Positions 1 through 64,000 of a stretch of DNA of 64,000 nucleotides are shown one piece after another. Source of the DNA: Natrinema sp. CBA1119 (lineage in GTDB: Archaea; Halobacteriota; Halobacteria; Halobacteriales; Natrialbaceae); contig NZ_PDBS01000001.1 of assembly GCF_002572525.1 (NCBI RefSeq), positions 1,240,001-1,304,000 on the forward strand, given 5' to 3'. The notes beneath the pieces are model-generated. The model did not search any database, was not told where the DNA came from, and saw nothing but the letters and a program-made list of their open reading frames with translations. The position numbers were made by a program, and so were the translations under genes. Position 1 is the stretch's first letter; each line of letters opens with the position of its first letter.

Positions 1-1
1 C

Positions 2-61
2 CTCTGTGACATTCTCGGCGTTATCGTCCTTTCGGGGGTCGCGATCGTCGTTCTGAACTGA
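2..61 (+). CDS. C-terminal end of a membrane protein (partial)
   Basis: Nineteen codons and a TGA stop are open from the window edge. The residues are hydrophobic (LCDILGVIVLSGVAIVVLN), as in a final transmembrane helix. The gene begins outside the window. MgtE/SLC41-type magnesium transporters often sit beside PhoU/TrkA-C genes in haloarchaea and end in a similar helix, but 19 residues do not allow a firm call. Confidence 0.45.
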   Translation, partial: LCDILGVIVLSGVAIVVLN

Positions 62-233
62 GATCGTACCCGTGCGGGATGAGACGAACTCGGACGTTCC
101 GGAGACTCGCGTCTCGGTGGTCAGTGGGTTCGCTCGAGAAGGACCGTTCTTCCGTCGTATCTTTACCTTGTGACCAGAGGCACTTAAAGAACGGACGGGA
201 GCAGCGGTCCGTCGCGACGAAAATGAATCGAGA

Positions 234-1442
234 CTACGCGGACGCGAGTTCTCGGAAGTCCGCCGCGGCCGTCCGCGTCCCTTTCGAGATGAGCACGTCG
301 CCGCCGCGTAACTCGGCGTCGGCGTCCGCGACCAGCAGCCACCCCTCGCTGGGTCTGCGGATGGCGATCACCGACATCGTCGACTCGGCGTCGGGAACAC
401 CGGCGGTGACCGCAGTGCCGTCGAGTTCGCTCCCCGTCTCGACCACGACGCGAGTGATGATCTCGTCGCTCTCCTGAACGGCCATCTGCACGACCGGGTG
501 GACGTCGATATCCCGCAAGACGCCCTCGCTGATCTCGATCGCGGTGTCGCTGATCCGCTCCGTGCTGCTTCCCAGCTGGATCAGCCCCCGCAGGGCGACG
601 GGATCCGGCGCGTCGGCGGCCGCCCGTAGCGTCCACGCCTCGAATCGCGATTGCATCGCGTCGACTTCGACCTCGAGGTTGCGGACCTCCTCCGCGAGCT
701 CCTCGCTGTCGAACAGCACGCTGCTGTAGGCCAGATCGACCGCGAGTTCGGAGAAGTCCTTCATATGGATGATCGTGTCCACGGCCCGCTCGAGGTCGTC
801 GATGTCGGCCGTCTCGACGGAGGGTGCCTCGTAGACCTCGCCGGTCAGCGTCTCGTAAACGTCACCGATCGACGAGTCTGGGCCCCGCAGAAACGCCACG
901 TCGTCGGCCTCGACGCGCGTGTTCGGGCCGGGGTTGAGCAGCCACTCGTTCCCCCGCCGGAGCGCGATCACGCGCACACCAGTTTCCGACTCGAGGTCGA
1001 TGTCTTTCAGCGTTCGCCCGGCGTAGGGGGAGTCGGGGGCGACAACGCCCCGAACGAGAGTGCCCGCCGCGTCCGGCAACGCGGCCCGCATCGCTTCGGG
1101 CAGCCCCACGTCCTCGAGGACGATCTTCGCGATGTCGCCGGCGGCGTCGCTGATCCCGTCGGCCGCGCCCACGATTCCGAGGACGGGCGCGAGCTGTTCC
1201 GCGTCCGCGGGCTTCCGTGCAGCCATCAGGAGGCTCATCCGCGCGCGCAACTCGAGGACGTCCATCCGCTCTTCCAGTCGGAGCACCTCCGTGGCAAGCG
1301 GCTCGCTCTGGTGGAGCACCGCCGAGTACGAGAGGTCGATCAACAGCTCCGCCGTGTCCTTCATCTCCACGAGCACGTCCTTGACGCTGACGGGCTCGTA
1401 CTCGATCGACGCCGACGATAGCTCGCCCTCGAGCGGGTCCAT
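234..1442 (-). CDS. PhoU / TrkA-C domain regulator (putative cation channel or transporter regulator)
   Basis: A 402-residue soluble protein built as two similar halves. Each half has a PhoU-like helical bundle (about residues 15-120 and 215-315) followed by a TrkA-C/RCK-C domain (about 130-205 and 325-400; note the paired phrases VRVIALRRG and MSVIAIRRP). TrkA-C domains bind small ligands and gate K+ or divalent-cation transporters; PhoU-like bundles dimerise. No transmembrane segments are seen, so it probably acts as the cytoplasmic regulatory partner of a transporter, perhaps the one ending at base 61. ATG at 1442 was chosen because the upstream extension is Arg-rich and unlike the rest. 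Confidence 0.8.
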   Translation of the reverse strand: MDPLEGELSSASIEYEPVSVKDVLVEMKDTAELLIDLSYSAVLHQSEPLATEVLRLEERMDVLELRARMSLLMAARKPADAEQLAPVLGIVGAADGISDAAGDIAKIVLEDVGLPEAMRAALPDAAGTLVRGVVAPDSPYAGRTLKDIDLESETGVRVIALRRGNEWLLNPGPNTRVEADDVAFLRGPDSSIGDVYETLTGEVYEAPSVETADIDDLERAVDTIIHMKDFSELAVDLAYSSVLFDSEELAEEVRNLEVEVDAMQSRFEAWTLRAAADAPDPVALRGLIQLGSSTERISDTAIEISEGVLRDIDVHPVVQMAVQESDEIITRVVVETGSELDGTAVTAGVPDAESTMSVIAIRRPSEGWLLVADADAELRGGDVLISKGTRTAAADFRELASA

Positions 1443-1564
1443 ACCGTGAGAGTCGGCCCGCCGACGAAAAAAGCGTTTCCCGCCGACGGCTCGAGCGAAC
1501 GATCGGGAGACGCGGCCTTCCGACACGGTTTTGCCCGGGCGCAAAGAACGCACGGGCAAGACCA

Positions 1565-2944
1565 ATGCTCGACCGGACCTATCTGCGCGAGAACCCCGAC
1601 GAGGTACGCGACGCCCTCGAGAACCGCGGGGCCGACGTCGACCTCGACGAGCTACTCGAACTCGACGAGCGGTGGCGGGAACTGAAAGCTCGCGGCGACG
1701 ACCTGCGCCACGATCGCAACCAGATCACCAAGAAGATCGGCACGCTCGTCGCCGAAGGGAAAGACGAGGAACGCGAGGAAGCCATCGAGCGTTCCCGGGA
1801 GCTCAAAGCCAAGATCGAGGAGGTCGAGGAAGAGGGGGTCGAACTCGAAGAGGAACTCAGAGAACGGATGCTCGAGATCCCGCAGGTCCCCCACGAGAGC
1901 GTGCCGCTGGGAATCGACGAGCGACACAACGTCGAGGATCGGCGCTGGGGGTTCGACGACTCGCACGAGCTGCCCGACGAGGTCACCCCCCACTACGACC
2001 TCGGGGAGGAGCTGGACATCATCGACGAGGAACGCGCCGCCAAGACGACCGGTGCCGGCTTCTACTTCCTCAAAGGCGAGGGCGCACAGCTCGAGCACGC
2101 CCTGATCCAGTTCATGCTGGACCTCCACCGCGAGCAGGGCTACGTCGATCTCTTTCCGCCGATCCCGGTCAAGAGCGCCTCCATGCGCGGCACCGGCCAG
2201 CTCCCGAAGTTCGCCGACGACGCCTATCGGCTGGGCGGCAGCAACGAGGAGGAGTACGACGAAGACGATCTCTGGCTCTGCCCCACCGCGGAGGTGCCGG
2301 TCACCAACATGTACGCCAACGAGATCCTGCTGGACGACGACCTCCCGCTCAAACACCAGGCCTACACGCCCAACTTCCGGCGCGAGGCCGGCGAGCACGG
2401 CACCGAAACGCGAGGCATCGTCCGCGTCCACCAGTTCAACAAGGTCGAACTCGTCAACTTCGTCGAACCCGAGGAGAGCTACGACCGCCTCGAGAACCTC
2501 CTCGAGGAAGCCGAGGAAGTCCTCAAACAACTCGGCCTCCCCTACCGCATCCTCGAGCTCTGTACCGGCGACCTGACCTTCGCCAGCGCCAAGACCTACG
2601 ACATCGAGGTCTGGGCCCCCGGCGACGACATGGACGACGGCCCCGAGGAAGGCGGCCGCTGGCTCGAGGTCTCGAGCGCGTCGAACTTCGAGGACTTCCA
2701 GGCCCGCCGCGCCGGCCTGCGCTACCGGCCCGAGCGCCACGAGTCGGCCGAGTATCTCCACACCCTGAACGCCTCCGGGCTCGCGATTCCCCGGGTGATG
2801 GTGGCGCTCCTCGAGTACTACCAGAACGAGGACGGGACGGTGACGATTCCCGAGCCCCTGCAGCCGTATATGGGCGGGAAGGAGGTCATCGAGGGCCACG
2901 AGAAGGTCGGCGAGGCCGCGCTCGGTGCCGGCGAACGAGAATAA
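1565..2944 (+). CDS. serS: Seryl-tRNA synthetase
   Basis: 459 residues, normal for bacterial-type SerRS. It charges tRNA-Ser with serine in the cytoplasm. Residues 25-110 form the antiparallel coiled-coil arm that contacts the tRNA long variable arm. The class II core follows, with motif 2 (FRREAGEHGTETRG, about residue 271) and motif 3 (SGLAIPRVMVALLEYYQ, about 402). The ATG lies 122 nt from the divergent PhoU/TrkA-C gene. The protein is very acidic, as expected for a halophile. Identification is secure. Confidence 0.97.
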   Translation: MLDRTYLRENPDEVRDALENRGADVDLDELLELDERWRELKARGDDLRHDRNQITKKIGTLVAEGKDEEREEAIERSRELKAKIEEVEEEGVELEEELRERMLEIPQVPHESVPLGIDERHNVEDRRWGFDDSHELPDEVTPHYDLGEELDIIDEERAAKTTGAGFYFLKGEGAQLEHALIQFMLDLHREQGYVDLFPPIPVKSASMRGTGQLPKFADDAYRLGGSNEEEYDEDDLWLCPTAEVPVTNMYANEILLDDDLPLKHQAYTPNFRREAGEHGTETRGIVRVHQFNKVELVNFVEPEESYDRLENLLEEAEEVLKQLGLPYRILELCTGDLTFASAKTYDIEVWAPGDDMDDGPEEGGRWLEVSSASNFEDFQARRAGLRYRPERHESAEYLHTLNASGLAIPRVMVALLEYYQNEDGTVTIPEPLQPYMGGKEVIEGHEKVGEAALGAGERE

Positions 2945-3193
2945 CACCGCACCAACGCTTCAGCGACGCACTCCTCGAACGCGGTTCGCGCCTGTCTCCA
3001 TCGCTCTTCGTCACGGCCGCCGAACTACTCGAGCGCCGAACCGCTCGACCGTGTTTCGTCCGTCTTCGATCTCATCCGACGAGAGAATGTCCGCAAATCT
3101 TTGAAACCGGCTCTCGAGTCAGAGCTACGTGACGAATGGGGAGTTTAAACTGAATAGTCAGCGGTAGGCGCGGCTGACGGTTTAGCGATTGTA

Positions 3194-3385
3194 CCGCGAG
3201 CGTCGAAGACGCGAGCGGCCTTCCTCGTGAACGCAGTGAACGAGGGCTCGGAAGAGCTGCGCTCTTCCGGCGTTTTTGGTGGCAAGCGAGACGCTTCGCG
3301 TCTCGCGGCACGTGCGAACGCAAAGCGTTCGCAAGACAGATTTTTCCTCCGAGCGGTGCGCGAACGCAGTGAGCGCACCCGAGGA
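3194..3385. repeat. Array of six stem-loops between convergent serS and fusA
   Basis: The 453-bp gap 2945-3397 has no convincing gene. Its right part holds consecutive inverted repeats: 3194-3218 (CCGC-GCGTC/GACGC-GCGG), 3223-3245 (CCTCGT/ACGAGG), 3249-3269 (CGGAAGAGC/GCTCTTCCG, 3-nt loop), 3286-3306 (GCGAGACGC/GCGTCTCGC), 3313-3333 (TGCGAACGC/GCGTTCGCA) and 3355-3379 (GGTGCGC/GCGCACC). T-runs occur between some of them (GTTTTT, ATTTTTCC). It sits where both serS and fusA transcripts end, so bidirectional termination or 3'-end protection is likely. Confidence 0.7.
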
Positions 3386-3397
3386 GTAAAAAGGTGC

Positions 3398-5584
3398 TTA
3401 GAGGTAGTCGATCGCTGGCGGCAACTCGAGCTTCATGCCCTTGCGCTCTCGGATCTCCATGATCTTCTCGCGCTGGAGGGAGTCGGCCATGACCTCGAAG
3501 CCGGCGTTCTCGGTGTTCCAGGAGGCACGACCCTCGGTCGCGGAGCGGATGTCGCTCGCGAACCCGATCATCTCGCCGACGGGCGCGATACCCTCGACGA
3601 CCATGAGGTCCCCTTCCTGGTACATGTCGTCGACGCGGCCACGACGACCCTGAATCTCGCCGGACGCAGCACCCATGTGATCATTGGGAACGTCGATACG
3701 AGCGTCCTGCATCGGCTCGAGCAACTTGATGCGGCCGTCGATCAGCGCCTTGTGGACGGCGTTCCGGGTCGCGGGAATGACCTGTGCCGGGCCGCGGTGG
3801 ATGGTGTCCTCGTGGAGTCGAGCGTCGTGCAGGCGGATGAGCGTCCCCTGCACCGGCTCGTTCGCCAGTGGACCGTTGTCGAGGGCGTCCTCGAGCCCCT
3901 CGATGAACAGCTCCATCGTCTCGTTCAGGTGCTGGATACCCTTCGTCTGATCCAGCAGGATGTTCGAGCCGTGGATGTGCTCGACTTCCTGCGAGTCGTC
4001 CTTGTCCATGCCGGCGTCCTGGAGCGCCTCTCGGCGTTCCTGCTCGGGCATGTCCATCGACGCCTCGCCTTTCTTGATCGTGTCGACGACGTCCTCGGGC
4101 AGCGGCTCGACGGAGATGTAGAAGCGATTGTGGCGGTTGGGCGAAATGCCTTCGACCTGATCGCTCGCACGCTGGATCGCTTCCCGGTAGACGACGATCG
4201 GTTCACCGGTGTTGACCGGGATCCCCTGGTTCTTCTCGATACGCTGGGTGATGACCTCGAGGTGGAGTTCACCCTGCCCGGAGATCAGGTGTTCGCCGGT
4301 GTCCTCGTTGATCGTAATCTGGATCGTGGGGTCCTCCTTGGACACCTGTCGAAGGGTCTCGATGAGCTTCGGCAGGTCGTCCATCGTCTGTGCCTCCACG
4401 CTCTTGGTGATGACCGGCTCGGAGATGTGTTCGATCGTCTCGAACGGCGTCATCTCGACGCTGGAAACGGTCGAGCCGGCGATGGCGTCCTTGAGACCCG
4501 TGACGGCGGCGATGTTCCCCGCGGGAACGTGATCGACTTCCTCGCGTTCACCACCCATGTAGATCCCGACGGACTGGACGCGGTTCTTGCCCGCGGTCCC
4601 GGAAACGTACAGCTCCTGACCCTTCTCGAGGGAACCCGAGAAGACGCGACCGGAAGCGACTTCGCCGGCGTGGGGGTCCATCGCGATGTCGGTGACCATG
4701 AAGACGACTTCGCCGTCCTCGTCGACGAGGCGCATCGATTCGGCGAGTTCGGACTCCTCGTCACCGCGCCAGATGCGCGGGACACGACGTGGCTGTGCAT
4801 CGACCGGGTTCGGGAAGTGCTCACAGACCATGTCGAGCACGACGTCCGACAGCGGCGTCCGCTCGTGGAGTTCCTGGCGCTCGTCGTTGCGCTCGAGGTC
4901 CATGATTTCGCCGAAGTCCATCCCGGTTCGCTGCATCGAGGGCATGGAGACGCCCCACTTGTACAGCGCGGAACCGAAGCCAACGGTGCCGTCCTCGACG
5001 GAGACGGTCCAGTCGTCGATGTCGTCGCGCTCCTCGGTCATGCCGCGGATGAGTTCGTTGACGTCGTGGATGACCGACAGGAGTCGGTTCTGCATCTCTT
5101 CGGGTCCTTCCTGCAGCTCGGAGATCAGACGGTCGACCTTGTTGATGAACAAGGTCGGCTTGACGCCCTCTCGGAGCGCCTGACGGAGCACCGTCTCGGT
5201 CTGGGGCATGGCCCCTTCGACGGCGTCGACGACGACGAGCGCACCGTCGACGGCGCGCATCGCCCGGGTGACGTCGCCACCGAAGTCGACGTGGCCCGGC
5301 GTGTCGATGAGGTTGATGAGGTGGTTGGTACCCTCGTACTCGTGAGTCATCGAAACGTTCGCCGCGTCGATGGTGATTCCGCGTTCCTGCTCGTCCTCCT
5401 CCGTGTCCATCGCGAGCTGTTCACCGGCAGTCTCATCGGAGATCATGCCGGCACCGGCGAGGAGATTGTCAGAAAGCGTCGTTTTCCCGTGGTCGACGTG
5501 AGCGGCGATGGCGATGTTCCGGATGTTCTCCGGTTCGTCCATCAGCCGTTCACACTCTTGGACGATCTTCTTGCGTCGGCCCAT
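3398..5584 (-). CDS. fusA: Translation elongation factor 2 (aEF-2)
   Basis: 728 residues, the usual length for haloarchaeal EF-2, the GTPase that drives ribosomal translocation. G1 is AHVDHGKTT (residues 28-36), G3 is DTPGH (about 95) and G4 is NKVD. Near residue 595 is [11 protein letters not shown], whose His becomes diphthamide. The ATG at 5584 starts [10 protein letters not shown], typical of archaeal EF-2; the upstream in-frame extension is ordinary promoter-like sequence. In most haloarchaea fusA lies close behind rps7; here about 4.7 kb separates them. Confidence 0.97.
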
Positions 5585-5862
5585 ATATACCCCATTACCG
5601 CCAGCGGGGTCAAAAGGGTAGTGTTTCGTCGCCGCCGAAATTCGTCGTCTTCCCGGTTCGAACGTTTGAATATCCAATTTGAGTGAGTGAATCCCACCCG
5701 TGATGTGTGACTCCCGATCCACGGTGACGCGACTACATAATCCCGGAACGCCGCGATCCGAACTCACATCGCCACCGTAGCCGTGTGGCGGACACGACCC
5801 AATTCACCCGCGTGCAATCGCACGCAAGAGTCAAATCCCGTCGGCTCTTGTTAGTATCACAC

Positions 5863-6618
5863 ATGAATATTCGCGTTCAGGGGCCGGGTCCGACCTCTCC
5901 ATTCCTCAGCGCCCGTGACCTCTTCGAAACCGAACACGACCTCTCGCTGCCGGTCTACGTCCACCTCCGCGACGATCCGGACGAACGAACCTGGGCCGCT
6001 CACGACGACGATCGCCACGTGCTCAACATCTCGAGGCAGGCCGCCTCGTCAGCGATGGCCCGCGAACTCGCCCTTCACGAGTTCGCACACATGGCTCGCC
6101 ACGAGCAGCGACACCCCTCCCACACCCAGTCGACCGAGGAGGTGCTCTATCTCGCGCTGGCCGGCAAGAGCGTCGAACGGCGCAAACTCTCCCACTGCTA
6201 TCAGATTGCAAACCACATGAAAGATATCTACGCCGACGACATCACGCTCTCGGTCGGCCCCGGCGAGAAACTGCTCTCCTTCCTCGAGTCGAGCCTCGCC
6301 GCGGCGGTCGCCGACCGACCCGAGACACCGCCCCGACCCGGGCTCGAGCGTCTCTCTGCGAGCGCCGACCCGGAAATCACGGCCGTAAACGCCGCGTTCG
6401 CACTGGCGCTCGCGGAACGGCACGATCTCGTCGACAAGGACCACCGACTCTACGACCTCGCGCACGCGGCCGCGATGGATGCACCGAAGGTCGACTTCGA
6501 GGCGTTCAAACAGCGGTTCCGAGAGCTCGCACGGGAGCCCGACACGAGCTCTTACCGGCAGGTGCTCGTCGACGCGACACGGGCGTACGTCGGCGGCAAG
6601 GGACCCGCGGCGGACTGA
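5863..6618 (+). CDS. Conserved haloarchaeal HEXXH protein (DUF5781-like)
   Basis: 251 residues, soluble. An HEFAH motif (about residue 73; HEXXH) follows an N-terminal mixed domain, with further His residues just after it (MARHEQRHPSH), suggesting a zincin-type metal site. The rest is helical, with a second helical domain after a Pro-rich linker near residue 155. I recall a protein of this kind near EF-2 in other haloarchaea (DUF5781), where the function is unknown. ATG 5863 starts a typical hydrophilic N-terminus; an upstream GTG at 5785 is in frame but less likely. Protease activity is only inferred from the motif. Confidence 0.75.
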   Translation: MNIRVQGPGPTSPFLSARDLFETEHDLSLPVYVHLRDDPDERTWAAHDDDRHVLNISRQAASSAMARELALHEFAHMARHEQRHPSHTQSTEEVLYLALAGKSVERRKLSHCYQIANHMKDIYADDITLSVGPGEKLLSFLESSLAAAVADRPETPPRPGLERLSASADPEITAVNAAFALALAERHDLVDKDHRLYDLAHAAAMDAPKVDFEAFKQRFRELAREPDTSSYRQVLVDATRAYVGGKGPAAD

Positions 6619-6739
6619 GTCGTCTCGACCAGAATCGCGACGGTGACCGGCGTGATCGGCCGACTCGAGCGGATACCTGAAACGGCGGTTCATCGAAGCG
6701 TTGACCGTACACTTCAACCCGAACATTTATTGTTTGAGG

Positions 6740-6747
6740 GTATAAAA
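6740..6747 (+). promoter_or_regulatory. TATA-like box of the DUF7504-type gene
   Basis: GTATAAAA is centred about 23 nt before the ATG at 6766, which predicts a leaderless mRNA. It is one of the strongest TATA matches in the window. Confidence 0.6.
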
Positions 6748-6765
6748 CCGTGGAACATACTAGTG

Positions 6766-7464
6766 ATGCTCTCGGGAACGGACTGTGAAGGGACGAACGG
6801 GGACGGCTTCTCCGACGAGCTAACGCGGTTGAAACGACAGGGAGCGAGCGTTCTCGTCGTAGGTTCCGTCCAGCCTGACCAGCGTCGAGATACCTGTCAA
6901 CGGCTGCTAGGTTGTGGGGCCAGCCGTGTCCGGCGACGCGTTCTGGTCTCGACGACCGGCGAACCACACCCCGTCTCACACTTCGTCGACGACGGGAGTT
7001 CGGAGACGCTTTCGGTTATCGCCTACAACGCGCAGGCGCGCAGTGCCGCCGCGACCGCTCCGGATGTTTCGCCGTCGATCGAACCGTCGACGACCGATGT
7101 CGATACCCTCGCCGACCTCGGCATCGCCATCTCGAGTGCGATCGAATCCTTCGAAGCCACCGCCGACGTGCTCGAGCCGTCCGAGGTCAGGGTCGGAATC
7201 AATTCGTTGCTTCCCCTCCTCGAGGAGTACGGCAGACAGCGAATGTTCAAATTCCTGCATTTGATCAACGGCCGAACGAGGACCATCGACGGGATGGTGC
7301 ACTATCACCTCCCGGTCGAACGGGATGCGCAGGTCGTTCCAGTCCTCTCGCCGCTTTTCGACGTGGTCGTCGAACTTCGGGAGCAAAACGGCGACTACCA
7401 GGAGCGGTGGGATATCGACGACGGAGCCTACAGCTCCGGCTGGCTGCCGGTCGATTCGGAGTAA
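6766..7464 (+). CDS. RecA/KaiC-fold haloarchaeal protein (DUF7504-like)
   Basis: 232 residues. The start (SVLVVGSV, about residue 25) resembles the first strand of a RecA/KaiC-like fold, but the following loop lacks a canonical Walker A GxxxxGK[ST]. The C-terminal half has the phrases FKFLHLINGRTRTIDGMVHYHLP and LFDVVVELRE, which I know from haloarchaeal proteins called DUF7504 or loosely RecA-like. ATP hydrolysis is doubtful without the P-loop lysine. It lies 69 bp upstream of the CHAT gene, same strand, so co-expression is plausible. Its base composition is like the chromosome, unlike the AT-rich CHAT gene. Confidence 0.65.
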   Translation: MLSGTDCEGTNGDGFSDELTRLKRQGASVLVVGSVQPDQRRDTCQRLLGCGASRVRRRVLVSTTGEPHPVSHFVDDGSSETLSVIAYNAQARSAAATAPDVSPSIEPSTTDVDTLADLGIAISSAIESFEATADVLEPSEVRVGINSLLPLLEEYGRQRMFKFLHLINGRTRTIDGMVHYHLPVERDAQVVPVLSPLFDVVVELREQNGDYQERWDIDDGAYSSGWLPVDSE

Positions 7465-7533
7465 CGGTCCGTCGCTGGACCTGTCCATCAGTCCGATCTC
7501 GGGAACGGCCACACGCGATTCCAGAGACGCCCT

Positions 7534-7848
7534 ATGAGCCACTCATCCGTTTCAATGAAACCGAAATTCGAGCCGACAGAAGAGGGGATCGAGATAATCG
7601 ATCCGATCGAACGACACCGGTATCGACTGACGATGAACGAGCCGGTTTCGCTCGAGTCAGCGTCTGTTGATCAAATCGGGTTCCCTATTGATTCAGTGGT
7701 GAAGATTACAACTGATTCGATTACGCTACCAACAATCAACCAAATTCTCGTCCGGGATGCGGATAAGACGATGGTAGAAAAAGTCCCCCAAGCGAACAGG
7801 CTGACCTCCCGTATGGCGAATATATATTGGATATCTCGGGACCAATGA
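7534..7848 (+). CDS. N-terminal part of the CHAT protein, cut off by a -1 frameshift
   Basis: 104 codons. The first 84 residues (…EGIEIIDPIERHRYRL…, …IGFPIDSVVKITTDSITLP…) look like one beta-rich domain. After the C5 run at 7785-7789 the sequence in this frame (RMANIYWISRDQ) is unnatural, while the -1 frame continues smoothly with EQADLPYGEYILDISGPMKV. I therefore read 7534-9638 as one gene of about 701 residues with a one-base loss, or less likely a slippage site, near 7785-7789. No independent function is proposed for the fragment. Confidence 0.6.
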   Translation: MSHSSVSMKPKFEPTEEGIEIIDPIERHRYRLTMNEPVSLESASVDQIGFPIDSVVKITTDSITLPTINQILVRDADKTMVEKVPQANRLTSRMANIYWISRDQ

Positions 7849-9638
7849 AGGTCTATGCTGATATCGATAGCTCGGTTTTCATCTATTCAGACAATGATCA
7901 GACATACATTGATCTAGACGAGTCGACACAGGTGATCCTTGGTGCTCGATCATTCCATGAGCGACCAGCAGGAACGATTACAACGACAAACGACCCGGAA
8001 GACGTTATGGCAGCGGTGTCTGCCTTTGGTTCAGCATTGAAAACCACAACCCCAGAACGGACCTATCCGACACTCCGCGGCCATCCGCCCCGCCTTGAAA
8101 TAGGTGATGAATTACAGATTCCGGATGAATTTGCCCAAACGGGAACAGGAATCCGGATCAAGATTCCTCCGACACTTCAAAATACGTTCATAGTCGCGCC
8201 ATTAGCATACTATCTTGATGCTGATGTAGTTTCAGGGACGAATTCTAGATTAGTCACTAAATCTGGCTATAAACACTCTTTAGATAGTGGAAGGAATCTC
8301 GAAACAACGGTTGCACGAATACTGAAGCAGATATTCTTTCTCGACTGTGTAGCCCGCACAGAGGGGACAACGCCTCTTCCATTGTACGAACGGGAGGCAG
8401 TCGAATCTGTCCTTACATTTGATCCCGAAGTTGCATACGATCAACCACTTGTTAAACGGCTAGAAACATATCTGGAGATGCCATTTGCTTCTTTGCAACC
8501 ACATCTCCCTAGTTGGCGACTTGAGACACAGTTTAAGCCAACTGCAGAATATATTAAGTTCCTACCCTTCGTTACCAACGATCTAGCTATTATTAAAATA
8601 CAAGAAGAGGATGCTAGTCTATCATCATTTAACTCAACAGCGAAAAAGTCAATCAAAGAATTTACTCGAAGCAGTGAGGAATTCCATCGAAGTGCAAGTT
8701 CTCGAAGCAGCCGTGGGAACAAAACTATATCTGAATCCAAGAGCCCACCAACGGAGACAACAATTCGGCAATTATGGGCTGGTATTGATGGATCAGAGAT
8801 TACTAGTACAGCCCCATTGATGGCATATGAAAATAATATTGGACGGGCACCGAAAGATGGTCCTATTGAAATTGAAGTGATTTGCAATGATCCTGATATG
8901 GAGGAAGAGCTCAAGGGCGTTAACGGGACTTACGGTGCCCGCGAAGAGTTACCGTTTGAAACTACTATCCACTATGAGCTTACCACATCTGATCTTACAG
9001 ACGTATTGACAAGAGATAGTGATTTTCTACACTATATCGGTCATATAGATGAAGATGGATTTCAGTGTTCGGATGGGAAACTAAATGCTGCGACGGTTAA
9101 TACAGTAGGTGCAAAAGCGTTCCTACTAAACGCGTGTCAATCACACGAACAGGGAATCCACCTCGTTAAAGCCGGTAGTATTGGGGGAATCGTAACTCTC
9201 AGTAACGTTCCCAATAGTGGTGCAGTGAGCGTAGGAAACCTTATTGCTCAATTGTTGAACCTTGGATTCCCACTCTATGGTGCACTAGATATTGCCCGTC
9301 AAGAAAGTATCGTTGGGCAGCAATATCGTATGGTCGGTGATGCACGAACAACGATAGCACAATCAGAAATCGGCATACCAAATATTTGCTTAGTAAATGA
9401 GATAGAGGACGGAACTGTTGTTAATATATTACCATATATTTCAGCAGAGATTAGAAGAGGAGGTGTTTATTCACCCCGTATAGAACCAGTCAACCGGTAT
9501 AAGGTAGTCCCTCATGAAATACCAGATGTGTCAGTAACCGATCCAGAACTCAAGAAATTCTACGAAGAAGGACAATTTCCAGTATTTTGTAATGAAGAAA
9601 TTTGGTGGAGTGATGAATTACTTGATGATAGTCTCTAA
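7845..9638 (+). CDS. CHAT-domain (caspase-like) cysteine protease, main part
   Basis: 597 residues from ATG 7845; open in frame well upstream, consistent with a frameshift from the 7534 fragment. The C-terminal third is a CHAT domain (clan CD, caspase/HetF fold): the His block FLHYIGHIDEDGF (catalytic His codon 9042-9044), then 31 residues later the Cys block AFLLNACQSHEQG (Cys codon 9135-9137), then the GSIGGIVTLSNV strand typical of these proteins. Residues before it show no TPRs; there is a Ser/Arg/Lys-rich linker about 8630-8760. CHAT proteases act in regulated cell death and defence, for example Craspase and gasdermin-linked systems. Base composition is much more AT-rich than the flanking ribosomal genes, suggesting transfer. 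Substrate unknown; the convergent 41-residue peptide is a speculative candidate. Confidence 0.75.
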   Translation: MKVYADIDSSVFIYSDNDQTYIDLDESTQVILGARSFHERPAGTITTTNDPEDVMAAVSAFGSALKTTTPERTYPTLRGHPPRLEIGDELQIPDEFAQTGTGIRIKIPPTLQNTFIVAPLAYYLDADVVSGTNSRLVTKSGYKHSLDSGRNLETTVARILKQIFFLDCVARTEGTTPLPLYEREAVESVLTFDPEVAYDQPLVKRLETYLEMPFASLQPHLPSWRLETQFKPTAEYIKFLPFVTNDLAIIKIQEEDASLSSFNSTAKKSIKEFTRSSEEFHRSASSRSSRGNKTISESKSPPTETTIRQLWAGIDGSEITSTAPLMAYENNIGRAPKDGPIEIEVICNDPDMEEELKGVNGTYGAREELPFETTIHYELTTSDLTDVLTRDSDFLHYIGHIDEDGFQCSDGKLNAATVNTVGAKAFLLNACQSHEQGIHLVKAGSIGGIVTLSNVPNSGAVSVGNLIAQLLNLGFPLYGALDIARQESIVGQQYRMVGDARTTIAQSEIGIPNICLVNEIEDGTVVNILPYISAEIRRGGVYSPRIEPVNRYKVVPHEIPDVSVTDPELKKFYEEGQFPVFCNEEIWWSDELLDDSL

Positions 9639-9640
9639 CT

Positions 9641-9766
9641 CTATGGCCCTAAGAAAAGATTAGTATTTGCCGTGGCTGCCCCTGCCTGAGAAAGTAACAG
9701 CAGAATCGTGAACAGGGCGCCGATCATTCGCGGGTGATTCTTCAAGTACTGTGTAATGTCCGTCAT
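9641..9766 (-). CDS. 41-residue membrane/secreted peptide (DUF7503-like)
   Basis: ATG 9766 to TAG 9641, convergent with the CHAT gene and only 2 bp from its stop. The peptide has a charged start (MTDITQYLKNHPRM), a hydrophobic core (IGALFTILLLLSQAGAATA) and a short tail ending LFLGP. This pattern (K-x-HPRM, IGxLF, LLxQAGAA, terminal GP) matches my memory of the tiny haloarchaeal family DUF7503, which often neighbours DUF7504 genes. The AxA after the hydrophobic core could be a signal peptidase site, leaving a tail of about ten residues. Function unknown. Confidence 0.7.
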   Translation of the reverse strand: MTDITQYLKNHPRMIGALFTILLLLSQAGAATANTNLFLGP

Positions 9767-9794
9767 GGTACACTCGAAGTATAGTACCAGGCTG

Positions 9795-9810
9795 TAATTA
9801 ATTTATTTTA
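9795..9810 (-). promoter_or_regulatory. AT-rich promoter region of the 41-residue peptide gene
   Basis: TAATTAATTTATTTTA lies 29-44 nt before the ATG at 9766 on the minus strand. It is the only plausible TATA region for that gene, but an exact box cannot be picked. Confidence 0.35.
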
Positions 9811-10013
9811 ATATCTCTTTCAAAGGATAGATAATACCAATATGATAGACTACTTGTTGAAACGTTATTAAACGAATTAGTAGAACATCAAATACGAATA
9901 GCACCTCACTGGTGGTATTCGCAATCCAACTCCGAGCCGCTGTACCACCACTCGAGCGTCACTCGATGGGGGCTGTCAGGGTGAGATACCGGATGGAAAT
10001 CCAAGGAAGTGCT

Positions 10014-10210
10014 GTAGTAGCCACTGCAAGTCACTGCACACCTGATCGCACGACAGTAGCGCGGTTCGGAGCGAGCGCGGTTCGGAGCGAACGTAGTGAG
10101 CGAGAACCGCGGGGATGCGAACGGCGAGCGAAGCGAGCCGTGAGCGAACGGAGTGAGCGAGAACTGCGGACTGTGCGATCAGTGTGTAACTAGTTGCAGT
10201 TGGTACTATA
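10014..10210. repeat. Long imperfect palindromic element (MITE-like)
   Basis: The ends are inverted repeats. GTAGTAGCCACTGCAAGTCA plus TGCACACCTGATCGCAC at 10014-10051 pairs with GTGCGATCAGTGTGTAAC plus TAGTTGCAGTTGGTACTAT at 10173-10209. Between them lie nested GAGCGAAC-type hairpins. A shorter relative with similar ends and the same GATCGCAC core is at 21095-21171. The surrounding gap 9767-10282 holds no other feature I can support. Confidence 0.6.
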
Positions 10211-10282
10211 GTAGAGCGGGTCGAAAATCGATGGCACTACTCCGAGTGAGAAACCGACCGAAAAACAAATCGATAAATCGCG

Positions 10283-10891
10283 TTAGCGGGCGGCTGCCGC
10301 GACGCGCTCTTTCTCTTCTTTCTGACTGACGGCGTACGTCTGGACGTCGTAGTTGGCCGCGCCGATGAGCTGGTTGGCGATTGCCTCCTCGACATCCGTC
10401 GTCGTCTTGAACGACGAGTTGTAGACGCCCTCTGCGAGGAACTTCAGGGACTGGTCGACCCGACGCTGCGGGGCGACGTCGACGGCCTTCGGGACCGAAA
10501 TTCCACCGTACTTCAGGCGGACGGTCTCCTCCCGCGGGGCCGCGTTCTCGACGGCCGTCACAAGCACCTGAATGGGGTTATCTTCGGTGCGCTCGTGAAC
10601 GAGCTCGAACGCGTCACGGACGTGGTTGAGCGACTGCTGTTTCTTGCCCGTGTTCTCCTCAGTCTGCATCAAGCGGTTGATGAAGCGCTCGACGATCGAG
10701 ATCTGGGACTTCTTGAACTGCTTGTTGGCGTGGCGGCCCGCGGTGTGAGCGACGGGAGTCACCGTGATGTAGCGCTCGGTCGAGGGATCGGCGTACTCGA
10801 GTTCGCCGACCTCCCACGTACCGAAGAGCTTCGCCGAAACGTCTGTGCCACCGGCCGGCGCGTCCGGATCCGGTTGATCTTCTGCAGCCAT
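10283..10891 (-). CDS. rps7: 30S ribosomal protein S7 (uS7)
   Basis: 202 residues, standard for archaeal S7, which nucleates assembly of the 30S head and contacts 16S rRNA and the E-site tRNA. Recognisable blocks include RHANKQFKKSQ, SIVERFINRLMQ and TVRLKYGGISVPKAVDVAPQ. The ATG lies 2 bp downstream of the rps12 stop, so the two are translated from one message. Downstream the conserved partner fusA is absent from its usual place. Confidence 0.97.
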   Translation of the reverse strand: MAAEDQPDPDAPAGGTDVSAKLFGTWEVGELEYADPSTERYITVTPVAHTAGRHANKQFKKSQISIVERFINRLMQTEENTGKKQQSLNHVRDAFELVHERTEDNPIQVLVTAVENAAPREETVRLKYGGISVPKAVDVAPQRRVDQSLKFLAEGVYNSSFKTTTDVEEAIANQLIGAANYDVQTYAVSQKEEKERVAAAAR

Positions 10892-10893
10892 GA

Positions 10894-11322
10894 TTATCGC
10901 ACCGGTTTTTCCGCGTTCCCGCGAACGAGTTCTTTCAGTGCGACGCCGTTGACCTTGTCGACCTTGTAGTTGACACCGGAGAGGTCGCCCATCGCACGAC
11001 CCTTCGCCCCACCGATCCCGGCGATGGTGACTTCGTCGTGTTCGTCGATGAACGAGATGGCACCGTCACCGGGACAGAACGCGGTGACCTGCTTGCCGTT
11101 CTTGATCAGCTGCACTCGGACGCACTTTCGGATCGCCGAGTTGGGCTGTTTGGCCTCGATGCCGACCTTTTCGAGTACGATACCGCGAGCCTGCGGTGCA
11201 CCCTCGAGTGGATCGGACTTCTCGCGAAGTCCACGGGCGCGGCGCGCGTAGTCAGAGTCGGACCACCGCTGATTCTGGCGGTCCTTCTTGAGCTTCCGCG
11301 CGGCATATTTGCCGTTTGCCAT
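10894..11322 (-). CDS. rps12: 30S ribosomal protein S12 (uS12)
   Basis: 142 residues, the archaeal length. The decoding-centre signature [20 protein letters not shown] is present, as is [23 protein letters not shown] 11322 gives the standard N-terminus [20 protein letters not shown]; the upstream Arg-rich extension is not part of the protein. A 253-bp gap to nusA contains a TTTAAG-like sequence before the start and could carry its own promoter. Confidence 0.97.
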
Positions 11323-11575
11323 GGAGGTCGCTATCCGACGAAGGCACTTAAGCGACCCGTTTCGACTCCGCGTGACGGCTCGAGATCGCTTTAGGAACAT
11401 CGCTCGCCGAATCTGCGGGCGTTTCGCCGGCTCGAGTTACGCCCGGAGCGCGGGTTAGCGACGTTCGGCGGGCGAGAGGTCCCCGAACGGACGATCGACT
11501 GCGAGCGGTCGATCGATTTCGGAGACTGTCGCCTCGAGGGGTACGTATCGGCCAAAAATCGCAGCGAGACGCAAA

Positions 11576-12001
11576 TCAGATGAGCTGGACGTCGTCGATC
11601 CCGAAGTGGCGATCCGCGAGCGTTCGGGCGGCATCAATCGTCCGACCGTTCGTTCCGATCGCGACGCCGTGGTCGTCTTCGGCGACCTCGACGTAGGCGA
11701 CAGTATCGTCGTTTTCGCTGATGGTGACGTTGTAGACGGCCGCTGGCGCGAGGACGTTTGCGACGAACGCCTCGGGATCGTCCGCGCCTTCGACGAGACG
11801 AACCTGCGCATCGACCCGGTCCTCGAATCGCTGGACCGTCCGACCGCCGGGGCCGATCGCTTCGCCCATTCCGCCGCGTTCGACCACGATCAGGAGCCTG
11901 TTACCGCCCTCGGTGACGAGACAGTCCCGACCGTCGACGCCGGTCACGTCCTCGAACGCACCGAGATACTGGCGGGCGTCGTCGTCGAGGGTAACACCCA
12001 T
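11576..12001 (-). CDS. nusA: NusA-like transcription factor (archaeal, two KH domains)
   Basis: 141 residues. Archaeal NusA keeps only the RNA-binding KH pair, visible here as GEAIGPGGRTVQRF (GxxG near residue 50) and GVAIGTNGRTIDAAR (near 115). It binds nascent RNA and is thought to affect pausing or termination. The gene follows rpoA'' with 3 bp between them, as in most Euryarchaeota. Confidence 0.93.
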   Translation of the reverse strand: MGVTLDDDARQYLGAFEDVTGVDGRDCLVTEGGNRLLIVVERGGMGEAIGPGGRTVQRFEDRVDAQVRLVEGADDPEAFVANVLAPAAVYNVTISENDDTVAYVEVAEDDHGVAIGTNGRTIDAARTLADRHFGIDDVQLI

Positions 12002-12004
12002 CGA

Positions 12005-13198
12005 TCAGTCGGCCTGACCGCTCCCGGAGGTGGTCGATCCCATCCGGAGATCGACATCGCCGGTGCCGAGCTTGATCGGCTTGCCGACGATGACGTTCTC
12101 CGTGACGCCGTCGAGATCGTCGATCTCGCCGTGGATCGCGGCGTTGAGCAGGTGGTTGACCGTCACCTCGAACGCCGCGCGTGCCAGCACCGAATCCTTC
12201 GAGCCCGAGATGCCGTGGCGGCCGATCGACTCGACCTCGCCGCGATTGGTCATCATGTCCGCGACGAGCATCAGGTGCCGGACGTTCACATCGTCCAGTC
12301 CCTGCTCGGCGAGCGTGTTGTTCGTCTCCTCGATGATCGCTTCGCGAGCAGCCTCGATGCCGAGGTTGCGGTGGATCTCGTGGATGTTGTTACACGTCGT
12401 CCGCGAGGCATCGACGCCCTCGATATCGAGGGCGTCGCCGAAGGCCGATCCCTCGGTGTAGAGGACGAACTCCTCGCCGTCCTCAAGTTCCTCGCGCCGG
12501 ATGACGACGCGGGAGACCTCTTCGATCCCCTTGAACGTGATTTCGCGGAGCTCTTCGACCAGCTGGAGGAGATCGCGGTAGGACGGTTCTTCGGGGCCAA
12601 ACTCGATGCTGGCACCTTGCTGGACCGTCTTGACACCAAGGGAGTCCTCAATGATCTCGGCGACTTCCTCGGCCGTGATCAGCCGCTCTTGCAGCGTGTC
12701 CTCGTTGAGCGAGATTTGAACGCGCATGTCCGCGACGTTCGTCGAGACGTCGCCCAGTGCGAGGATCTTGGTTGCCTCGATGCTCCAGACGACCTCGTGG
12801 GCCTTCTCGCGTTCGGTCGCGTACTCGTCCTCGAGGTAGACGGTCATCATCGGCGTGTCCGGGGTCTTCCGGGCGTCGACTAGCTCGATCAGCCGAGGCA
12901 GCCCCTGGGTCACGTCGATCTCTGCGACACCCGCGTAGTGGAACGTGTTCATCGTCAGCTGGGTGCCGGGTTCGCCGATCGACTGGGCCGAGACCGTCCC
13001 GACGGGGTCGAGCGGGGGAACTCGCGTGTTCAGATAGCGGGTCTCGACGGCCTTCGAGAGTTCGTCGGCTTCCTCGACGGTCGCGCCCTCGCGGCTCTCG
13101 AGCGTCTCGTAGACCTCGTCTTTGAGTCGCCGTGGGAGGTCGGTGTCTTCAACGACCGCGATCGTGTCGTCGTCGACATTGTAGTCGACGCTAGTCAT
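12005..13198 (-). CDS. rpoA2: DNA-directed RNA polymerase subunit A''
   Basis: 397 residues, the C-terminal part of the largest subunit. It carries the end of the bridge helix and the trigger loop ([21 protein letters not shown], about residues 69-89) and the conserved [21 protein letters not shown] block near 325. Its start overlaps the end of rpoA1 by 8 nt, so the two halves of beta-prime are probably translationally coupled. No intein is present. Confidence 0.97.
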
Positions 13199-16118
13199 CC
13201 GAGCTCACCCCCACGTCCTCGGCGAGGCGATCGTCGGCGTGTTCGGAGAGGTTCGTCGGCTGTGGTCTGGAACCGAGGAACTCGTCTCGTTCCTCTTCGG
13301 AGGCGAATTCGGAGTCGAGTACCTGACTGGCGATGTGTTCGACGTCGATGTCGTTGTCGTCTCCGGAGGAGACTTTGACCGGCGACGTGCCGTCCTCGCC
13401 GAACTCGAACTGGACGATCGTGTCCGAGGTGTCTCGAACGGTACCGTCGTACTGGGACTCGAGTTCGGAGAGGGCGTTGATCAGCCGACGCTGCAGGTAA
13501 CCGGACTTGGAGGTACGGACTGCGGTGTCGACCAGGCCCTCACGACCACCCATCGCGTGGAAGAAGAACTCCCGCGGGGTGAGTCCGCTCGTGTAGGAGT
13601 TCTCGACGAAGCCGTGTGCTTCAGCGGAGAGGTCGTTTGGCTCGTAGTGGCTGAGTGTCCGATCCTCGTACCCACGGTTGATCCGCTCGCCCCGAACCGC
13701 CTGCTGGCCGACCGCGCCGGCCATCTGGGTCAGGTTGAGCATCGATCCGCGGGCACCGGAGTTGGCCATGACGACGGCTGGATTGTCGTCCTCGAAGTGC
13801 TCGTCGGCGATATTCCCGGCGTTGTCACGCGCACGCGAGAGCGCCTGCATAATCTTCATCTCGAGGGTCTCGTCGATCGTCCGGCCGGGGAGACTCTCGA
13901 GTTCGTTGTTCTCGTAGGCCTCGATCAGCTCTTCGACGCGGTCGTTGGCGTCGTCGATCGTCTCGTCGATTCGAGACTGGGCTTCCCCGGGGATGGTCTC
14001 GTCGTCGATCCCGATCGAGAACCCGAAGTGCATGATGGCGCGCATCGCCAGCGTCGAAACTTCGTTAATGAAGATCCGCGCGCGGGTGTTGCCGTAGACT
14101 TTCGTGATCGTGTCGACGATCTCGCCGCCGAACTCACCGACCTCGTCCTCGGCGATGGTACCCTGGAGCAACTGGCCGTCTTCGATGACGACTTCGTCGC
14201 CGACGGTACCGGTGAACTCGAGGTTCAGGTCGTCGGGCAGCAGTTCGGAGAAAACGTCGTAGCCGGTCCAGAACGGCGTTCCCTCGTCATCGATCCCGCT
14301 CGGTTCCGGCAGTTCGTCGATTCGGGTGGCACGAAGCAGGTCCAGCGCCTGCGTCTCGTTGAATCGGGGGTTGTCGTGGGTCAGGAGGTACATCCCGGAG
14401 ATGTGGTCCTGAATGGCCCCAATGATGTTCTCGCCAAAGCGCGGGGAGAGGATCTGTTCCTGAACGCGCATGAGGACGCGGGCCTCCGCGCGGGCCTCCT
14501 CGTTCTGGAGGGCGTGCATGTTCATCTCGTCGCCGTCGAAGTCGGCGTTGTACGGCGGACAAACGACGGTGTTCAGCCGGAACGTCTTGTACGGCATGAC
14601 CACGACCTCGTGGGCCATGATCGACATCCGGTGGAGCGACGGCTGGCGGTTGAAGATAACGATGTCGCCGTCGATGAGGTGGCGGTTGACCTCCCAGCCG
14701 GCCTCGACCTTCTCGGCGAGCTGTTCGCAGTTCTTCTCGGTCACCTTCAGCCGGCGACCGTCCGGCCGCCGAACGTAGTTCGCACCGGGATGACCCTCGG
14801 GGCCGTTCGAGACGAACCGACGAGCGTCCTCGAGATTGCGCTCGGTGACGTTCATCGTCTGGGTCATCTCCTTGGCCACGCGGTCGGGGACGCCGACCTC
14901 GTTGAGCGAGAGGGTCGGGTCCGGCGAGATCACGGTTCGGGCCGAGAAGTTGACGCGCTTGCCCGAGAGCGAGCCGCGGAAGCGACCCTCCTTGCCCTTC
15001 AGCCGCTGGGAGAGGGTCTTGAGGGGGCGGCCGGAGCGGTGTCGCGCCGGCGGCGTCCCCGAGATCTCGTTGTCCATGAACGTCGTGACGTGATACTGGA
15101 GCAGTTCCCAGAGGTCCTCGATGATCAGTTGGGGCGCGCCGGCCTCGCGGTTCTCCATGAACCGCTGGTTGATCCGAATGATGTCGACCAGCTTGTGGGT
15201 CAGGTCGTCCTCGGATCGCTGCCCGTTGTCGAGCGTGATCGACGGTCGCGCGGTGACCGGCGGGACGGGGAGAACGGTGAGGATCATCCATTCCGGGCGG
15301 GACCGCTCGGGGTTGATCCCCAGCACCTCGATGTCCTCGTCCGGAATATTCTCGAACCAGTCCCGGATGTCGCTGGGCATCAGCTTGTTCGTGTCCTCCT
15401 CGGTCAGGTCGATATCAAGAGCCTTCTCGATGGCCTTTCGCTGGCTCTCGCGCGGACGGAAGGAGCCCGAAAGGATCTCGTTAACCCGCGTGAGTTCGAT
15501 CTCGGTTTTTTCGGCGAGTTCGTCCGGCGTCGTCCGGTCGATCCCTTCCTCCTCATCGCCCTGCATCGCGCCGGCGATGCGCTGGGAGTACTCGCTGGTG
15601 AGGACCTGCTGGACCTCGTAGTAAGTCGTCGGCTTCTCGTGGTCGATGTCGTACTGGATTTCGCCACAGAACGGACAGCGGTCCTTCTTCCGAGCCTGCC
15701 GAATCGCGGCCTTCGTCACGTCGTTGAGATCCCGGCTCAGTTTCCGGGATTCGTCGAGTTGACCGCGGAACTCGTCGCGTTCGTCCTCGGTGAGGAGGAG
15801 TTTCGAACACTCCCGACAGGTCCCCCGCAGGAGCCGTCGGATGAGTTTCGTAAAGCCGACGTGGATGACCGGCGCGGCCAGTTCGATGTGACCGAAGTGG
15901 CCGTTACACGAACCCGAGTGCTTCCCGCAGGTCTTGCACTCGAGGCCGGGGTCGATCACGCCGAGTCGGGGGTCCATCAACCCCATGTCGATGGGGAACC
16001 CGTCGTCGTCGTACGTGTCGGCGGTGATGATCTTCGTCGCGCTCATCTCCCGGTATTCCTCGGGCTCCATGAGCCCGAAGGAGATCGCTCCGATGTCTTT
16101 TGGTGTCGTATCTTGCAT
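13191..16118 (-). CDS. rpoA1: DNA-directed RNA polymerase subunit A'
   Basis: 975 residues, the N-terminal part of the largest RNAP subunit. The catalytic Mg-binding loop [10 protein letters not shown] is clear (about residue 525). Two zinc sites are visible near the N-terminus: [17 protein letters not shown] and CRECSKLL paired with CPFCGEIQ. The clamp and jaw regions are complete and there is no intein. The ATG is 3 bp after rpoB1. Confidence 0.98.
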
Positions 16119-16121
16119 GGG

Positions 16122-17951
16122 TTAGACGGCGTCCTCCAGTTCGAGTCGCGGTGCGATACCCAGCGCCTTCATCTCGTCGAGCAGGAGCTTGAACGCGTAG
16201 CTCATCTCGATCTCGTGGATATCAGTCTCCTCGTCGCAGTTCGGACAGTAGACACGCCGTTGTTCGACATTTTCGACCGCGCTCATCCCGCAGTTCGCAC
16301 AGACGTGGATGAACTCGCGGTCGGACTCGTCGAGCAGTCGTTCCTTCAGCGTCATGGCCGCCCCGTGGCCGATGAACACGTCGCGTTCCATCTCCCCGAT
16401 ACGGAGGCCACCCTCGCGGGCGCGTCCCTCCGTGGGCTGTCGGGTCAGCACCTGCACCGGCCCGCGCGAGCGGGCGTGCAGCTTGTTCGAGACCATGTGG
16501 TAGAGCTTCTGATAGAAGATGACCCCGACGAAGATTTCGGCGTCGATCTTCTCGCCGGAGATACCGGAGTACATGGTCTCCTTACCGGCCGAATTGAACC
16601 CGGCGTCCTCGAGCCCACCGCGAAGTTCGTCTTTGTCCTCGCCGAGGAACGGCGTCCCGTCGACGCGCCGTCCCTCCATCGCGCCGAGTTTCCCGCCAAT
16701 CATCTCGAGGATGTGGCCGACGGTCATCCGCGACGGTAGCGCGTGCGGGTTGAGCACGAGGTCGGGGACGACGCCCTCCTCGGTGAACGGCATGTCCTCC
16801 TGGGGTGCGAGGTGGCCAATGACACCCTTCTGGCCGTGTCGTGACGCGAACTTGTCCCCGAGTTCGGGGATCCGCTCGTCGCGCACGGAGACCTTCGAGA
16901 GCTTCGAGCCGTCTTCACCCTCCATGAGGGTGACGGTGTCGACGATCCCCGACTCGCCCGAGCGCATGGTGACGGAGGTCTCCCGGCGCTTCTGGGGCGA
17001 GAGCCCGCCCATGTCGTCGGGTTCCTCGAGGAATCGCGGCGGGCTCGTCTTCCCGAGCAGGACGGAGTTTTCGTCGACCGTCGTCTCGGGGTTGACGAGG
17101 CCGTCCTCGTCGAGATGGGTGTACGCTTCCTCACCGCGGGCACCGCGAACGTCCTGGCTTGGAATCTCGAAGCGATCCTCTTGGCCACCGGGGTAGCGGC
17201 GCTCCTCGCCCTCGTAGGTGCGAAAGAAGTGCGAGCGAGCGAGCGCGCGTTCGACGCTGGCCTTGTTCATGACCAGCGCGTCCTCGATGTTGAACCCCTC
17301 ATAGCTCATCACGGCGACGACGAAGTTCTGGGCCGCCGGCCGCTCGTCGTAGCCGATCTGCTCGGTCGTCTGGGTCTTCACCATCGAGAGCTGCGGGTAG
17401 TGCAGCAGGTGCTGGCGCGTGTCCGGCCGGATCCGGTAGTTCGCGCTCGGCAGCCCCAGCGACTGCTTGATCATCCCTGCCCCCATCGTAATGCGGGGCG
17501 AGGCGTTGTGCTCGGGGTAGGGGATCATGCCCGCACCGATCGAGAAGATCAGCGACGGATCGATCTCGAGGTGCGTGTGTTTCTCGGTTAGATCGTCCTC
17601 GTCGACGCCGACGAGGATGTCCTCTTCCTCCTCGGCGTCGATGAACTCGATGTAGCCGTGATCGACGAGATCCTCGAACTCGAGGTCGCCGTCCTGGAGC
17701 GCCTCGATCTCCTGCTGGGAGATGCGCGGCTCGCCGTCCTCGACGACCAGCAGCGGCCGTCGTGCACGGCCGGCGTCGGCGTTGACGATCACTTCGCGAG
17801 TGCGGTCTTTCACCGAGACGTTGACCATCTCGCTGACGTCGCCGATGCGTCGCGCTTCGCGGATCTGTTCTGCGAGTTCGTGCGGATCGGGATGCGTCCC
17901 CACCAGCGACCCGTTGACGTAGACTTTCGCCTCTCGTTGTTGGCTGCTCAT
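16122..17951 (-). CDS. rpoB1: DNA-directed RNA polymerase subunit B'
   Basis: 609 residues, the C-terminal half of the second-largest subunit. It has the hybrid-binding block [13 protein letters not shown], the [15 protein letters not shown]-like lobe sequence, and a C-terminal zinc ribbon (CANCG…CPNCDEETD) followed by [16 protein letters not shown]. The gene lies 3 bp after rpoB2. The B'/B'' split is typical of Halobacteria and methanogens. Confidence 0.97.
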
Positions 17952-17954
17952 AAT

Positions 17955-19535
17955 TTAATCGTCCCCTGACGCTGTCGTCCGTTCGATACCTTCGAGGCCG
18001 GGAATGCCCTCGACGCCCATCGATGCGAGTTCACGTTTGAGTTCCTGTTCGTCCTCGACGTTCTGTGAGAGCTCCATCGATTGGGCGAAGTTCTTCACCA
18101 GTCCACAGTTCGGTCCCTCCGGCGTCTCCGATGGCCCGATGCGACCCCACTGGGTCGCGTGCAGGTCCCGCGCTTCGAAGTGGGGCTGCGAGCGAGAGAG
18201 CGGGCTGCGAAGTCGGCGCAGGTGGGAAAGAACGCCCATAAAGTCCGTCCGGTCGACCAGCTGGCTCACACCGGATCGGCCGCCGACCCAGTTGCCCGTC
18301 GCGATCGGGTGCTCGAGCCGTTCAGTGAGCACGTCGGATCGAACGACCGTGTTCACCGAGAGCTGCCGGTTTCGCATGTTTGCGCGCTCGAGCTGGTATT
18401 TTACGTCCCGCGCCAGCTTGTTTAGCGCGGTCCGGAACAGATCCTTCATCAGGTCGCCGCTGACCTTGAGCCGCTTGTTCGCGTAGTGGTCCTTGTCGTC
18501 GGACTCGCGCCGTCCGAGCGCGAGTTCGAAACAGGCCTCGGCCATCCGACAGAGGTAGTGGGCCTTGTTGATCCGGACGTCCTCCTCCTCGACGCCCTCC
18601 TCGTGGAGGTGAGGCAGGAGGTAGCGATCGATGACGTAGTTGGCCCGCTTGAGCTGGTAGTTCTTCCCCTGGCCGGAGGCGACGCGCTTCCCGAGCTCCT
18701 CGATGGCCCCCTCCTCGGTCTGGACCTCGGCTTCCTCGAGGTTCTCGAGCATGTACTTGACGACCTCGGGGTCGTTCGAGACCTTGTGGACGATTTCCTC
18801 GTCCGATTCGAGGCCGAGCGCCCGCACGAGTGTCACGAAGTTGATCGAGCCAGACACCGAGGGGAACGAGACCTCGAGCAGCCCTTCACGATTCCGTTCG
18901 CACAAGACGAGAGCGCGGTAGCCTCGGCGCTGTGAGAAGGTCTTGGCGACCTGAATCTCGTCGCCGTACTTGCTGTCGTACTCCGCGAGTATCTTGTTCG
19001 GTGCGAGATCCTCGCTGGTCATCAGCACCCGCTCTGAGCCGTTGACGATGAAGTAGCCGCCGGGGTCGGCGGGGTCCTCGCCGATCTCGATCAGTTCCTC
19101 GTCGGAGAAGCCGGCGATGTTACACTTGTCGGAGCCGACCATGATCGGCATCCGGCCGATCTTCGTCTCGGTCGAGTCGACGACCCGCTCGTCGCCTTCC
19201 TCGCCCTTGACGATGGACATTTCCATGAACACCGGCGCGGAGTAGGTGATGTTGCGGAGGCGGGCCTCCTGTGGGTACAGCAGTTCTTCGGAACCGTCCG
19301 CCTCTCGGACGCGGGGCGTGACGACGCGGACATCGCCCAGTTCGACGTGGACCGGCTCCTCGCCTTCCTTGTCGCCGATGTCCGTGTCGATCGTCTCCTT
19401 CTCGTCGACGACCCGCTGCATTCCTCGGTTGAGGAAGGCGTTGAACGAGCGGTAGTGGTGTTCGGCGATCCGTTCCTTCGCGAAATATTCACGCGAAATC
19501 TCTCGTCGGTCGTCGCGGTTTAGTTCAATTGCCAT
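17955..19535 (-). CDS. rpoB2: DNA-directed RNA polymerase subunit B''
   Basis: 526 residues, the N-terminal half of the second-largest subunit. Typical blocks are PGGYFIVNGSERVLMTSEDL (about residue 165) and WGRIGPSETPEGPNCGLVKN near the C-terminus, the region that lies over the DNA-RNA hybrid. Its start directly abuts the rpoH stop at 19536. Confidence 0.97.
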   Translation of the reverse strand: MAIELNRDDRREISREYFAKERIAEHHYRSFNAFLNRGMQRVVDEKETIDTDIGDKEGEEPVHVELGDVRVVTPRVREADGSEELLYPQEARLRNITYSAPVFMEMSIVKGEEGDERVVDSTETKIGRMPIMVGSDKCNIAGFSDEELIEIGEDPADPGGYFIVNGSERVLMTSEDLAPNKILAEYDSKYGDEIQVAKTFSQRRGYRALVLCERNREGLLEVSFPSVSGSINFVTLVRALGLESDEEIVHKVSNDPEVVKYMLENLEEAEVQTEEGAIEELGKRVASGQGKNYQLKRANYVIDRYLLPHLHEEGVEEEDVRINKAHYLCRMAEACFELALGRRESDDKDHYANKRLKVSGDLMKDLFRTALNKLARDVKYQLERANMRNRQLSVNTVVRSDVLTERLEHPIATGNWVGGRSGVSQLVDRTDFMGVLSHLRRLRSPLSRSQPHFEARDLHATQWGRIGPSETPEGPNCGLVKNFAQSMELSQNVEDEQELKRELASMGVEGIPGLEGIERTTASGDD

Positions 19536-19763
19536 TTATTCCACCACGAGTCGATAGATGACTGCCTGCTCGGTCGTCCGCGAGTCACGGACGATCTTGA
19601 TAACGTCGCCGATCTCCGCCTCGTCGGGGAGGGCGGGATCCTTGCGCTGTATTTTCGGTAAATCTGTACGATCGATGTTGTATTCCTCGAGCACCTCCTC
19701 GAGCGTGTCGTCCTCGAGGACACTGTGCTCCGGAACCAGTTCGTGTTGGCTTACGTCTACCAT
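19536..19763 (-). CDS. rpoH: DNA-directed RNA polymerase subunit H (Rpb5 C-terminal homologue)
   Basis: 75 residues, the standard archaeal length. The phrase [11 protein letters not shown] and the C-terminal AVIYRLVVE are diagnostic. It is the first gene of the rpo operon. About 327 bp upstream (19764-20090) are free of genes and must hold the operon promoter. Confidence 0.95.
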
Positions 19764-19850
19764 GTGTTGGTGTGAGTGTGGGTGTGCGTGTCGGCTATCG
19801 GGAGAGAAGCGGCTGTCACGAGATACTACAGGCAGGTAGCGGTGGGAGGC

Positions 19851-19858
19851 ATTTAACG
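19851..19858 (-). promoter_or_regulatory. Possible TATA box of the rpo operon
   Basis: On the minus strand CGTTAAAT lies about 88 nt before the rpoH ATG, giving a 5' leader of roughly 60 nt. No better box is seen closer to the start. The rest of 19764-20090 shows only GTGTGG-rich sequence. Confidence 0.35.
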
Positions 19859-20057
19859 GTTACTAACTCGAGGCACAAGCGGGGCTACCCGGCCGGGCAA
19901 AGCTGACCGGAACCGTCGATCACACTCGAGAGTATCCGGTTCTCAGTTATATTCCTTGTGGGTCGTGTGATGTTGTAGCACGATCTAGTGGGGAAACGGG
20001 CTCGAGGCGGCTATCGTGGCGAGATTGACCGTACCACACGGTGTTCGATTGAAAAGC

Positions 20058-20065
20058 CTTAATAC
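20058..20065 (+). promoter_or_regulatory. TATA box of the first tRNA-Asp gene
   Basis: CTTAATAC ends 26 nt before the tRNA 5' end. The identical octamer at the same distance (27 nt) precedes the second copy. Confidence 0.65.
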
Positions 20066-20090
20066 CAGCAGCGGGTAACCATGTGTTGAA

Positions 20091-20163
20091 GCCCGGGTGG
20101 TGTAGTGGCCCATCATACAACCCTGTCACGGTTGTGACGCGGGTTCAAATCCCGCCTCGGGCG
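20091..20163 (+). tRNA. tRNA-Asp (GTC), copy 1
   Basis: 73 nt fold into a full cloverleaf. The acceptor stem GCCCGGG pairs with CTCGGGC (one G-U), and the discriminator is G73, expected for tRNA-Asp. The anticodon arm is CAACC-CTGTCAC-GGTTG with anticodon GTC. The T arm is GCGGG-TTCAAAT-CCCGC. No intron and no encoded CCA. A CTTTTTC tract follows directly and probably ends transcription. Confidence 0.97.
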
Positions 20164-20395
20164 CTTTTTCAAGGAACTAACCGGCAAGCGACGCGAGTCG
20201 CGATAGTAGCCGTCGGAGACCAACACGGGATGTGACTCTGGAACGATCGAGCAGTACGGATGTGATTTGCCGATTTGAATCACATTCTAAACATAAACCC
20301 TCTTTGGGGCTAATTGGTAGACGTTGGTGCGTCCCGCGCTTCCTTGAGCAGGACTTTATGTCACCGTGCCGTCCAAACAGCTCCGGAGCAAAACC

Positions 20396-20403
20396 CTTAA
20401 TAC
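20396..20403 (+). promoter_or_regulatory. TATA box of the second tRNA-Asp gene
   Basis: CTTAATAC ends 27 nt before the tRNA, matching the first copy. The 266 bp between the tRNAs hold no gene that I can support. Confidence 0.65.
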
Positions 20404-20429
20404 TGTTAGCCGGAAACGAAGAGTTGCGA

Positions 20430-20502
20430 GCCCGGGTGGTGTAGTGGCCCATCATACAACCCTGTCACGGTTGTGACGCGGGTTCAAATCCCGCCTCGGG
20501 CG
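20430..20502 (+). tRNA. tRNA-Asp (GTC), copy 2
   Basis: Identical to the tRNA at 20091 over all 73 nt. The downstream flank is also similar (CTTTTTCgaAGAACTAACCG against CTTTTTCaaGGAACTAACCG), so the pair arose by tandem duplication that included flanking DNA. It is the last RNA gene before a nuclease-like gene, a common arrangement where tRNA genes serve as integration sites. Confidence 0.97.
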
Positions 20503-20648
20503 CTTTTTCGAAGAACTAACCGATGAGCGAAGCGAGTCGCTATTCTTCGAAAAAACGGAACGATGGATTTGAATCAGTGAGCGACGGACTTCGCCGAAAT
20601 CGGTGGACCCACCGATCATTTTTATCCAAGAAGGCGACCCATCATGCC

Positions 20649-21062
20649 ATGCGCAATTCGAAAGCAGTCGGCGACGAGACCGAAGCGAGAGCACTGTCCG
20701 AACTCATAGCCAGTGACTACAGCGTCTCGGTTCCCTTCGGAGACAACGACAAGTACGATCTCATTGTGGACGACGGGACTGACCTCCATCAGATCCAGTG
20801 CAAGACCGGCTGGTCGAACAAAGCGAATACGATGCGATTCAATACCCACTCACAAACCACGAAAAATGGCGATTATCACGAGGACACCTATCACGACTTG
20901 ATCGATGCATTTCTCGTCTATTACCCCGATAACGGGCAGTTTTACTGGGTCGATGCGGCCGATGCAACTGAACAGAAGATGGAGTTTCGGTTCGAGTCCA
21001 AGATCGATCATCCCTCGATAAACTGGGCGAGAGAATACGAATTCGATGGAACCATTCCGTGA
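20649..21062 (+). CDS. PD-(D/E)XK nuclease-like protein (intron-associated/HJC-like fold)
   Basis: 137 residues. The core pattern is GDETEARALSELI (Glu), YDLIVDD (Asp) and HQIQCKTG (Q-x-K), the order expected for a PD-(D/E)XK fold as in archaeal Holliday-junction resolvases and the group I intron-associated endonuclease family. An aromatic-rich C-terminus (FLVYYPDNGQFYWVDA) fits that family. ATG 20649 was preferred; an in-frame upstream extension to 20523 overlaps the tRNA flank and looks non-coding. DNA-cleaving activity is inferred from fold motifs only. Confidence 0.75.
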   Translation: MRNSKAVGDETEARALSELIASDYSVSVPFGDNDKYDLIVDDGTDLHQIQCKTGWSNKANTMRFNTHSQTTKNGDYHEDTYHDLIDAFLVYYPDNGQFYWVDAADATEQKMEFRFESKIDHPSINWAREYEFDGTIP

Positions 21063-21094
21063 TCTCGACTGTCGAACTGAACGAAAGTGCATGA

Positions 21095-21171
21095 TAGTAG
21101 CAACTGGACGTGTTCACGTCGATCGCACGATTGCTGTGCGATCGGTGGGCACTGACATCCAGTTGTTACTA
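21095..21171. repeat. Short palindromic element related to the one at 10014
   Basis: TAGTAGCAACTGGACGTGTT plus CACGTCGATCGCAC pairs, across a 7-nt loop, with GTGCGATCGGTGGGCACTGA plus CATCCAGTTGTTACTA. Ends and GATCGCAC core match the longer element at 10014-10210, so both belong to one dispersed family. It lies between the nuclease-like gene and the regulator gene. Confidence 0.6.
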
Positions 21172-21262
21172 GAGATGGTTCGAACGATCGAGATCTAAAT
21201 GCTAATTGTTTAGTCTTCCCTCGTCAATACGTCAGCAACCGAGGACATCGATCTCCAGATCA

Positions 21263-23386
21263 ATGACGAAACCGATCACCGTACTCGTCGTCGACAACGA
21301 ACCCGGCTTCGCGTCTCTGGCCGGAGAGATGCTCGAGCGCGAACGTGAAGCGATCACAGCCGAGGCGGCGACGGACGGCGCGGAAGCGCTGGAAATTCTC
21401 GAGCGCCGCGGGGTCGACTGTATCGTCAGCGATTACGAAATGCCGGAGATGACGGGCCTGGAACTGTTAGAGCGAGTCCGGGAGACAGACCCCGACCTGC
21501 CGTTTATCCTCTTTACAGGGCGGGGATCGGAAGAGATCGCCAGCGAGGCGATCGCGGCGGGGGTAACACAGTATCTCCAGAAGGAATCCGGCGAGGAGCA
21601 GTACGCGCTGTTGGCGAACCAGATCACGAACGCAGTCGCCCAGTACCGCACCGAAACGGAGCTCCGAGAGAGCGAGCGCCGCTACGATCGGACGCTGACG
21701 ACGTTACACGAGACGACGCGAGATCTGATGCGAGCCGAGACCAAAGCGGAGATCTACCGGGCGGCGGTCGAGACGGCCCGCGAGATCTTGGACGTGGCGG
21801 TCGCGGCGGCCTACGCGTTCGAGCCGACGGCGGGGGCTCTCGAGCGCGCGGCGTCGACGCGACGCTCGCCCGAGTTGGGCGATCTCGCGGAGACGTTCGA
21901 ACGGGGAGAGGGACTGATCTGGGAGGCGTTCTCCGAGGGAGACAGCGCCTATTACGAGGATGTCAGTCGCGAAGACGGGACCGATACCGCAGAAACGGTG
22001 GGTCGAAGCGAACTGATCGTCCCGCTGGGGACGCACGGCGTCTTGGTCGCGGGGACGGAGGACGTCGACGGGTTCGACGAGACGATGACGGAGCTGTTGC
22101 ACATTCTGGCGGCCAACACCGAGGCGGCGCTGGACCGGGCCGAACGCGAGCAGCTGCTTCGCGATCACGATCGGACGCTCACGCAGCAAAACGAGGAGCT
22201 GACGCGGCTCAACCATACGAACGAGATCGTCCGCGAGATCAATCACGGCGTCGCGCAGGCGTCGACGCGCGCGGCGATCGAGGAGACGGTATGTGATCGC
22301 CTCGCCGGAACGGACCGGTATCGGTTCGCCTGGATCGCCGCGAGCGACGACGAACCGCCCGCGCCGACCGCCTGGGCCGGGATCGACGCGGCGTACATCG
22401 ACGGAATCCGCGCCGGCAACGACTGCGCACCCGAGATCGAACTGGTTCGGGAGATCCTCGAGTCGGGGCAGGTGCGGACGGTACGCGACGTGCTCGAGGA
22501 CGACCGGTGGACGGTGCGACGCAAGGAGGCGCTGACCTACGGGTTTCAGACGGTCCTGGGCGTCCCGCTCGCTGCGGACGAACGGCGCTACGGCGTCCTG
22601 ATGGTCCACGTCGCGGGAGCCGACGCGGTCGGTGAGCGCGAGCGCGAGGTGCTCGCCGAGCTCGGGGAGACGATCGGACACGCGATTCAGTCTGTCGAAC
22701 GGACGCGAGCGATGCTGACCGATAGTCGCCTCGAGCTCGAACTCGCCGTAGGGGGCTCGCGATTGCTGCTCAACCGGCTGTCGACTCACGTCGCCGGGAC
22801 GGAGCCGATCGCGCTCGAGGGCGTCGTCGACCGCGGCGAGGACGGGATCGTCCTGTTCGTCAGCGCGCCGGCGGCGGCGGATCTCACCCCGCTGGAAGCA
22901 TCGTGGGCGTCGATCGAGACGCTCTCGGTCGTCTCCGAAGGCGAAGACGAGACGCTGTTCGAGCTGACGGTGATGGCGACGCCGTTCCTCGACGTGCTTC
23001 GAACGTACGACGTACAGATCCGGATGGCGACGGCCGAAGACGGGACATCGACGCTCGTTCTCGACGTTCCACAACGGGTCGAGACGCGGGCACTCATCGA
23101 GGCGATCAGAGAGGAGTATCCCGAGACGGAGCTGATTGCCAAACGGGAGACGACGACCACGCAGTCGGCGCGACAGCTCGATACCCACCTCGCGGAACGA
23201 CTCACCGACAAGCAGTTCGAAGCGTTGCAGGCGGCTCACTACAGCGGGTTCTTCGAGTGGCCCCGCGAGAGCACCGGCGAAGACCTCGCTGACGCGCTCG
23301 ACATCTCGCCGCCGACGTACCACTATCACCTGCGAGCGGCTGAACGAAAGCTCGTCACCATGGCGTTCGACGGGAATTCTAATTAA
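21263..23386 (+). CDS. REC-GAF-GAF-BAT-HTH10 one-protein signalling regulator
   Basis: 707 residues. Residues 1-125 are a receiver domain with phosphoacceptor Asp57 (CIVSDYEMPEMTG) and conserved Lys near 107 (YLQKES). Two GAF-like sensor domains follow (about 155-300 and 335-480), then a bacterio-opsin-activator domain (about 485-640) and a C-terminal HTH-10 DNA-binding domain (LTDKQFEALQAAHYSGFFEWPR … DISPPTYHYHLRAAERKL). It joins phosphorylation input directly to transcription. No kinase is adjacent, so the partner is encoded elsewhere. ATG 21263 starts the REC strand in the standard way. Confidence 0.88.
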   Translation: MTKPITVLVVDNEPGFASLAGEMLEREREAITAEAATDGAEALEILERRGVDCIVSDYEMPEMTGLELLERVRETDPDLPFILFTGRGSEEIASEAIAAGVTQYLQKESGEEQYALLANQITNAVAQYRTETELRESERRYDRTLTTLHETTRDLMRAETKAEIYRAAVETAREILDVAVAAAYAFEPTAGALERAASTRRSPELGDLAETFERGEGLIWEAFSEGDSAYYEDVSREDGTDTAETVGRSELIVPLGTHGVLVAGTEDVDGFDETMTELLHILAANTEAALDRAEREQLLRDHDRTLTQQNEELTRLNHTNEIVREINHGVAQASTRAAIEETVCDRLAGTDRYRFAWIAASDDEPPAPTAWAGIDAAYIDGIRAGNDCAPEIELVREILESGQVRTVRDVLEDDRWTVRRKEALTYGFQTVLGVPLAADERRYGVLMVHVAGADAVGEREREVLAELGETIGHAIQSVERTRAMLTDSRLELELAVGGSRLLLNRLSTHVAGTEPIALEGVVDRGEDGIVLFVSAPAAADLTPLEASWASIETLSVVSEGEDETLFELTVMATPFLDVLRTYDVQIRMATAEDGTSTLVLDVPQRVETRALIEAIREEYPETELIAKRETTTTQSARQLDTHLAERLTDKQFEALQAAHYSGFFEWPRESTGEDLADALDISPPTYHYHLRAAERKLVTMAFDGNSN

Positions 23387-23510
23387 TTAGTATATTCTGT
23401 AAGGACACACAAACAGTTAGAAAGTATTCTTACCCACCATCGGTTCGTATCGGTAATTGGCGATCCGAGGCACATTATCGCCATCCCCAATTCCCCCACC
23501 CCCTTTCCCG
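23381..23510. repeat. Duplicated ~130-bp intergenic element, copy 1
   Basis: It shares with 23733-23860 the ordered blocks AATTAATTAG, AAACAGTTAGA, CCACC/TTCGTA, TTGGCGATC and a C-rich end. The distance from AAACAGTTAG to GGCGATC is identical in both copies. GGCGAT at 23459-23464 can pair with ATCGCC at 23477-23482, followed by the C/T-rich tail. Copy 1 begins inside the stop codon of the preceding regulator gene. Between the copies, 23511-23732 shows no gene. Confidence 0.65.
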
Positions 23511-23732
23511 AACCATTCGTTCTATAGCGACGCCGTTCGTCGAACGGGTGCCGAAAACCGGTTTTGATGGGAGTACTCCATCACAGTGCAGTCCAACGAG
23601 AGAGCTCCCCGCAGAGCGACGTGTGAACGAGTCCGATCAGTCGGGGCGGTCAGACAGGGAAATGTCGTCTCTGTCAAAACCACCGGTTATGTCAATCAGC
23701 GGCCCCCGATCGTAATGTCTCGATGAGACACT

Positions 23733-23860
23733 AATTAATTAGAATCTGTTGTATCGAGGTGGTAAACAGTTAGAGATTATATTTAACTCCCACCAGTTCG
23801 TACGAGTAGTTGGCGATCTGAGACAGACTGTCGCCACCCCCATTCCCCCCACCCTTTCTA
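23733..23860. repeat. Duplicated ~130-bp intergenic element, copy 2
   Basis: Second copy, about 352 bp after the first. The hairpin is kept (GGCGA … TCGCC, 23812-23816 with 23831-23835) although the loop differs. The tail is CACCCCCATTCCCCCCACCC. A TATATTTAA-like stretch sits in the middle at the same place as a TATTCTTA stretch in copy 1. It could be a small RNA, a regulatory site or a mobile remnant. No gene was found in 23861-24008. Confidence 0.65.
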
Positions 23861-24008
23861 CCCGCCCTCGAGAGACATCTCGCGGTGTGCGCGCGAAGTC
23901 ATCCGAAAGCGGTACTGGCTATCCCAGCAACACCGGCGTACCGGCTCGAAAGAGGAGCGGCCGCAAATCGGGCCGTAATACTGTTCGGCGAGAGCGGAGA
24001 GTTCCGTG

Positions 24009-24779
24009 CTATCGGGATCGGCGACGCTGTGACTGCCGGTCTGCGGCCTCGTCCCACTCGATCCAGTCCTGTTCCCAGCCGCGACGGGACTCGGCGCGTC
24101 GCTGTGCCCGTTCGCGGTCCTCGCGAGTCATCCGGTTTCGCTCGACGGCTCCCGATTGCTCGCCCTCGACCAGCAGCGGATCGAACGAGACGGGATCGAA
24201 CCGGTCGACCACGCCGTCGGTCGAGACCGCCTCGAGTCGCTGTCGTTGGGTGCCACGCGGGAAGACCAGTCGCCCGCCCTCGGCGAGTTGCTCGAGCAGG
24301 GCGCGGGGCGGTTCGACCGCGGCGGCCTCGAGTAAGATCCGGTCGAAGGGGGCGTACTCGGGGAAGCCCGTCGCGCCGTCGCGGCAGTCGACGAGGACGC
24401 CGTCGTAGCCCGCGTCGGCGAGGTTCTCCCGCGCTTCGACGACCAGTGGCCTGGAGATGTCGACAGCGTGAACGTTCGCTTCGCCGACGACCTCGGCCGC
24501 GACGGCGGCGGTGTAACCGACGCCGACGCCCACGATCAGCACCGTCTCGTCATCCTCGAGTGCGAGCGCCTGGAGCAGTCTGGCGGCCGTGCTCGGGGCG
24601 AGGACGCGGGTACCGAAGGCGTCGTGTTCGCGATCGGCGTAGGCCGTCCGTTCGTCGTCGAGAAACGCGTGCCTGGGCACGTCGCGCATCGCGACGGCGA
24701 TGGTTTCGTCCGAGAGGACGTTCTTTGGCGCGGCCTCGAGGCCGTCGACCATGTCCTCTCGCAGTACCGCGAGGTCCAT
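24009..24779 (-). CDS. Protein-L-isoaspartate O-methyltransferase-like protein (paralogue 1)
   Basis: 256 residues. The SAM-binding motif I is VLIVGVGVGYTAAVAAEVVG (about residue 80) and the N-terminal VPRHAFLDDERTAYAD matches Pcm. The substrate-pocket segment differs from the neighbour: it reads FGTRVLAPSTAARLLQ rather than GDGQTISAPHMVA. A basic Arg-rich tail of about 35 residues follows the domain. It is the second gene after the canonical pcm at 24836, with 56 bp between them. It probably methylates a related or different substrate; isoaspartate repair is not assured. Confidence 0.82.
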   Translation of the reverse strand: MDLAVLREDMVDGLEAAPKNVLSDETIAVAMRDVPRHAFLDDERTAYADREHDAFGTRVLAPSTAARLLQALALEDDETVLIVGVGVGYTAAVAAEVVGEANVHAVDISRPLVVEARENLADAGYDGVLVDCRDGATGFPEYAPFDRILLEAAAVEPPRALLEQLAEGGRLVFPRGTQRQRLEAVSTDGVVDRFDPVSFDPLLVEGEQSGAVERNRMTREDRERAQRRAESRRGWEQDWIEWDEAADRQSQRRRSR

Positions 24780-24835
24780 ACGCCAGCTATCGCACCGGCC
24801 GTTATGAATGGCGCGCTTGCTCGTCCGATTGTCAG

Positions 24836-25471
24836 CTACCCTCGCATCCGGACGAATCGAACGCCGCCATTCTTGGTCCGTTCGAGCGAGCCGTCGGGGC
24901 GTTTCGTCGCGTCGACGAGCGTCTGGCGACCGGTTCCGATCGGCGCGAGCACCTGGCCGCCCGGTCGGACTTGCTCGACGACGGGGTCGGGAACGTCGGT
25001 CGCCGCGCAGGTGAAGTAGACTGCGTCGTAGAGTGCGTGCTCGGGCCAGCCGTCGCGTCCGTCGCCGACCCTGATCGAGACGCCGTCGTACCCCAGCTCC
25101 GCGAGTTGCTCGCGGGCCCGCTCGGCCAACTCCTCGCTGTACTCGACGGTGGAGACGTTCTCGTCGCCGACGAGCTCGGCCGTCACCGCCGCATGGTAGC
25201 CACAGCCAGTGCCGATCTCGAGGACAGCATCGCCGGGGTCGACCTCGAGCAGGTCGGCCATGATCGCCACCATGTGTGGCGCGCTGATCGTCTGTCCGTC
25301 GCCGATCGGCAGTGGCCGGTCGGCGTAGGCGCTGTCCCGACGGTCGGGCGGAACGAACTCGTGACGCGGGACCGCGTCGAGGGCCGCGAGGACGCGGTCG
25401 TCGTCCACGCGCGGCGCGACGGTCTCGACCATCCGCCGGCGTGGAGCCTCGTAGCTATCGGTGTCGGACAT
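24836..25471 (-). CDS. pcm: Protein-L-isoaspartate O-methyltransferase
   Basis: 211 residues, the usual length. It repairs isoaspartyl residues in aged proteins using SAM. Present are VPRHEFVPPDRRDSAYADRP, the catalytic-pocket motif GDGQTISAPHMVA, motif I VLEIGTGCGYHAAVTAELVG and GGQVLAPIGT near the C-terminus. ATG 25471 starts MSDTDSYEAPR; the in-frame upstream stretch is unlike coding sequence. Confidence 0.93.
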   Translation of the reverse strand: MSDTDSYEAPRRRMVETVAPRVDDDRVLAALDAVPRHEFVPPDRRDSAYADRPLPIGDGQTISAPHMVAIMADLLEVDPGDAVLEIGTGCGYHAAVTAELVGDENVSTVEYSEELAERAREQLAELGYDGVSIRVGDGRDGWPEHALYDAVYFTCAATDVPDPVVEQVRPGGQVLAPIGTGRQTLVDATKRPDGSLERTKNGGVRFVRMRG

Positions 25472-25615
25472 GGGTCGGCGCCGAATACGCACTCGAGAAC
25501 AGTAGGGAGTGGGGTGGCGAGTACTGGGGTTCGGCCCCCTGTGCTGGGAGGAAAACGACGGGAGACGGGCGGCCAGCACTGGACGGGTGACGGTGAGCAG
25601 TGCGACGCGGCCCGC

Positions 25616-26269
25616 CTACCAGGCCGACCAGGCGCTGCTCTGCTCGTCGTAGGCGTAGACGCGTTTGATATCCTTCGCGAAGCCCGTATCGCCGCCCTCC
25701 TCGAAGCGGTCTCGCCGGTAGCCCTCGGCGTCGCCGCGGACGACGAAGGCGTCGATCTCGAACTCGTCGTCGCCGAAGGACTCGACCGCCCCGACCTCGA
25801 ACTCGTAGTCGCCGGGGACGTGGACCGTGATACTGTGGCTGTCGTCCCTCGAGCCGTCCTGGGGATGGATCGTGACGTTGACCGCCACGTTGTCGACCTC
25901 GCGGGTCCAGACGGTCTCGATCTCCTCGGCGGGGGCCGCCTCGACTCGTTTCTGTCCGTCGAGTTCGACGCTCGTTACGCGGACGGTCGAGAGCACTTCG
26001 TCGGTCTCGAGGATGAACTCGTTGCCGACTTCGATGCGCTCCTCTTCGGGCGTGGTAACGTTCGCCGTGAACGATTCGCCGCCCTGGGAGATGACGACGT
26101 CGAGGGTGACCTCCGTCTCGGTCTCGGGCTGAATCTTGTGGACGTGACTACACTCGCTGCATCGAACGGTCAGGTGTCCGCCGCCCTCCGTAAGTACCTC
26201 GTGGACCGTCTCGAGGTCCGGCGAGCACGAAGGACAGGGCGTCGGAACCCGGTCCGGTATTTCGCTCAT
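25616..26269 (-). CDS. Zinc-ribbon protein of the HVO_0476 type
   Basis: 217 residues. A single zinc ribbon near the start (CPSCSP…CSECSHVH) is followed by a beta-rich domain with GNEFILETDEVLSTVRVTSVEL, and a C-terminal stretch ending RVYAYDEQSSAWSAW. I recognise it as a haloarchaeal zinc finger family named after HVO_0476; its role is unknown. RNA binding is possible but not shown by the sequence. Gene order with the pcm pair is common in haloarchaea. Confidence 0.8.
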   Translation of the reverse strand: MSEIPDRVPTPCPSCSPDLETVHEVLTEGGGHLTVRCSECSHVHKIQPETETEVTLDVVISQGGESFTANVTTPEEERIEVGNEFILETDEVLSTVRVTSVELDGQKRVEAAPAEEIETVWTREVDNVAVNVTIHPQDGSRDDSHSITVHVPGDYEFEVGAVESFGDDEFEIDAFVVRGDAEGYRRDRFEEGGDTGFAKDIKRVYAYDEQSSAWSAW

Positions 26270-26331
26270 GGGCCTCCTAACGGCTACGCACCTAAAAGGC
26301 GATTGAACCCGTCGTCCGGTTGGGAGCGACC

Positions 26332-26913
26332 CTAGTTCCCCTGAATCGCGTCGATGACCATCGCCGCGGCGATGATCGGTTCTTTGGGGACGCTGCTGGC
26401 GTCGTCGATGACGATATCGTAGCGGTCGCGCAACGAGAACTGGCCGCTGATGGAGCCGACGTGTGCACCGTTCTGATCGGTGATCTCGTACTTGTGCGGG
26501 ATCCAGCCGCCGAACGGAAGGACGTTCCGGGCCAGCGTCACCATCGCGCCGCGGGAGTTGATCTCGGCCAGTTTCTCCTCGGTGGTCGCGTCGCGGATCC
26601 GCCACGTGTCCTGTAGCAGCGAGTAGTCGTTGTCCAGAACGACGATGTTCTCGCCGGTCCGGGCGTCCGAGAGTACGTAGTTCCCCGCGACGTCGATGAT
26701 GCCGCCGGCCTTCACCGTGAACACCTCGTTTCCGTCGGCGTCGACGAAGGGGAACTCCTCTTTCATCTTCAGCATCTTCTGTTTGCCCCGGAGGACGACG
26801 TTCCCGTCCGCGTCGAGCGCCCTGTACTTGTTTCGGACGAGCCCCTGCTCGACCGTGTAGCGGTCGTCGGTGAGCTCGATTCCCTCGATATCGTACGCTC
26901 GAGTGTCGCTCAT
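26332..26913 (-). CDS. LURP-one-related (Tubby/scramblase-fold) protein
   Basis: 193 residues. The sequence matches the LOR/LURP-one fold: a beta-barrel with a buried C-terminal helix (EPIIAAAMVIDAIQGN). Typical phrases are VRNKYRALDADGNVVL, LSDARTGENIVVLDN and YEITDQNGAHVGSISGQF. Bacterial and archaeal members have no defined function; membrane-lipid contact is suggested by the fold. ATG 26913 follows a clean intergenic region. Confidence 0.82.
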   Translation of the reverse strand: MSDTRAYDIEGIELTDDRYTVEQGLVRNKYRALDADGNVVLRGKQKMLKMKEEFPFVDADGNEVFTVKAGGIIDVAGNYVLSDARTGENIVVLDNDYSLLQDTWRIRDATTEEKLAEINSRGAMVTLARNVLPFGGWIPHKYEITDQNGAHVGSISGQFSLRDRYDIVIDDASSVPKEPIIAAAMVIDAIQGN

Positions 26914-27065
26914 CGGATTCCACCTCACACTACCCGAACTTGAAACCACTAGGTTCTCACATATCGGCCGGAGTTCGAGCGCATCCCGACGGAATGGAAT
27001 CGACGGAAGCGATAACAATCGCAGTCGAAAGCGGTGCCTCGAGCGTCGGCCGCCCGGTCAATCAG

Positions 27066-28022
27066 TCAGTCACCATCCGCGACCGGAAGGTCGACGAGAG
27101 AGCCGTCGGCGAAGACGCTCGGTTCCCGGATGATGCCGTCGAGGTGGATCGGCGCTTCGGTGTCGCCGCCGATCCCCGCGTCGTCGCCGATAGCGATGTG
27201 GACGGTGCCGCCGGCCTTCTCGTCCAGGAGGACCGAGCCGACGAGGTCGGAGACGGCGACGTTGGTGCCGATACCCAGTTCCGCGAGGTTGTACGCTGCG
27301 TCACCGGCCGTCTCCGCGGCATCCTCGACCGTCTCGCGAATATCGTCGTCCGAGATGCGGGTGACGAATCCGTCTTCGACCGCGAAGGAGAGCGTCCGGC
27401 CGTCCTCGAGCAACCCGTGGGGCATCATCGTCCCGTCGACGACGAAGGTCCCGTCGGCGGTCTCGGGGCTGATGAACACCTCGCCGGCCGGGAGGTTCGA
27501 CATCTCGCCGGGATCGTGGACGATGCCGGTGTCGGCGAGCCACTCGCGGTCGCCAACGCCGAACGTGATGTCGGTGCCGGCCTCGGTCGTGACGCGGACC
27601 TCCTCGGCCCCCGCGACCTGCTCGCGGACCGCCTCGCAGTGGGCCGCGATCGACTCGTAATCTGCTCCTAGCCCCGTCGTGAAGACGTCCTCGGTGATCC
27701 CCGGGAGCGTCGCGACCCGCGCCCCGGCCTCGTTCGCGTCCGTGCGGGCGCGAGTGTGACTCAAGCTCTTGGTCGTCGGCGCGAGGACGACGTCGGCCCC
27801 GGCCATCGCCGCCGCCACCGGAGCGGGGGGCTCGCCGCCGTGGGTTTCACCCGGCGGATAGCGAACGATCACGGCGTCGTCGGTGATCTCGCTCGCGACC
27901 TCGTAGATCGACTCTCCGATCGGAACCCGGTCGTCGTCGGTGACGACCGCACACGACTCCCCCGCCTCGAGACCCAGACACTGGCGGACCGCCGTCTCCG
28001 CCGCGGCTCGAAGTGCTGTCAT
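27066..28022 (-). CDS. Aminopeptidase-like protein (M29-related)
   Basis: 318 residues, soluble. It shows the pattern of a family annotated as aminopeptidase or leucyl aminopeptidase in haloarchaea: DREWLADTGIVHDPGEMSNLPAGEVFISPETADGTF carried over the central part, then GTNVAV and GTVHIAIGDDAGIGGD. Glu and His residues in the two last blocks would bind two metals as in M29 peptidases. The peptide substrate is unknown. Its start lies 247 bp from the divergent GAPDH gene. Confidence 0.8.
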   Translation of the reverse strand: MTALRAAAETAVRQCLGLEAGESCAVVTDDDRVPIGESIYEVASEITDDAVIVRYPPGETHGGEPPAPVAAAMAGADVVLAPTTKSLSHTRARTDANEAGARVATLPGITEDVFTTGLGADYESIAAHCEAVREQVAGAEEVRVTTEAGTDITFGVGDREWLADTGIVHDPGEMSNLPAGEVFISPETADGTFVVDGTMMPHGLLEDGRTLSFAVEDGFVTRISDDDIRETVEDAAETAGDAAYNLAELGIGTNVAVSDLVGSVLLDEKAGGTVHIAIGDDAGIGGDTEAPIHLDGIIREPSVFADGSLVDLPVADGD

Positions 28023-28269
28023 ACGCGAGTGTGCGGCGAGCGGGCCGATATGTCTTCCCCTCGATCGCGCTACGCGCGGAGTCTCGGACGGTCTCGCCTG
28101 TGAGTTCGGACCGCCGGATCGGGTCGAACGTGCGGGGTTGGCCGGCTCGAGTACCGTGCGAATCGGTACCGAGATCGGCCTCGAGAGCGATCGAGAACTC
28201 CGATTCGAGTAAGAATCGGCTGCGAGTCCTCGAAACGATTATCCCGCTCGGTGGTTCACTCCCGGGTAC

Positions 28270-29283
28270 ATGCAACAGGTCGCAATCAACGGCTACGGTA
28301 CGATCGGCAAGCGCGTCGCGGACGCCGTCCGGCAACAGCCCGACATGGAGGTGCTGGGTGTCGCGAAGACGCGCCCGAACTTCGAGGCCGAGACGGCGAT
28401 CCAAAAGGGGTTCCCGCTCTACGCGGCAATCGAAGAGCGCGAGGAACTGTTCGCCGAGGCCGGCCTCGAGATCGCGGGCCCGGTCGAGGAACTCGTCGCC
28501 GAGGCCGACGTCGTCGTCGACGCAACACCCTCGGGAATCGGGGCCCAGAACAAGGAACTCTACGAGGAGCACGATACGCCCGCGCTCTACCAGGGCGGTG
28601 AGGACGCCGAACTCACCGACGTGAGCTTCAACGCGCGATCGAACTTCGAGAACGCCGTCGACGCCGATCACGTACGCGTCGTCTCCTGTAACACGACCGG
28701 CCTCTCTCGAGTCATCGCGCCGCTCCGGGAGGCCTACGGCGTCGAGAAGGTCCGCGCGACGCTCGTCCGTCGCGGCGGCGACCCCGGCCAGTCCGACCGC
28801 GGGCCGATCAACGACATCCTCCCGAACCCGGTGACGATCCCCTCCCACCACGGTCCCGATGTCGAGACCATCTTCCCCGACCTCGACATCGACACGCTCG
28901 GGATGAAGGTGCCCGCGACGCTGATGCATATGCACAGCCTCAACGTCACGCTCGAGGAGGAAGTCGACGCGAGCGAGATCCGCGAACTGTTCGCCGACGA
29001 GTCGCGCCTGTTCCTGATCCCCGAGCGGCTGGACATCGACGGCAGCGGGACGCTCAAGGAGTACGCACTGGACGCGGGCCGGCCGCGCGGCGACATCTGG
29101 GAGAACTGCGTCTGGGAGGAATCGGTCTCGACCGTCGGACGCGATCTGTACCTGTTCCAGGGGATCCATCAGGAGAGCGATGTCGTACCGGAGAACGTCG
29201 ACGCGATCCGGGCCGTGACCGGCAGTGCCGACGCCGCAGAGAGCATCGAGACGACCAACGAGACGCTGGGAATCGGACTGTAA
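28270..29283 (+). CDS. gap: Glyceraldehyde-3-phosphate dehydrogenase, archaeal type II
   Basis: 337 residues, the archaeal length. The enzyme interconverts glyceraldehyde-3-phosphate and 1,3-bisphosphoglycerate; in haloarchaea the type II enzyme serves gluconeogenesis. The Rossmann motif [15 protein letters not shown] opens the protein, and the catalytic Cys140 lies in [10 protein letters not shown]. The phosphate-binding RRGGDP and the block [14 protein letters not shown] are standard. NAD versus NADP preference is not resolved here. Confidence 0.95.
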
Positions 29284-29355
29284 GGTCGCGGATTCGCGCC
29301 CCGATCGTATAGCGACGACAGAAAGTTTTTGCCGCCTGGTGGCTTACTGTCTGTC

Positions 29356-29757
29356 ATGCGCCGAGACGACCGCGACGAACCCTTCGACGACCTGTTCCGC
29401 GAGATTGAGCGAATGATGAACGAGATGATGAACGGCGCGGACGCCAACGTGGACTTCAACTCCTCGAATACTGTCGATAACGGCTTCGGCATGGACACCC
29501 ACGTCGACATCCACGAGACCGACGAGGAGGTCCGCGTCGTCGCGGATCTCCCCGGCGTCGAGAAGGACAACATCGAACTCGAGTGCGACGGCAAGACGCT
29601 GACCATCTCCGCCGAGAGCGAACACCGCCAGTACGACGAACGCGTCTCGCTGCCGACCCGCGTCAACGAGCACACCGCGTCCGCGACCTACAACAACGGC
29701 ATTCTCGAGGTCGTCTTCGATCGCGCCGAACAGTCGTCGGACATCAGCCTCGAGTAA
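29356..29757 (+). CDS. Small heat-shock protein (Hsp20/alpha-crystallin)
   Basis: 133 residues. A charged, Met-rich N-terminal arm (IERMMNEMMNG) precedes the alpha-crystallin domain, in which VRVVADLPGVEKDNIELECDG and ATYNNGILEVVF are the conserved first and last blocks. It holds unfolding proteins as an ATP-independent chaperone. A C-terminal I-x-I/V motif is weak (ISLE). ATG 29356 was chosen over an in-frame upstream start. Confidence 0.9.
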   Translation: MRRDDRDEPFDDLFREIERMMNEMMNGADANVDFNSSNTVDNGFGMDTHVDIHETDEEVRVVADLPGVEKDNIELECDGKTLTISAESEHRQYDERVSLPTRVNEHTASATYNNGILEVVFDRAEQSSDISLE

Positions 29758-29880
29758 TCGGGCTGCTCGCGGTCGAATCGACTCGGTTTCGGTTGCTTCA
29801 TACGGACTGCTGTCAGTCAGTTCCGGAGCAACCGCAGGACGGTTCGCGGTTACTCCGGTACATCGGTACAACAGACCGTA

Positions 29881-30747
29881 TCAGTCCGCGACGTCGCGTA
29901 TCGCGGCCGCGAGCCGATCGTAGAACTCCGGCTCGTACTTCGTCTCCTCGTCGATCGTCGGTCGCGCGTTCGTCTCGTTGACCACCAGTTTCTCGCCGGT
30001 CTCGAGCAGATCGACGCCCAGGAAGGGGATCTCGAGCTCGGCCGCGACCGATTCGGCCAGATCGCGCCACGGTTCGGGGAGGTCGATCCCGGTCGCTTCC
30101 GCCCCGCGGTGGACGTTGTGTTTCCACTGGCCCTCGCGAACCGCGTCATCGGGGAGCCGGCGCTCGACCGCGCCGACGTACTCCCCCTCGAGCACCATCA
30201 CCCGGTAGTCGGTCGCGTTCGGGAGGTACTCCTGGACCAGAAACGACTGGTCGCCGGTCGCCTTGTAGTCGTGGACCAGCGAGAGGTAATCACAGATACC
30301 CAGGAAAGAGTCCAGATCGTGGGCTTTCGCGACGCCGACGCCCCGCGTCGTCGAGTTCGGTTTGACCACGACCGGCGGCTCGAACCGCTCGAAGACCGCG
30401 ACCAGTTCGGCCTCGCCGACGTCGTTCGAGACGTAGACGGACTCCGGCACCGGAAGGGCGGCCCGCTCGAGTCGCGCCAGTACCTCGGCCTTGTTCCGCG
30501 AGGTCAACACCGTCTCGTGGTCGTTGAGCCACGGGATTTCGAGCAGGGCGTCCGCGACGCCGCCCTCCATCAGCCGACCGGGATAGACGAAGCCGACGTC
30601 GTAGTCGTCGGGCGACCACGGCGGATCACCGAGCGCGACCGTGCGCTCGCGTACGGGCACGTGGTGAACCCGTATGCCTCGTCCGGCCAGCGGCTCCTGC
30701 ATCCGCCGAAACGTCTGTTTCTCGTTGGCGACCGCGAGATCGATCAT
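29881..30747 (-). CDS. ATP-grasp ligase of the RimK family
   Basis: 288 residues. The order is a pre-ATP-grasp Rossmann-like domain, then the ATP-grasp fold: VVVKPNSTTRGVGVAKAHD (Lys and Gly-rich loop), DQSFLVQEYLPNATDYRVMV, and the Mg-binding EIPFLGVDLLETGEKLVVNETNARPTID carried by Glu and Asn. RimK-like enzymes join a carboxylate to an amine using ATP. Substrate unknown; it is not beside the LysW carrier, so it is not ArgX, which is at 46467. Confidence 0.82.
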   Translation of the reverse strand: MIDLAVANEKQTFRRMQEPLAGRGIRVHHVPVRERTVALGDPPWSPDDYDVGFVYPGRLMEGGVADALLEIPWLNDHETVLTSRNKAEVLARLERAALPVPESVYVSNDVGEAELVAVFERFEPPVVVKPNSTTRGVGVAKAHDLDSFLGICDYLSLVHDYKATGDQSFLVQEYLPNATDYRVMVLEGEYVGAVERRLPDDAVREGQWKHNVHRGAEATGIDLPEPWRDLAESVAAELEIPFLGVDLLETGEKLVVNETNARPTIDEETKYEPEFYDRLAAAIRDVAD

Positions 30748-30993
30748 ACGCGGTACTCGGAGCAGACGGGCAAAAAGGTGCTCGAGACGGGATTCTCGAG
30801 AGTAAGACGCGGTGGCCGGGAGCGGGCTCCGAGCGCTGCGAGGAGCCCGCAACCCGGGGGAGGGCAGGCGGTTCACCGATACTCACCGCGAGCGAGGCCG
30901 AAGGCCGAGCGAGCGGGCCGACGACTGATGTGAGCGAGGACTGAAAGGACGAGTGAACGGAGGGAGGAGTGCTTTTAATCGAATTTTTGCCGA

Positions 30994-31014
30994 GGGCGCG
31001 GCTTCGCCGCGCCC
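30994..31014. terminator. Strong GC hairpin downstream of rpl10e
   Basis: GGGCGCGGC and GCCGCGCCC form a perfect 9-bp stem with a 3-nt TTC loop, 19 nt past the rpl10e stop. It is flanked by AATTTTTG and CAAAAC tracts. The region 30748-31032 also has a longer GC-rich inverted repeat at about 30822-30850 and no gene. Confidence 0.5.
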
Positions 31015-31032
31015 GCAGAGCAAAACTTCGTT

Positions 31033-31563
31033 TTACGCTATTAGTTCTTCCTCGCCGCGCTCGATGACGATGCGACACGGCGGCGAGATCTTGTTGTAGG
31101 AGCGACGGAGCGCGTCCTTGGCGAACTCGGCGTCGTCGACGTCACACCAGATGGTGAAGATGCGCTCGCCGGCGCCCATTCGGGCGGCGGTGCCGACGAT
31201 CTTCCCGAACGCCTGGCGCATTCCGTCGGAGACACGGTCCGCCCCGGCACCCGTCGCCTGCTTGTTCTCCCGAATGACCTGGTGGGGGAACTTCCGCAGG
31301 ATCATCTTGTAGTTGTTCTCGCCGGCGTTTTTCAGCATGTGACGGTTCGCCGAGAGGCGCGAGGCCTCGAGGCTTCCGTGGCGGAGCTGGACCTCTTCTT
31401 CCGTGATGAGGCTCATCTGGACGGGGTAGTCGTCGGGATCCGCTTTGACGTCGCCCATCTTGTGCTGTGCGATCTTCGAGCCAGGGATACCAGTAATGTA
31501 TTCGCGGCGCGTGTAGGCCGGCTTACTGATCTCCCGGTACATGGAGGCGGGCTTGTCTGACAT
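31033..31563 (-). CDS. rpl10e: 50S ribosomal protein L10e/L16 (uL16)
   Basis: 176 residues. It binds 23S rRNA near the A site and is the archaeal L16 counterpart. Clear blocks are [21 protein letters not shown] and [23 protein letters not shown], the second being the universal uL16 signature. The gene stands alone, as in other haloarchaea. Confidence 0.97.
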
Positions 31564-31769
31564 GGTTGTGATTACTTAGAAAAACGGAGGCCCACCGGGC
31601 GGATAAAGGCTTCGAAGCGCCGCGTCGGACAGCGCCGCGGTCGATCACCGCGAGCGAACCGCGGGTCGTCGGGACCGACGGCCGGTGTCCCGGCTGGTGA
31701 CAGCGGTGTCGACTCGAGAACGGGCCGGCGTCCCAACGCGGTCGGCGTTCGAAACGGCGGTTTCCGAAC

Positions 31770-32003
31770 TCAGTTCGCGACGACGTACGCCGACCCGGTC
31801 TCCTCGATCAGCCCCTGACTCGAGAGCGACGAGAGCACGCTCAGGATGGTGAGCTTCTGCATGTTCAGGAGTTGGCTCAGTTCTCCGGTCGTCGCCCCGC
31901 CGGTGGCCTCGAGGGTGACGTACACGAGTTTGCTCTGTGCGGAGTCAAGTTCGGTCGGAAGCGGGCTGAGTCGGTCGGTCGATTGCGTATCTTGCATCAA
32001 CAT
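31770..32003 (-). CDS. Small winged-helix (MarR/TrmB-like) DNA-binding protein
   Basis: 77 residues. One wHTH unit: AQSKLVYVTLEATGGATTGELSQLLNM forms the first helices, KLTILSVLSSLSSQGLIEE the recognition helix and following turn, and AYVVAN the wing. ATG 32003 is preferred over a GTG 15 nt upstream because a TATA-like box lies 23 nt before it. It is a probable local repressor or cofactor; targets are unknown. Confidence 0.78.
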   Translation of the reverse strand: MLMQDTQSTDRLSPLPTELDSAQSKLVYVTLEATGGATTGELSQLLNMQKLTILSVLSSLSSQGLIEETGSAYVVAN

Positions 32004-32025
32004 ACTAACAGCATCCACGAACTCA

Positions 32026-32033
32026 TGTATAAG
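32026..32033 (-). promoter_or_regulatory. TATA-like box of the small wHTH gene
   Basis: On the minus strand CTTATACA ends 23 nt before ATG 32003, giving a leaderless transcript and deciding the start. Confidence 0.6.
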
Positions 32034-32201
32034 TCTATGGTGCAGAGGATATAGATTTCCTAGTACATATTATTGTGGTTATATTACACGAAGGGCGAGA
32101 ACGCAGCGCGACCGAAAAACTGGCTGAGACGGATTGCTGTAACGGGTTCCCGCCACGATTGCGCGGCCCATCCACTCTCTTGACCGGCGGTCCCGGCGGC
32201 G

Positions 32202-32209
32202 TATTTAAG
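32202..32209 (+). promoter_or_regulatory. TATA box of the M50 protease gene
   Basis: TATTTAAG lies 25 nt before the ATG at 32234, consistent with a leaderless mRNA. Confidence 0.6.
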
Positions 32210-32233
32210 GTTCCGCCGCCAAAATCACTCTAC

Positions 32234-33409
32234 ATGAGGAGTTTTCGGATCGGGTCCCTGTTCGGGATCCCGATCAAACTGGATCTGACGTTCCTGTTGG
32301 TGCTCCCGCTGTTCGCGTATCTCATCGGGGCACAGATCGAGGACGTCGCTGGGATACTGAACGACGGGTTAGCGGCGGGAATCGACGTCGGAGCCATCAC
32401 CGGCGGTTCGATGTCGTGGCTACTCGGGCTGGCCGCGGCGATCGGACTGTTCGTCGGCGTCGTGCTCCACGAACTCGGCCACTCGCTGACCGCTCGACGA
32501 TACGGGTTTCCGATCGAGTCGATCACCCTCTGGCTGTTCGGCGGTATCGCCGCCTTCTCGGAGATGCCCGAAGACTGGCGACAGGAACTCAACATCGCCG
32601 TCGCCGGGCCGATCGTCAGCATTCTGGTCGGCGTCGCCTCCTACGGGCTCTTCGTCGTCACCCCCGAAAGCCTCGACGGCGCACGATTCGTCCTGGGCTA
32701 TCTCGCCGTCCTGAACGTCGCGCTCGCCATTTTCAACATGCTCCCCGCGTTCCCGATGGACGGGGGACGGGTGCTGCGAGCGCTGCTCGCTCGCAGTCAA
32801 CCGTACGCGCAGGCGACCCAGCAGGCCGCTAGCATCGGGAAACTGTTCGCGGTCCTGATGGGACTGTTCGGTCTCTTTTCGGGGAACATCATCCTCATCG
32901 GCGTCGCCTTCTTCGTCTACATCGCCGCCTCGAGCGAGGCCCAGCAGGTGACGATGAAGGCGGCCTTCCAGGACGTCACCGTCGGCGACATCATGACGCC
33001 GGCGAACGACCTCCACACCGTCGAGCCCGAGACGACGGTCGCGCAGCTGATCCGGCGGATGTTCACCGAGCGCCACACCGGCTATCCGGTCGTCGATACG
33101 AACGCGTTCGAGGGGGAGCGACTCATCGGCCTCGTGACGCTGACCGACGCCCGCGAGATCGAACCGGTCGAGCGCGACGCCTACACCGTCGAAGACGTGA
33201 TGACGACGGAGTTGCAGACGATCACCCCCGATTCCGACGCGATGGCCGCCATCGATCAGATGCGAGAGCACGATATCGGTCGGCTGCTCGTGGTGGATAA
33301 CGACGACCTCGTCGGGCTGATCTCGCGAACCGACGTGATGACCGCGTTCGACATCGTCCAGCAAAGCGGTGCGATCGCTCCCTCAAGTCGGCCGCGGACG
33401 GCGGACTGA
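32234..33409 (+). CDS. Site-2-protease-like M50 metalloprotease with two CBS domains
   Basis: 391 residues. Residues 1-230 form the membrane core with about six hydrophobic segments. The zinc site is HELGH (H79, E80, H83) with the third ligand D176 in FPMDGGRVLRALLAR. Residues 250-375 are two CBS modules (VGDIMTPANDLHTVEPETTV and VEDVMTTELQTITPDSDAM) that bind adenosine nucleotides and probably control the protease by energy state. The usual substrates of such proteases are membrane-bound regulators; none is adjacent here. Confidence 0.92.
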   Translation: MRSFRIGSLFGIPIKLDLTFLLVLPLFAYLIGAQIEDVAGILNDGLAAGIDVGAITGGSMSWLLGLAAAIGLFVGVVLHELGHSLTARRYGFPIESITLWLFGGIAAFSEMPEDWRQELNIAVAGPIVSILVGVASYGLFVVTPESLDGARFVLGYLAVLNVALAIFNMLPAFPMDGGRVLRALLARSQPYAQATQQAASIGKLFAVLMGLFGLFSGNIILIGVAFFVYIAASSEAQQVTMKAAFQDVTVGDIMTPANDLHTVEPETTVAQLIRRMFTERHTGYPVVDTNAFEGERLIGLVTLTDAREIEPVERDAYTVEDVMTTELQTITPDSDAMAAIDQMREHDIGRLLVVDNDDLVGLISRTDVMTAFDIVQQSGAIAPSSRPRTAD

Positions 33410-33457
33410 GAGATAGTCACAAGCCGGTTTTGGAGCGACGTGTTCCCCGAACAAACG

Positions 33458-33465
33458 GTTTAACC
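33458..33465 (+). promoter_or_regulatory. TATA-like box of the ABC exporter operon
   Basis: GTTTAACC ends 25 nt before ATG 33490 and so supports that start over the in-frame TTG at 33430. Confidence 0.5.
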
Positions 33466-33489
33466 GTAGTCGGGGCTGACGCTGTACCG

Positions 33490-34542
33490 ATGCCACCGGC
33501 CATCGAGACCGTCGATCTCGTAAAGGAGTACGGCGATCTGCGCGCCCTGCAGGAGCTATCGCTGACCGTCGAGGAAGGCGAATTCTTCGGCCTGCTCGGC
33601 CCCAACGGGGCGGGCAAGACGACGTTCATCAACACGCTGGTCGGCCTGGTCCGCAAGACCGGCGGCGAGGCGCGCGTCTTCGGTCACGATGTCGAGGACG
33701 ACTACCGAGAGGCCCGCGACGCGATCGGCCTCGCCCCACAGGAGTTCAACGTCGACCGATTCTTCTCGATCAGAGAAGTACTGAAACACAAGGCGGGCTA
33801 CCACGGCGTTCCGGACGCCGAAGCCGCCGACCGGGCCGACGAGGTTCTCAAACGCGTCGGGATCTACGACAAGCGCGACGAGCGCTTCGACTGGCTCTCC
33901 GGCGGGATGAAACGCCGACTCCTGCTCGCTCGAGCCCTGGTCACCGAGCCCGACCTGCTCATCCTCGACGAGCCGACCGCCGGCGTCGACGTCCAGCTCC
34001 GCCACGACCTCTGGGAGCTCGTCACCGAACTCAACGAGGAGGGGACGACGATCCTGCTGACGACCCACTACATCGAGGAGGCCGAACGGCTCTGCGACCG
34101 CGTCGCGATCATGAACGAGGGCCGGAAGGTGACGGTCGCGACCCCGGACGAACTCAAGGCGCGCGGCACCGATACCATCGCCGTCCGCCTCGAGTCCGTG
34201 CCCGCGAGCGCGCCCGAACTCGGCGCGTACGCACACGAAACGACGGTCTCCGGCGACCTGCTCGAGGTCCGCGTCGACGACGGCGGTTCGACTGCACCGC
34301 AGTTGCTCAACGACCTCGAGGCGATGGGCCACGAGATCGCCGATCTCGAGATTACCCGGACCTCGCTCGAGGAGATATTCGTCGATCTGACCCGGAGCGA
34401 GGATCGGACCGTAACCCGATCCGGCGCGGAGGGCGCAGGTGACGACGACACCGACGGGAGCGAAACGGGGACGTCGTCGCCGCCCGAGCAGGAGCGGGAG
34501 CGAGAAAGGGAACAAGAGCGAGAGCAGGAGGGGGTCGCCTGA
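33490..34542 (+). CDS. ABC transporter ATP-binding protein (ABC-2 type exporter)
   Basis: 350 residues. Walker A GPNGAGKTTF (residues 37-46), signature LSGGMKRRLLLARAL (about 137) and Walker B LLILDEPTAGVD (about 156) are all intact, with the H-loop in TTHYIEEAE. A C-terminal regulatory domain precedes a charged low-complexity tail of about 40 residues rich in Glu and Arg. The stop overlaps the permease ATG by one base (TGATG), so the two are coupled. It powers export of an unknown substrate; DrrA/CcmA-like exporters for drugs or lipids are similar. Confidence 0.93.
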   Translation: MPPAIETVDLVKEYGDLRALQELSLTVEEGEFFGLLGPNGAGKTTFINTLVGLVRKTGGEARVFGHDVEDDYREARDAIGLAPQEFNVDRFFSIREVLKHKAGYHGVPDAEAADRADEVLKRVGIYDKRDERFDWLSGGMKRRLLLARALVTEPDLLILDEPTAGVDVQLRHDLWELVTELNEEGTTILLTTHYIEEAERLCDRVAIMNEGRKVTVATPDELKARGTDTIAVRLESVPASAPELGAYAHETTVSGDLLEVRVDDGGSTAPQLLNDLEAMGHEIADLEITRTSLEEIFVDLTRSEDRTVTRSGAEGAGDDDTDGSETGTSSPPEQEREREREQEREQEGVA

Positions 34543-35345
34543 TGCTGTCGGTCGGCTTCCGCGCGCTCTTCCGGCGCGAGATTCTGCGGTTCGTCCGCCG
34601 GCCCAAGAACACGTTCATGCCGCCGGCGATCACGAACGTGCTCTACTTTGCCGTCTTCGGCGTGATCCTGGGCAACCGGATCGACCAGATCGCGGGCTTC
34701 GACTACATCCTCTTCATCGTGCCCGGGCTCATCGTCCTCGGTGCAATCTCGAACGCCTTCGAGAACGCCTCGTTCTCGATCTTTCACGGCAGATGGAACG
34801 AGTACATTCACGAAACGCTGACCTCGCCGCTGTCGTACGTCGAGATGGTCGTCGCCTACGTCGGAGCCAGCGCGGTGCGCGGCCTCATCGTCGGCGTCAT
34901 CATCGCCGCCGTCGGGCGACTGTTCGTCCCGATCAGTTTCGAACACGGCCTCTATCTCGTGGCGACGATGGTCGTCATCACGGCGCTGTTCGCCGGGTTC
35001 GGTATCATCGGCGGTCTCGTCGCTCGAGACTTCGACGATCTGACCGTGATGAACCAGTTCATCCTCCGCCCGCTGGTGTTCTTCGGCGCCGTCTTCTACT
35101 CGCTCGAGACGTTCGATCACGCCTGGCAGGTGGGCCTCTCGCTGGTGAACCCGATGGTCTACATGGTCGACAGCGTCCGGTACGGACTGCTGGGCCACTC
35201 GGACCTGATCGGCGTCGGCATCCTGCCCGCGCCCTACACCGACTTCGCACCGCTGGTCTCGCTCGCGGTGCTCACGGCGATTACCGTCCTCGTCCTGGCG
35301 ATCGACGTCTACCTGTTCAAGGTCGGCTACGGGCTGACTGATTGA
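34542..35345 (+). CDS. ABC-2 type permease
   Basis: 267 residues with about six transmembrane helices, matching the ABC-2 family. Diagnostic stretches are FVRRPKNTFMPPAITNVLYF at the start, the cytoplasmic WNEYIHETLTSPLSYVEMV, and LRPLVFFGAVFYSLETF near the exit. With the upstream ATPase it forms a homodimeric-permease exporter. No substrate-binding protein is present, as expected for an exporter. Confidence 0.92.
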   Translation: MLSVGFRALFRREILRFVRRPKNTFMPPAITNVLYFAVFGVILGNRIDQIAGFDYILFIVPGLIVLGAISNAFENASFSIFHGRWNEYIHETLTSPLSYVEMVVAYVGASAVRGLIVGVIIAAVGRLFVPISFEHGLYLVATMVVITALFAGFGIIGGLVARDFDDLTVMNQFILRPLVFFGAVFYSLETFDHAWQVGLSLVNPMVYMVDSVRYGLLGHSDLIGVGILPAPYTDFAPLVSLAVLTAITVLVLAIDVYLFKVGYGLTD

Positions 35346-35392
35346 GCGCGGCCGATCGGCGGCCCTCGAGTTCGACTTGACCAAACGACATG

Positions 35393-35534
35393 CGGTGGCG
35401 CGTGCTGTGCCGCGGTTCGCGCCAGCGAACGGCGGCTCAAAAGCACGCGAGGGATGAGTGAGCGCCGCGAGGCGCGAACGAATCGGCTGGGGAGGGCGTG
35501 GCGATTCCCTGTTGCCACGAGAGCAGGACGCTCT
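35393..35534 (+). repeat. Dispersed structured element, copy A
   Basis: It shares with 42630-42772 the head GGTGGCGCGTGCTGT, a central GCGAGGGATGAG, and 41 identical bases (35479-35519, beginning CGAATCGGCTGG). Between head and centre is a hairpin: 35409-35420 pairs with 35425-35436 (11 of 12 bp). Copy B has a hairpin in the same place made of different bases. It falls between the ABC permease and the phosphodiesterase gene; the rest of 35346-35664 shows nothing. Confidence 0.7.
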
Positions 35535-35664
35535 GTTTCACTCAGCCAGTAGCAGAACCGACTGCTCTATTCACACGTCTACTGGTCACCGAACTTGGAA
35601 CGACTCCGGCGGAGCGATACGCAGGAGAAATAGGCTCTACTGCCTCAAATAACGCCGCGAAGAG

Positions 35665-36180
35665 TCACGCCGTTCGGATCTCGAGCGATTCGAGCACCGT
35701 CCCGTCCGGGTGCCGAATCGAGCCCTCGAGGCCGCCGTCGTCGCGCTCCTCGAGAGTAGCGAACCCCGGCTGATTCCCGCGCGGATCGGCGTGACTGCCG
35801 GGGTTCAACAGGGTGATATCGTCAGTTTCGATGACCGTCGGCCGGTGGCTGTGCCCGAAGACGACGACGTCGGCCCCCCTCGAGCGACCGAACATGGCGA
35901 GCCCCGTCTCGCCGCCGTCCCGTCGGTGCGTGACGGCGAACCGGACGCCCCCCGCCTCGACGACGCGGGCCGTCGGCAGTCGGTCACAGACCGCCGGCTC
36001 GTCGGCGTTTCCGTGGACGGCGAACAGTCGGTCGCACTCGTTCTGGAAGTCCTCGAGTGCGGTTTCACTCGTGAAATCGCCCGCGTGGATGACGGTATCG
36101 GCCTCGCGGGCCGCAGTCAGGGCCTCGCCCTCGAGTTCGTGGCCGCGGCGGCTGTGCGTGTCCGAGAGGATCGCGATCAT
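35665..36180 (-). CDS. YfcE/MJ0936-type metallophosphoesterase
   Basis: 171 residues. All metal-binding blocks of the calcineurin-like phosphoesterase fold are present: ILSDTHS, VIHAGDF, VHGNAD, VTHRRDG (variant of GH) and FGHSHRP. Small archaeal members hydrolyse phosphodiesters in vitro; the physiological substrate is unknown. Two ATGs, at 36186 and 36180, are equally possible; MIAILSD begins at the second. Confidence 0.9.
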   Translation of the reverse strand: MIAILSDTHSRRGHELEGEALTAAREADTVIHAGDFTSETALEDFQNECDRLFAVHGNADEPAVCDRLPTARVVEAGGVRFAVTHRRDGGETGLAMFGRSRGADVVVFGHSHRPTVIETDDITLLNPGSHADPRGNQPGFATLEERDDGGLEGSIRHPDGTVLESLEIRTA

Positions 36181-36337
36181 GGTCATGCTTCGGTCGCCGC
36201 TGACAGGTCCCTTTCGGATGCGACCGATCCGACCGTCCCGATCGCGCGCAGAGATGGTGCCACCAAGCGTGGTAGCGAGGCACAACCGGCTCTAGAACGG
36301 CTTACACTTTTGGGGCCCCTCCCCGTAGTCGTCGCCG

Positions 36338-37282
36338 ATGGCCAGTAGCACCTCCGTCGTGCTCGCCGCACTGTTCGCGAACGGGGCGATCGCGATCCTG
36401 AAGTTCGGCGGATATCTGTTGACCGGGAGTCCCGCAATGCTATCGGAGACGTATCACTCGATCTCGGATACGGGCAACCAGATCTTCCTGCTGGTCGGGA
36501 TCAAGTACGGCGCACAGGAGGCCAATCGGTCCCACCCGTTCGGCCACGGGAAGGCGCAGTTCTTCTACAGCCTGCTCGTCAGCGTCATGCTCTTCGGCAT
36601 CGCCGGCTGGGAGAGCGCCAGACACGGCTACAGCGCGCTGCAGGAGGGCGGCGTCCACCGGGCCAGCGAGGACGTTACGCTGCTCGGAGCGACGGTCGAT
36701 CCGGTCTACATCAACTACGCCGTGCTGATCGGCGCGATTCTCTTCGAGTCCTACGCCCTCTGGAAGGCCTACCAGGGAATGAGCCGCCAGATGGACGAGT
36801 ACGGCTGGTCGAGCTTCCGCGAGGCGTTCAGCAAGACCAGCGACGTGACGACGCTGACCGCGCTCACCGAGGACACCATCGCGCTCGCCGGCGCGGGGAT
36901 CGCCCTCTTCGGGATCTACCTCACTCGAACCACCGGCAATCCGATGTACGACGCCGGCGCGGCGCTCGTCATCGGGATCATGCTCATGGGCTTTGCCATC
37001 GCGCTGGCCTGGGAGAACAAGCGGCTCATCATCGGCGAGAGCCTCTCGAGAGACGCCGAGGACGACCTCCGGCGGATCATCGCTGACTGGGACGGCGTGA
37101 CCGAACTCGTCGACCTCCGGACGGTCTACTTCGGTGCCGAGGAACTGCTCGTCACCGCCGACGTCGCGTTCGAGTCCGACCTCGACGCCGAGACGATCAA
37201 CGAGCGCATCACCCAGATCGAGCTGGCCCTGATGGATCACGACAATCAGGTGCAGAAAGTCTACATCGAACCCGAAACCTGA
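36338..37282 (+). CDS. Cation diffusion facilitator family transporter
   Basis: 314 residues. Six hydrophobic segments in the first 215 residues carry the paired metal motifs HSISDTGNQ (H-x3-D, helix 2) and LTEDTIALAG (helix 5). A cytoplasmic C-terminal domain of about 90 residues follows, with the FGAEELLVTADVAFE strand. CDF proteins export Zn, Co, Fe or Mn in exchange for protons. A long insert between helices 3 and 4 (GGVHRASEDV…) is typical of this haloarchaeal subgroup. Metal choice cannot be read here. Confidence 0.93.
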   Translation: MASSTSVVLAALFANGAIAILKFGGYLLTGSPAMLSETYHSISDTGNQIFLLVGIKYGAQEANRSHPFGHGKAQFFYSLLVSVMLFGIAGWESARHGYSALQEGGVHRASEDVTLLGATVDPVYINYAVLIGAILFESYALWKAYQGMSRQMDEYGWSSFREAFSKTSDVTTLTALTEDTIALAGAGIALFGIYLTRTTGNPMYDAGAALVIGIMLMGFAIALAWENKRLIIGESLSRDAEDDLRRIIADWDGVTELVDLRTVYFGAEELLVTADVAFESDLDAETINERITQIELALMDHDNQVQKVYIEPET

Positions 37283-37340
37283 CCGAAACCTGACCAAAAC
37301 CTGACCGAAGTCTGCTCACCCACCGTTTCCCCCGGTCGCA

Positions 37341-37760
37341 CTATTCCGTCGGTTCAGCGTTCGCATCGTCTCTATCGTCGTAGCCCGCCACCACCGTCGT
37401 CCCCGGCGGCCGGTCGTTCAGCACTGCCGTGACCGTTGTCTCCTCCAAGTCCACCGTCGACTCGAGTGGCTCCCACCCGTCCGCCGTTTCGACGGCGACC
37501 GCGACGTCGGTCGGACTCGCGCCGGGGGGCAGTCTCGAGGGGTCGTAGACGAGCGCGATCCGGACGGCTTCGACCGCCTTCAGTTCGTCGAGCGCCACGA
37601 GGTCGACGGGATCGGCGAGCGCGTCCACCGGCGGCTCGCGCCCGCTCTTCGCGAGGCCGAACTCGTCGGGAACGACGCCCGCGACGACGGCGACGCGGGC
37701 ACCTGCGCTCTCGAGGGAATACTCGGCGACGCTACTGGCATCGTATCCGGGAATCGCCAT
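37341..37760 (-). CDS. Hypothetical acidic haloarchaeal protein
   Basis: 139 residues with no signal peptide or membrane segment. A beta-rich pattern (ARVAVVAGVV, VRIALVYDPSRLPPGASP, VAVAVETADGWEPLES, TVTAVLNDRPPGTTVVAGYD) looks like an immunoglobulin-like or surface beta-sandwich. The PGTTVVAG ending resembles sortase-free haloarchaeal surface modules, but no anchor is visible. Function unknown. Confidence 0.6.
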   Translation of the reverse strand: MAIPGYDASSVAEYSLESAGARVAVVAGVVPDEFGLAKSGREPPVDALADPVDLVALDELKAVEAVRIALVYDPSRLPPGASPTDVAVAVETADGWEPLESTVDLEETTVTAVLNDRPPGTTVVAGYDDRDDANAEPTE

Positions 37761-37879
37761 ACCGGGGGCAGGCGCTCGAGACACATGGCCCTGTACCGCG
37801 CGTTCGCCGGCCGGTGGTCACACGAGCCGCGCGCGATCGACGGGATTCCTTAAATGGGCCGACCGAATCGAGACGAATC

Positions 37880-37887
37880 CTTTTATC
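37880..37887 (+). promoter_or_regulatory. TATA box of the XPD-like helicase gene
   Basis: CTTTTATC lies 24 nt before the GTG at 37911, supporting GTG as a leaderless start rather than the ATG at 37854, which lies upstream of this box. Confidence 0.55.
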
Positions 37888-37910
37888 GGAGCGCGAACCT
37901 ATCACGTACT

Positions 37911-40079
37911 GTGTCCGAGACCGGGTATATGCGCTTTTTCCCGTACGACAGGCCGTACGAGAATCAGCGCGAGGCGATGGACCGCATCCACAACACCCTC
38001 GGGCGGGGGCAAAACGTCCTCTTCGAGGGTGCCTGCGGGACTGGCAAAACGCTCTCGTCGCTCGTGCCAGCCCTCGAGGTGGCCCGCGAGCGGGACAAGA
38101 CGGTCGTCATCACGACGAACGTCCACCAGCAGATGCGCCAGTTCGTCGCCGAAGCCCGCGCGATCACGCGCGAGGAGCAGATTCGCGCCGTCGTTTTCAA
38201 AGGCAAATCGTCGATGTGTCACATCGACGTCGGCTACGAGGAGTGTCAGGCCCTGCGGGACAACACCCGCGCCGTCGTCGACACCGAACGCGACCGCGAG
38301 CAACTCGAGGCCCGCCAGCGCGAACTGCTCGCCGAGAGCCAGGACGGCGACGGGTCAGCGGCCGACGCCCGAAACGCCGTCATGGACGAACTCGAGGAGA
38401 TCGAAGAGCGACTCGAGGACCTCGAGGACCAGAACGTCTGTGACTACTACCGGAACAACCTGACCGAGGATACGGACGACTTCTTCGGCTGGCTCTTCGA
38501 GGACGTTCGCACCCCCGACGAGATTTACGAACACGCCGAGCAACAGCAGTTCTGTGGCTACGAGCTGCTGAAGGAGGGGATCGAGGGCGTCGATCTGGTC
38601 GTCTGTAACTACCACCACCTGCTGGATTCGACCATTCGCGAGCAGTTCTTCCGCTGGCTGGGCCGCGATCCGGAGGACGTGATCGCCGTCTTCGACGAGG
38701 CGCACAACGTCGAGGACGCCGCCCGCGAGCACGCGACGCGGACCTGCTCCGAGCGGACCTTCGACTCGGCGCTGGACGAGTTGGCCGACGCCGACGATCC
38801 GCGCTCGGAAGACGCCGCCAACGTCCTCTCGGCGTTTCACCGCGCGCTCGTCGAGACCTACGAGGACTCGTTCGGGTTCGGCGATCGCGAGGGGATCGGC
38901 GAGGGCTGGGAAGACGTCCCCATCGCCAACGAGGACCGCAAGGACGACCTCACGCTCGAGTTCCTCCAGCGCTACTCCGGGCGGGGGATCGACGACGACC
39001 TCGAGGCCGCGATGAAACTCGGCCAGGAACTGGACGAACGGTACGAGGAGGCCTACCGCGAGGGGGAGACGGCCACGCGGACGGAGTGTCAGACGCTGGG
39101 GGCCGCGGCCTTCGTCAGCGCGTGGATGTCGGAGAGTTCGACGCAGGGGCTCTACCCGGTCGTCTCCGTCACCCGCGACGCCGGCACGGACGAGGTTTAC
39201 GGCCGCGCGGAACTGTACTCCTGTCTCCCGCGGCAGGTGACCGGCCAGCTGTTCGACGAGATCTACGCGACCGTCCTGATGAGCGCGACCCTCCAGCCGT
39301 TCGACGTCACCGAGAACGTGCTGGGCCTCGAGGACGCGGTGACGATGGCCTACGGGCTGCAGTTCCCCGAGGAGAACCGGCGAACGTACGCCGTCGAGAC
39401 GCCGCCGCTGTTCTCCTCGGATCGCGACGACCCCGCGGTCCAGGAGACGGTGACGGAGACGATCCACGACGCCGTCCGGATGACGCCCGGCAACACGCTC
39501 GCCTTCTTCCCCAACTACGGCGAGGCGGGCCGCTACGCCGACCGGCTCGAGCGCCGTAGCGATCGGACGGTCTACCTGGACGAGCCCGGCGAGTCAGTCG
39601 AGGCGCTCCGCACGCAGTTCGTCGCGAACGACGACGCGGTGCTCTGTACCTCGCTGTGGGGCACCCTCGCGGAGGGGGTGAGCTTCGACGGCGACGACGC
39701 CAACACAGTGCTGGTCGTCGGCGTTCCCTACCCGCATCTGGACGATCGGGCCGAGGCGGTTCAGGAGGCCTACGACGTGGCCTTCGATGGCACCGAGACG
39801 GGCTGGCGCTACGCCGTCGAGATTCCGACAGTCCGCAAGACCAGACAGGCGCTCGGTCGCGTCATTCGATCGCCCGAGGAGGTCGGCGTCCGCGCGCTAC
39901 TCGATCGGCGCTACTCTCGCTCGGCGAAGTCCGATCTCGGCAAGTACAGCGTCAACGGCACCTTTCCGCACGAGGAGCGCGAGGAACTGATCGACATCGG
40001 TCCGGAGAAGCTCAAATTCGCGATGCGCAACTTCTACGGCGACCACGAGGCGTACGACGGCGAGCCGCCGGCTCCCTGA
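37911..40079 (+). CDS. XPD/Rad3-family DNA helicase (DEAH, iron-sulfur)
   Basis: 722 residues. Walker A is GACGTGKTLSS (about residue 44), the DEAH box is FDEAHNVED (about 260), and motif VI is RQALGRVIRSPEEVGV near residue 645. Four cysteines at 103, 112, 177 and 215 lie where XPD holds its 4Fe-4S cluster, so a redox-active or structural cluster is expected. A charged coiled-coil insert (about 125-175) separates the second and third Cys. It unwinds DNA 5' to 3' in repair. The haloarchaeal members are often called DinG/Rad3. Confidence 0.92.
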   Translation: MSETGYMRFFPYDRPYENQREAMDRIHNTLGRGQNVLFEGACGTGKTLSSLVPALEVARERDKTVVITTNVHQQMRQFVAEARAITREEQIRAVVFKGKSSMCHIDVGYEECQALRDNTRAVVDTERDREQLEARQRELLAESQDGDGSAADARNAVMDELEEIEERLEDLEDQNVCDYYRNNLTEDTDDFFGWLFEDVRTPDEIYEHAEQQQFCGYELLKEGIEGVDLVVCNYHHLLDSTIREQFFRWLGRDPEDVIAVFDEAHNVEDAAREHATRTCSERTFDSALDELADADDPRSEDAANVLSAFHRALVETYEDSFGFGDREGIGEGWEDVPIANEDRKDDLTLEFLQRYSGRGIDDDLEAAMKLGQELDERYEEAYREGETATRTECQTLGAAAFVSAWMSESSTQGLYPVVSVTRDAGTDEVYGRAELYSCLPRQVTGQLFDEIYATVLMSATLQPFDVTENVLGLEDAVTMAYGLQFPEENRRTYAVETPPLFSSDRDDPAVQETVTETIHDAVRMTPGNTLAFFPNYGEAGRYADRLERRSDRTVYLDEPGESVEALRTQFVANDDAVLCTSLWGTLAEGVSFDGDDANTVLVVGVPYPHLDDRAEAVQEAYDVAFDGTETGWRYAVEIPTVRKTRQALGRVIRSPEEVGVRALLDRRYSRSAKSDLGKYSVNGTFPHEEREELIDIGPEKLKFAMRNFYGDHEAYDGEPPAP

Positions 40080-40105
40080 CTTGCCTCGAATCGCGCTGCA
40101 CGGCG

Positions 40106-40477
40106 TCACTCGCTCGGTTCGACCGTCACGTCGGCCGCGCCGCTCGTGACGATCACGAGGTGGGTCCCACCGCTTTCGGTCGTCACGTCGAACGTCTCCG
40201 ACTCCGAGATCGATCGCGTCTCTATCGGCCCGTTCTCCGCGTGATCGAGTCGGAAACTGATCGCTGTGGACTCGACCGACGTTTCGTTTTCGGGTTCGGC
40301 GACGGCGACGTTCTCGACGGTCACCGTCAGTTCCTCGCCGGCCTCGGCGTTGAACTCCGCCGTCTGCTCGTCCTGCACCCTCGAATCGGCGTAGCCGTCG
40401 TCCGTGAAACTCGTCAGCTCGCTACACCCCGCGAGAAGGACCGCTGTCGAACCCGCGACAACTGTGCGTCGGTACAT
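40106..40477 (-). CDS. Small lipoprotein
   Basis: 123 residues. The N-terminus MYRRTVVAGSTAVLLAGCSE is a Tat-like or Sec signal with a lipobox LAGC (Cys18). The mature part is an acidic beta-rich domain with EELTVTVENVAVAEPENETS and THLVIVTSGAADVTVEPSE. It is probably tethered to the outer face of the membrane. Role unknown. Confidence 0.75.
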   Translation of the reverse strand: MYRRTVVAGSTAVLLAGCSELTSFTDDGYADSRVQDEQTAEFNAEAGEELTVTVENVAVAEPENETSVESTAISFRLDHAENGPIETRSISESETFDVTTESGGTHLVIVTSGAADVTVEPSE

Positions 40478-40545
40478 GGCTACGAGATAGCGAGACCGTC
40501 GAGTAATAGCCACCGGACGGCTCACGATTCGATATTCACCTCGAG

Positions 40546-41046
40546 TCAGGCGGGGAGCGAGACCCGGCTCACCGGCAGCTTGTAGGTTCCGTCCCAGAAC
40601 TCGAGTCCGCTGACCGTCCACCGGATCGGCTCGATTTCGCGGTCGGCCAGCCGCTGTGCGGTCTCGAGGTCGCCGCCGCGGGCGAGCGTCACGTGCGGGA
40701 CGTAGTCGCCGCCCTCGAGTCCCTCGACCGTCTCGAACGCCTCGGTGAGGTCGGCGTGAATGGCCTCGAGCCCGGGACTTTCGACGGCCAGATAGACGAC
40801 CGGTGCCGACCCCAGCGGCGGATCCTCGAAGTAGTCGATGGCCGTGATTTCGGCTTCGACTGCGGGGGCACCCTCGAGCGCGCGGTGGGCGCGGTGCTGG
40901 AGCTGGGCGACGTGGTCGTCCTCGCCGAGGCGCTTGAGGAGACAGGAGTGGTCCTCGCGGATGGTTTCGAATCCGACGAGGTCCGGGTGGAGCCGGTTCG
41001 CAAGCTGGCGGACGCGGCCGGGAACTGGAACGTTGACGCTGTACAC
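40546..41046 (-). CDS. 2'-5' RNA ligase-like 2H phosphoesterase
   Basis: 166 residues. The second 2H motif is canonical (HVTLARG, near residue 123); the first is degenerate in sequence (HSCLLKR in place of HxT). Other family features are a central acidic beta-sheet and the C-terminal RVSLPA. 2H enzymes act on cyclic phosphodiester ends of RNA. GTG 41046 gives the expected start VYSVNVPVPG. Because the first HxT is HSC, activity is uncertain. Confidence 0.78.
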   Translation of the reverse strand: MYSVNVPVPGRVRQLANRLHPDLVGFETIREDHSCLLKRLGEDDHVAQLQHRAHRALEGAPAVEAEITAIDYFEDPPLGSAPVVYLAVESPGLEAIHADLTEAFETVEGLEGGDYVPHVTLARGGDLETAQRLADREIEPIRWTVSGLEFWDGTYKLPVSRVSLPA

Positions 41047-41114
41047 TTCGCCCGGTATTGGGCCGGTGTGGCTATCAGTCTGATGGTCTCGCAAGCGACC
41101 ATCGCGTCGCCGAT

Positions 41115-41309
41115 TCAGATTTGATCGAGCAGCCAGAGGACGATCAGGACCGCGATCCCGAGCTGAACGAGTATAAAGAACGGGCCGAGTAGCCCCGCGA
41201 TACTGCCGATCACCGCCCCGAGAATCTCGAGGACAAGCAATACAGCCACCAGCCCGAGGACGATCTTCAGCAGCGTTTCGACCTCGAGTTCACCGCGTGA
41301 GTCGATCAT
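41115..41309 (-). CDS. Small two-helix membrane protein (DUF7554-like)
   Basis: 64 residues. After an acidic start (MIDSRGELEVETLLK) come two hydrophobic helices: IVLGLVAVLLVLEILGAVIG and FFILVQLGIAVLIVLWLL. I recall haloarchaeal proteins of this plan (DUF7554). It lies 68 bp from the 2H gene and 85 bp from the divergent HTH membrane protein. Function unknown. Confidence 0.7.
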   Translation of the reverse strand: MIDSRGELEVETLLKIVLGLVAVLLVLEILGAVIGSIAGLLGPFFILVQLGIAVLIVLWLLDQI

Positions 41310-41394
41310 ACACTCACGTTCGGCTGACTGTGTGAAAAACCATCGTTCCCGCGGTCGGAAAGACCTATTTAGACGGCGACGGCATGTTCCCATA

Positions 41395-42558
41395 ATGGAC
41401 GTGAGGGGGCTGCGGGCCCTGATTTGCGTGCTCGTGGTGGTCGCGTGTTTGCTCGCGCTCGTCTCGGCACCGTTCGCTGTGGCGGCTGACGCCGGGACGC
41501 AGCGAGCGGCGCTACAGGACGGGTCGGACGGCACCGAGACGGACTCGAACGAGAGCGTGGAACTCGAGGATGCCGATCGGATCCACATCGACGTCGTCAT
41601 CGCCGAGGACGGGTCGGCACAGGTGACCGCCGACCACCAGTTCGATCTCTACGGCGAGAACAATTCGACGGCGGAGTGGGAGGCCCTGAACGAGAGTCTC
41701 TCGAACGACAGGGAGCGGTACGTCGAGGAGGAGCGAGACAGCTGGAACGACACCCTCGAGAAGGGACAGAACGAGACGAACCGAGAGATGAACATTTCGG
41801 GCGTGTCCATTACCACGGAGGTGGATTCGCAACCGCGGGAGATCGGTCACGCGAAAGTCTCCTTCACGTGGTCACAGTTTGCGCTCACCGAAATGACGCA
41901 GCTCAAAGCGGGCGATGCGCTGTCCGGATTCACGCTCGGGGAAGGGACGACGTTGCAGTTCCACTGGCCGGAGGGGTACACCGTCTACGAGAACGAGGGC
42001 GAGCGACAGATCGATCCGTCACCGAGCGAACTGTCGGAGGGATCCGTCTCGTGGCAGGGCGACTCGTTCACCGACGACCAACCCCGGGTCGTGCTCGCCA
42101 AGAGCAGCGACTCGAACTCGAGCGCAGACCAGACCCCATCCGACGGGGGACCGGCGATGCCGTGGGTGATCGTCCTCCTCGCGCTGGCGCTGCTGGCGAC
42201 CGTCGGCGTCGTCGGCTGGCTGGTCGGGCGAAACAGCCCCGGCGATGACGGGACCGACACCGGCTCCGACAAGGCGTGGCGAACCGACGGCTCGACCGAT
42301 GTCGACTCGAGTCCGTCCGGCGATCAGCCGCCGGACGGTCCCCCGCCGGAACTGCTGAGCAACGAGGAGCGGGTCCTGCGCCTGCTCGAGCGACGCGGCG
42401 GCCGGGTGAAACAACAGGAGGTCGTCTCGGAACTGGACTGGACCGAGGCCAAGACGAGCCAGGTCGTCGGCGATCTGCGCGAGGACGACGAGATCGACGT
42501 GTTCCGGATCGGCCGGGAGAACGTGCTGGCGCTGCCCGAAGACGAGTCGCGTCGATAG
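41395..42558 (+). CDS. Membrane-anchored transcriptional regulator with extracellular domain and HTH
   Basis: 387 residues. A signal peptide or anchor (about residues 7-31) precedes a glycosylation-rich acidic extracellular domain (many NxS/NxT sites, e.g. NNST, NESL, NET, NIS). A transmembrane helix near 262-284 (PWVIVLLALALLATVGVVGW) leads to a cytoplasmic tail. The last 65 residues are a winged helix (NEERVLRLLERRGGRVKQQE…SQVVGDLREDDEI). This matches haloarchaeal DUF7345/DUF7343 proteins. It probably transmits an outside signal directly to DNA. Targets unknown. Confidence 0.82.
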   Translation: MDVRGLRALICVLVVVACLLALVSAPFAVAADAGTQRAALQDGSDGTETDSNESVELEDADRIHIDVVIAEDGSAQVTADHQFDLYGENNSTAEWEALNESLSNDRERYVEEERDSWNDTLEKGQNETNREMNISGVSITTEVDSQPREIGHAKVSFTWSQFALTEMTQLKAGDALSGFTLGEGTTLQFHWPEGYTVYENEGERQIDPSPSELSEGSVSWQGDSFTDDQPRVVLAKSSDSNSSADQTPSDGGPAMPWVIVLLALALLATVGVVGWLVGRNSPGDDGTDTGSDKAWRTDGSTDVDSSPSGDQPPDGPPPELLSNEERVLRLLERRGGRVKQQEVVSELDWTEAKTSQVVGDLREDDEIDVFRIGRENVLALPEDESRR

Positions 42559-42629
42559 CCGCCGCGTCTATCGTCTTCTCGCTCTCTCGAGGGGACCGCC
42601 GCCTCACTTCGGATCGGTCAACGAACGAG

Positions 42630-42772
42630 CGGTGGCGCGTGCTGTCGGTCGGCCGAGTGAAAGCGAGGCCGGCCGACGTCATTGCGCGAGGGATGAGCGA
42701 GCGACTGTGGAGCGAGCGAATCGGCTGGGGAGGGCGTGGCGATTCCCTGTTGCCACGGTAGCAGGACACTCT
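42630..42772 (+). repeat. Dispersed structured element, copy B
   Basis: Copy of the element at 35393-35534. Its hairpin is 42644-42654 (GTCGGTCGGCC) with 42667-42677 (GGCCGGCCGAC), 11 pairs including one G-U. The 41-base identical core is 42717-42757. It lies in the 662-bp gap 42559-43220, which otherwise holds only a short tandem repeat and the argG promoter. A GGATTTAAG sequence at 42956-42964 could be another promoter, but no ORF follows. Confidence 0.7.
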
Positions 42773-42794
42773 ACTCTACTCTACTCTACTCTAC
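42768..42794 (+). repeat. Pentanucleotide tandem repeat (ACTCT)5
   Basis: Five full ACTCT units plus two bases, starting right at the end of dispersed element B. Such a run can change length by slippage. Confidence 0.85.
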
Positions 42795-43185
42795 AATCGA
42801 TACCCCACAAACCAGTTGTTCCGTTCACAGCGAGACTGATCCCAGTCGTTGGTCTCGCGAGCGTAACAGTCGTTTTCCCGTTTTATCTACCGTCATCGTT
42901 GTCTTCGAGATCGGCCGTGTGTCGCGGTACTGACCGGTGGGAGCGCGATGTAGTAGGATTTAAGACTATGGATCTACAGTGTTTGACCAATGAGCCACTC
43001 CGTCGGCACGGCGCTCGCCGTTCCCGGTACCGACGGGACCCTCGCTCGTCGGCGACCGCGACGGGGCCTTTGAGCCCACTCTTTATTTCACCCCACGTTC
43101 CCGGATCGTTCCACCGTTCCCGAAACTGCAGAATTTTCGGTTAGCAGCGCCTCTCCAACTTATTTTCGGAATTGAAACCAACGGG

Positions 43186-43193
43186 CTTAAGTC
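43186..43193 (+). promoter_or_regulatory. TATA box of argG
   Basis: GCTTAAGT ends 28 nt before ATG 43221 and would give a nearly leaderless argG-argH message. Confidence 0.5.
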
Positions 43194-43220
43194 CGTCCTG
43201 TGGGTTTACTCGAGTACGAT

Positions 43221-44459
43221 ATGACACGCGTGGCACTTGCGTTTTCGGGCGGCCTGGACACGACTGTCTGTGTCCCGCTGCTCGAGGAAGAATACGGATA
43301 CGATGACGTGATCGGCGTCACGGTCGACGTCGGACAGCCGGCCGAAGAGTTCGATGAGGCCGAAGAAACCGCCGAAGCACTCGGCCTGGACCACTACGTC
43401 GTCGACGCGCGAGCGGAGTTCGCGCAACTCTGTCTCGAGAGCGTTCGCGCGAACGCGACCTATCAGGGCTACCCGCTGGGAACGGCGCTCGCCCGACCGG
43501 TGATCGCGGAGGCGATCCTCGAGGTCGCGGAGGAACAGGACTGTACCGGCATCGCCCACGGCTGTACGGGCAAGGGCAACGACCAACTCCGCTTCGAGGC
43601 CGTCTGGCGCAGCTCGGACCTCGAGGTCATTGCCCCCGTGCGCGAACTCGGGCTCACCCGCGAGTGGGAGCAGGAGTACGCCGCCGAGAGAGACCTGCCC
43701 GTCGAGGGCGGTAGCGGCGGCGACTGGTCGATCGACACCAACATCTGGAGCCGCTCCGTCGAGGGCGACGACCTCGAGGACCCCAACTACGTCCCACCGC
43801 GAGACATCTACGAGTGGACCGACGAGCCCGGTAGCGAGACCGAGGAGATCGAGATCGCATTCGAGCAGGGCTACCCCGTCGCCATCGATGGAGAGGAGTA
43901 CGAGCCAGTCGAACTGATCGAGTCCCTGAACGAACTCGCCGGCGGATACGGCGTCGGCCGCACCGACACGATGGAAGACCGCATGCTCGGGCTGAAGGTT
44001 CGCGAGAACTACGAGCACCCGGCCGCGACGACGCTGCTGAATGCTCACGAGGCCCTCGAGGGGCTCGTTCTCACGCAGGAGGAGCGCCAGTTCAAGACAC
44101 AGATCGACCAGCAGTGGTCCCAGAAGGGCTACGAGGGCCTGATCGACGCGCCGCTCGTGAGCGCGCTCGAGGGCTTCATCGCCGAGACCCAGAAGCGCGT
44201 CACCGGTACCGTCACGATCCGCTTCGAGGGCGGGCAGGCGCGTCCGGTCGCCCGCGACAGCAAGTTCGCGGCCTACTCGGCCGAGCACGCCTCCTTCGAC
44301 ACCGAGACGGTCGGCAAGATCAAGCAAGAAGACGCCACCGGCGTCGCGAAGTACCACGGCTTCCAGCGCCGCCTCGCGAACGAGGCGATCGCCGCGAACG
44401 CAGCCGACGAGGAAGTCGAACTCGCGACTGATGGAAGCGGCGACGAGGACGACGAGTAA
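43221..44459 (+). CDS. argG: Argininosuccinate synthase
   Basis: 412 residues. It condenses citrulline and aspartate with ATP. The PP-loop is ALAFSGGLDTTVC at the N-terminus; GCTGKGNDQLRFE and the citrulline-binding block SIDTNIWSRSVEG are intact. A short acidic tail (GSGDEDDE) ends it. The stop is 2 bp before argH, so the two last steps of arginine synthesis are coupled. Confidence 0.97.
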   Translation: MTRVALAFSGGLDTTVCVPLLEEEYGYDDVIGVTVDVGQPAEEFDEAEETAEALGLDHYVVDARAEFAQLCLESVRANATYQGYPLGTALARPVIAEAILEVAEEQDCTGIAHGCTGKGNDQLRFEAVWRSSDLEVIAPVRELGLTREWEQEYAAERDLPVEGGSGGDWSIDTNIWSRSVEGDDLEDPNYVPPRDIYEWTDEPGSETEEIEIAFEQGYPVAIDGEEYEPVELIESLNELAGGYGVGRTDTMEDRMLGLKVRENYEHPAATTLLNAHEALEGLVLTQEERQFKTQIDQQWSQKGYEGLIDAPLVSALEGFIAETQKRVTGTVTIRFEGGQARPVARDSKFAAYSAEHASFDTETVGKIKQEDATGVAKYHGFQRRLANEAIAANAADEEVELATDGSGDEDDE

Positions 44460-44461
44460 TC

Positions 44462-45985
44462 ATGACCGAGGAGAGCGCTCAGAACGGCGGCGAATTCGAA
44501 GCCGACGGCGGCGACGAAGGCGGTGAGCGATCCTCGTCGGATCCCGGATCCGACGGCGTCGTCCGCCGAGACCGCTTCAGCGGCGGTCCCGCCCGGAGCT
44601 TCCTCTCCTCGCTCGACGCGGACGAACGCATTTTTGCGGCCGACCTCGAGGTCGACCGCGCGCATACAGTCATGCTCGCCGAGCAGGGAATTATTGGAGA
44701 CGCCGTGGCCGGGCAGATCCTGACCGCGCTGGACGCGATCGAGGTCGACGGCCACGACTCGCTGCCCGACGGCGAGGACGTCCACGAAGCGATCGAGACC
44801 GCCGTTATCGAACGCATCGGCGCGGACGGCGGGAAGATGCACACCGCGCGCTCGCGCAACGACGAAGTCGCGGCCTGCATCCGCTATCGCCTGCGCGAGG
44901 ACGTCCTCGAGGCGATCGAGACGACGCTCGCGCTGCGCGAATCACTGGCCGACGTCGCCGAGGCGCACGCCGAGACGATCATGCCCGGTTACACCCACCT
45001 CCAGCCCGCCCAGCCCACCACCGTGGCACACTGGGTGCTGGCTTACGAGGGAGCCGTCCGCCGCGACACCGAACGCTTGCTCGAGGCCTACGGCCGGATC
45101 AACCAGTCACCGCTGGGCGGGGCCGCGTTCGCCGGAACGACGTTCGATATCGACCGCGAGCGCACCGCTGAATTACTGGGCTTCGAGGGCGTCGTCGAAA
45201 ATTCGATGGACGCCGCCTCGAGCCGGGACTTCCTGCTCGAGACGGTGCAGGCGCTGTCGACGCACGCGACGACGCTATCGGGGCTGGCGGAGGACGTGAT
45301 TATCTTCGCGAACCGCGGCTTCGTCGATCTGGCGGACGACTACTCCTCGACGTCGTCGATCATGCCCCAGAAGAAAAACCCGGACACGCTGGAACTCGTC
45401 CGCGCGGTCGCGGGCGACGCGGCCGGCGGCGTCCAAGGGCTGACGACGACGCTGAAAGGATTACCCCGCGCGTACAATCGCGACCTGCAGCGGGCGACGC
45501 CACACGCGTGGGAGACCGTCGACGCCGTGACGGAAGCCAGCGAGGTCGCGGCTGGTGCGGTTGCCACCGCCGACTGGAACGAGGAGACCCTCGCGGCGGA
45601 AGCCGGCGAGGGCTTTTCGACGGCGACCGGCGTCGCGGATCTGCTCGCGGCGAACGGATTGCCGTTTCGGACCGCACACGAGCTGGTCGCCGTCGCCGCC
45701 GAACGAGGGGCCGATTACGACGCCCTCGAGGCCGCCGCGCGGGAAGTGCTCGGCGAGTCGCTCGAGGCCCACGTTGACCCCGAGGCGGTCGCGGACGCGC
45801 TCGATCCGGCCGAAAGCGTCGCGAGCCGCGACTCGCAAGGCGGTCCCGCACCCGAGGCGGTCGCTCCCCAGCTCGAGTCGGCCCGCGAGGCGCTCGCGAC
45901 CGACGAGGAGACCCTCGCGGATGCGGCCGACGCGCTCGAGGCGGCCCGCGAGGCGCTCCGTTCGGAGGTGAACGGTTATGTCTGA
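44462..45985 (+). CDS. argH: Argininosuccinate lyase
   Basis: 507 residues. It cleaves argininosuccinate to arginine and fumarate. Signature SSIMPQKKNPDTLE (fumarase/aspartase family, about residue 300) and the TARSRNDEVA and HLQPAQPTTVAHW blocks are clear. An extra acidic N-terminal stretch of about 35 residues is a halophilic addition. The C-terminal region is longer than in bacteria and Ala/Glu-rich. Confidence 0.97.
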   Translation: MTEESAQNGGEFEADGGDEGGERSSSDPGSDGVVRRDRFSGGPARSFLSSLDADERIFAADLEVDRAHTVMLAEQGIIGDAVAGQILTALDAIEVDGHDSLPDGEDVHEAIETAVIERIGADGGKMHTARSRNDEVAACIRYRLREDVLEAIETTLALRESLADVAEAHAETIMPGYTHLQPAQPTTVAHWVLAYEGAVRRDTERLLEAYGRINQSPLGGAAFAGTTFDIDRERTAELLGFEGVVENSMDAASSRDFLLETVQALSTHATTLSGLAEDVIIFANRGFVDLADDYSSTSSIMPQKKNPDTLELVRAVAGDAAGGVQGLTTTLKGLPRAYNRDLQRATPHAWETVDAVTEASEVAAGAVATADWNEETLAAEAGEGFSTATGVADLLAANGLPFRTAHELVAVAAERGADYDALEAAAREVLGESLEAHVDPEAVADALDPAESVASRDSQGGPAPEAVAPQLESAREALATDEETLADAADALEAAREALRSEVNGYV

Positions 45986-46179
45986 GGCGGTCGCTCGAGC
46001 GGGACGGCCCGGTCGACCCGCGAAATCGCGGGCAGTCGCTCGGGTCGTTCGGCGACGGTCCCCGCGTGGGGACGAATTACCTGCTCCATGATATGTCAAA
46101 GTAGACCTGCGGTGAAGTAGCCCACACGGACCGGTAGAGTGGCGTGCAGTTAATATAATTTTGCTGTTAAGTTCGAAGG

Positions 46180-46187
46180 CTTTAAGG
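46180..46187 (+). promoter_or_regulatory. TATA box of the argW-X-C-B-D-E-F cluster
   Basis: CTTTAAGG ends 27 nt before ATG 46214, predicting a leaderless start for the carrier-protein gene. An AT-rich TTAATATAATTTT stretch at 46150-46162 lies further upstream and could bind a regulator. Confidence 0.5.
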
Positions 46188-46213
46188 GACCCCGGCCCCC
46201 ACGTGCGAGTACA

Positions 46214-46378
46214 ATGACCGAATGCGTCGAGTGTGGGGCTGAAGTGTCCCTGCACGACGATCTGGAAGTCGGAGAGATTGTCGACTGTACGACCTGTGGA
46301 GCCGAGCTCGAAGTCGTCGATACGGAGCCGCCAGTCCTCGAGCGGGCCCCCGAGCTCGAAGAGGACTGGGGTGAGTGA
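46214..46378 (+). CDS. argW: Amino-group carrier protein LysW/ArgW
   Basis: 54 residues. Two CxxC knuckles (CVECG at 4 and CTTCG at 25) form the zinc ribbon, and the C-terminus is EDWGE, the universal LysW tail whose last Glu gamma-carboxylate receives the substrate. It shields the amino group of glutamate (for arginine) or aminoadipate (for lysine) through the next four steps. Confidence 0.95.
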   Translation: MTECVECGAEVSLHDDLEVGEIVDCTTCGAELEVVDTEPPVLERAPELEEDWGE

Positions 46379-46466
46379 CCTTGCAGACGGGCGCGATTTC
46401 GCCGTCCCCTGCGCAGCCGGTTCGCAGAGCGCGTAGCGCCGCAACCCCGACGCAGAGGTGTCTCGC

Positions 46467-47345
46467 GTGAACGTCGGCATACTCTACTCGCGGATTCGAA
46501 AGGACGAGAAACTCCTCCTCAACGAGCTTCGCGAGCGCGACCACGAGGTCACGAAGATCGACGTTCGCAAGCAGACCTTCGACATCTCGGACGCCCCCGC
46601 GGCGTTCGACGGCCTCGACATCGTCGTCGACCGCTGTCTCGCCACGAGCCGAAGCCTGTACGCCACGCAGTTCTTCGAGGCCTACGGCATCCCCGTGGTC
46701 AACAGCCACGAGACCGCGGACATCTGCGCCGACAAGGTGAAAAACAGCCTCGCACTCGAGAAGGCGGGCGTTCCCACGCCCGCGACGAAAGTCGCCTTCA
46801 CGAAGGAGACGGCCATGGAGGCCATCGAGGAGTTTGGCTACCCCTGCGTCCTCAAACCCGTCGTGGGTTCGTGGGGTCGCCTGATGGCGAAGATCGACTC
46901 CGAGTCGGCCGCCGAGGCCATCCTCGAGCACAAGGCCACGCTGGGCCACTACGAGCACAAGGTGTTCTACGTCCAGGAGTTCGTCGAGAAACCCGGCCGC
47001 GATATTCGCGTGGTCGCGATCGACGGCGAGCCCATCGCCGCGATGGTTCGCTCTTCGGATCACTGGATCACCAACGCGGCGAAAGGTGCCGAGGTCGATC
47101 CGTTCGATGTCGACGACGAAGCGCGCGAACTCGTCGAGACGGCAAGCGACGCCGTCGGCGGCGGCTTGCTCGGCGTCGATCTCATGGAAACCGGTGACTC
47201 CTATACGGTCCACGAGGTCAACCACACGGTCGAGTTCAAGGCTCTCGACGGGGCCGTCGAGACCGATATTGCGGGAACTGTCGTCGACTGGCTCGAGTCG
47301 AAAGCCGACGCCGCGGCCGACGAGGAACTCGAGGTGAGCGCCTGA
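46467..47345 (+). CDS. argX: LysW/ArgW-glutamate ligase (ATP-grasp)
   Basis: 292 residues. An ATP-grasp enzyme that joins glutamate or alpha-aminoadipate to the carrier tail. Motifs are CVLKPVVGSWGRLMAK (ATP loop), VFYVQEFVEKPGRDIRVVAI, and the metal site VHEVNHTVEFKAL. GTG 46467 is chosen because GAGGTG lies 6 nt before it; a GTG 9 nt further upstream would sit inside that ribosome-binding site. Specificity for Glu over aminoadipate is inferred from the adjacent arg genes. Confidence 0.93.
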   Translation: MNVGILYSRIRKDEKLLLNELRERDHEVTKIDVRKQTFDISDAPAAFDGLDIVVDRCLATSRSLYATQFFEAYGIPVVNSHETADICADKVKNSLALEKAGVPTPATKVAFTKETAMEAIEEFGYPCVLKPVVGSWGRLMAKIDSESAAEAILEHKATLGHYEHKVFYVQEFVEKPGRDIRVVAIDGEPIAAMVRSSDHWITNAAKGAEVDPFDVDDEARELVETASDAVGGGLLGVDLMETGDSYTVHEVNHTVEFKALDGAVETDIAGTVVDWLESKADAAADEELEVSA

Positions 47346-48421
47346 TGGCGGACGGCACCGAGACCGGCGCGGACGCAAACGCCGAGACCGTCACCGCAAG
47401 CGTCATCGGCGGGAGCGGCTTCACGGGCGGCGAGCTCCTGCGACTGCTCGCTGGCCATCCGAATTTCGATATTACGGAGGTCACGAGCCGTTCGAAAGCC
47501 GGCAAGAGCGTGGGCTCCGTCCACCCGCCCCTGCGCGGCTCGGACCTGCGCTTTACCGAGCCCGAGGATCTCGAGTCCGTCGACGTGCTGTTCGCGGCGA
47601 CACCACACGGTGTCTCCATGGGCCGGATCGACGATTTTTTCGACATTGCAGACACCGTCGTCGACCTCTCGGCGGACTTCCGGCTCGAGAGCGAAGCCCA
47701 GTACGAGGAGTGGTACGACGGGCACGAGGCTCCCGAGTACCTCGAGAAGGCCGAATATGCACTTCCCGAGATCAATCGGGAGAACCTCGAGGGCGCGGAC
47801 CTCATCGCGGGCGGCGGCTGTAACGCCACCGCGACCATTTTGGGCCTCTACCCGCTGTTCGAACACGGCATTCTCGAGGGCGGCGAGCAGATCGTCGTCG
47901 ACGTGAAAGTAGGGTCGTCGGAGGGCGGCGCCGGCGGCGGCGAGGCCTCGAGCCACCCCGAGCGCTCGGGCGTCGTCCGTCCGTACGCGCCGACCGGCCA
48001 CCGCCACGAGGCCGAGATCGAGCAGTTCCTCGACACCTCGGTCGCCTTCACCTGTCACGCCGTGGACATGGTCCGCGGCGCGAGTGCGACGAACCACGTC
48101 TTCCCCTCGGGACCGGTCTCGAAGGGTGACCTCTGGCAGGCCTATCGGGGCTGCTACGAGGACGAGCCGTTCGTTCGCATGGCCGCCGGCGGCTCCGGCG
48201 TCTACCGCTACCCCGAACCCAAGGCGGTCGCCGGGACGAATCTGGCCGAGGTCGGCTTCGAACTCGACCCATCGAACAAGCGCATCGTCGTCTTCTCTGC
48301 CATCGACAACATGATGAAAGGCTCGGCGGGACAGGCGGTCCACGCCGCCAACGTCGCGCTGGGACTCGAGGAGACGGCCGGACTCGAGTTCACGGGGCTC
48401 CACCCCGTGGGGGCACCCTGA
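47345..48421 (+). CDS. argC: N-acetyl-gamma-glutamyl-phosphate/LysW-phosphate reductase
   Basis: 358 residues. It reduces the carrier-bound gamma-phosphate to the semialdehyde with NADPH. The nucleotide fold SVIGGSGFTGGELLRLLAGHP starts near residue 19, and the catalytic Cys is in IAGGGCNATATILGLYPL. The ATG overlaps argX by one base (TGATG). Confidence 0.95.
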   Translation: MADGTETGADANAETVTASVIGGSGFTGGELLRLLAGHPNFDITEVTSRSKAGKSVGSVHPPLRGSDLRFTEPEDLESVDVLFAATPHGVSMGRIDDFFDIADTVVDLSADFRLESEAQYEEWYDGHEAPEYLEKAEYALPEINRENLEGADLIAGGGCNATATILGLYPLFEHGILEGGEQIVVDVKVGSSEGGAGGGEASSHPERSGVVRPYAPTGHRHEAEIEQFLDTSVAFTCHAVDMVRGASATNHVFPSGPVSKGDLWQAYRGCYEDEPFVRMAAGGSGVYRYPEPKAVAGTNLAEVGFELDPSNKRIVVFSAIDNMMKGSAGQAVHAANVALGLEETAGLEFTGLHPVGAP

Positions 48422-48422
48422 G

Positions 48423-49295
48423 ATGACTACGGTAGTGAAAATTGGCGGCGCTCGAGCCGTCGATCCCGAAGGCGCACTTTCCGATGTGGCTTCGCTGGTC
48501 GAAAACGGAGAGGATGTCGTTCTCACGCACGGTGGTTCGACCGCCGTCGACGAGACGCTCGAGGAACTCGACGAGGAACCGACCTACGTCGAGACACCCG
48601 GCGGCGTCGTCGGCCGCTTTACCGACGAGCGCACCATGGACGTCTTCAAGATGGTGATGCCGGGTAAGCTCAACACCGATCTGGTCGAGAGCCTGCACAA
48701 CGAGGGCGTCGACGCGGTCGGTCTCTCGGGCACGGACGGCAAACTACTCTGCGGCAAGCGCAAGTCCGCCGTCCGCGTCAAAGAGGACGGCAAGAAGAAG
48801 ATAAAGCGCGGCGACCACTCGGGCACGATCGAGTCGGTCAACGCCGACCTGCTCGAGACGGTGCTCGCGGGCGGCTACACGCCCGTCGTCTCCGTTCCGG
48901 TGCTCGGGAAGGAGAAGGGCGGCGGCTATACTGCAGTCAACGCCGACGCCGACCGCGCCGCGGCCGCGATCGCCGGCGCACTCGAGGCCGATCTGGTCGT
49001 CCTCACCGATGTCTCGGGGATCTACGAGGACCCCGACGACGAGTCGACGCGTATCGAGTCGGCGTCCACGCCCGACGAGTTCGAGGCCGTCAAAGACGCT
49101 GCTGAAGGGTTCATGACGAAGAAGGTCATGGCAGCCGAGGAGGCCCTCGAGGGTGGCGCGTCATCGGTTATCGTCGCGACGGCCAACGCCGACGAACCGA
49201 TCACCAGCGCGCTCGCGGGCGAGGGGACGACCCTCGAGCCCGGCGCGCTCGCTGATGCGGATGCAGACGAGACGGCACAGGAGGCCGCAGAATGA
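48423..49295 (+). CDS. argB: Acetylglutamate/LysW-aminoadipate kinase
   Basis: 290 residues of the amino acid kinase family; it phosphorylates the carrier-bound glutamate gamma-carboxylate. MTTVVKIGGARAVD at the start is the phosphate-binding strand, THGGST the Gly-rich turn, and LVVLTDVSGIYEDPDD the ATP-side block. A stretch GKRKSAVRVKEDGKKKIKRGDHSG is a basic patch that could contact the acidic carrier ArgW. Its end overlaps argD by 4 nt. Confidence 0.95.
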   Translation: MTTVVKIGGARAVDPEGALSDVASLVENGEDVVLTHGGSTAVDETLEELDEEPTYVETPGGVVGRFTDERTMDVFKMVMPGKLNTDLVESLHNEGVDAVGLSGTDGKLLCGKRKSAVRVKEDGKKKIKRGDHSGTIESVNADLLETVLAGGYTPVVSVPVLGKEKGGGYTAVNADADRAAAAIAGALEADLVVLTDVSGIYEDPDDESTRIESASTPDEFEAVKDAAEGFMTKKVMAAEEALEGGASSVIVATANADEPITSALAGEGTTLEPGALADADADETAQEAAE

Positions 49296-50440
49296 GCGAC
49301 CTCGACTTTATCTCCGGGAGCAAGCCGATCGGCATCGAGCGCGGCGAAGGGCCGTTCCTCTACACTGCCGACGGGACGGAGTACGTCGACGCCGGCGCGA
49401 GTTTCGCGTGCACGCCGCTGGGTCACTCCCACCCCGCGGTCGTGGAAGCCGTCCAGGAGCAAGTCGGCGAACTGACCTTCGTCGACTCCTCGTATCCCGT
49501 TCAATCGCGCGAGGACGCCTACGCCTCGTTCGTCGCGTCGACGCCGGACGGACTCGAGTCCGCCTGGTTCTGTAACTCCGGGACCGAGGCCAACGAGGCC
49601 GCGCTGAAGTTCGCCCGGTCCGCCACGGGGAATTCGAAGATCGTCGCCGCGACCCGCTCGTTCCACGGACGGACCATGGGGGCGCTCGCTGCGACCTGGA
49701 AGGACAAGTACAAAAAGCCCTTCGAGCCGCTGGCCGGTGACGTGGAGTTCGTCCCCTACGGCGACGGCGAGGAACTCGCGGCCGCCGTGGACGACGAGAC
49801 CGCGGCCGTCATCCTCGAGCCAATCCAGGGCGAAGGCGGGATCAACGTTCCACCCGCGGGCTACCTCGAGACCGCCCGCGAGTGCACCGACGAGGCCGGC
49901 GCGGCGCTCGTCTTCGACGAGGTCCAGACCGGCATGGGCCGGACGGGCTCGATGTGGGCCTGCCAAAACGCGGGCGTCACGCCGGACGTGCTCACGACGG
50001 CGAAGGGGCTGGGCAACGGACTCCCCGTCGGCGCGGTCGCGGTCCGAGACTGGATCGCTGACGGCGCAGCCTCGCACAACGCCACGTTCAGCGGCGGCCC
50101 CGTCGTCGCCGCGGCGGTTCACGCGACCGTCTCGACGCTGGTCGAGGAGGAGTGGCCCGCCCACGCAGCCGAGATCGGCGACTATCTGGTCACCGAACTC
50201 GAGGCCGCGGTCGGCGACGAGGTCCGCGAGATCCGTGGCGACGGGCTGCTCGTCGGCGTCGAGTTGAAACGCGGCGCGAACCGCGTCGCCCGCGATCTGG
50301 CGATGAATCAGCAGGTGCTGGCGCTGCCCGCGGGTCGGACCGTCCTGCGACTGCTCCCGCCGCTCGTGATCGACGAGACGGAGGCGGACCGGCTCGTGGA
50401 CGCGCTGACCGCGGTCGTCGCATCCGACACCGAATCATGA
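49292..50440 (+). CDS. argD: Acetylornithine/LysW-lysine aminotransferase
   Basis: 382 residues, class III aminotransferase. The PLP Lys is in TTAKGLGNGLPVGAV (about residue 235); CNSGTEANEAALKFAR and the ALVFDEVQTGMGRTG block are normal. It converts the carrier-bound semialdehyde to an amine. The ATG overlaps the argB stop (ATGA) and its own stop overlaps argE. Confidence 0.95.
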   Translation: MSDLDFISGSKPIGIERGEGPFLYTADGTEYVDAGASFACTPLGHSHPAVVEAVQEQVGELTFVDSSYPVQSREDAYASFVASTPDGLESAWFCNSGTEANEAALKFARSATGNSKIVAATRSFHGRTMGALAATWKDKYKKPFEPLAGDVEFVPYGDGEELAAAVDDETAAVILEPIQGEGGINVPPAGYLETARECTDEAGAALVFDEVQTGMGRTGSMWACQNAGVTPDVLTTAKGLGNGLPVGAVAVRDWIADGAASHNATFSGGPVVAAAVHATVSTLVEEEWPAHAAEIGDYLVTELEAAVGDEVREIRGDGLLVGVELKRGANRVARDLAMNQQVLALPAGRTVLRLLPPLVIDETEADRLVDALTAVVASDTES

Positions 50441-51507
50441 ACGCGAACTCGAGCGAACCGACGGACGTGACGGCGGCGGACGCCCGGGAGCTGTTGATCG
50501 ATCTCGTTTCGATCCCATCGCCCACCCGCGAGGAACGGGAGGCGGCCAAGCGCCTCGTGGACTTCTTCGAGGCACACGACCGAGAGGTCTGGATCGACGC
50601 GGTCGGGAACGTCCGCGCGCCGGCGGACGACGCCGTGTTGTTGACCTCGCACATCGACACCGTACCGGGGGACATTCCCGTCGAGGTCGAAGAGACCGGC
50701 GACGACGAGATTCTTTGGGGACGCGGCAGCGTCGACGCGACGGGGCCCCTCGCCGCGATGGCGGCCGCCGCCGTCCGCACCGGCGTCTCCTTCGTCGGCG
50801 TCGTCGGCGAGGAGATCGACTCGAAAGGGTCGCGCTACCTGATCGACGACCGTGACGAGTCACCGGACGCCGTCGTCAACGGCGAACCGTCCGGTGCAGA
50901 CGGGATCACCCTGGGCTATCGCGGCCTGATCGCCGGCACGTACGTCGCGACCAGCGAGTCCGGCCACACCTCCCGGCCGGATCCGAACGCGATCCAGCAC
51001 GCCGTCCGCTGGTGGTCTGCCGTCGAGGACCGCTTCGAAGGCGACGAGTACGAACCGGTCTTCGAACAGGTGACGACCAAGCCAGTCGACATCGAAGGCG
51101 GCGTCAGCGACGACGGCCTCTCCGTCGAAGCGACGATGGACATCCAGTTGCGCGTGCCGCCGGCGCTCGACGTCGGGACCGTTCGCGAAGCCGCGGAGGC
51201 CGAACTCGAGGTCGGGACCGTGACCTGGAAGGACAAGGTCCCGCCGGTGATGATGAGTTCGCGAACGGCGGTCGCACGGGCGTTTCGCGTCGCCATCCGC
51301 AAGGAGGGTGGCGATCCTCGCCTGGTGCGAAAGACCGGAACGAGCGACATGAACATCTACGCCGGGGCCTGGGACTGCCCGATGGTCACCTACGGGCCGG
51401 GCAACTCGGACCTCGATCACGCGCCCGATGAACGACTGCCGTTGTCGGAGTTCGACCAGTCGGTATCGGTCCTCGAGCGCGTCGCGCGGACGCTCAGTGA
51501 AGAGTGA
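50437..51507 (+). CDS. argE: LysW-ornithine/lysine hydrolase (M20 family)
   Basis: 356 residues, an M20 zinc peptidase that releases ornithine from ArgW. Metal-binding blocks are LTSHIDTVPGD, WGRGSVDATGPLAAM and GVVGEEIDSKGS; the dimer domain lies between about 180 and 285. ATG 50437 overlaps the argD stop as ATGA. LysK is the Thermus/Sulfolobus name. Confidence 0.94.
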   Translation: MNANSSEPTDVTAADARELLIDLVSIPSPTREEREAAKRLVDFFEAHDREVWIDAVGNVRAPADDAVLLTSHIDTVPGDIPVEVEETGDDEILWGRGSVDATGPLAAMAAAAVRTGVSFVGVVGEEIDSKGSRYLIDDRDESPDAVVNGEPSGADGITLGYRGLIAGTYVATSESGHTSRPDPNAIQHAVRWWSAVEDRFEGDEYEPVFEQVTTKPVDIEGGVSDDGLSVEATMDIQLRVPPALDVGTVREAAEAELEVGTVTWKDKVPPVMMSSRTAVARAFRVAIRKEGGDPRLVRKTGTSDMNIYAGAWDCPMVTYGPGNSDLDHAPDERLPLSEFDQSVSVLERVARTLSEE

Positions 51508-51535
51508 ATACACGGATTCCAGACGAACGATTACA

Positions 51536-52465
51536 ATGACGATAGATACCGACGACACACGGCCGAGACATTTCCTCGACGTCGACGATCTCTCCGAGGA
51601 GGAACTGTTCGCAGTTCTCGACAGAGCCGACGAGTACAAACGCGCCGTCGAAGCCGGCGAGGACCACGCCGACCTGTCCGGACAGACGCTGGGGATGCTC
51701 TTCCAGAAGGCGAGTACCCGCACCCGGGTCTCCTTCGAGACGGGGATGACACAACTCGGCGGGCACGCGATCTTCCTCGGGGAAGACGACATCCAGCTCG
51801 GGCGGGGCGAACCGCTGAAAGACACGTCGCGTGCGCTCTCGCGGTACGTCGACGCGGTGATGGCTCGCGTCTTCAAACACGAAAACATCGAAGTGCTCGC
51901 GGAGTACTCCTCGGTTCCGATCGTCAACGGACTCACGGATGACGCTCACCCATGTCAGACGCTCGCGGATCTGCTGACGATCCGCGAGCACGCAGACGGC
52001 TTCGAGGATGTCTCGGCGGCCTGGATCGGCGACGGCAACAACGTCGCCCAATCGTTCGCGCTCGGCTGTGCGCTGACGGACGTCGATCTGACGATCGCGA
52101 CGCCCGAGGGGTACGAGGTCGACGACGCCGTCCTCGAGCGGGCCCGCGAACTCGGCGGCGATCCGACGGCCACGACAGATCCCGTCGAGGCAGTCACCGA
52201 TGCCGATATCATCTATACGGACGTCTGGATCAGCATGGGCCAGGAGGACGAACGCGACGTCCGCATGGACGATTTCGCGGGCTTCCAGGTCAGCTCGGAG
52301 CTGCTCGAGCACGCCCCCGATGCGTCGGTCATGCACTGTCTTCCAGCCCACCGCGGCGAGGAGATCACCGACGAGGTCATCGAGGGCGAGCGCTCCATCG
52401 TCTTCGACCAGGCGGAAAATCGGCTGCACGCCCAGAAGGCGTTGTTGAGCTGGCTGCTCGAGTGA
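51536..52465 (+). CDS. argF: Ornithine carbamoyltransferase
   Basis: 309 residues. It makes citrulline from ornithine and carbamoyl phosphate. Carbamoyl phosphate contacts are in KASTRTRVSFETGM and DAHPCQTLADL, and the ornithine site is MHCLPAHRGEEI. It follows argE by 28 bp and closes the cluster; argG and argH are at 43.2 kb, so the entire pathway lies in 9 kb. Confidence 0.97.
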   Translation: MTIDTDDTRPRHFLDVDDLSEEELFAVLDRADEYKRAVEAGEDHADLSGQTLGMLFQKASTRTRVSFETGMTQLGGHAIFLGEDDIQLGRGEPLKDTSRALSRYVDAVMARVFKHENIEVLAEYSSVPIVNGLTDDAHPCQTLADLLTIREHADGFEDVSAAWIGDGNNVAQSFALGCALTDVDLTIATPEGYEVDDAVLERARELGGDPTATTDPVEAVTDADIIYTDVWISMGQEDERDVRMDDFAGFQVSSELLEHAPDASVMHCLPAHRGEEITDEVIEGERSIVFDQAENRLHAQKALLSWLLE

Positions 52466-52669
52466 TCGCGCCCACGAGCGAAGCGAGTGGGATTTTTGGT
52501 CCGGATTTCGAGAGCGGTGAGTGACGTACCGAGGGACTCCAGCGGCCGAGCACACTCGATGCACTGGCTCGTCGGAGTACTGAACCGCCGGAGAAACAGC
52601 TCGTTTCCGCGGTCAATCCGATATTGATCAACGCCGCCGTGTGGTCATCCGTTTGAACTATCTATCGCG

Positions 52670-52677
52670 CTTATATC
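52670..52677 (+). promoter_or_regulatory. TATA box before a tiny hydrophobic ORF
   Basis: CTTATATC lies 27 nt before ATG 52705, with GAGGAG in between, 8-14 nt before the start. The gap 52466-52704 otherwise shows nothing. Confidence 0.45.
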
Positions 52678-52704
52678 AGAGTCAGTCGAGGAGTGACGCG
52701 ACCC

Positions 52705-52782
52705 ATGTCGTTCAGACTGGTACTCGCGACGCTCCTCATGGTGTTAGGGCCGGCGGCCCTGATCGCGCTGGTCCTGCTATAA
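52705..52782 (+). CDS. 25-residue single-helix membrane peptide (candidate)
   Basis: The ORF starts MSFRLVLATLLMVLGPAA and ends ALVLL, one transmembrane helix with a positively charged start and a central Gly-Pro. A TATA box and a GAGGAG sequence lie at proper distances upstream. Peptides of this size are usually missed by gene callers. Peptide production has not been shown, and length alone cannot prove coding. Confidence 0.45.
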   Translation: MSFRLVLATLLMVLGPAALIALVLL

Positions 52783-52964
52783 CGCTGGGGAAAGGGGTAT
52801 CGATCACGAATCACGGGGACTGCAGGGGTCGGTTCGCAGTTCGGGGAATCGACTGACTCGAGCATCGTCGTCGCGTCACCGAACGGGGTCAGCGACGCGG
52901 CCCAGCGGGTCGCCCACCGACGAATCCAGTCACTTTTTCCCCCTCGCCACCTTCTCGACCGACA

Positions 52965-54224
52965 ATGAGTCTCAGTCTCTCGACCGATCAACCGGAACAA
53001 CCTGCGGACGCCGACGATGGCGTCTGGCTCGAGTGCATCGAGTGCGGCGACACCTTCGCCCCCTTCGACGATGTCCGATACACGTGCGACGAGTGTGACG
53101 GGCTGCTCGAGGTCCGCTACGCCGACCTGCCTACCTTCGACGACTTCGAGGGTGAGGGCGTCTGGCGCTACGCCGACGCGCTGCCGTTCGAATCGGGCGT
53201 CTCGATTCAGGAAGGGGCGACGCCGCTGTACGAGGTCCCCCGCCTCGAGGACGATATCGGCGTCGAGACCCTGCGGATCAAACACGAGGGGATGAACCCG
53301 ACCGGCTCGTTCAAGGACCGCGGGATGACCGTCGGCGTGCGGGTCGCCGAAGAACTCGGCGTCAGCCGACTGGCCTGTGCTTCGACGGGTAACACCAGCG
53401 CCGCGCTGGCTGCCTACGGCTCCCGCGGCGGGATGCAGACGCTCGTGCTCCTCCCCGCCGGCAAGGTCGCCGCCGGCAAGATCGCCCAGGCGAGCCTCCA
53501 CGGTGCGCGCATCCTCGAGGTCGACGGCAACTTCGACGCCTGTCTGGATATCGTTCAGGAACTCGCGGGGCAGGGCGAGGCCTACCTGCTGAACTCGCTG
53601 AATCCCTTCCGGCTCGAGGGCCAGAAGACGATCGGCCTCGAGATCCTCGAGGGCTTCCTCGCCGATTACGACACCGTCCCGGACCGGATCGTGCTGCCGG
53701 TCGGCAACGCGGGTAACACGTCGGCGCTGTACAAGGCGTTCCGCGAACTCGTCCAGGCGGGCGAACTCGAGGAGAGCGAGGTCCCGAAACTGACCGGGGT
53801 CCAGGCCGAGGGTGCCGCGCCGATGGTCGAAGCGATCGAGAACGGGGCCGACGAAGTCCGGCGCTGGGACGACGTCGAGACGCGCGCGACCGCGATCCGT
53901 ATCGGGAACCCGGTCAACGCGCCGAAAGCGCTGCCCGGCATCCGCGAGACCGGCGGGACCGCCGTCGCGGTCTCCGACGAGGCAATCACCGAGGCCCAGC
54001 GCGACCTCGCGGGCGAGGGGATCGGTGTCGAGCCCGCCTCGGCTGCTTCCGTCGCCGGCCTCCGAAAACTCCGCGCCGAGGGAATTGTCGACGACGACGA
54101 ACGCGTCGCCTGTCTCACCACCGGTCACCTGCTCAAGGATCCCGACGCCGCCGCTGCGGCGGGGAGCGAACCCGAACCCGTGCCGGCCGACACCGAAGGC
54201 GTACTCGACCATCTTCAGGAGTAA
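52965..54224 (+). CDS. thrC: Threonine synthase
   Basis: 419 residues. It converts O-phosphohomoserine to threonine with PLP. The N-terminus has a zinc-ribbon (CIECGDTF…CDECDGLL), as in archaeal thrC. The PLP Lys is in NPTGSFKDRGMTVG (about residue 117), and the phosphate loop is PVGNAGNTSALYK. Start ATG follows a short leader. Confidence 0.95.
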   Translation: MSLSLSTDQPEQPADADDGVWLECIECGDTFAPFDDVRYTCDECDGLLEVRYADLPTFDDFEGEGVWRYADALPFESGVSIQEGATPLYEVPRLEDDIGVETLRIKHEGMNPTGSFKDRGMTVGVRVAEELGVSRLACASTGNTSAALAAYGSRGGMQTLVLLPAGKVAAGKIAQASLHGARILEVDGNFDACLDIVQELAGQGEAYLLNSLNPFRLEGQKTIGLEILEGFLADYDTVPDRIVLPVGNAGNTSALYKAFRELVQAGELEESEVPKLTGVQAEGAAPMVEAIENGADEVRRWDDVETRATAIRIGNPVNAPKALPGIRETGGTAVAVSDEAITEAQRDLAGEGIGVEPASAASVAGLRKLRAEGIVDDDERVACLTTGHLLKDPDAAAAAGSEPEPVPADTEGVLDHLQE

Positions 54225-54314
54225 CGTCGGCCGGACGGACGACCCGCGTCAGACGCGTCTGACGCCCGACTGACTGACCTTTTTCCGAAACGGTATGGTA
54301 GGCGTTATCGAGCC

Positions 54315-54668
54315 ATGTCCGCCGAGCAACGAGGTCTCACGCCCATCCACTTCAGTGCCGAACGAACCGAACACAGTTCTCCGAACCGACCCGCCGGATC
54401 GGACCGCCGAGACGGTCACCCGCTGCAACGGCCCTCCCCCGACTCGGATCGACGGGAACCGCCGCTCGCCTACGAGATCGAACGCGCGCGGCTTCACGCC
54501 CGGATCGCCGCCCTCGAGAAAATGGTCGAAACGAGCGAACGACGCCGACAGGCAGTCATCGATCAGTACGAACAACTGTTGGCCGACCGAGCGGACGACG
54601 ACGAGACGGCAACCCGCGAGTCGGAATCGAAGTCACGGTCCCTGCTGGCGCAATTGGTCGACCGATAG
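54315..54668 (+). CDS. Small coiled-coil protein upstream of a TFIIB gene
   Basis: 117 residues. The first 50 are disordered and rich in Pro, Ser and Arg; residues 53-95 form one charged helix (YEIERARLHARIAALEKMVE…RRRQAVIDQYEQLLAD) predicted as a coiled coil, followed by a polar tail. It has no known domain. It lies 99 bp before the TFIIB gene, which has its own promoter. Confidence 0.6.
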   Translation: MSAEQRGLTPIHFSAERTEHSSPNRPAGSDRRDGHPLQRPSPDSDRREPPLAYEIERARLHARIAALEKMVETSERRRQAVIDQYEQLLADRADDDETATRESESKSRSLLAQLVDR

Positions 54669-54717
54669 CCTCCCCCATTCTTTCCCTCTCCCCACGGTTT
54701 CCTTTAGCCATTCCAAC

Positions 54718-54727
54718 AGTTTAAATA
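54718..54727 (+). promoter_or_regulatory. TATA box of the TFIIB paralogue
   Basis: AGTTTAAATA ends 41 nt before ATG 54768, giving a short leader of roughly 15 nt with an AGGGGA stretch. Confidence 0.5.
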
Positions 54728-54767
54728 TCAAGCAGGAGCCAGTGGTAGATAGGGGATAAAATAACCA

Positions 54768-55667
54768 ATGGCAAATGCTGATGCGTCTGTAGTCTGTCCT
54801 GAATGTGATGGCAGATTGCGAAAGAGGGATACTGAAATAGTCTGTGAGGAGTGTGGGCTCGTTTCGGCAGAGGACGCGATCGATCGCGGTCCCGAGTGGC
54901 GGTCGTTCGACGACGAGGACAGCGACCCGAGACGTACTGGAGCCCCGCTGACCCGCTCGAGACACGATCGCGGGCTCTCGACGGAGATCGGATACGGCTC
55001 CGGCTCGAGTTCGGGGTACAGTTCTCGGTTGACCGGCAGAAAACGACGGCAGATCGCTCGATTACGCCGAGAGCACAACCGCGCTCGAATCTCCTCGAAA
55101 GCCGAACGAAATCAGGTGTACGGATTCGCAGAGATCAGGCGGATCACCGCCTTGCTCTCACTACCGGACTCCGCCAGAGAGCAATCCTGTGCGCTCTTCG
55201 AGTCCGCTCAGTCCGAGGACCTCCTGCAGGGCCGGTCGCTGGAAGGCTTCGCCGCCGCCGCGATCTACGCGACCTGTCGGACGCGCTCGATCGCCCGAAC
55301 GACCGACGAAATCGCCGCCGTCGCGCGCGCCGACAGCGACGAACTCACCGTCGCCTACGATGCCTTGAACCGTGAACTCGGTCTGCCGACGGGGCCGATC
55401 GATCCCACGCAGTATCTCCCGCGGTACGCATCGAAACTCGAGCTTGGACAGGCGGTTGAACGGCGTGCGCGAGAGCATATCAATACCTTACTCGAGGCCG
55501 GACTGATTGGCGGCCGTAATCCAAGCGGGGTCGCGGCGGCCTGTCTCTACAAGGCAGCCGGCGAACGAGATGAGTGGCCGTCACTGACCCAGACCGCTGC
55601 GGCCGAGGTCGCCGACGTCGCAGCCGTGACGATTCGATCAACCGTCACGAACCTCAGAGAACTCTAA
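54768..55667 (+). CDS. tfb: Transcription initiation factor IIB (TFB paralogue)
   Basis: 299 residues. Zinc ribbon CPECDG…CEECG (residues 10-31), B-reader region GPEWRSFDDED…GAPLTRSRHDRGLSTEIGY, then two cyclin-like repeats (about 105-195 and 205-295). The second begins YLPRYASKLELGQAVERRAREH. Haloarchaea carry many TFBs with different promoter choices. Compared with standard TFB, the linker after GLSTEIGY is Gly/Ser-rich and the first repeat begins with an unusual EIRRITALLSLPDSAREQ. Confidence 0.9.
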   Translation: MANADASVVCPECDGRLRKRDTEIVCEECGLVSAEDAIDRGPEWRSFDDEDSDPRRTGAPLTRSRHDRGLSTEIGYGSGSSSGYSSRLTGRKRRQIARLRREHNRARISSKAERNQVYGFAEIRRITALLSLPDSAREQSCALFESAQSEDLLQGRSLEGFAAAAIYATCRTRSIARTTDEIAAVARADSDELTVAYDALNRELGLPTGPIDPTQYLPRYASKLELGQAVERRAREHINTLLEAGLIGGRNPSGVAAACLYKAAGERDEWPSLTQTAAAEVADVAAVTIRSTVTNLREL

Positions 55668-55721
55668 CGTGTCGTTTCGCTACGCAAAGAACAGGCTGTC
55701 GAGGTCGATCCGCCACCGACA

Positions 55722-57824
55722 TTACGTCGTTCGGAGCGAGTCCGTACTCGGCTCGTAAACCTCGCCTTTCTGTTTGAGCTTGTCGATCTCGTGTTCAGCC
55801 TTCGAGTGATCCATGCCGATCTCCTCGGCCCGCTCGAGGACGATGTCAACCGGCGCGCCGTCGTCGTACTCCTCCTCGATGTCGCCGATCAGTTGCTTGA
55901 GGTTCTTGATACGGTCGCGCTGGGACTTCGATGTCCCGGCTTCGACGATGTCCGCGTCGAACTCGCCGGTCTCGGGATCGACGCCGATGTCCTGCAGACA
56001 CGATCTGACGATCTCGATGACGCGTTCGGCGTCGGCCTGCTCGACCGTATCCGATAGCCGAACGCGGGCGCTGGCCTCCGAGAGGCGCACCAGCGCTTCG
56101 AGTTTCCGTGCCGTTACCGGGACCGGTGCGTCATCGTCGGTCCCCTTCGCGCGCAGGTCAACGTAGAAGTCCCGGATCGCCTCACGGGCCTCCTCGGTCA
56201 TGCGCGGATGGCAGTTTTGCTTCGAGTAGGCGATGTACTTCCGCAGGAGTTCGGCCTCGATCTCCGGATCGACCTGCGCGGTCATCTCGTCGATTTCGCT
56301 CTGACTGACGTCCATCGAGGGCATCTCCTCGCGCTGAGTCGTCAACTCGCCGGCGTAGTTTGTCGTGATGATGTGTTCGGCGAGGTTGCGGTCTTTTTCC
56401 TCGTCGGGGGTGTCCGTGACCGTAAAGATCAGGTCGAACCGCGAGATCAGCGCCGGCTCGAGATCGATCTGCTCGCTGATCGGCTCGTACTGGTCGAATC
56501 GGCCGTACTTGGGGTTGGCCGCGCCGAGCAGCGAACAGCGGGACTTGAGGGTCGCGTTGATCCCCGCCTTCGAGACCGAGATCTTCTGTTGCTCGAGGGC
56601 CTCGTGCATGGCACTCCTGTCTTCCGGTCGCATTTTGTCCAACTCGTCGATGGCGGCGATTCCCCGATCCGCGAGGACGAGCGCGCCGGCCTCGAGGCTC
56701 CACTGTTGGCCGTCGCCGAAATCGTCGCGAACGGCTGCGGCGGTGAGCCCCGCTGAGGACGAACCTTTACCGGATGTGTAGACGGCCCGCGGTGCGATGT
56801 TTTCGATGTATGCGAGCATCTGGCTCTTTCCGGTACCCGGATCACCGATGAGCAACATATGGAGGTCCCCCCGAATCCTCGAGCCATCCGGCAACTGCTT
56901 GGTCACGCCCGAGAACAACTGGAGGATCATCGAGAGCTTCTCTTGATCGTAGCCGTAGATGGAGGGCGCGATGGAGGCGACCATCTTCTCGTAGATCCCC
57001 TCGGAGCTCGAGAGTCGAACGATCTCCTCTTTGTCCTCGCCGGTGATGTCCATATCCTCGAACTGCTCTTCGTCTACCTCGACGGAGATCCCCTCCATAT
57101 AGAAGTCGAAGACAGGGGATTTGTCCTGCTGGTCGCCCTGTTGCTCGAGTCGCAAAACGCCGATCGCCGAGACGTGGTCGCCCGGGGTGACCTCGCCGGT
57201 GATGTCGTCCTCGATGTTGATGTCGAGGGCCTGTGGAGTTTCCCCGCCGCGCAGCCCCTCGGGGCTCTCCTGAACGCGGAGTTTCTGTGAGTCGATGAAC
57301 TCGGATTGATCGAAGTTGACGCGGAAGGGTCCTTGCCGTTCGCAGCCCTGACACTCGTGGGGCTCCTGAAAGTCACCGCTGGATTGGGGGATTCGAGAGA
57401 GGGTGCCACAGAGCTGGCACTCGAAGGCGGCTTCCTCGATTTTGGGGCGAACGTCGGTGGCCTTGCGGATGATTCCGTGAACTTGCACGAGGGAGTTCAT
57501 GTCTCGCGCGCGGATCTCTCGGATCTCGGGGGATTCCGTCTCCGGGAGGTTTCGGATCCGGACGTGAGCCTGTCCGAGGCTCACGTCGATCGGGAGGTCA
57601 TACAGCCGGAGCGCCTCCTCGGCGTAGCGCTGGAGTTGTTCGGGCTGTGCGATGAAGTCGTCCGCGAGATCGGGATCAAACCGGTAGAGGTCCTGCCAGT
57701 CGATGTGGAGCGACCGCTGCTCGTTGGGATACTGCTGGGCAAGCTGTTTGATCTCGTTGTCGTAGTAGTTGCGAAAGAACTGCTCGAAAGAGTCGACGAG
57801 TTCGGAATTTCCCGCTTGCGCCAT
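55722..57824 (-). CDS. mcm: Replicative DNA helicase MCM
   Basis: 700 residues, no intein. N-terminal domain with zinc site CQLCGT…CQGCER (about 136-160), then AAA+ core: Walker A GDPGTGKSQM (about 329), Walker B AAIDELDKM, sensor-1 AANPKYGRF and Arg finger ISRFDLIF. A C-terminal winged helix ends KQKGEVYEPS. It unwinds the replication fork as a hexamer. Confidence 0.96.
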   Translation of the reverse strand: MAQAGNSELVDSFEQFFRNYYDNEIKQLAQQYPNEQRSLHIDWQDLYRFDPDLADDFIAQPEQLQRYAEEALRLYDLPIDVSLGQAHVRIRNLPETESPEIREIRARDMNSLVQVHGIIRKATDVRPKIEEAAFECQLCGTLSRIPQSSGDFQEPHECQGCERQGPFRVNFDQSEFIDSQKLRVQESPEGLRGGETPQALDINIEDDITGEVTPGDHVSAIGVLRLEQQGDQQDKSPVFDFYMEGISVEVDEEQFEDMDITGEDKEEIVRLSSSEGIYEKMVASIAPSIYGYDQEKLSMILQLFSGVTKQLPDGSRIRGDLHMLLIGDPGTGKSQMLAYIENIAPRAVYTSGKGSSSAGLTAAAVRDDFGDGQQWSLEAGALVLADRGIAAIDELDKMRPEDRSAMHEALEQQKISVSKAGINATLKSRCSLLGAANPKYGRFDQYEPISEQIDLEPALISRFDLIFTVTDTPDEEKDRNLAEHIITTNYAGELTTQREEMPSMDVSQSEIDEMTAQVDPEIEAELLRKYIAYSKQNCHPRMTEEAREAIRDFYVDLRAKGTDDDAPVPVTARKLEALVRLSEASARVRLSDTVEQADAERVIEIVRSCLQDIGVDPETGEFDADIVEAGTSKSQRDRIKNLKQLIGDIEEEYDDGAPVDIVLERAEEIGMDHSKAEHEIDKLKQKGEVYEPSTDSLRTT

Positions 57825-57849
57825 TGCACCGTTCTAGGACCGCCATCGG

Positions 57850-57857
57850 GTATAAAT
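57850..57857 (-). promoter_or_regulatory. TATA box of mcm
   Basis: On the minus strand ATTTATAC ends 26 nt before ATG 57824, giving a leaderless mcm message. Confidence 0.65.
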
Positions 57858-58175
57858 GGTCGTATACCGGGGCGAAACTGAACGGGGACGAGCCGCAGTC
57901 GTGCCCGCGCCCTTGAACCGCCATGGTTCCGTCAGTCGGGTGCGATACGAAGCCGTGTCCCCGCCCTCGAGAAATCGGAAAACCGATTCGGTCCACGTCG
58001 AACCCGTCGACCCTGTTTTCGTGGCAGACCGACGTGGACCACACACCGTGTCCAGCATTCCTGTCGGCCGGTTGGCCGCGCGGCCACAGTCGTTCGTTCG
58101 ACTCCGACAGTATGTAACTACGGCCAATCTGTTTTGGCTGTCAGGGACCGAGAAGGAGGGTGACAGCAGCCCGTA
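57858..58175. other. Intergenic stretch between mcm and the DUF502 gene
   Basis: 318 bp. The mcm promoter is at its left edge. Several open frames are present, but none has a start, ribosome-binding sequence and composition that I can support. Confidence 0.5.
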
Positions 58176-58796
58176 TCAATCGGCACCGCTCGCGGTCTCA
58201 CCGAGGCTATCCGCGGCGACGCCGAGCGTCGCGATCGAGCGGAACGCCTCCTCGACGGTCAGGTCGACCTCGTGGACTTTCTCGGTCGGCATGTGCATGA
58301 CGTAGCCGTTCGTCGCCGGATTCGGCGCGAGCGGGACCGTGGTCGTCACCATCTCGTCTTCGTCCGCGCTGGCTTTGACGACGGGAGGCGTCTCCGCGGT
58401 GAGAAAACCGAGTATGTACGCGCCTTCGTGGGGGAACTCGACGAGTTTCACGTCCTGGAACTGGTCCGTGTCGTCATCGACAAGCAGCCGACTGGCCCGG
58501 CGAACGCTCTCGTAAACGGTGCTGACGGCGGGGATCGTCTCCATCACCGCGTGGACTCGTTTCGAGAGGTATTTGCCGGTGTGCTCCGCGACGAGGTCGA
58601 CCAGCAGGAAGACACCGAGCAGCGAGAGCAGCGTCACGAACTCGATTGCCAGAGCCGGCGGTTCGTCGGCCAAGAGATAGGTGACGCCGGCGGTCACCGG
58701 CGAGATCGCACTGCGAATGAAGGTGAGGACGACCATCAGGCCCAATACAGTCACGAGATGGCCACTATTCTTAACTGAACGCGGTTGGTCCGACAC
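58176..58796 (-). CDS. DUF502-family membrane protein
   Basis: 206 residues. Two N-terminal transmembrane segments (about 13-38 and 50-68), then a cytoplasmic beta domain with VYESVRRASRLLVDD, VVKASADEDEMVTTTVPLAPNP carried over and GYVMHMPTEKVHEVDLTVEEA. The block P-N-P-A-T-N-G-Y and MPTEKV are DUF502 marks. Function unknown. Starts at GTG 58796, 3 bp from the divergent gene. Confidence 0.85.
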   Translation of the reverse strand: MSDQPRSVKNSGHLVTVLGLMVVLTFIRSAISPVTAGVTYLLADEPPALAIEFVTLLSLLGVFLLVDLVAEHTGKYLSKRVHAVMETIPAVSTVYESVRRASRLLVDDDTDQFQDVKLVEFPHEGAYILGFLTAETPPVVKASADEDEMVTTTVPLAPNPATNGYVMHMPTEKVHEVDLTVEEAFRSIATLGVAADSLGETASGAD

Positions 58797-58799
58797 GTC

Positions 58800-59375
58800 G
58801 TGTCTCGAGATTCACCATCCGAATCGACTGCCGGCTCGGCTTCCAGACGGGAACCACACCAGCAACGGAACCGTTCCGTCTCGGACGTTCTCTCCGACGA
58901 TCGAACCAAAGGGTATCTCACCTATACGACATCGATTTTCGCCATCGTCGGTGCCGGGTTCGGACTGACCGGTGCGCTCGGCACCCGGCTGCTCTTCGAC
59001 GGCTCCGACGAGGGTGGATTCGTCGCCGCGTTCTTCATGATCGTCCTGTTCGGCGTCATGGTGTTCACCGGACCGATACTCGGTGCGATCAGCGGGCTTC
59101 AACTCGATCGGCAGATGGCTGACACGCGCGAAGCGATGATCACCGCCTTCGCCAGCGGGACGCTCGGCTACGTCGTGATGACGATCGTCGGCGTCCTCGT
59201 CACCGTCGTTTTCTCACCCAGTACCGATAGCGCGGACACCGGCGGCACCGGTGGAAGCGGCGGGACCGATCTCTTCGATCTCGGCGACGTGCTCGTCCCC
59301 CTCATCGCCATGGCGATTCCCGTCGGCCTCGTCGCCGCGGGAGTGATCTACGTCGGCGATCGGTTCCTCGAGTAG
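58800..59375 (+). CDS. Membrane protein with four helices, unknown family
   Basis: 191 residues. A polar N-terminus of about 40 residues precedes four hydrophobic segments: YTTSIFAIVGAGFGLTGALG, FVAAFFMIVLFGVMVFTGPI, GTLGYVVMTIVGVLVTVVFS and VLVPLIAMAIPVGLVAAGVI. A Gly/Thr-rich loop joins the third and fourth. A weak TATA-like TTCTTAACTG is about 27 nt before GTG 58800. This type recurs in haloarchaea without assigned role. Confidence 0.75.
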   Translation: MSRDSPSESTAGSASRREPHQQRNRSVSDVLSDDRTKGYLTYTTSIFAIVGAGFGLTGALGTRLLFDGSDEGGFVAAFFMIVLFGVMVFTGPILGAISGLQLDRQMADTREAMITAFASGTLGYVVMTIVGVLVTVVFSPSTDSADTGGTGGSGGTDLFDLGDVLVPLIAMAIPVGLVAAGVIYVGDRFLE

Positions 59376-59568
59376 TCAGGGAGAGAGATCGAGGCGAGTT
59401 CGCTCCTCGATTCGTCGTTCCACCGGCGGTCTCGAACTCGCTTTCGAGATCGGCCCTCTGCAGGCGGTGAATCCACCTGTTCCGGTCGATACCGAAATCG
59501 AGGGCCGGCGAACACCCTTCGTACGTTGGAGCCGCACTGATACCGATGTAGCCGCTTCGTCTCACTCC

Positions 59569-59742
59569 ATGGCAACGCAATCCACCCAAACGCGAGCCGC
59601 GGTCCGCTGTGAGAACTGTGACGCGATCCTTGTCGGCGCGATCTCGCCGACGGGCTCGATCCGCCCGCTGGGCACGAGCGAGGACTGCGTCTGCGGTGAC
59701 GGCTCGTTCACTCGGCTCGAGCAGCCAACTCCGTCTCCCTGA
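59569..59742 (+). CDS. Small zinc-finger-like protein
   Basis: 57 residues. Two pairs of cysteines (CENCDAILVG and CVCGDG) and a hydrophobic core between suggest a single zinc ribbon of the kind common among tiny haloarchaeal proteins. The tail is Pro/Thr-rich. ATG 59569 starts MATQSTQTRAAVRCEN. Confidence 0.65.
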   Translation: MATQSTQTRAAVRCENCDAILVGAISPTGSIRPLGTSEDCVCGDGSFTRLEQPTPSP

Positions 59743-59973
59743 TCGGTGGTGTGCGGCCCGTCAGAGCGTCGACCGATCGGTCGATACTGTTCCGCGACAG
59801 GGACGGATTTGGAAGACGGTCACAAACGCCCATAACGGCCCGTTTCGAACGTTTAATATCGAACAGTTTCAAGGAGATAATCAACACATTCAACCACATT
59901 ACTTCCCCTATCTGGCATGATTACCTCGACAAGAAGCTTTATTGTTGGACATACGCTATGGAGTAGTGAGGTG

Positions 59974-60102
59974 ATGACGACGAATACCAAAACGATCACT
60001 ACGGCTGTACGAAACCCCTGTGGCCATTGTGACCATACTCCGTGTGGGCCCTGCCACCGGCTAGCACCGGAGATTGTCACGCCTCGAACCCGTATGCCTT
60101 GA
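59974..60102 (+). CDS. 42-residue Cys-rich peptide (candidate zinc knuckle)
   Basis: The ORF starts MTTNTKTITTAVRNP and has four cysteines packed as CGHCDHTPCGPCHR, enough for one metal ion. GAGGTG lies directly before ATG. The flanks (59743-59973 and 60103-60297) are AT-rich and show nothing else. It could also be chance; no homologue is known to me. Confidence 0.4.
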   Translation: MTTNTKTITTAVRNPCGHCDHTPCGPCHRLAPEIVTPRTRMP

Positions 60103-60297
60103 TCCTCGGCACTCAGTTTTCACAACGCGGTTTGATACTCCAGCGGAATTACCGGTATTTCACATACCGTTGATCGTCTCCTCTTTGGCAGCGAAAGTGA
60201 GATGGCGAGGGGCTCCTCGAATTCCTCTGACCGAGAACCGAGTGGCTTCCAGATCTGCTGGATTCAGCAGATGAGGGAGACCCCCTGTCAGGTCAAT

Positions 60298-60597
60298 TTA
60301 CGAGTACGGAATACAGATGGAGTCGGCGTGGTGGGTGACCGCTCGTCGATACTGCTCAACAGCTTCCCATGCGTCATCGTAATCCCCGCCGTCCTAGGTG
60401 CGCGCGAACTCTCTTTCAGTGACGAGACCAGCGGAATCAGACATGCCTGTCTCGTGTGGTCGAATCGCCAAATCCATACCGATTTTTCGAGTGTTCAGAT
60501 AATCGCCAGAGGGCAGCGCTTCAAGGGACCACTGGAGTGCTTCTATGGGTAGTTGATTATCAGTTTTGAAAGTGTTATCAGTGGGAAATAGTTTCAC
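60298..60597 (-). pseudogene. Possible decayed small DNA-binding protein gene
   Basis: From GTG 60597 the frame gives 67 residues (…ALQWSLEALPSGDYLNTRKIG…) to TAG at 60394-60396, and continues in frame with protein-like residues (GGDYDDAWEAVEQYRRAV) for 31 codons to TAA at 60298-60300. The two parts look like one gene with a nonsense codon. The LNTRKIGMDLAI phrase resembles a helix-turn-helix. Identity is uncertain. Confidence 0.3.
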
Positions 60598-60757
60598 TAT
60601 TGCCTAAATATATATAGGACCGATTCAGTGTCGGCTATTGAGCATCGGACAACGGCGGCCAGAGAAAGCACGACGGGGTTGGTTCCTCATTCCCCTTTCC
60701 GCATTCCGCGGTTCAACAAGGGGTCAGATAAGCTTTCCTACCGTTCATGCCCGGTGC

Positions 60758-61141
60758 ATGGTTCAAATGATAGATGGAAAATCCGTGCGGCAAAAGCTAA
60801 TCGGCGATAGTGACGAAAGAGCAGTGAGTCCGGTTATCGGAGTTATCCTTATGGTCGCAATTACTGTGATCCTAGCGGCTGTGATCGCAGCATTTGTACT
60901 CGACATGGGTTCGAATCAGAGCTCCCCGGCCCAGGCAGGACTCGACATCTCGAACAATTCTACTTGGGGATACGACGTAACTGTGACCTCAATAGGTGAC
61001 AGTACAGATACAATCTACTGTGGAGGCACCTCTGGTAACAACACAGACAGTGTTGGAGGCACATTCCAATGCGCAGAAGGAGAGAATATCGTTGCAACAA
61101 ACGATAATGGTGAAGAGACAGTCATTCAAACCGATATCTGA
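60758..61141 (+). CDS. Type IV pilin-like protein, copy 1
   Basis: 127 residues. A short charged leader is followed by [20 protein letters not shown], the haloarchaeal type IV pilin N-terminus with a likely PibD cleavage just before AVSPVIG. The mature surface part is small and beta-rich, with two Cys (about residues 87 and 107) that may form a disulfide and several NxS/NxT sites. An identical cleavage region and hydrophobic helix occur in the next gene. Pilins assemble adhesion pili. Start could also be ATG 60767. Confidence 0.88.
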
Positions 61142-61143
61142 CA

Positions 61144-61530
61144 ATGGATCTTAAACAATACCGTTCCAAACTGGTCGGAGATAATGAGGAAAGAGCAGTA
61201 TCACCTGTCATAGGTGTTATTTTGATGGTAGCCATTACGGTCATTCTCGCGGCTGTAATCGCGGCATTCGTGCTGGACATGGGATCGAATCAGAGTTCGC
61301 CAGCTCAAGCAGGACTTGATCTCTCGAACAATACCAGTGACACGAGTAGTCCTGGTAGCTATAATGTGACAATTACCTCGATGGGCGACAACACTGAAAC
61401 TGTCAAGTGTTCAGATCCAGAAGGTCAAAGTGCAGATAGTGTCGGCAATGGTTTCTATTGTAATAAGGGTGCGAATATCATCGGTGTCAACGATGACGGT
61501 GAAGAAAACGTCCTTCAGACGGATATCTAA
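61144..61530 (+). CDS. Type IV pilin-like protein, copy 2
   Basis: 128 residues. It is a tandem paralogue of the pilin 2 bp upstream: the N-terminal 50 residues are nearly identical (…[17 protein letters not shown]…), the mature part has diverged but keeps Cys pairs and the ending VLQTDI against VIQTDI. Together they may form a heteropolymer. No assembly genes (pilB/pilC) are in the window. Confidence 0.88.
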
Positions 61531-61680
61531 CTAACGGGCTGATTCTACAGCCAATATTTTCATCATCAAATAGTATCCTGCGAGAGCATCGCCCATCGTA
61601 GGGCGCTATATCGGGTCTCCGTATACATCTGAATGCAACCGCAGGGAGTCAGATCTGAGAAGCTCATCCACTGTTCTCAC

Positions 61681-61875
61681 TCATCGGTTCGTATCCGTCT
61701 CGTCGAACCCGGCAAGTTCTCGAGCGTGCTCAAGGTCGTCGGCTTCCTTGAGTAGCTGGGCGATCGCCTCTTGGACGAGCTGGGGAAGCCGAGCGCGAAG
61801 TTCGATTGCCTTCCTCGCTTCCCGCTCAAGTTCCCGGCGTTGTTCTCGCCTGGCCTCCTCGAGTAGATCGCCCAT
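61681..61875 (-). CDS. Small helical charged protein
   Basis: 64 residues, almost all helix: EEARREQRRELEREARKAIE, then LPQLVQEAIAQLLKEADDLE. It is alternately acidic and basic, as in small coiled-coil or antitoxin-like proteins. Its ATG overlaps by one base the end of a broken AbrB-like reading frame (TGATG), so the pair was probably one operon. Role unknown. The gap 61531-61680 shows nothing. Confidence 0.55.
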   Translation of the reverse strand: MGDLLEEARREQRRELEREARKAIELRARLPQLVQEAIAQLLKEADDLEHARELAGFDETDTNR

Positions 61876-61961
61876 CACGCGTCGATCCCCTCGACGCAGA
61901 GATAGTCTTTGGGCAGGGTGACCCGGAGCGAGTTCTCGGTCGCTGGCGCACAGACGGCCGA
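61875..61961 (-). pseudogene. C-terminal remnant of an AbrB-like protein
   Basis: 28 codons with no start read ATENSLRVTLPKDYLCVEGI and end TGA overlapping the next ATG. The LRVTLPKDYL block looks like the SpoVT/AbrB swapped-hairpin DNA-binding strand. A TAG directly upstream cuts it from any N-terminus, so it is a remnant, perhaps of an antitoxin. Confidence 0.45.
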
Positions 61962-62129
61962 CTACTCGACGAACGAAAATGGTGTCAAGCTGTAAAGCGT
62001 AACCGTCCCCCCTTGAGAGTAGCCCATAGCCCACCGCGCTCGCTCCCGATCGGGAGCGAAGCGAGCGATGGGCGTGCAACTCGAGGCCAGCGGAGGAGTA
62101 TATATCGGCGCGCGACGCGCGTGGTCGGC

Positions 62130-62520
62130 GTGAACCGCTCGAAGCGGGCGAACCACTTCGGGATCGCCGTCGAGAAACGGATGGCCGAGAAGCGTCGCTT
62201 CGATCTCGAGCGGGCCAGCTGGCATGATGCGAGATTCGGGAACGGAACGCCGGTCGAGAGTAAGTCCACGATGCACGAGCATTCTGACGGCCAGCCCGGT
62301 AACTGGAAGGGCTACCGAGAATACCACGAGAAACTCCGGCGTCACGACGGCTGATACTGTTTCGTCGTCTACCGGCCGCATAGGGATCGGGCTGCACGAT
62401 TCTTTGTGAGAAGATGGTCCGCTCGAGCGATCTTCCGCTACTCCGGTGGCACGGTGGCGGTGATCACCGCGGAACCGAACAATCGAAGATCGCGATCGAT
62501 ACTATTTTTGACAAAACGGC
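62130..62520 (+). pseudogene. Broken PD-(D/E)XK nuclease-like gene
   Basis: From GTG 62130 the frame has a nuclease-like block (RASWHDARFGNGTPVESKST, D…E-x-K) and HSDGQPGNWKGYREYHEKL, then a TGA at 62352-62354 where related proteins have Trp (RRHDG-stop-YCFVVYRPH). After a +1 shift near 62400 the remaining homology is in another frame: SSDLPLLRWHGGGDHRGTEQ. One nonsense and one frameshift show the gene is inactive. The family is typical of haloarchaeal plasmids and viruses. Confidence 0.6.
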
Positions 62521-62860
62521 AGGTGGGGGATGCCTCCGAATGGGTGGGGGAGAGGATGATCGGAGGCAAGTAATTGTATTCGGTGATCACTATTGATTGT
62601 TCCGATAGGTATCATACAGCCGACAAAATTATGTCTGTGTAATTCAAAGAAGCGAATGGCGGGGGAGAGGATTCGGTCGTTGTCCGACTGAATCTGTCCG
62701 ACTCCGAGACGGACGGAACCTCGCCGCACCTGAGATCGTTCCGGCTTGAAAGTCAATCGGCAAATTGTCAAACTCGATCTCAAACCCTCCCACCTACAGA
62801 TCACCTATGGGGGTGGGGGCTCCGACGCTGGCCCTCAGCCAGCGTTTCTCGAGACGAAAT
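62521..62860. other. Gene-free stretch
   Basis: 340 bp between the broken nuclease and the DUF7692-like gene. Runs such as GGTGGGGGATG and CCTATGGGGGTGGGGGC are G-rich, but no gene or clear repeat can be supported. Confidence 0.5.
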
Positions 62861-63115
62861 TCAATCAGTAGTGACAGCGGTCTCGGTATCGACATCGAAC
62901 GTCACTGCTCGAGTCGAGAGTGTCTCGGGGATCTCCCGGCGCTGCTCGAGCGCGAGGTCGTCGCGCTCGAGGACCTTGCGGGACGCCTGGACGAACTTCG
63001 GTACGTCGTCGCAAGCGCTTACCACCGCTTTCGTCTTGTTGCAGACGTAGAAGTCAGCTGCGCGTTCGATCGCGTCACGTCGGTACGCATAGTCGCCGTC
63101 GGTTCTGATTCGCAT
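62861..63115 (-). CDS. DUF7692-like small protein
   Basis: 84 residues. The blocks MRIRTDGDYAYRRDAIERAA, DFYVCNKTKAVVSACDDVP and DLALEQRREIPETLSTRAV match small proteins I know from haloarchaeal mobile regions (DUF7692). The N-terminal part resembles a ribbon-helix-helix DNA binder (IRTDGDYAYRRDAIERAADF). Chromosome-like base composition. Unknown role, perhaps an antitoxin or regulator. Confidence 0.65.
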   Translation of the reverse strand: MRIRTDGDYAYRRDAIERAADFYVCNKTKAVVSACDDVPKFVQASRKVLERDDLALEQRREIPETLSTRAVTFDVDTETAVTTD

Positions 63116-63342
63116 ACTCGTACACACGACACCCGAAATCCTCGTTTTTTCGACTCACTGGACGGCCTATTTCGGCCCAAAACAGGTGGAACGTGTCGGT
63201 CATCCAGAGAAGAACGCGGCCTCAAGCGACCGAACGACTCGAGATCTGCACACGAGGGTTTGCGTCTCGTGTGCATATTCGGGGAACGGGATTTGTCGAC
63301 GTGCAACCCCAGGGAGAAAGGTGAAATATGACTGCTTACCGA

Positions 63343-64000
63343 TTATGGAGGACGGCTTTTTTGACCGGTTAATAGATCTCCGTCAAGGGCCCGTCTAATT
63401 TGGTGAGAGATGATTTCCCGAGAGTCCATCTCTACGAATTCATTTATCTCATCTCGGAGATCTGCTGCTATAATCCCATATAACCGTTTGCTGATGACTC
63501 GTATAATAGAGAGGAGGATTAAACAGGCATGGGTTGAGGGCGAAAGAAGACTTCGGTTCCAGAGAAATTGAGAAGCAATCCAATGCCAGTCCTGATCGTT
63601 CTCACGTATATCACCGGGGTTCTCGACCAGTTCTTTATTAAATCTAGTAACTAAATCAGAGCTGGTCTTTATCTGGTGAATTAATATACGATAAATTATA
63701 ATGAGCCCTATTGGACCTATTAAAAGAATCGCCCCTATGGTCTGAACAATAGTTGAGAAGATTATATTCTTGATCTGTAAGACGCCAACGGCGGTAAAAC
63801 CACCACCAGTTACGGAGACAAAAAAGGCTAGATAATAAAATATAGTCTCTATTTGAGACTTCTTTTCCTCGAATATGGTCACCATCTGAGAGATATTATT
63901 GGTTTGGTCGAACTCTTTTGCCTCCGTACCTGCATCTTGTGCTAACTTGGATAGGCGAGAATTTTCAACATCTAGTCTTTCTCTGACAAATTCGTTCTTT
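63343..64000 (-). CDS. Low-GC membrane protein with coiled coil (partial)
   Basis: The frame is open to the right edge; at least 218 residues are visible and the real start is outside. Order: a coiled-coil segment (VRERLDVENSRLSKLAQ, about first 40 residues), two hydrophobic helices (IFYYLAFFVSVTGGGFTAVG and TIVQTIGAILLIGPIGLIII), then a cytoplasmic helical part ending in LTGQKSRPP. The ATG at 63885 is internal. It is far more AT-rich than the chromosome core. Two-helix membrane effectors with coiled coils occur in archaeal defence systems, but no partner gene is visible, so this is unproven. Confidence 0.6.
   Translation of the reverse strand, partial: KNEFVRERLDVENSRLSKLAQDAGTEAKEFDQTNNISQMVTIFEEKKSQIETIFYYLAFFVSVTGGGFTAVGVLQIKNIIFSTIVQTIGAILLIGPIGLIIIYRILIHQIKTSSDLVTRFNKELVENPGDIRENDQDWHWIASQFLWNRSLLSPSTHACLILLSIIRVISKRLYGIIAADLRDEINEFVEMDSREIISHQIRRALDGDLLTGQKSRPP

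Follow-up and report, generated by a model that had tools for sequence, protein, structure and literature searches.

A predicted CHAT protease of haloarchaea is paired with a dedicated microprotein ending in Gly-Pro

The window analysed here is a stretch of 64,000 nucleotides from Natrinema sp. CBA1119. From left to right, the region of interest carries the genes encoding EF-2 (- strand), DUF5781 (+), DUF7504 (+), a split CHAT protein (+) and DUF7503 (-), followed by those for ribosomal proteins S7 and S12, a NusA-like protein and RNA polymerase, all on the - strand (Table 1). The CHAT module lies between S7 and EF-2, as it does in 18 Natrialbaceae loci (L050-L067), and is placed elsewhere in the other haloarchaeal loci. 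Its description as lying inside a conserved ribosomal locus, made in the original prediction, is consequently valid for Natrialbaceae but not for the rest of the haloarchaea. The DUF5781 gene is a conserved neighbour only in Natrialbaceae and probably lies outside the module. Scanning of the window neighbours (EF-2, DUF5781, DUF7504, S7, S12, NusA-like protein, RNA polymerase) revealed neither a Cas7-11 gene nor a gasdermin gene, in agreement with the original prediction that these usual partners of CHAT proteases are missing.

Table 1. Positions of the features of the CHAT locus in the window.
Feature	Position	Strand	Evidence or remark
DUF5781 gene	5785..6618	+	PF19093, E=3.6e-134
DUF7504 protein, co-directional upstream partner	6766..7464	+	PF24336, E=2.7e-58
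CHAT N-terminal fragment (MKPKFEPT...)	7555..7848	+	tblastn/HMM match to the N-termini of homologues; frame differs from the rest
One-nucleotide deletion site	7785..7798	+	CCC-CC in the window, CCCTCC in Natrinema zhouii; sole indel in the aligned gene
CHAT (clan CD) predicted protease, main ORF, 603 aa	7827..9638	+	remaining N-terminal region and caspase-fold domain
Catalytic His codon (HYIGH)	9042..9044	+	family H495; His in 132/138 relatives, window included
Catalytic Cys codon (LLNACQS)	9135..9137	+	family C526; Cys in 131/138 relatives, window included
Gly-Pro codons GGG CCA, immediately 5' of stop TAG	9644..9649	-	window peptide
DUF7503 peptide, 41 aa: NHPRM motif, hydrophobic helix, variable tail, C-terminal Gly-Pro	9641..9766	-	PF24335, E=9.9e-20
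AT-rich promoter-like box TTAAAATAAATTAATTA, 5' of the peptide gene	9795..9811	-	similar in relatives; read from upstream sequences

The CHAT gene of the window (approximately 7555-9638) is split: a change of frame separates its first ~80 codons from the ~610 that follow. One base is missing near position 7787, and no other indel was detected when the gene was aligned with 29 relatives and with the nearest one, from Natrinema zhouii (73% protein identity). This deletion was shared by none of the homologues aligned at that site, and CHAT homologues are unbroken single ORFs of ~700 aa. Because homologues are unbroken and the lone indel is a one-nucleotide loss, programmed frameshifting was rejected; the base was lost by mutation or is missing through a sequencing error. 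The catalytic pair described as intact in the original prediction is present, but the gene itself is not intact, its N-terminal codons being out of frame. Apparent CHAT splits in six other loci (L058, L060, L062, L074, L104 and L125) were rejected as frameshifts, each consisting of two domain matches in one frame. The window genome contains two more CHAT copies; both have an open frame (697 and 720 codons) and a Gly-Pro peptide of their own.

Pfam, NCBIfam and PADLOC searches with the window protein alone gave no CHAT match, and the best place for the Pfam CHAT profile (PF12770) in the window genome scored 10.7 bits, below the cut-off. The same profile matched 9 of 28 relatives (best match 4e-5). 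The profile search proposed in the original prediction was therefore negative for the window protein and positive for some members of its family, and the CHAT assignment rests on structure. A first family profile, compared with the sequences of solved structures, found no match, and a first AF2 model, built on 28 sequences, reached a pLDDT of only 64.5 and was superseded by a family model made from 138 relatives (pLDDT 91.6, pTM 0.91). The top Foldseek matches of the latter were SAVED-CHAT (3e-6), separase, gingipain and Craspase. VIA-align Z scores were 19.2 with gingipain R, 19.1 with SAVED-CHAT, about 15-16 with separase, 14.1 with Csx29 and 12 with caspases, the structural alignment spanning model residues about 320-602. 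The caspase domain is preceded by ~430 residues, for which a known fold match covers part only. The His/Cys pair is kept in about 95% of the 138 relatives, and the codons originally assigned to it were correct (Table 1). These results support the identification of the window protein as a predicted CHAT (clan CD) cysteine protease. It has no obvious signal sequence and is apparently cytosolic.

The CHAT family was found in 268 of the 293 genomes of the order (GTDB Halobacteriales), with 1-6 matches per genome, counted from the top candidates scored in each. Many Haloferax species carry the CHAT module, and Haloferax volcanii has DUF7503 and DUF7504 above the cut-offs. In plasmid records (n=25), the CHAT protein is mostly annotated as hypothetical, with one 'caspase family protein' and one 'CHAT domain-containing protein'. 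No CHAT relative was found in the viral contigs scanned. The window protein matched none of the PADLOC models of known defence systems, although absence from such a library does not disprove a defence role. Because it is present in 268 of 293 genomes, the CHAT family appears to be core rather than a patchy defence gene. The function in defence or cell death considered in the original prediction found no support: near-universal presence, lodging among ribosomal genes in one family and the lack of relatives in viral contigs point to a core role.

The gene directly upstream of CHAT in the window had been described as a DUF7504-like protein with a RecA fold. Membership of DUF7504 was confirmed (197.8 bits, cut-off 27), and in 51 of 80 loci a DUF7504 gene immediately precedes CHAT. 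A Walker A motif (GxxxxGK[ST]) was absent from the alignment of 21 CHAT-linked members, and comparison with RecA/KaiC gave a weak hint only (E about 0.3), so that an active RecA ATPase was not borne out. At ten loci devoid of DUF7504 the upstream genes had no Pfam match, and at two plasmid loci a HalOD1-type protein occupies the place of DUF7504. Judging from its position, the DUF7504 protein may be a sensor or a regulator.

The short peptide gene convergent with CHAT was confirmed as a member of DUF7503 (70.3 bits, cut-off 27). The AT-rich box that precedes it, similar in related loci, may function as its promoter. Members of the family share a common layout: a conserved [HN]P[RK]M motif and a hydrophobic helix, then a stretch of variable sequence, and finally a Gly-Pro that is almost never replaced. 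The helix is present in most forms and contains conserved residues; the conserved leader resembles a signal peptide and has an AxA-like site, beyond which lies a variable tail of 7-9 residues. The pooled pN/pS ratio was 0.225, for 76 pairs that are related and not independent.

Of 80 loci from named genomes, 72 have DUF7503 directly after CHAT and convergent with it. In a genome-wide search of 47 genomes, made independently of CHAT, 47 DUF7503 genes scored above the cut-off, and all 47 were tail-to-tail with a CHAT gene, at a distance of 3-233 nt. Conversely, seven genomes without the CHAT family were searched, and none had a DUF7503 gene above the cut-off. DUF7503 is an obligate, dedicated partner of CHAT. 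Co-occurrence of the three families had been set beforehand as a point on which the original prediction might be refuted, and they do co-occur. The peptide, proposed there as the closest candidate partner, is strongly supported as a dedicated one by this obligate pairing and by the constraint on its tail.

This constraint is centred on the last two residues. A convergent ORF ending in Gly-Pro-stop was present at 109 of 152 CHAT loci, compared with 5 of 614 control ORFs (Fisher p=3e-89, indicative only, as the loci are related; the controls were long ORFs, not verified genes). The four Gly codons (34/30/27/15), the four Pro codons (49/36/12/9) and the three stop codons (54/34/18) are all used at this end, which indicates that it is under protein-level constraint; a DNA-level cause was rejected on the same grounds. 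In distant CHAT clades, the peptides are otherwise unrelated in sequence and the Gly-Pro end is kept, as in ...NAHSTSTGP and in ...AKRVSTYGGP, the latter from the third CHAT locus of the window genome. The catalytic dyad was present in all 96 CHAT proteins that have a Gly-Pro peptide, and the seven CHAT proteins that lack the dyad have no such peptide (p=1.5e-4, uncorrected for relatedness).

No Gly-Pro ORF was found at about 43 of the 152 CHAT loci, some of which are second copies of tandem pairs that share one peptide, the others being devoid of any. Gly-Pro ORFs located elsewhere near peptide-less CHAT genes were, on inspection, attributed to chance. Seven peptides (L054, L066, L115, L102, L119, L233 and L234) do not have the Gly-Pro end; the exceptional ends are AGT, AGL, LGT, or a stop just before Gly-Pro. 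The microprotein varies least at its C-terminal residues, which finish in a free Gly-Pro, and it can do without the membrane helix, as several distant clades keep only the Gly-Pro end; the original prediction of a membrane peptide does not, therefore, capture an essential feature.

The genus Haloplanus provides a second view of the tail. Three of 12 genomes (L227, L229, L230) have the ordinary membrane form with a single SGP end (...ASNGGGISGP, ...AGNSGAISGP and ...ASNGAATSGP). In the remaining genomes the helix is lost and the peptide is a tandem array of the tail unit, for example TADGNSGGISGP plus one variable residue, with 2-13 regular copies (L225 and L226 add one variant first copy, and L228 is partly masked). 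The CHAT proteins cognate to the membrane and tandem forms are 79-100% identical. In Haloplanus ruber (L220), the 13 units are identical at the protein level, and 5.0 of 11 codons differ per pair of units, all differences being synonymous and none non-synonymous; the residue immediately after each unit varies (Y/F/S). The other Haloplanus arrays likewise have zero non-synonymous differences between units. This lack of non-synonymous changes at diverged synonymous sites indicates that every repeat unit is under protein-level selection.

Taken together, the constraint on the peptide, the predicted fold of its partner and the analogy with known CHAT proteases make it about an even bet that the microprotein is a dedicated substrate or precursor of the CHAT protease, read through its C-terminal tail. 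This proposal starts from what was observed: the fold with its conserved dyad, the obligate pairing, and selection at the protein level for the Gly-Pro end and for each repeat. The module would consist of two genes, the CHAT protease and its tail-to-tail microprotein, the latter presumably with its own promoter, and is often preceded by DUF7504. The tail would be the element bound by the CHAT protein, and the rest of the microprotein may be a delivery part, built as a membrane helix, as a basic soluble peptide or as an array of tail units. We infer that control would run from the protease to the microprotein: once triggered, possibly via the DUF7504 protein or another upstream gene product, the protease would cleave it, and the tail unit would be released or destroyed as a signal. 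We put forward more tentatively a specific version of this scheme, in which the caspase-like protease would cut from the microprotein a short peptide with a Gly-Pro end, the core archaeal precursor alternating between single-copy forms anchored in the membrane and soluble multi-copy arrays, much like the multi-copy precursors of peptide hormones.

In helix-type peptides, positively charged residues precede the helix, which would place the tail outside the cell, away from the CHAT protein, and this argues against a substrate. The repeat forms, by contrast, would have their tail units within the cell. The pairing pattern, moreover, is what would be expected from a regulator, and it counts against the substrate reading in this respect. 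The Gly-Pro tail could act as an activator or an inhibitor by binding the CHAT protein, perhaps at its large N-terminal region, and the real substrates would be elsewhere; membrane clustering or tandem repeats would then confer multivalency. The pairing and tail data fit this possibility equally, as do the identity of all repeat units, consistent with multivalent binding, and the long region upstream of the caspase domain. However, no CHAT ligand of this type is known, and the variable residue that follows each invariant unit in H. ruber also fits processing into separate units. A regulator is, in our opinion, the next most likely reading, though less probable than a substrate or precursor.

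It is improbable that the microprotein is the precursor of an exported pheromone, whose tail would be set free outside the cell and perceived by that cell or by others. The conserved leader with its AxA-like site and variable tail would suit such a precursor, and identical tandem units separated by a variable spacer resemble multi-copy pheromone precursors. However, neither the tandem nor the basic forms show an export signal by hydropathy, the locus has no linked receptor or exporter, and the partner is an apparently cytosolic protease. We consider very unlikely the idea that the helix peptide is a toxin or a pore unleashed by CHAT, in the manner of bacterial gasdermins: most forms do have one hydrophobic helix with conserved residues inside it, but the helix is absent from the Haloplanus arrays and from several distant clades that keep the tail, and the module is core, not patchy. 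Since the helix is lost in the Haloplanus arrays, a membrane-pore role is not the essential function there. A C-terminal Pro slows translation termination, and the Gly-Pro immediately before any of the stop codons might thus stall ribosomes, the ORF acting in cis or as a translation sensor; this is scarcely credible, as internal array units far from the stop are equally conserved, and cis attenuation is unlikely because the peptide gene is convergent with CHAT and not upstream of it.

This analysis assigns a predicted fold and catalytic site, together with a dedicated partner, to a near-universal haloarchaeal protein mostly annotated as hypothetical, and the C-terminal Gly-Pro tail becomes a testable candidate recognition signal. 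Should the tail prove to be released, Archaea would have a peptide signal of a new kind. A strong caspase-like activity was reported in Haloferax volcanii, in the context of Archaea having no clear caspase homologues (PMC3615174); we tentatively propose the CHAT family as a clan CD candidate for this activity.

The pairing of CHAT with a Gly-Pro microprotein in haloarchaea is so far undescribed: a search of the open literature found no paper on DUF7503, on DUF7504, on their pairing with CHAT or on haloarchaeal CHAT. The window peptide and the upstream gene are members of Pfam DUF7503 and DUF7504, both described only as of unknown function. CHAT proteases with dedicated substrates are already known; no counterpart was found for a Gly-Pro-tailed microprotein with tandem arrays. 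Gingipains and separase (clan CD) have the caspase-like fold in common with the family model (residues 320-602, Z 15-19) and differ from it in gene context and partners. SAVED-CHAT, of the type III CRISPR proteolytic filament, is the closest CHAT structure, but the match is limited to model residues 430-601, with no SAVED match, and its partner genes are different. With respect to gene organization, the likeness is to Csx29-Csx30 of Craspase (type III-E CRISPR), with three differences: no Cas7-11 or CRISPR context was present in the genes examined, the haloarchaeal CHAT is a core gene, and its partner is a peptide of 41-48 aa or a repeat array, compared with 565 aa for Csx30. As in haloarchaea, a CHAT protease is encoded in Craspase beside a dedicated partner, and Csx29 recognises its substrate Csx30 via the C-terminal domain of the latter, loss of the 20 C-terminal residues abolishing cleavage (PMC10028731).

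Both catalytic residues are missing in four relatives of the CHAT protease (L209, L210, L212 and L218), which also have no Gly-Pro peptide; judged by sequence, these are natural, catalytically dead paralogues.

The CHAT gene of the window is broken into two frames by a one-base deletion, which was not found in the relatives aligned at that site. This gene is AT-rich (GC 0.44 vs 0.63 for the window); some relatives share this low GC (L050, L056, L065), and others have a normal GC. A repetitive stretch rich in GAGCGAG lies in the intergenic region between the DUF7503 peptide gene and the S7 ribosomal protein gene.

Window features
Feature	Position	Strand
CHAT gene	7555-9638	+
One-base deletion	7785-7798	
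GAGCGAG-rich repeats	10060-10170	

At several loci among L054-L067 (Natrialbaceae), the CHAT genes form tandem pairs with one peptide gene between both copies. The DUF7503 peptides of L102, L119, L233 and L234 end immediately ahead of the Gly-Pro position (...GTIS, ...GAIR, ...TTIS and ...GSIY, respectively). In L233 and L234, a HalOD1 output domain protein is encoded directly upstream of CHAT instead of an annotated DUF7504 protein. In Haloplanus (L220-L231), the peptide gene is either a single-copy membrane form or consists of 2-13 tandem tail units, the number of which varies from species to species.
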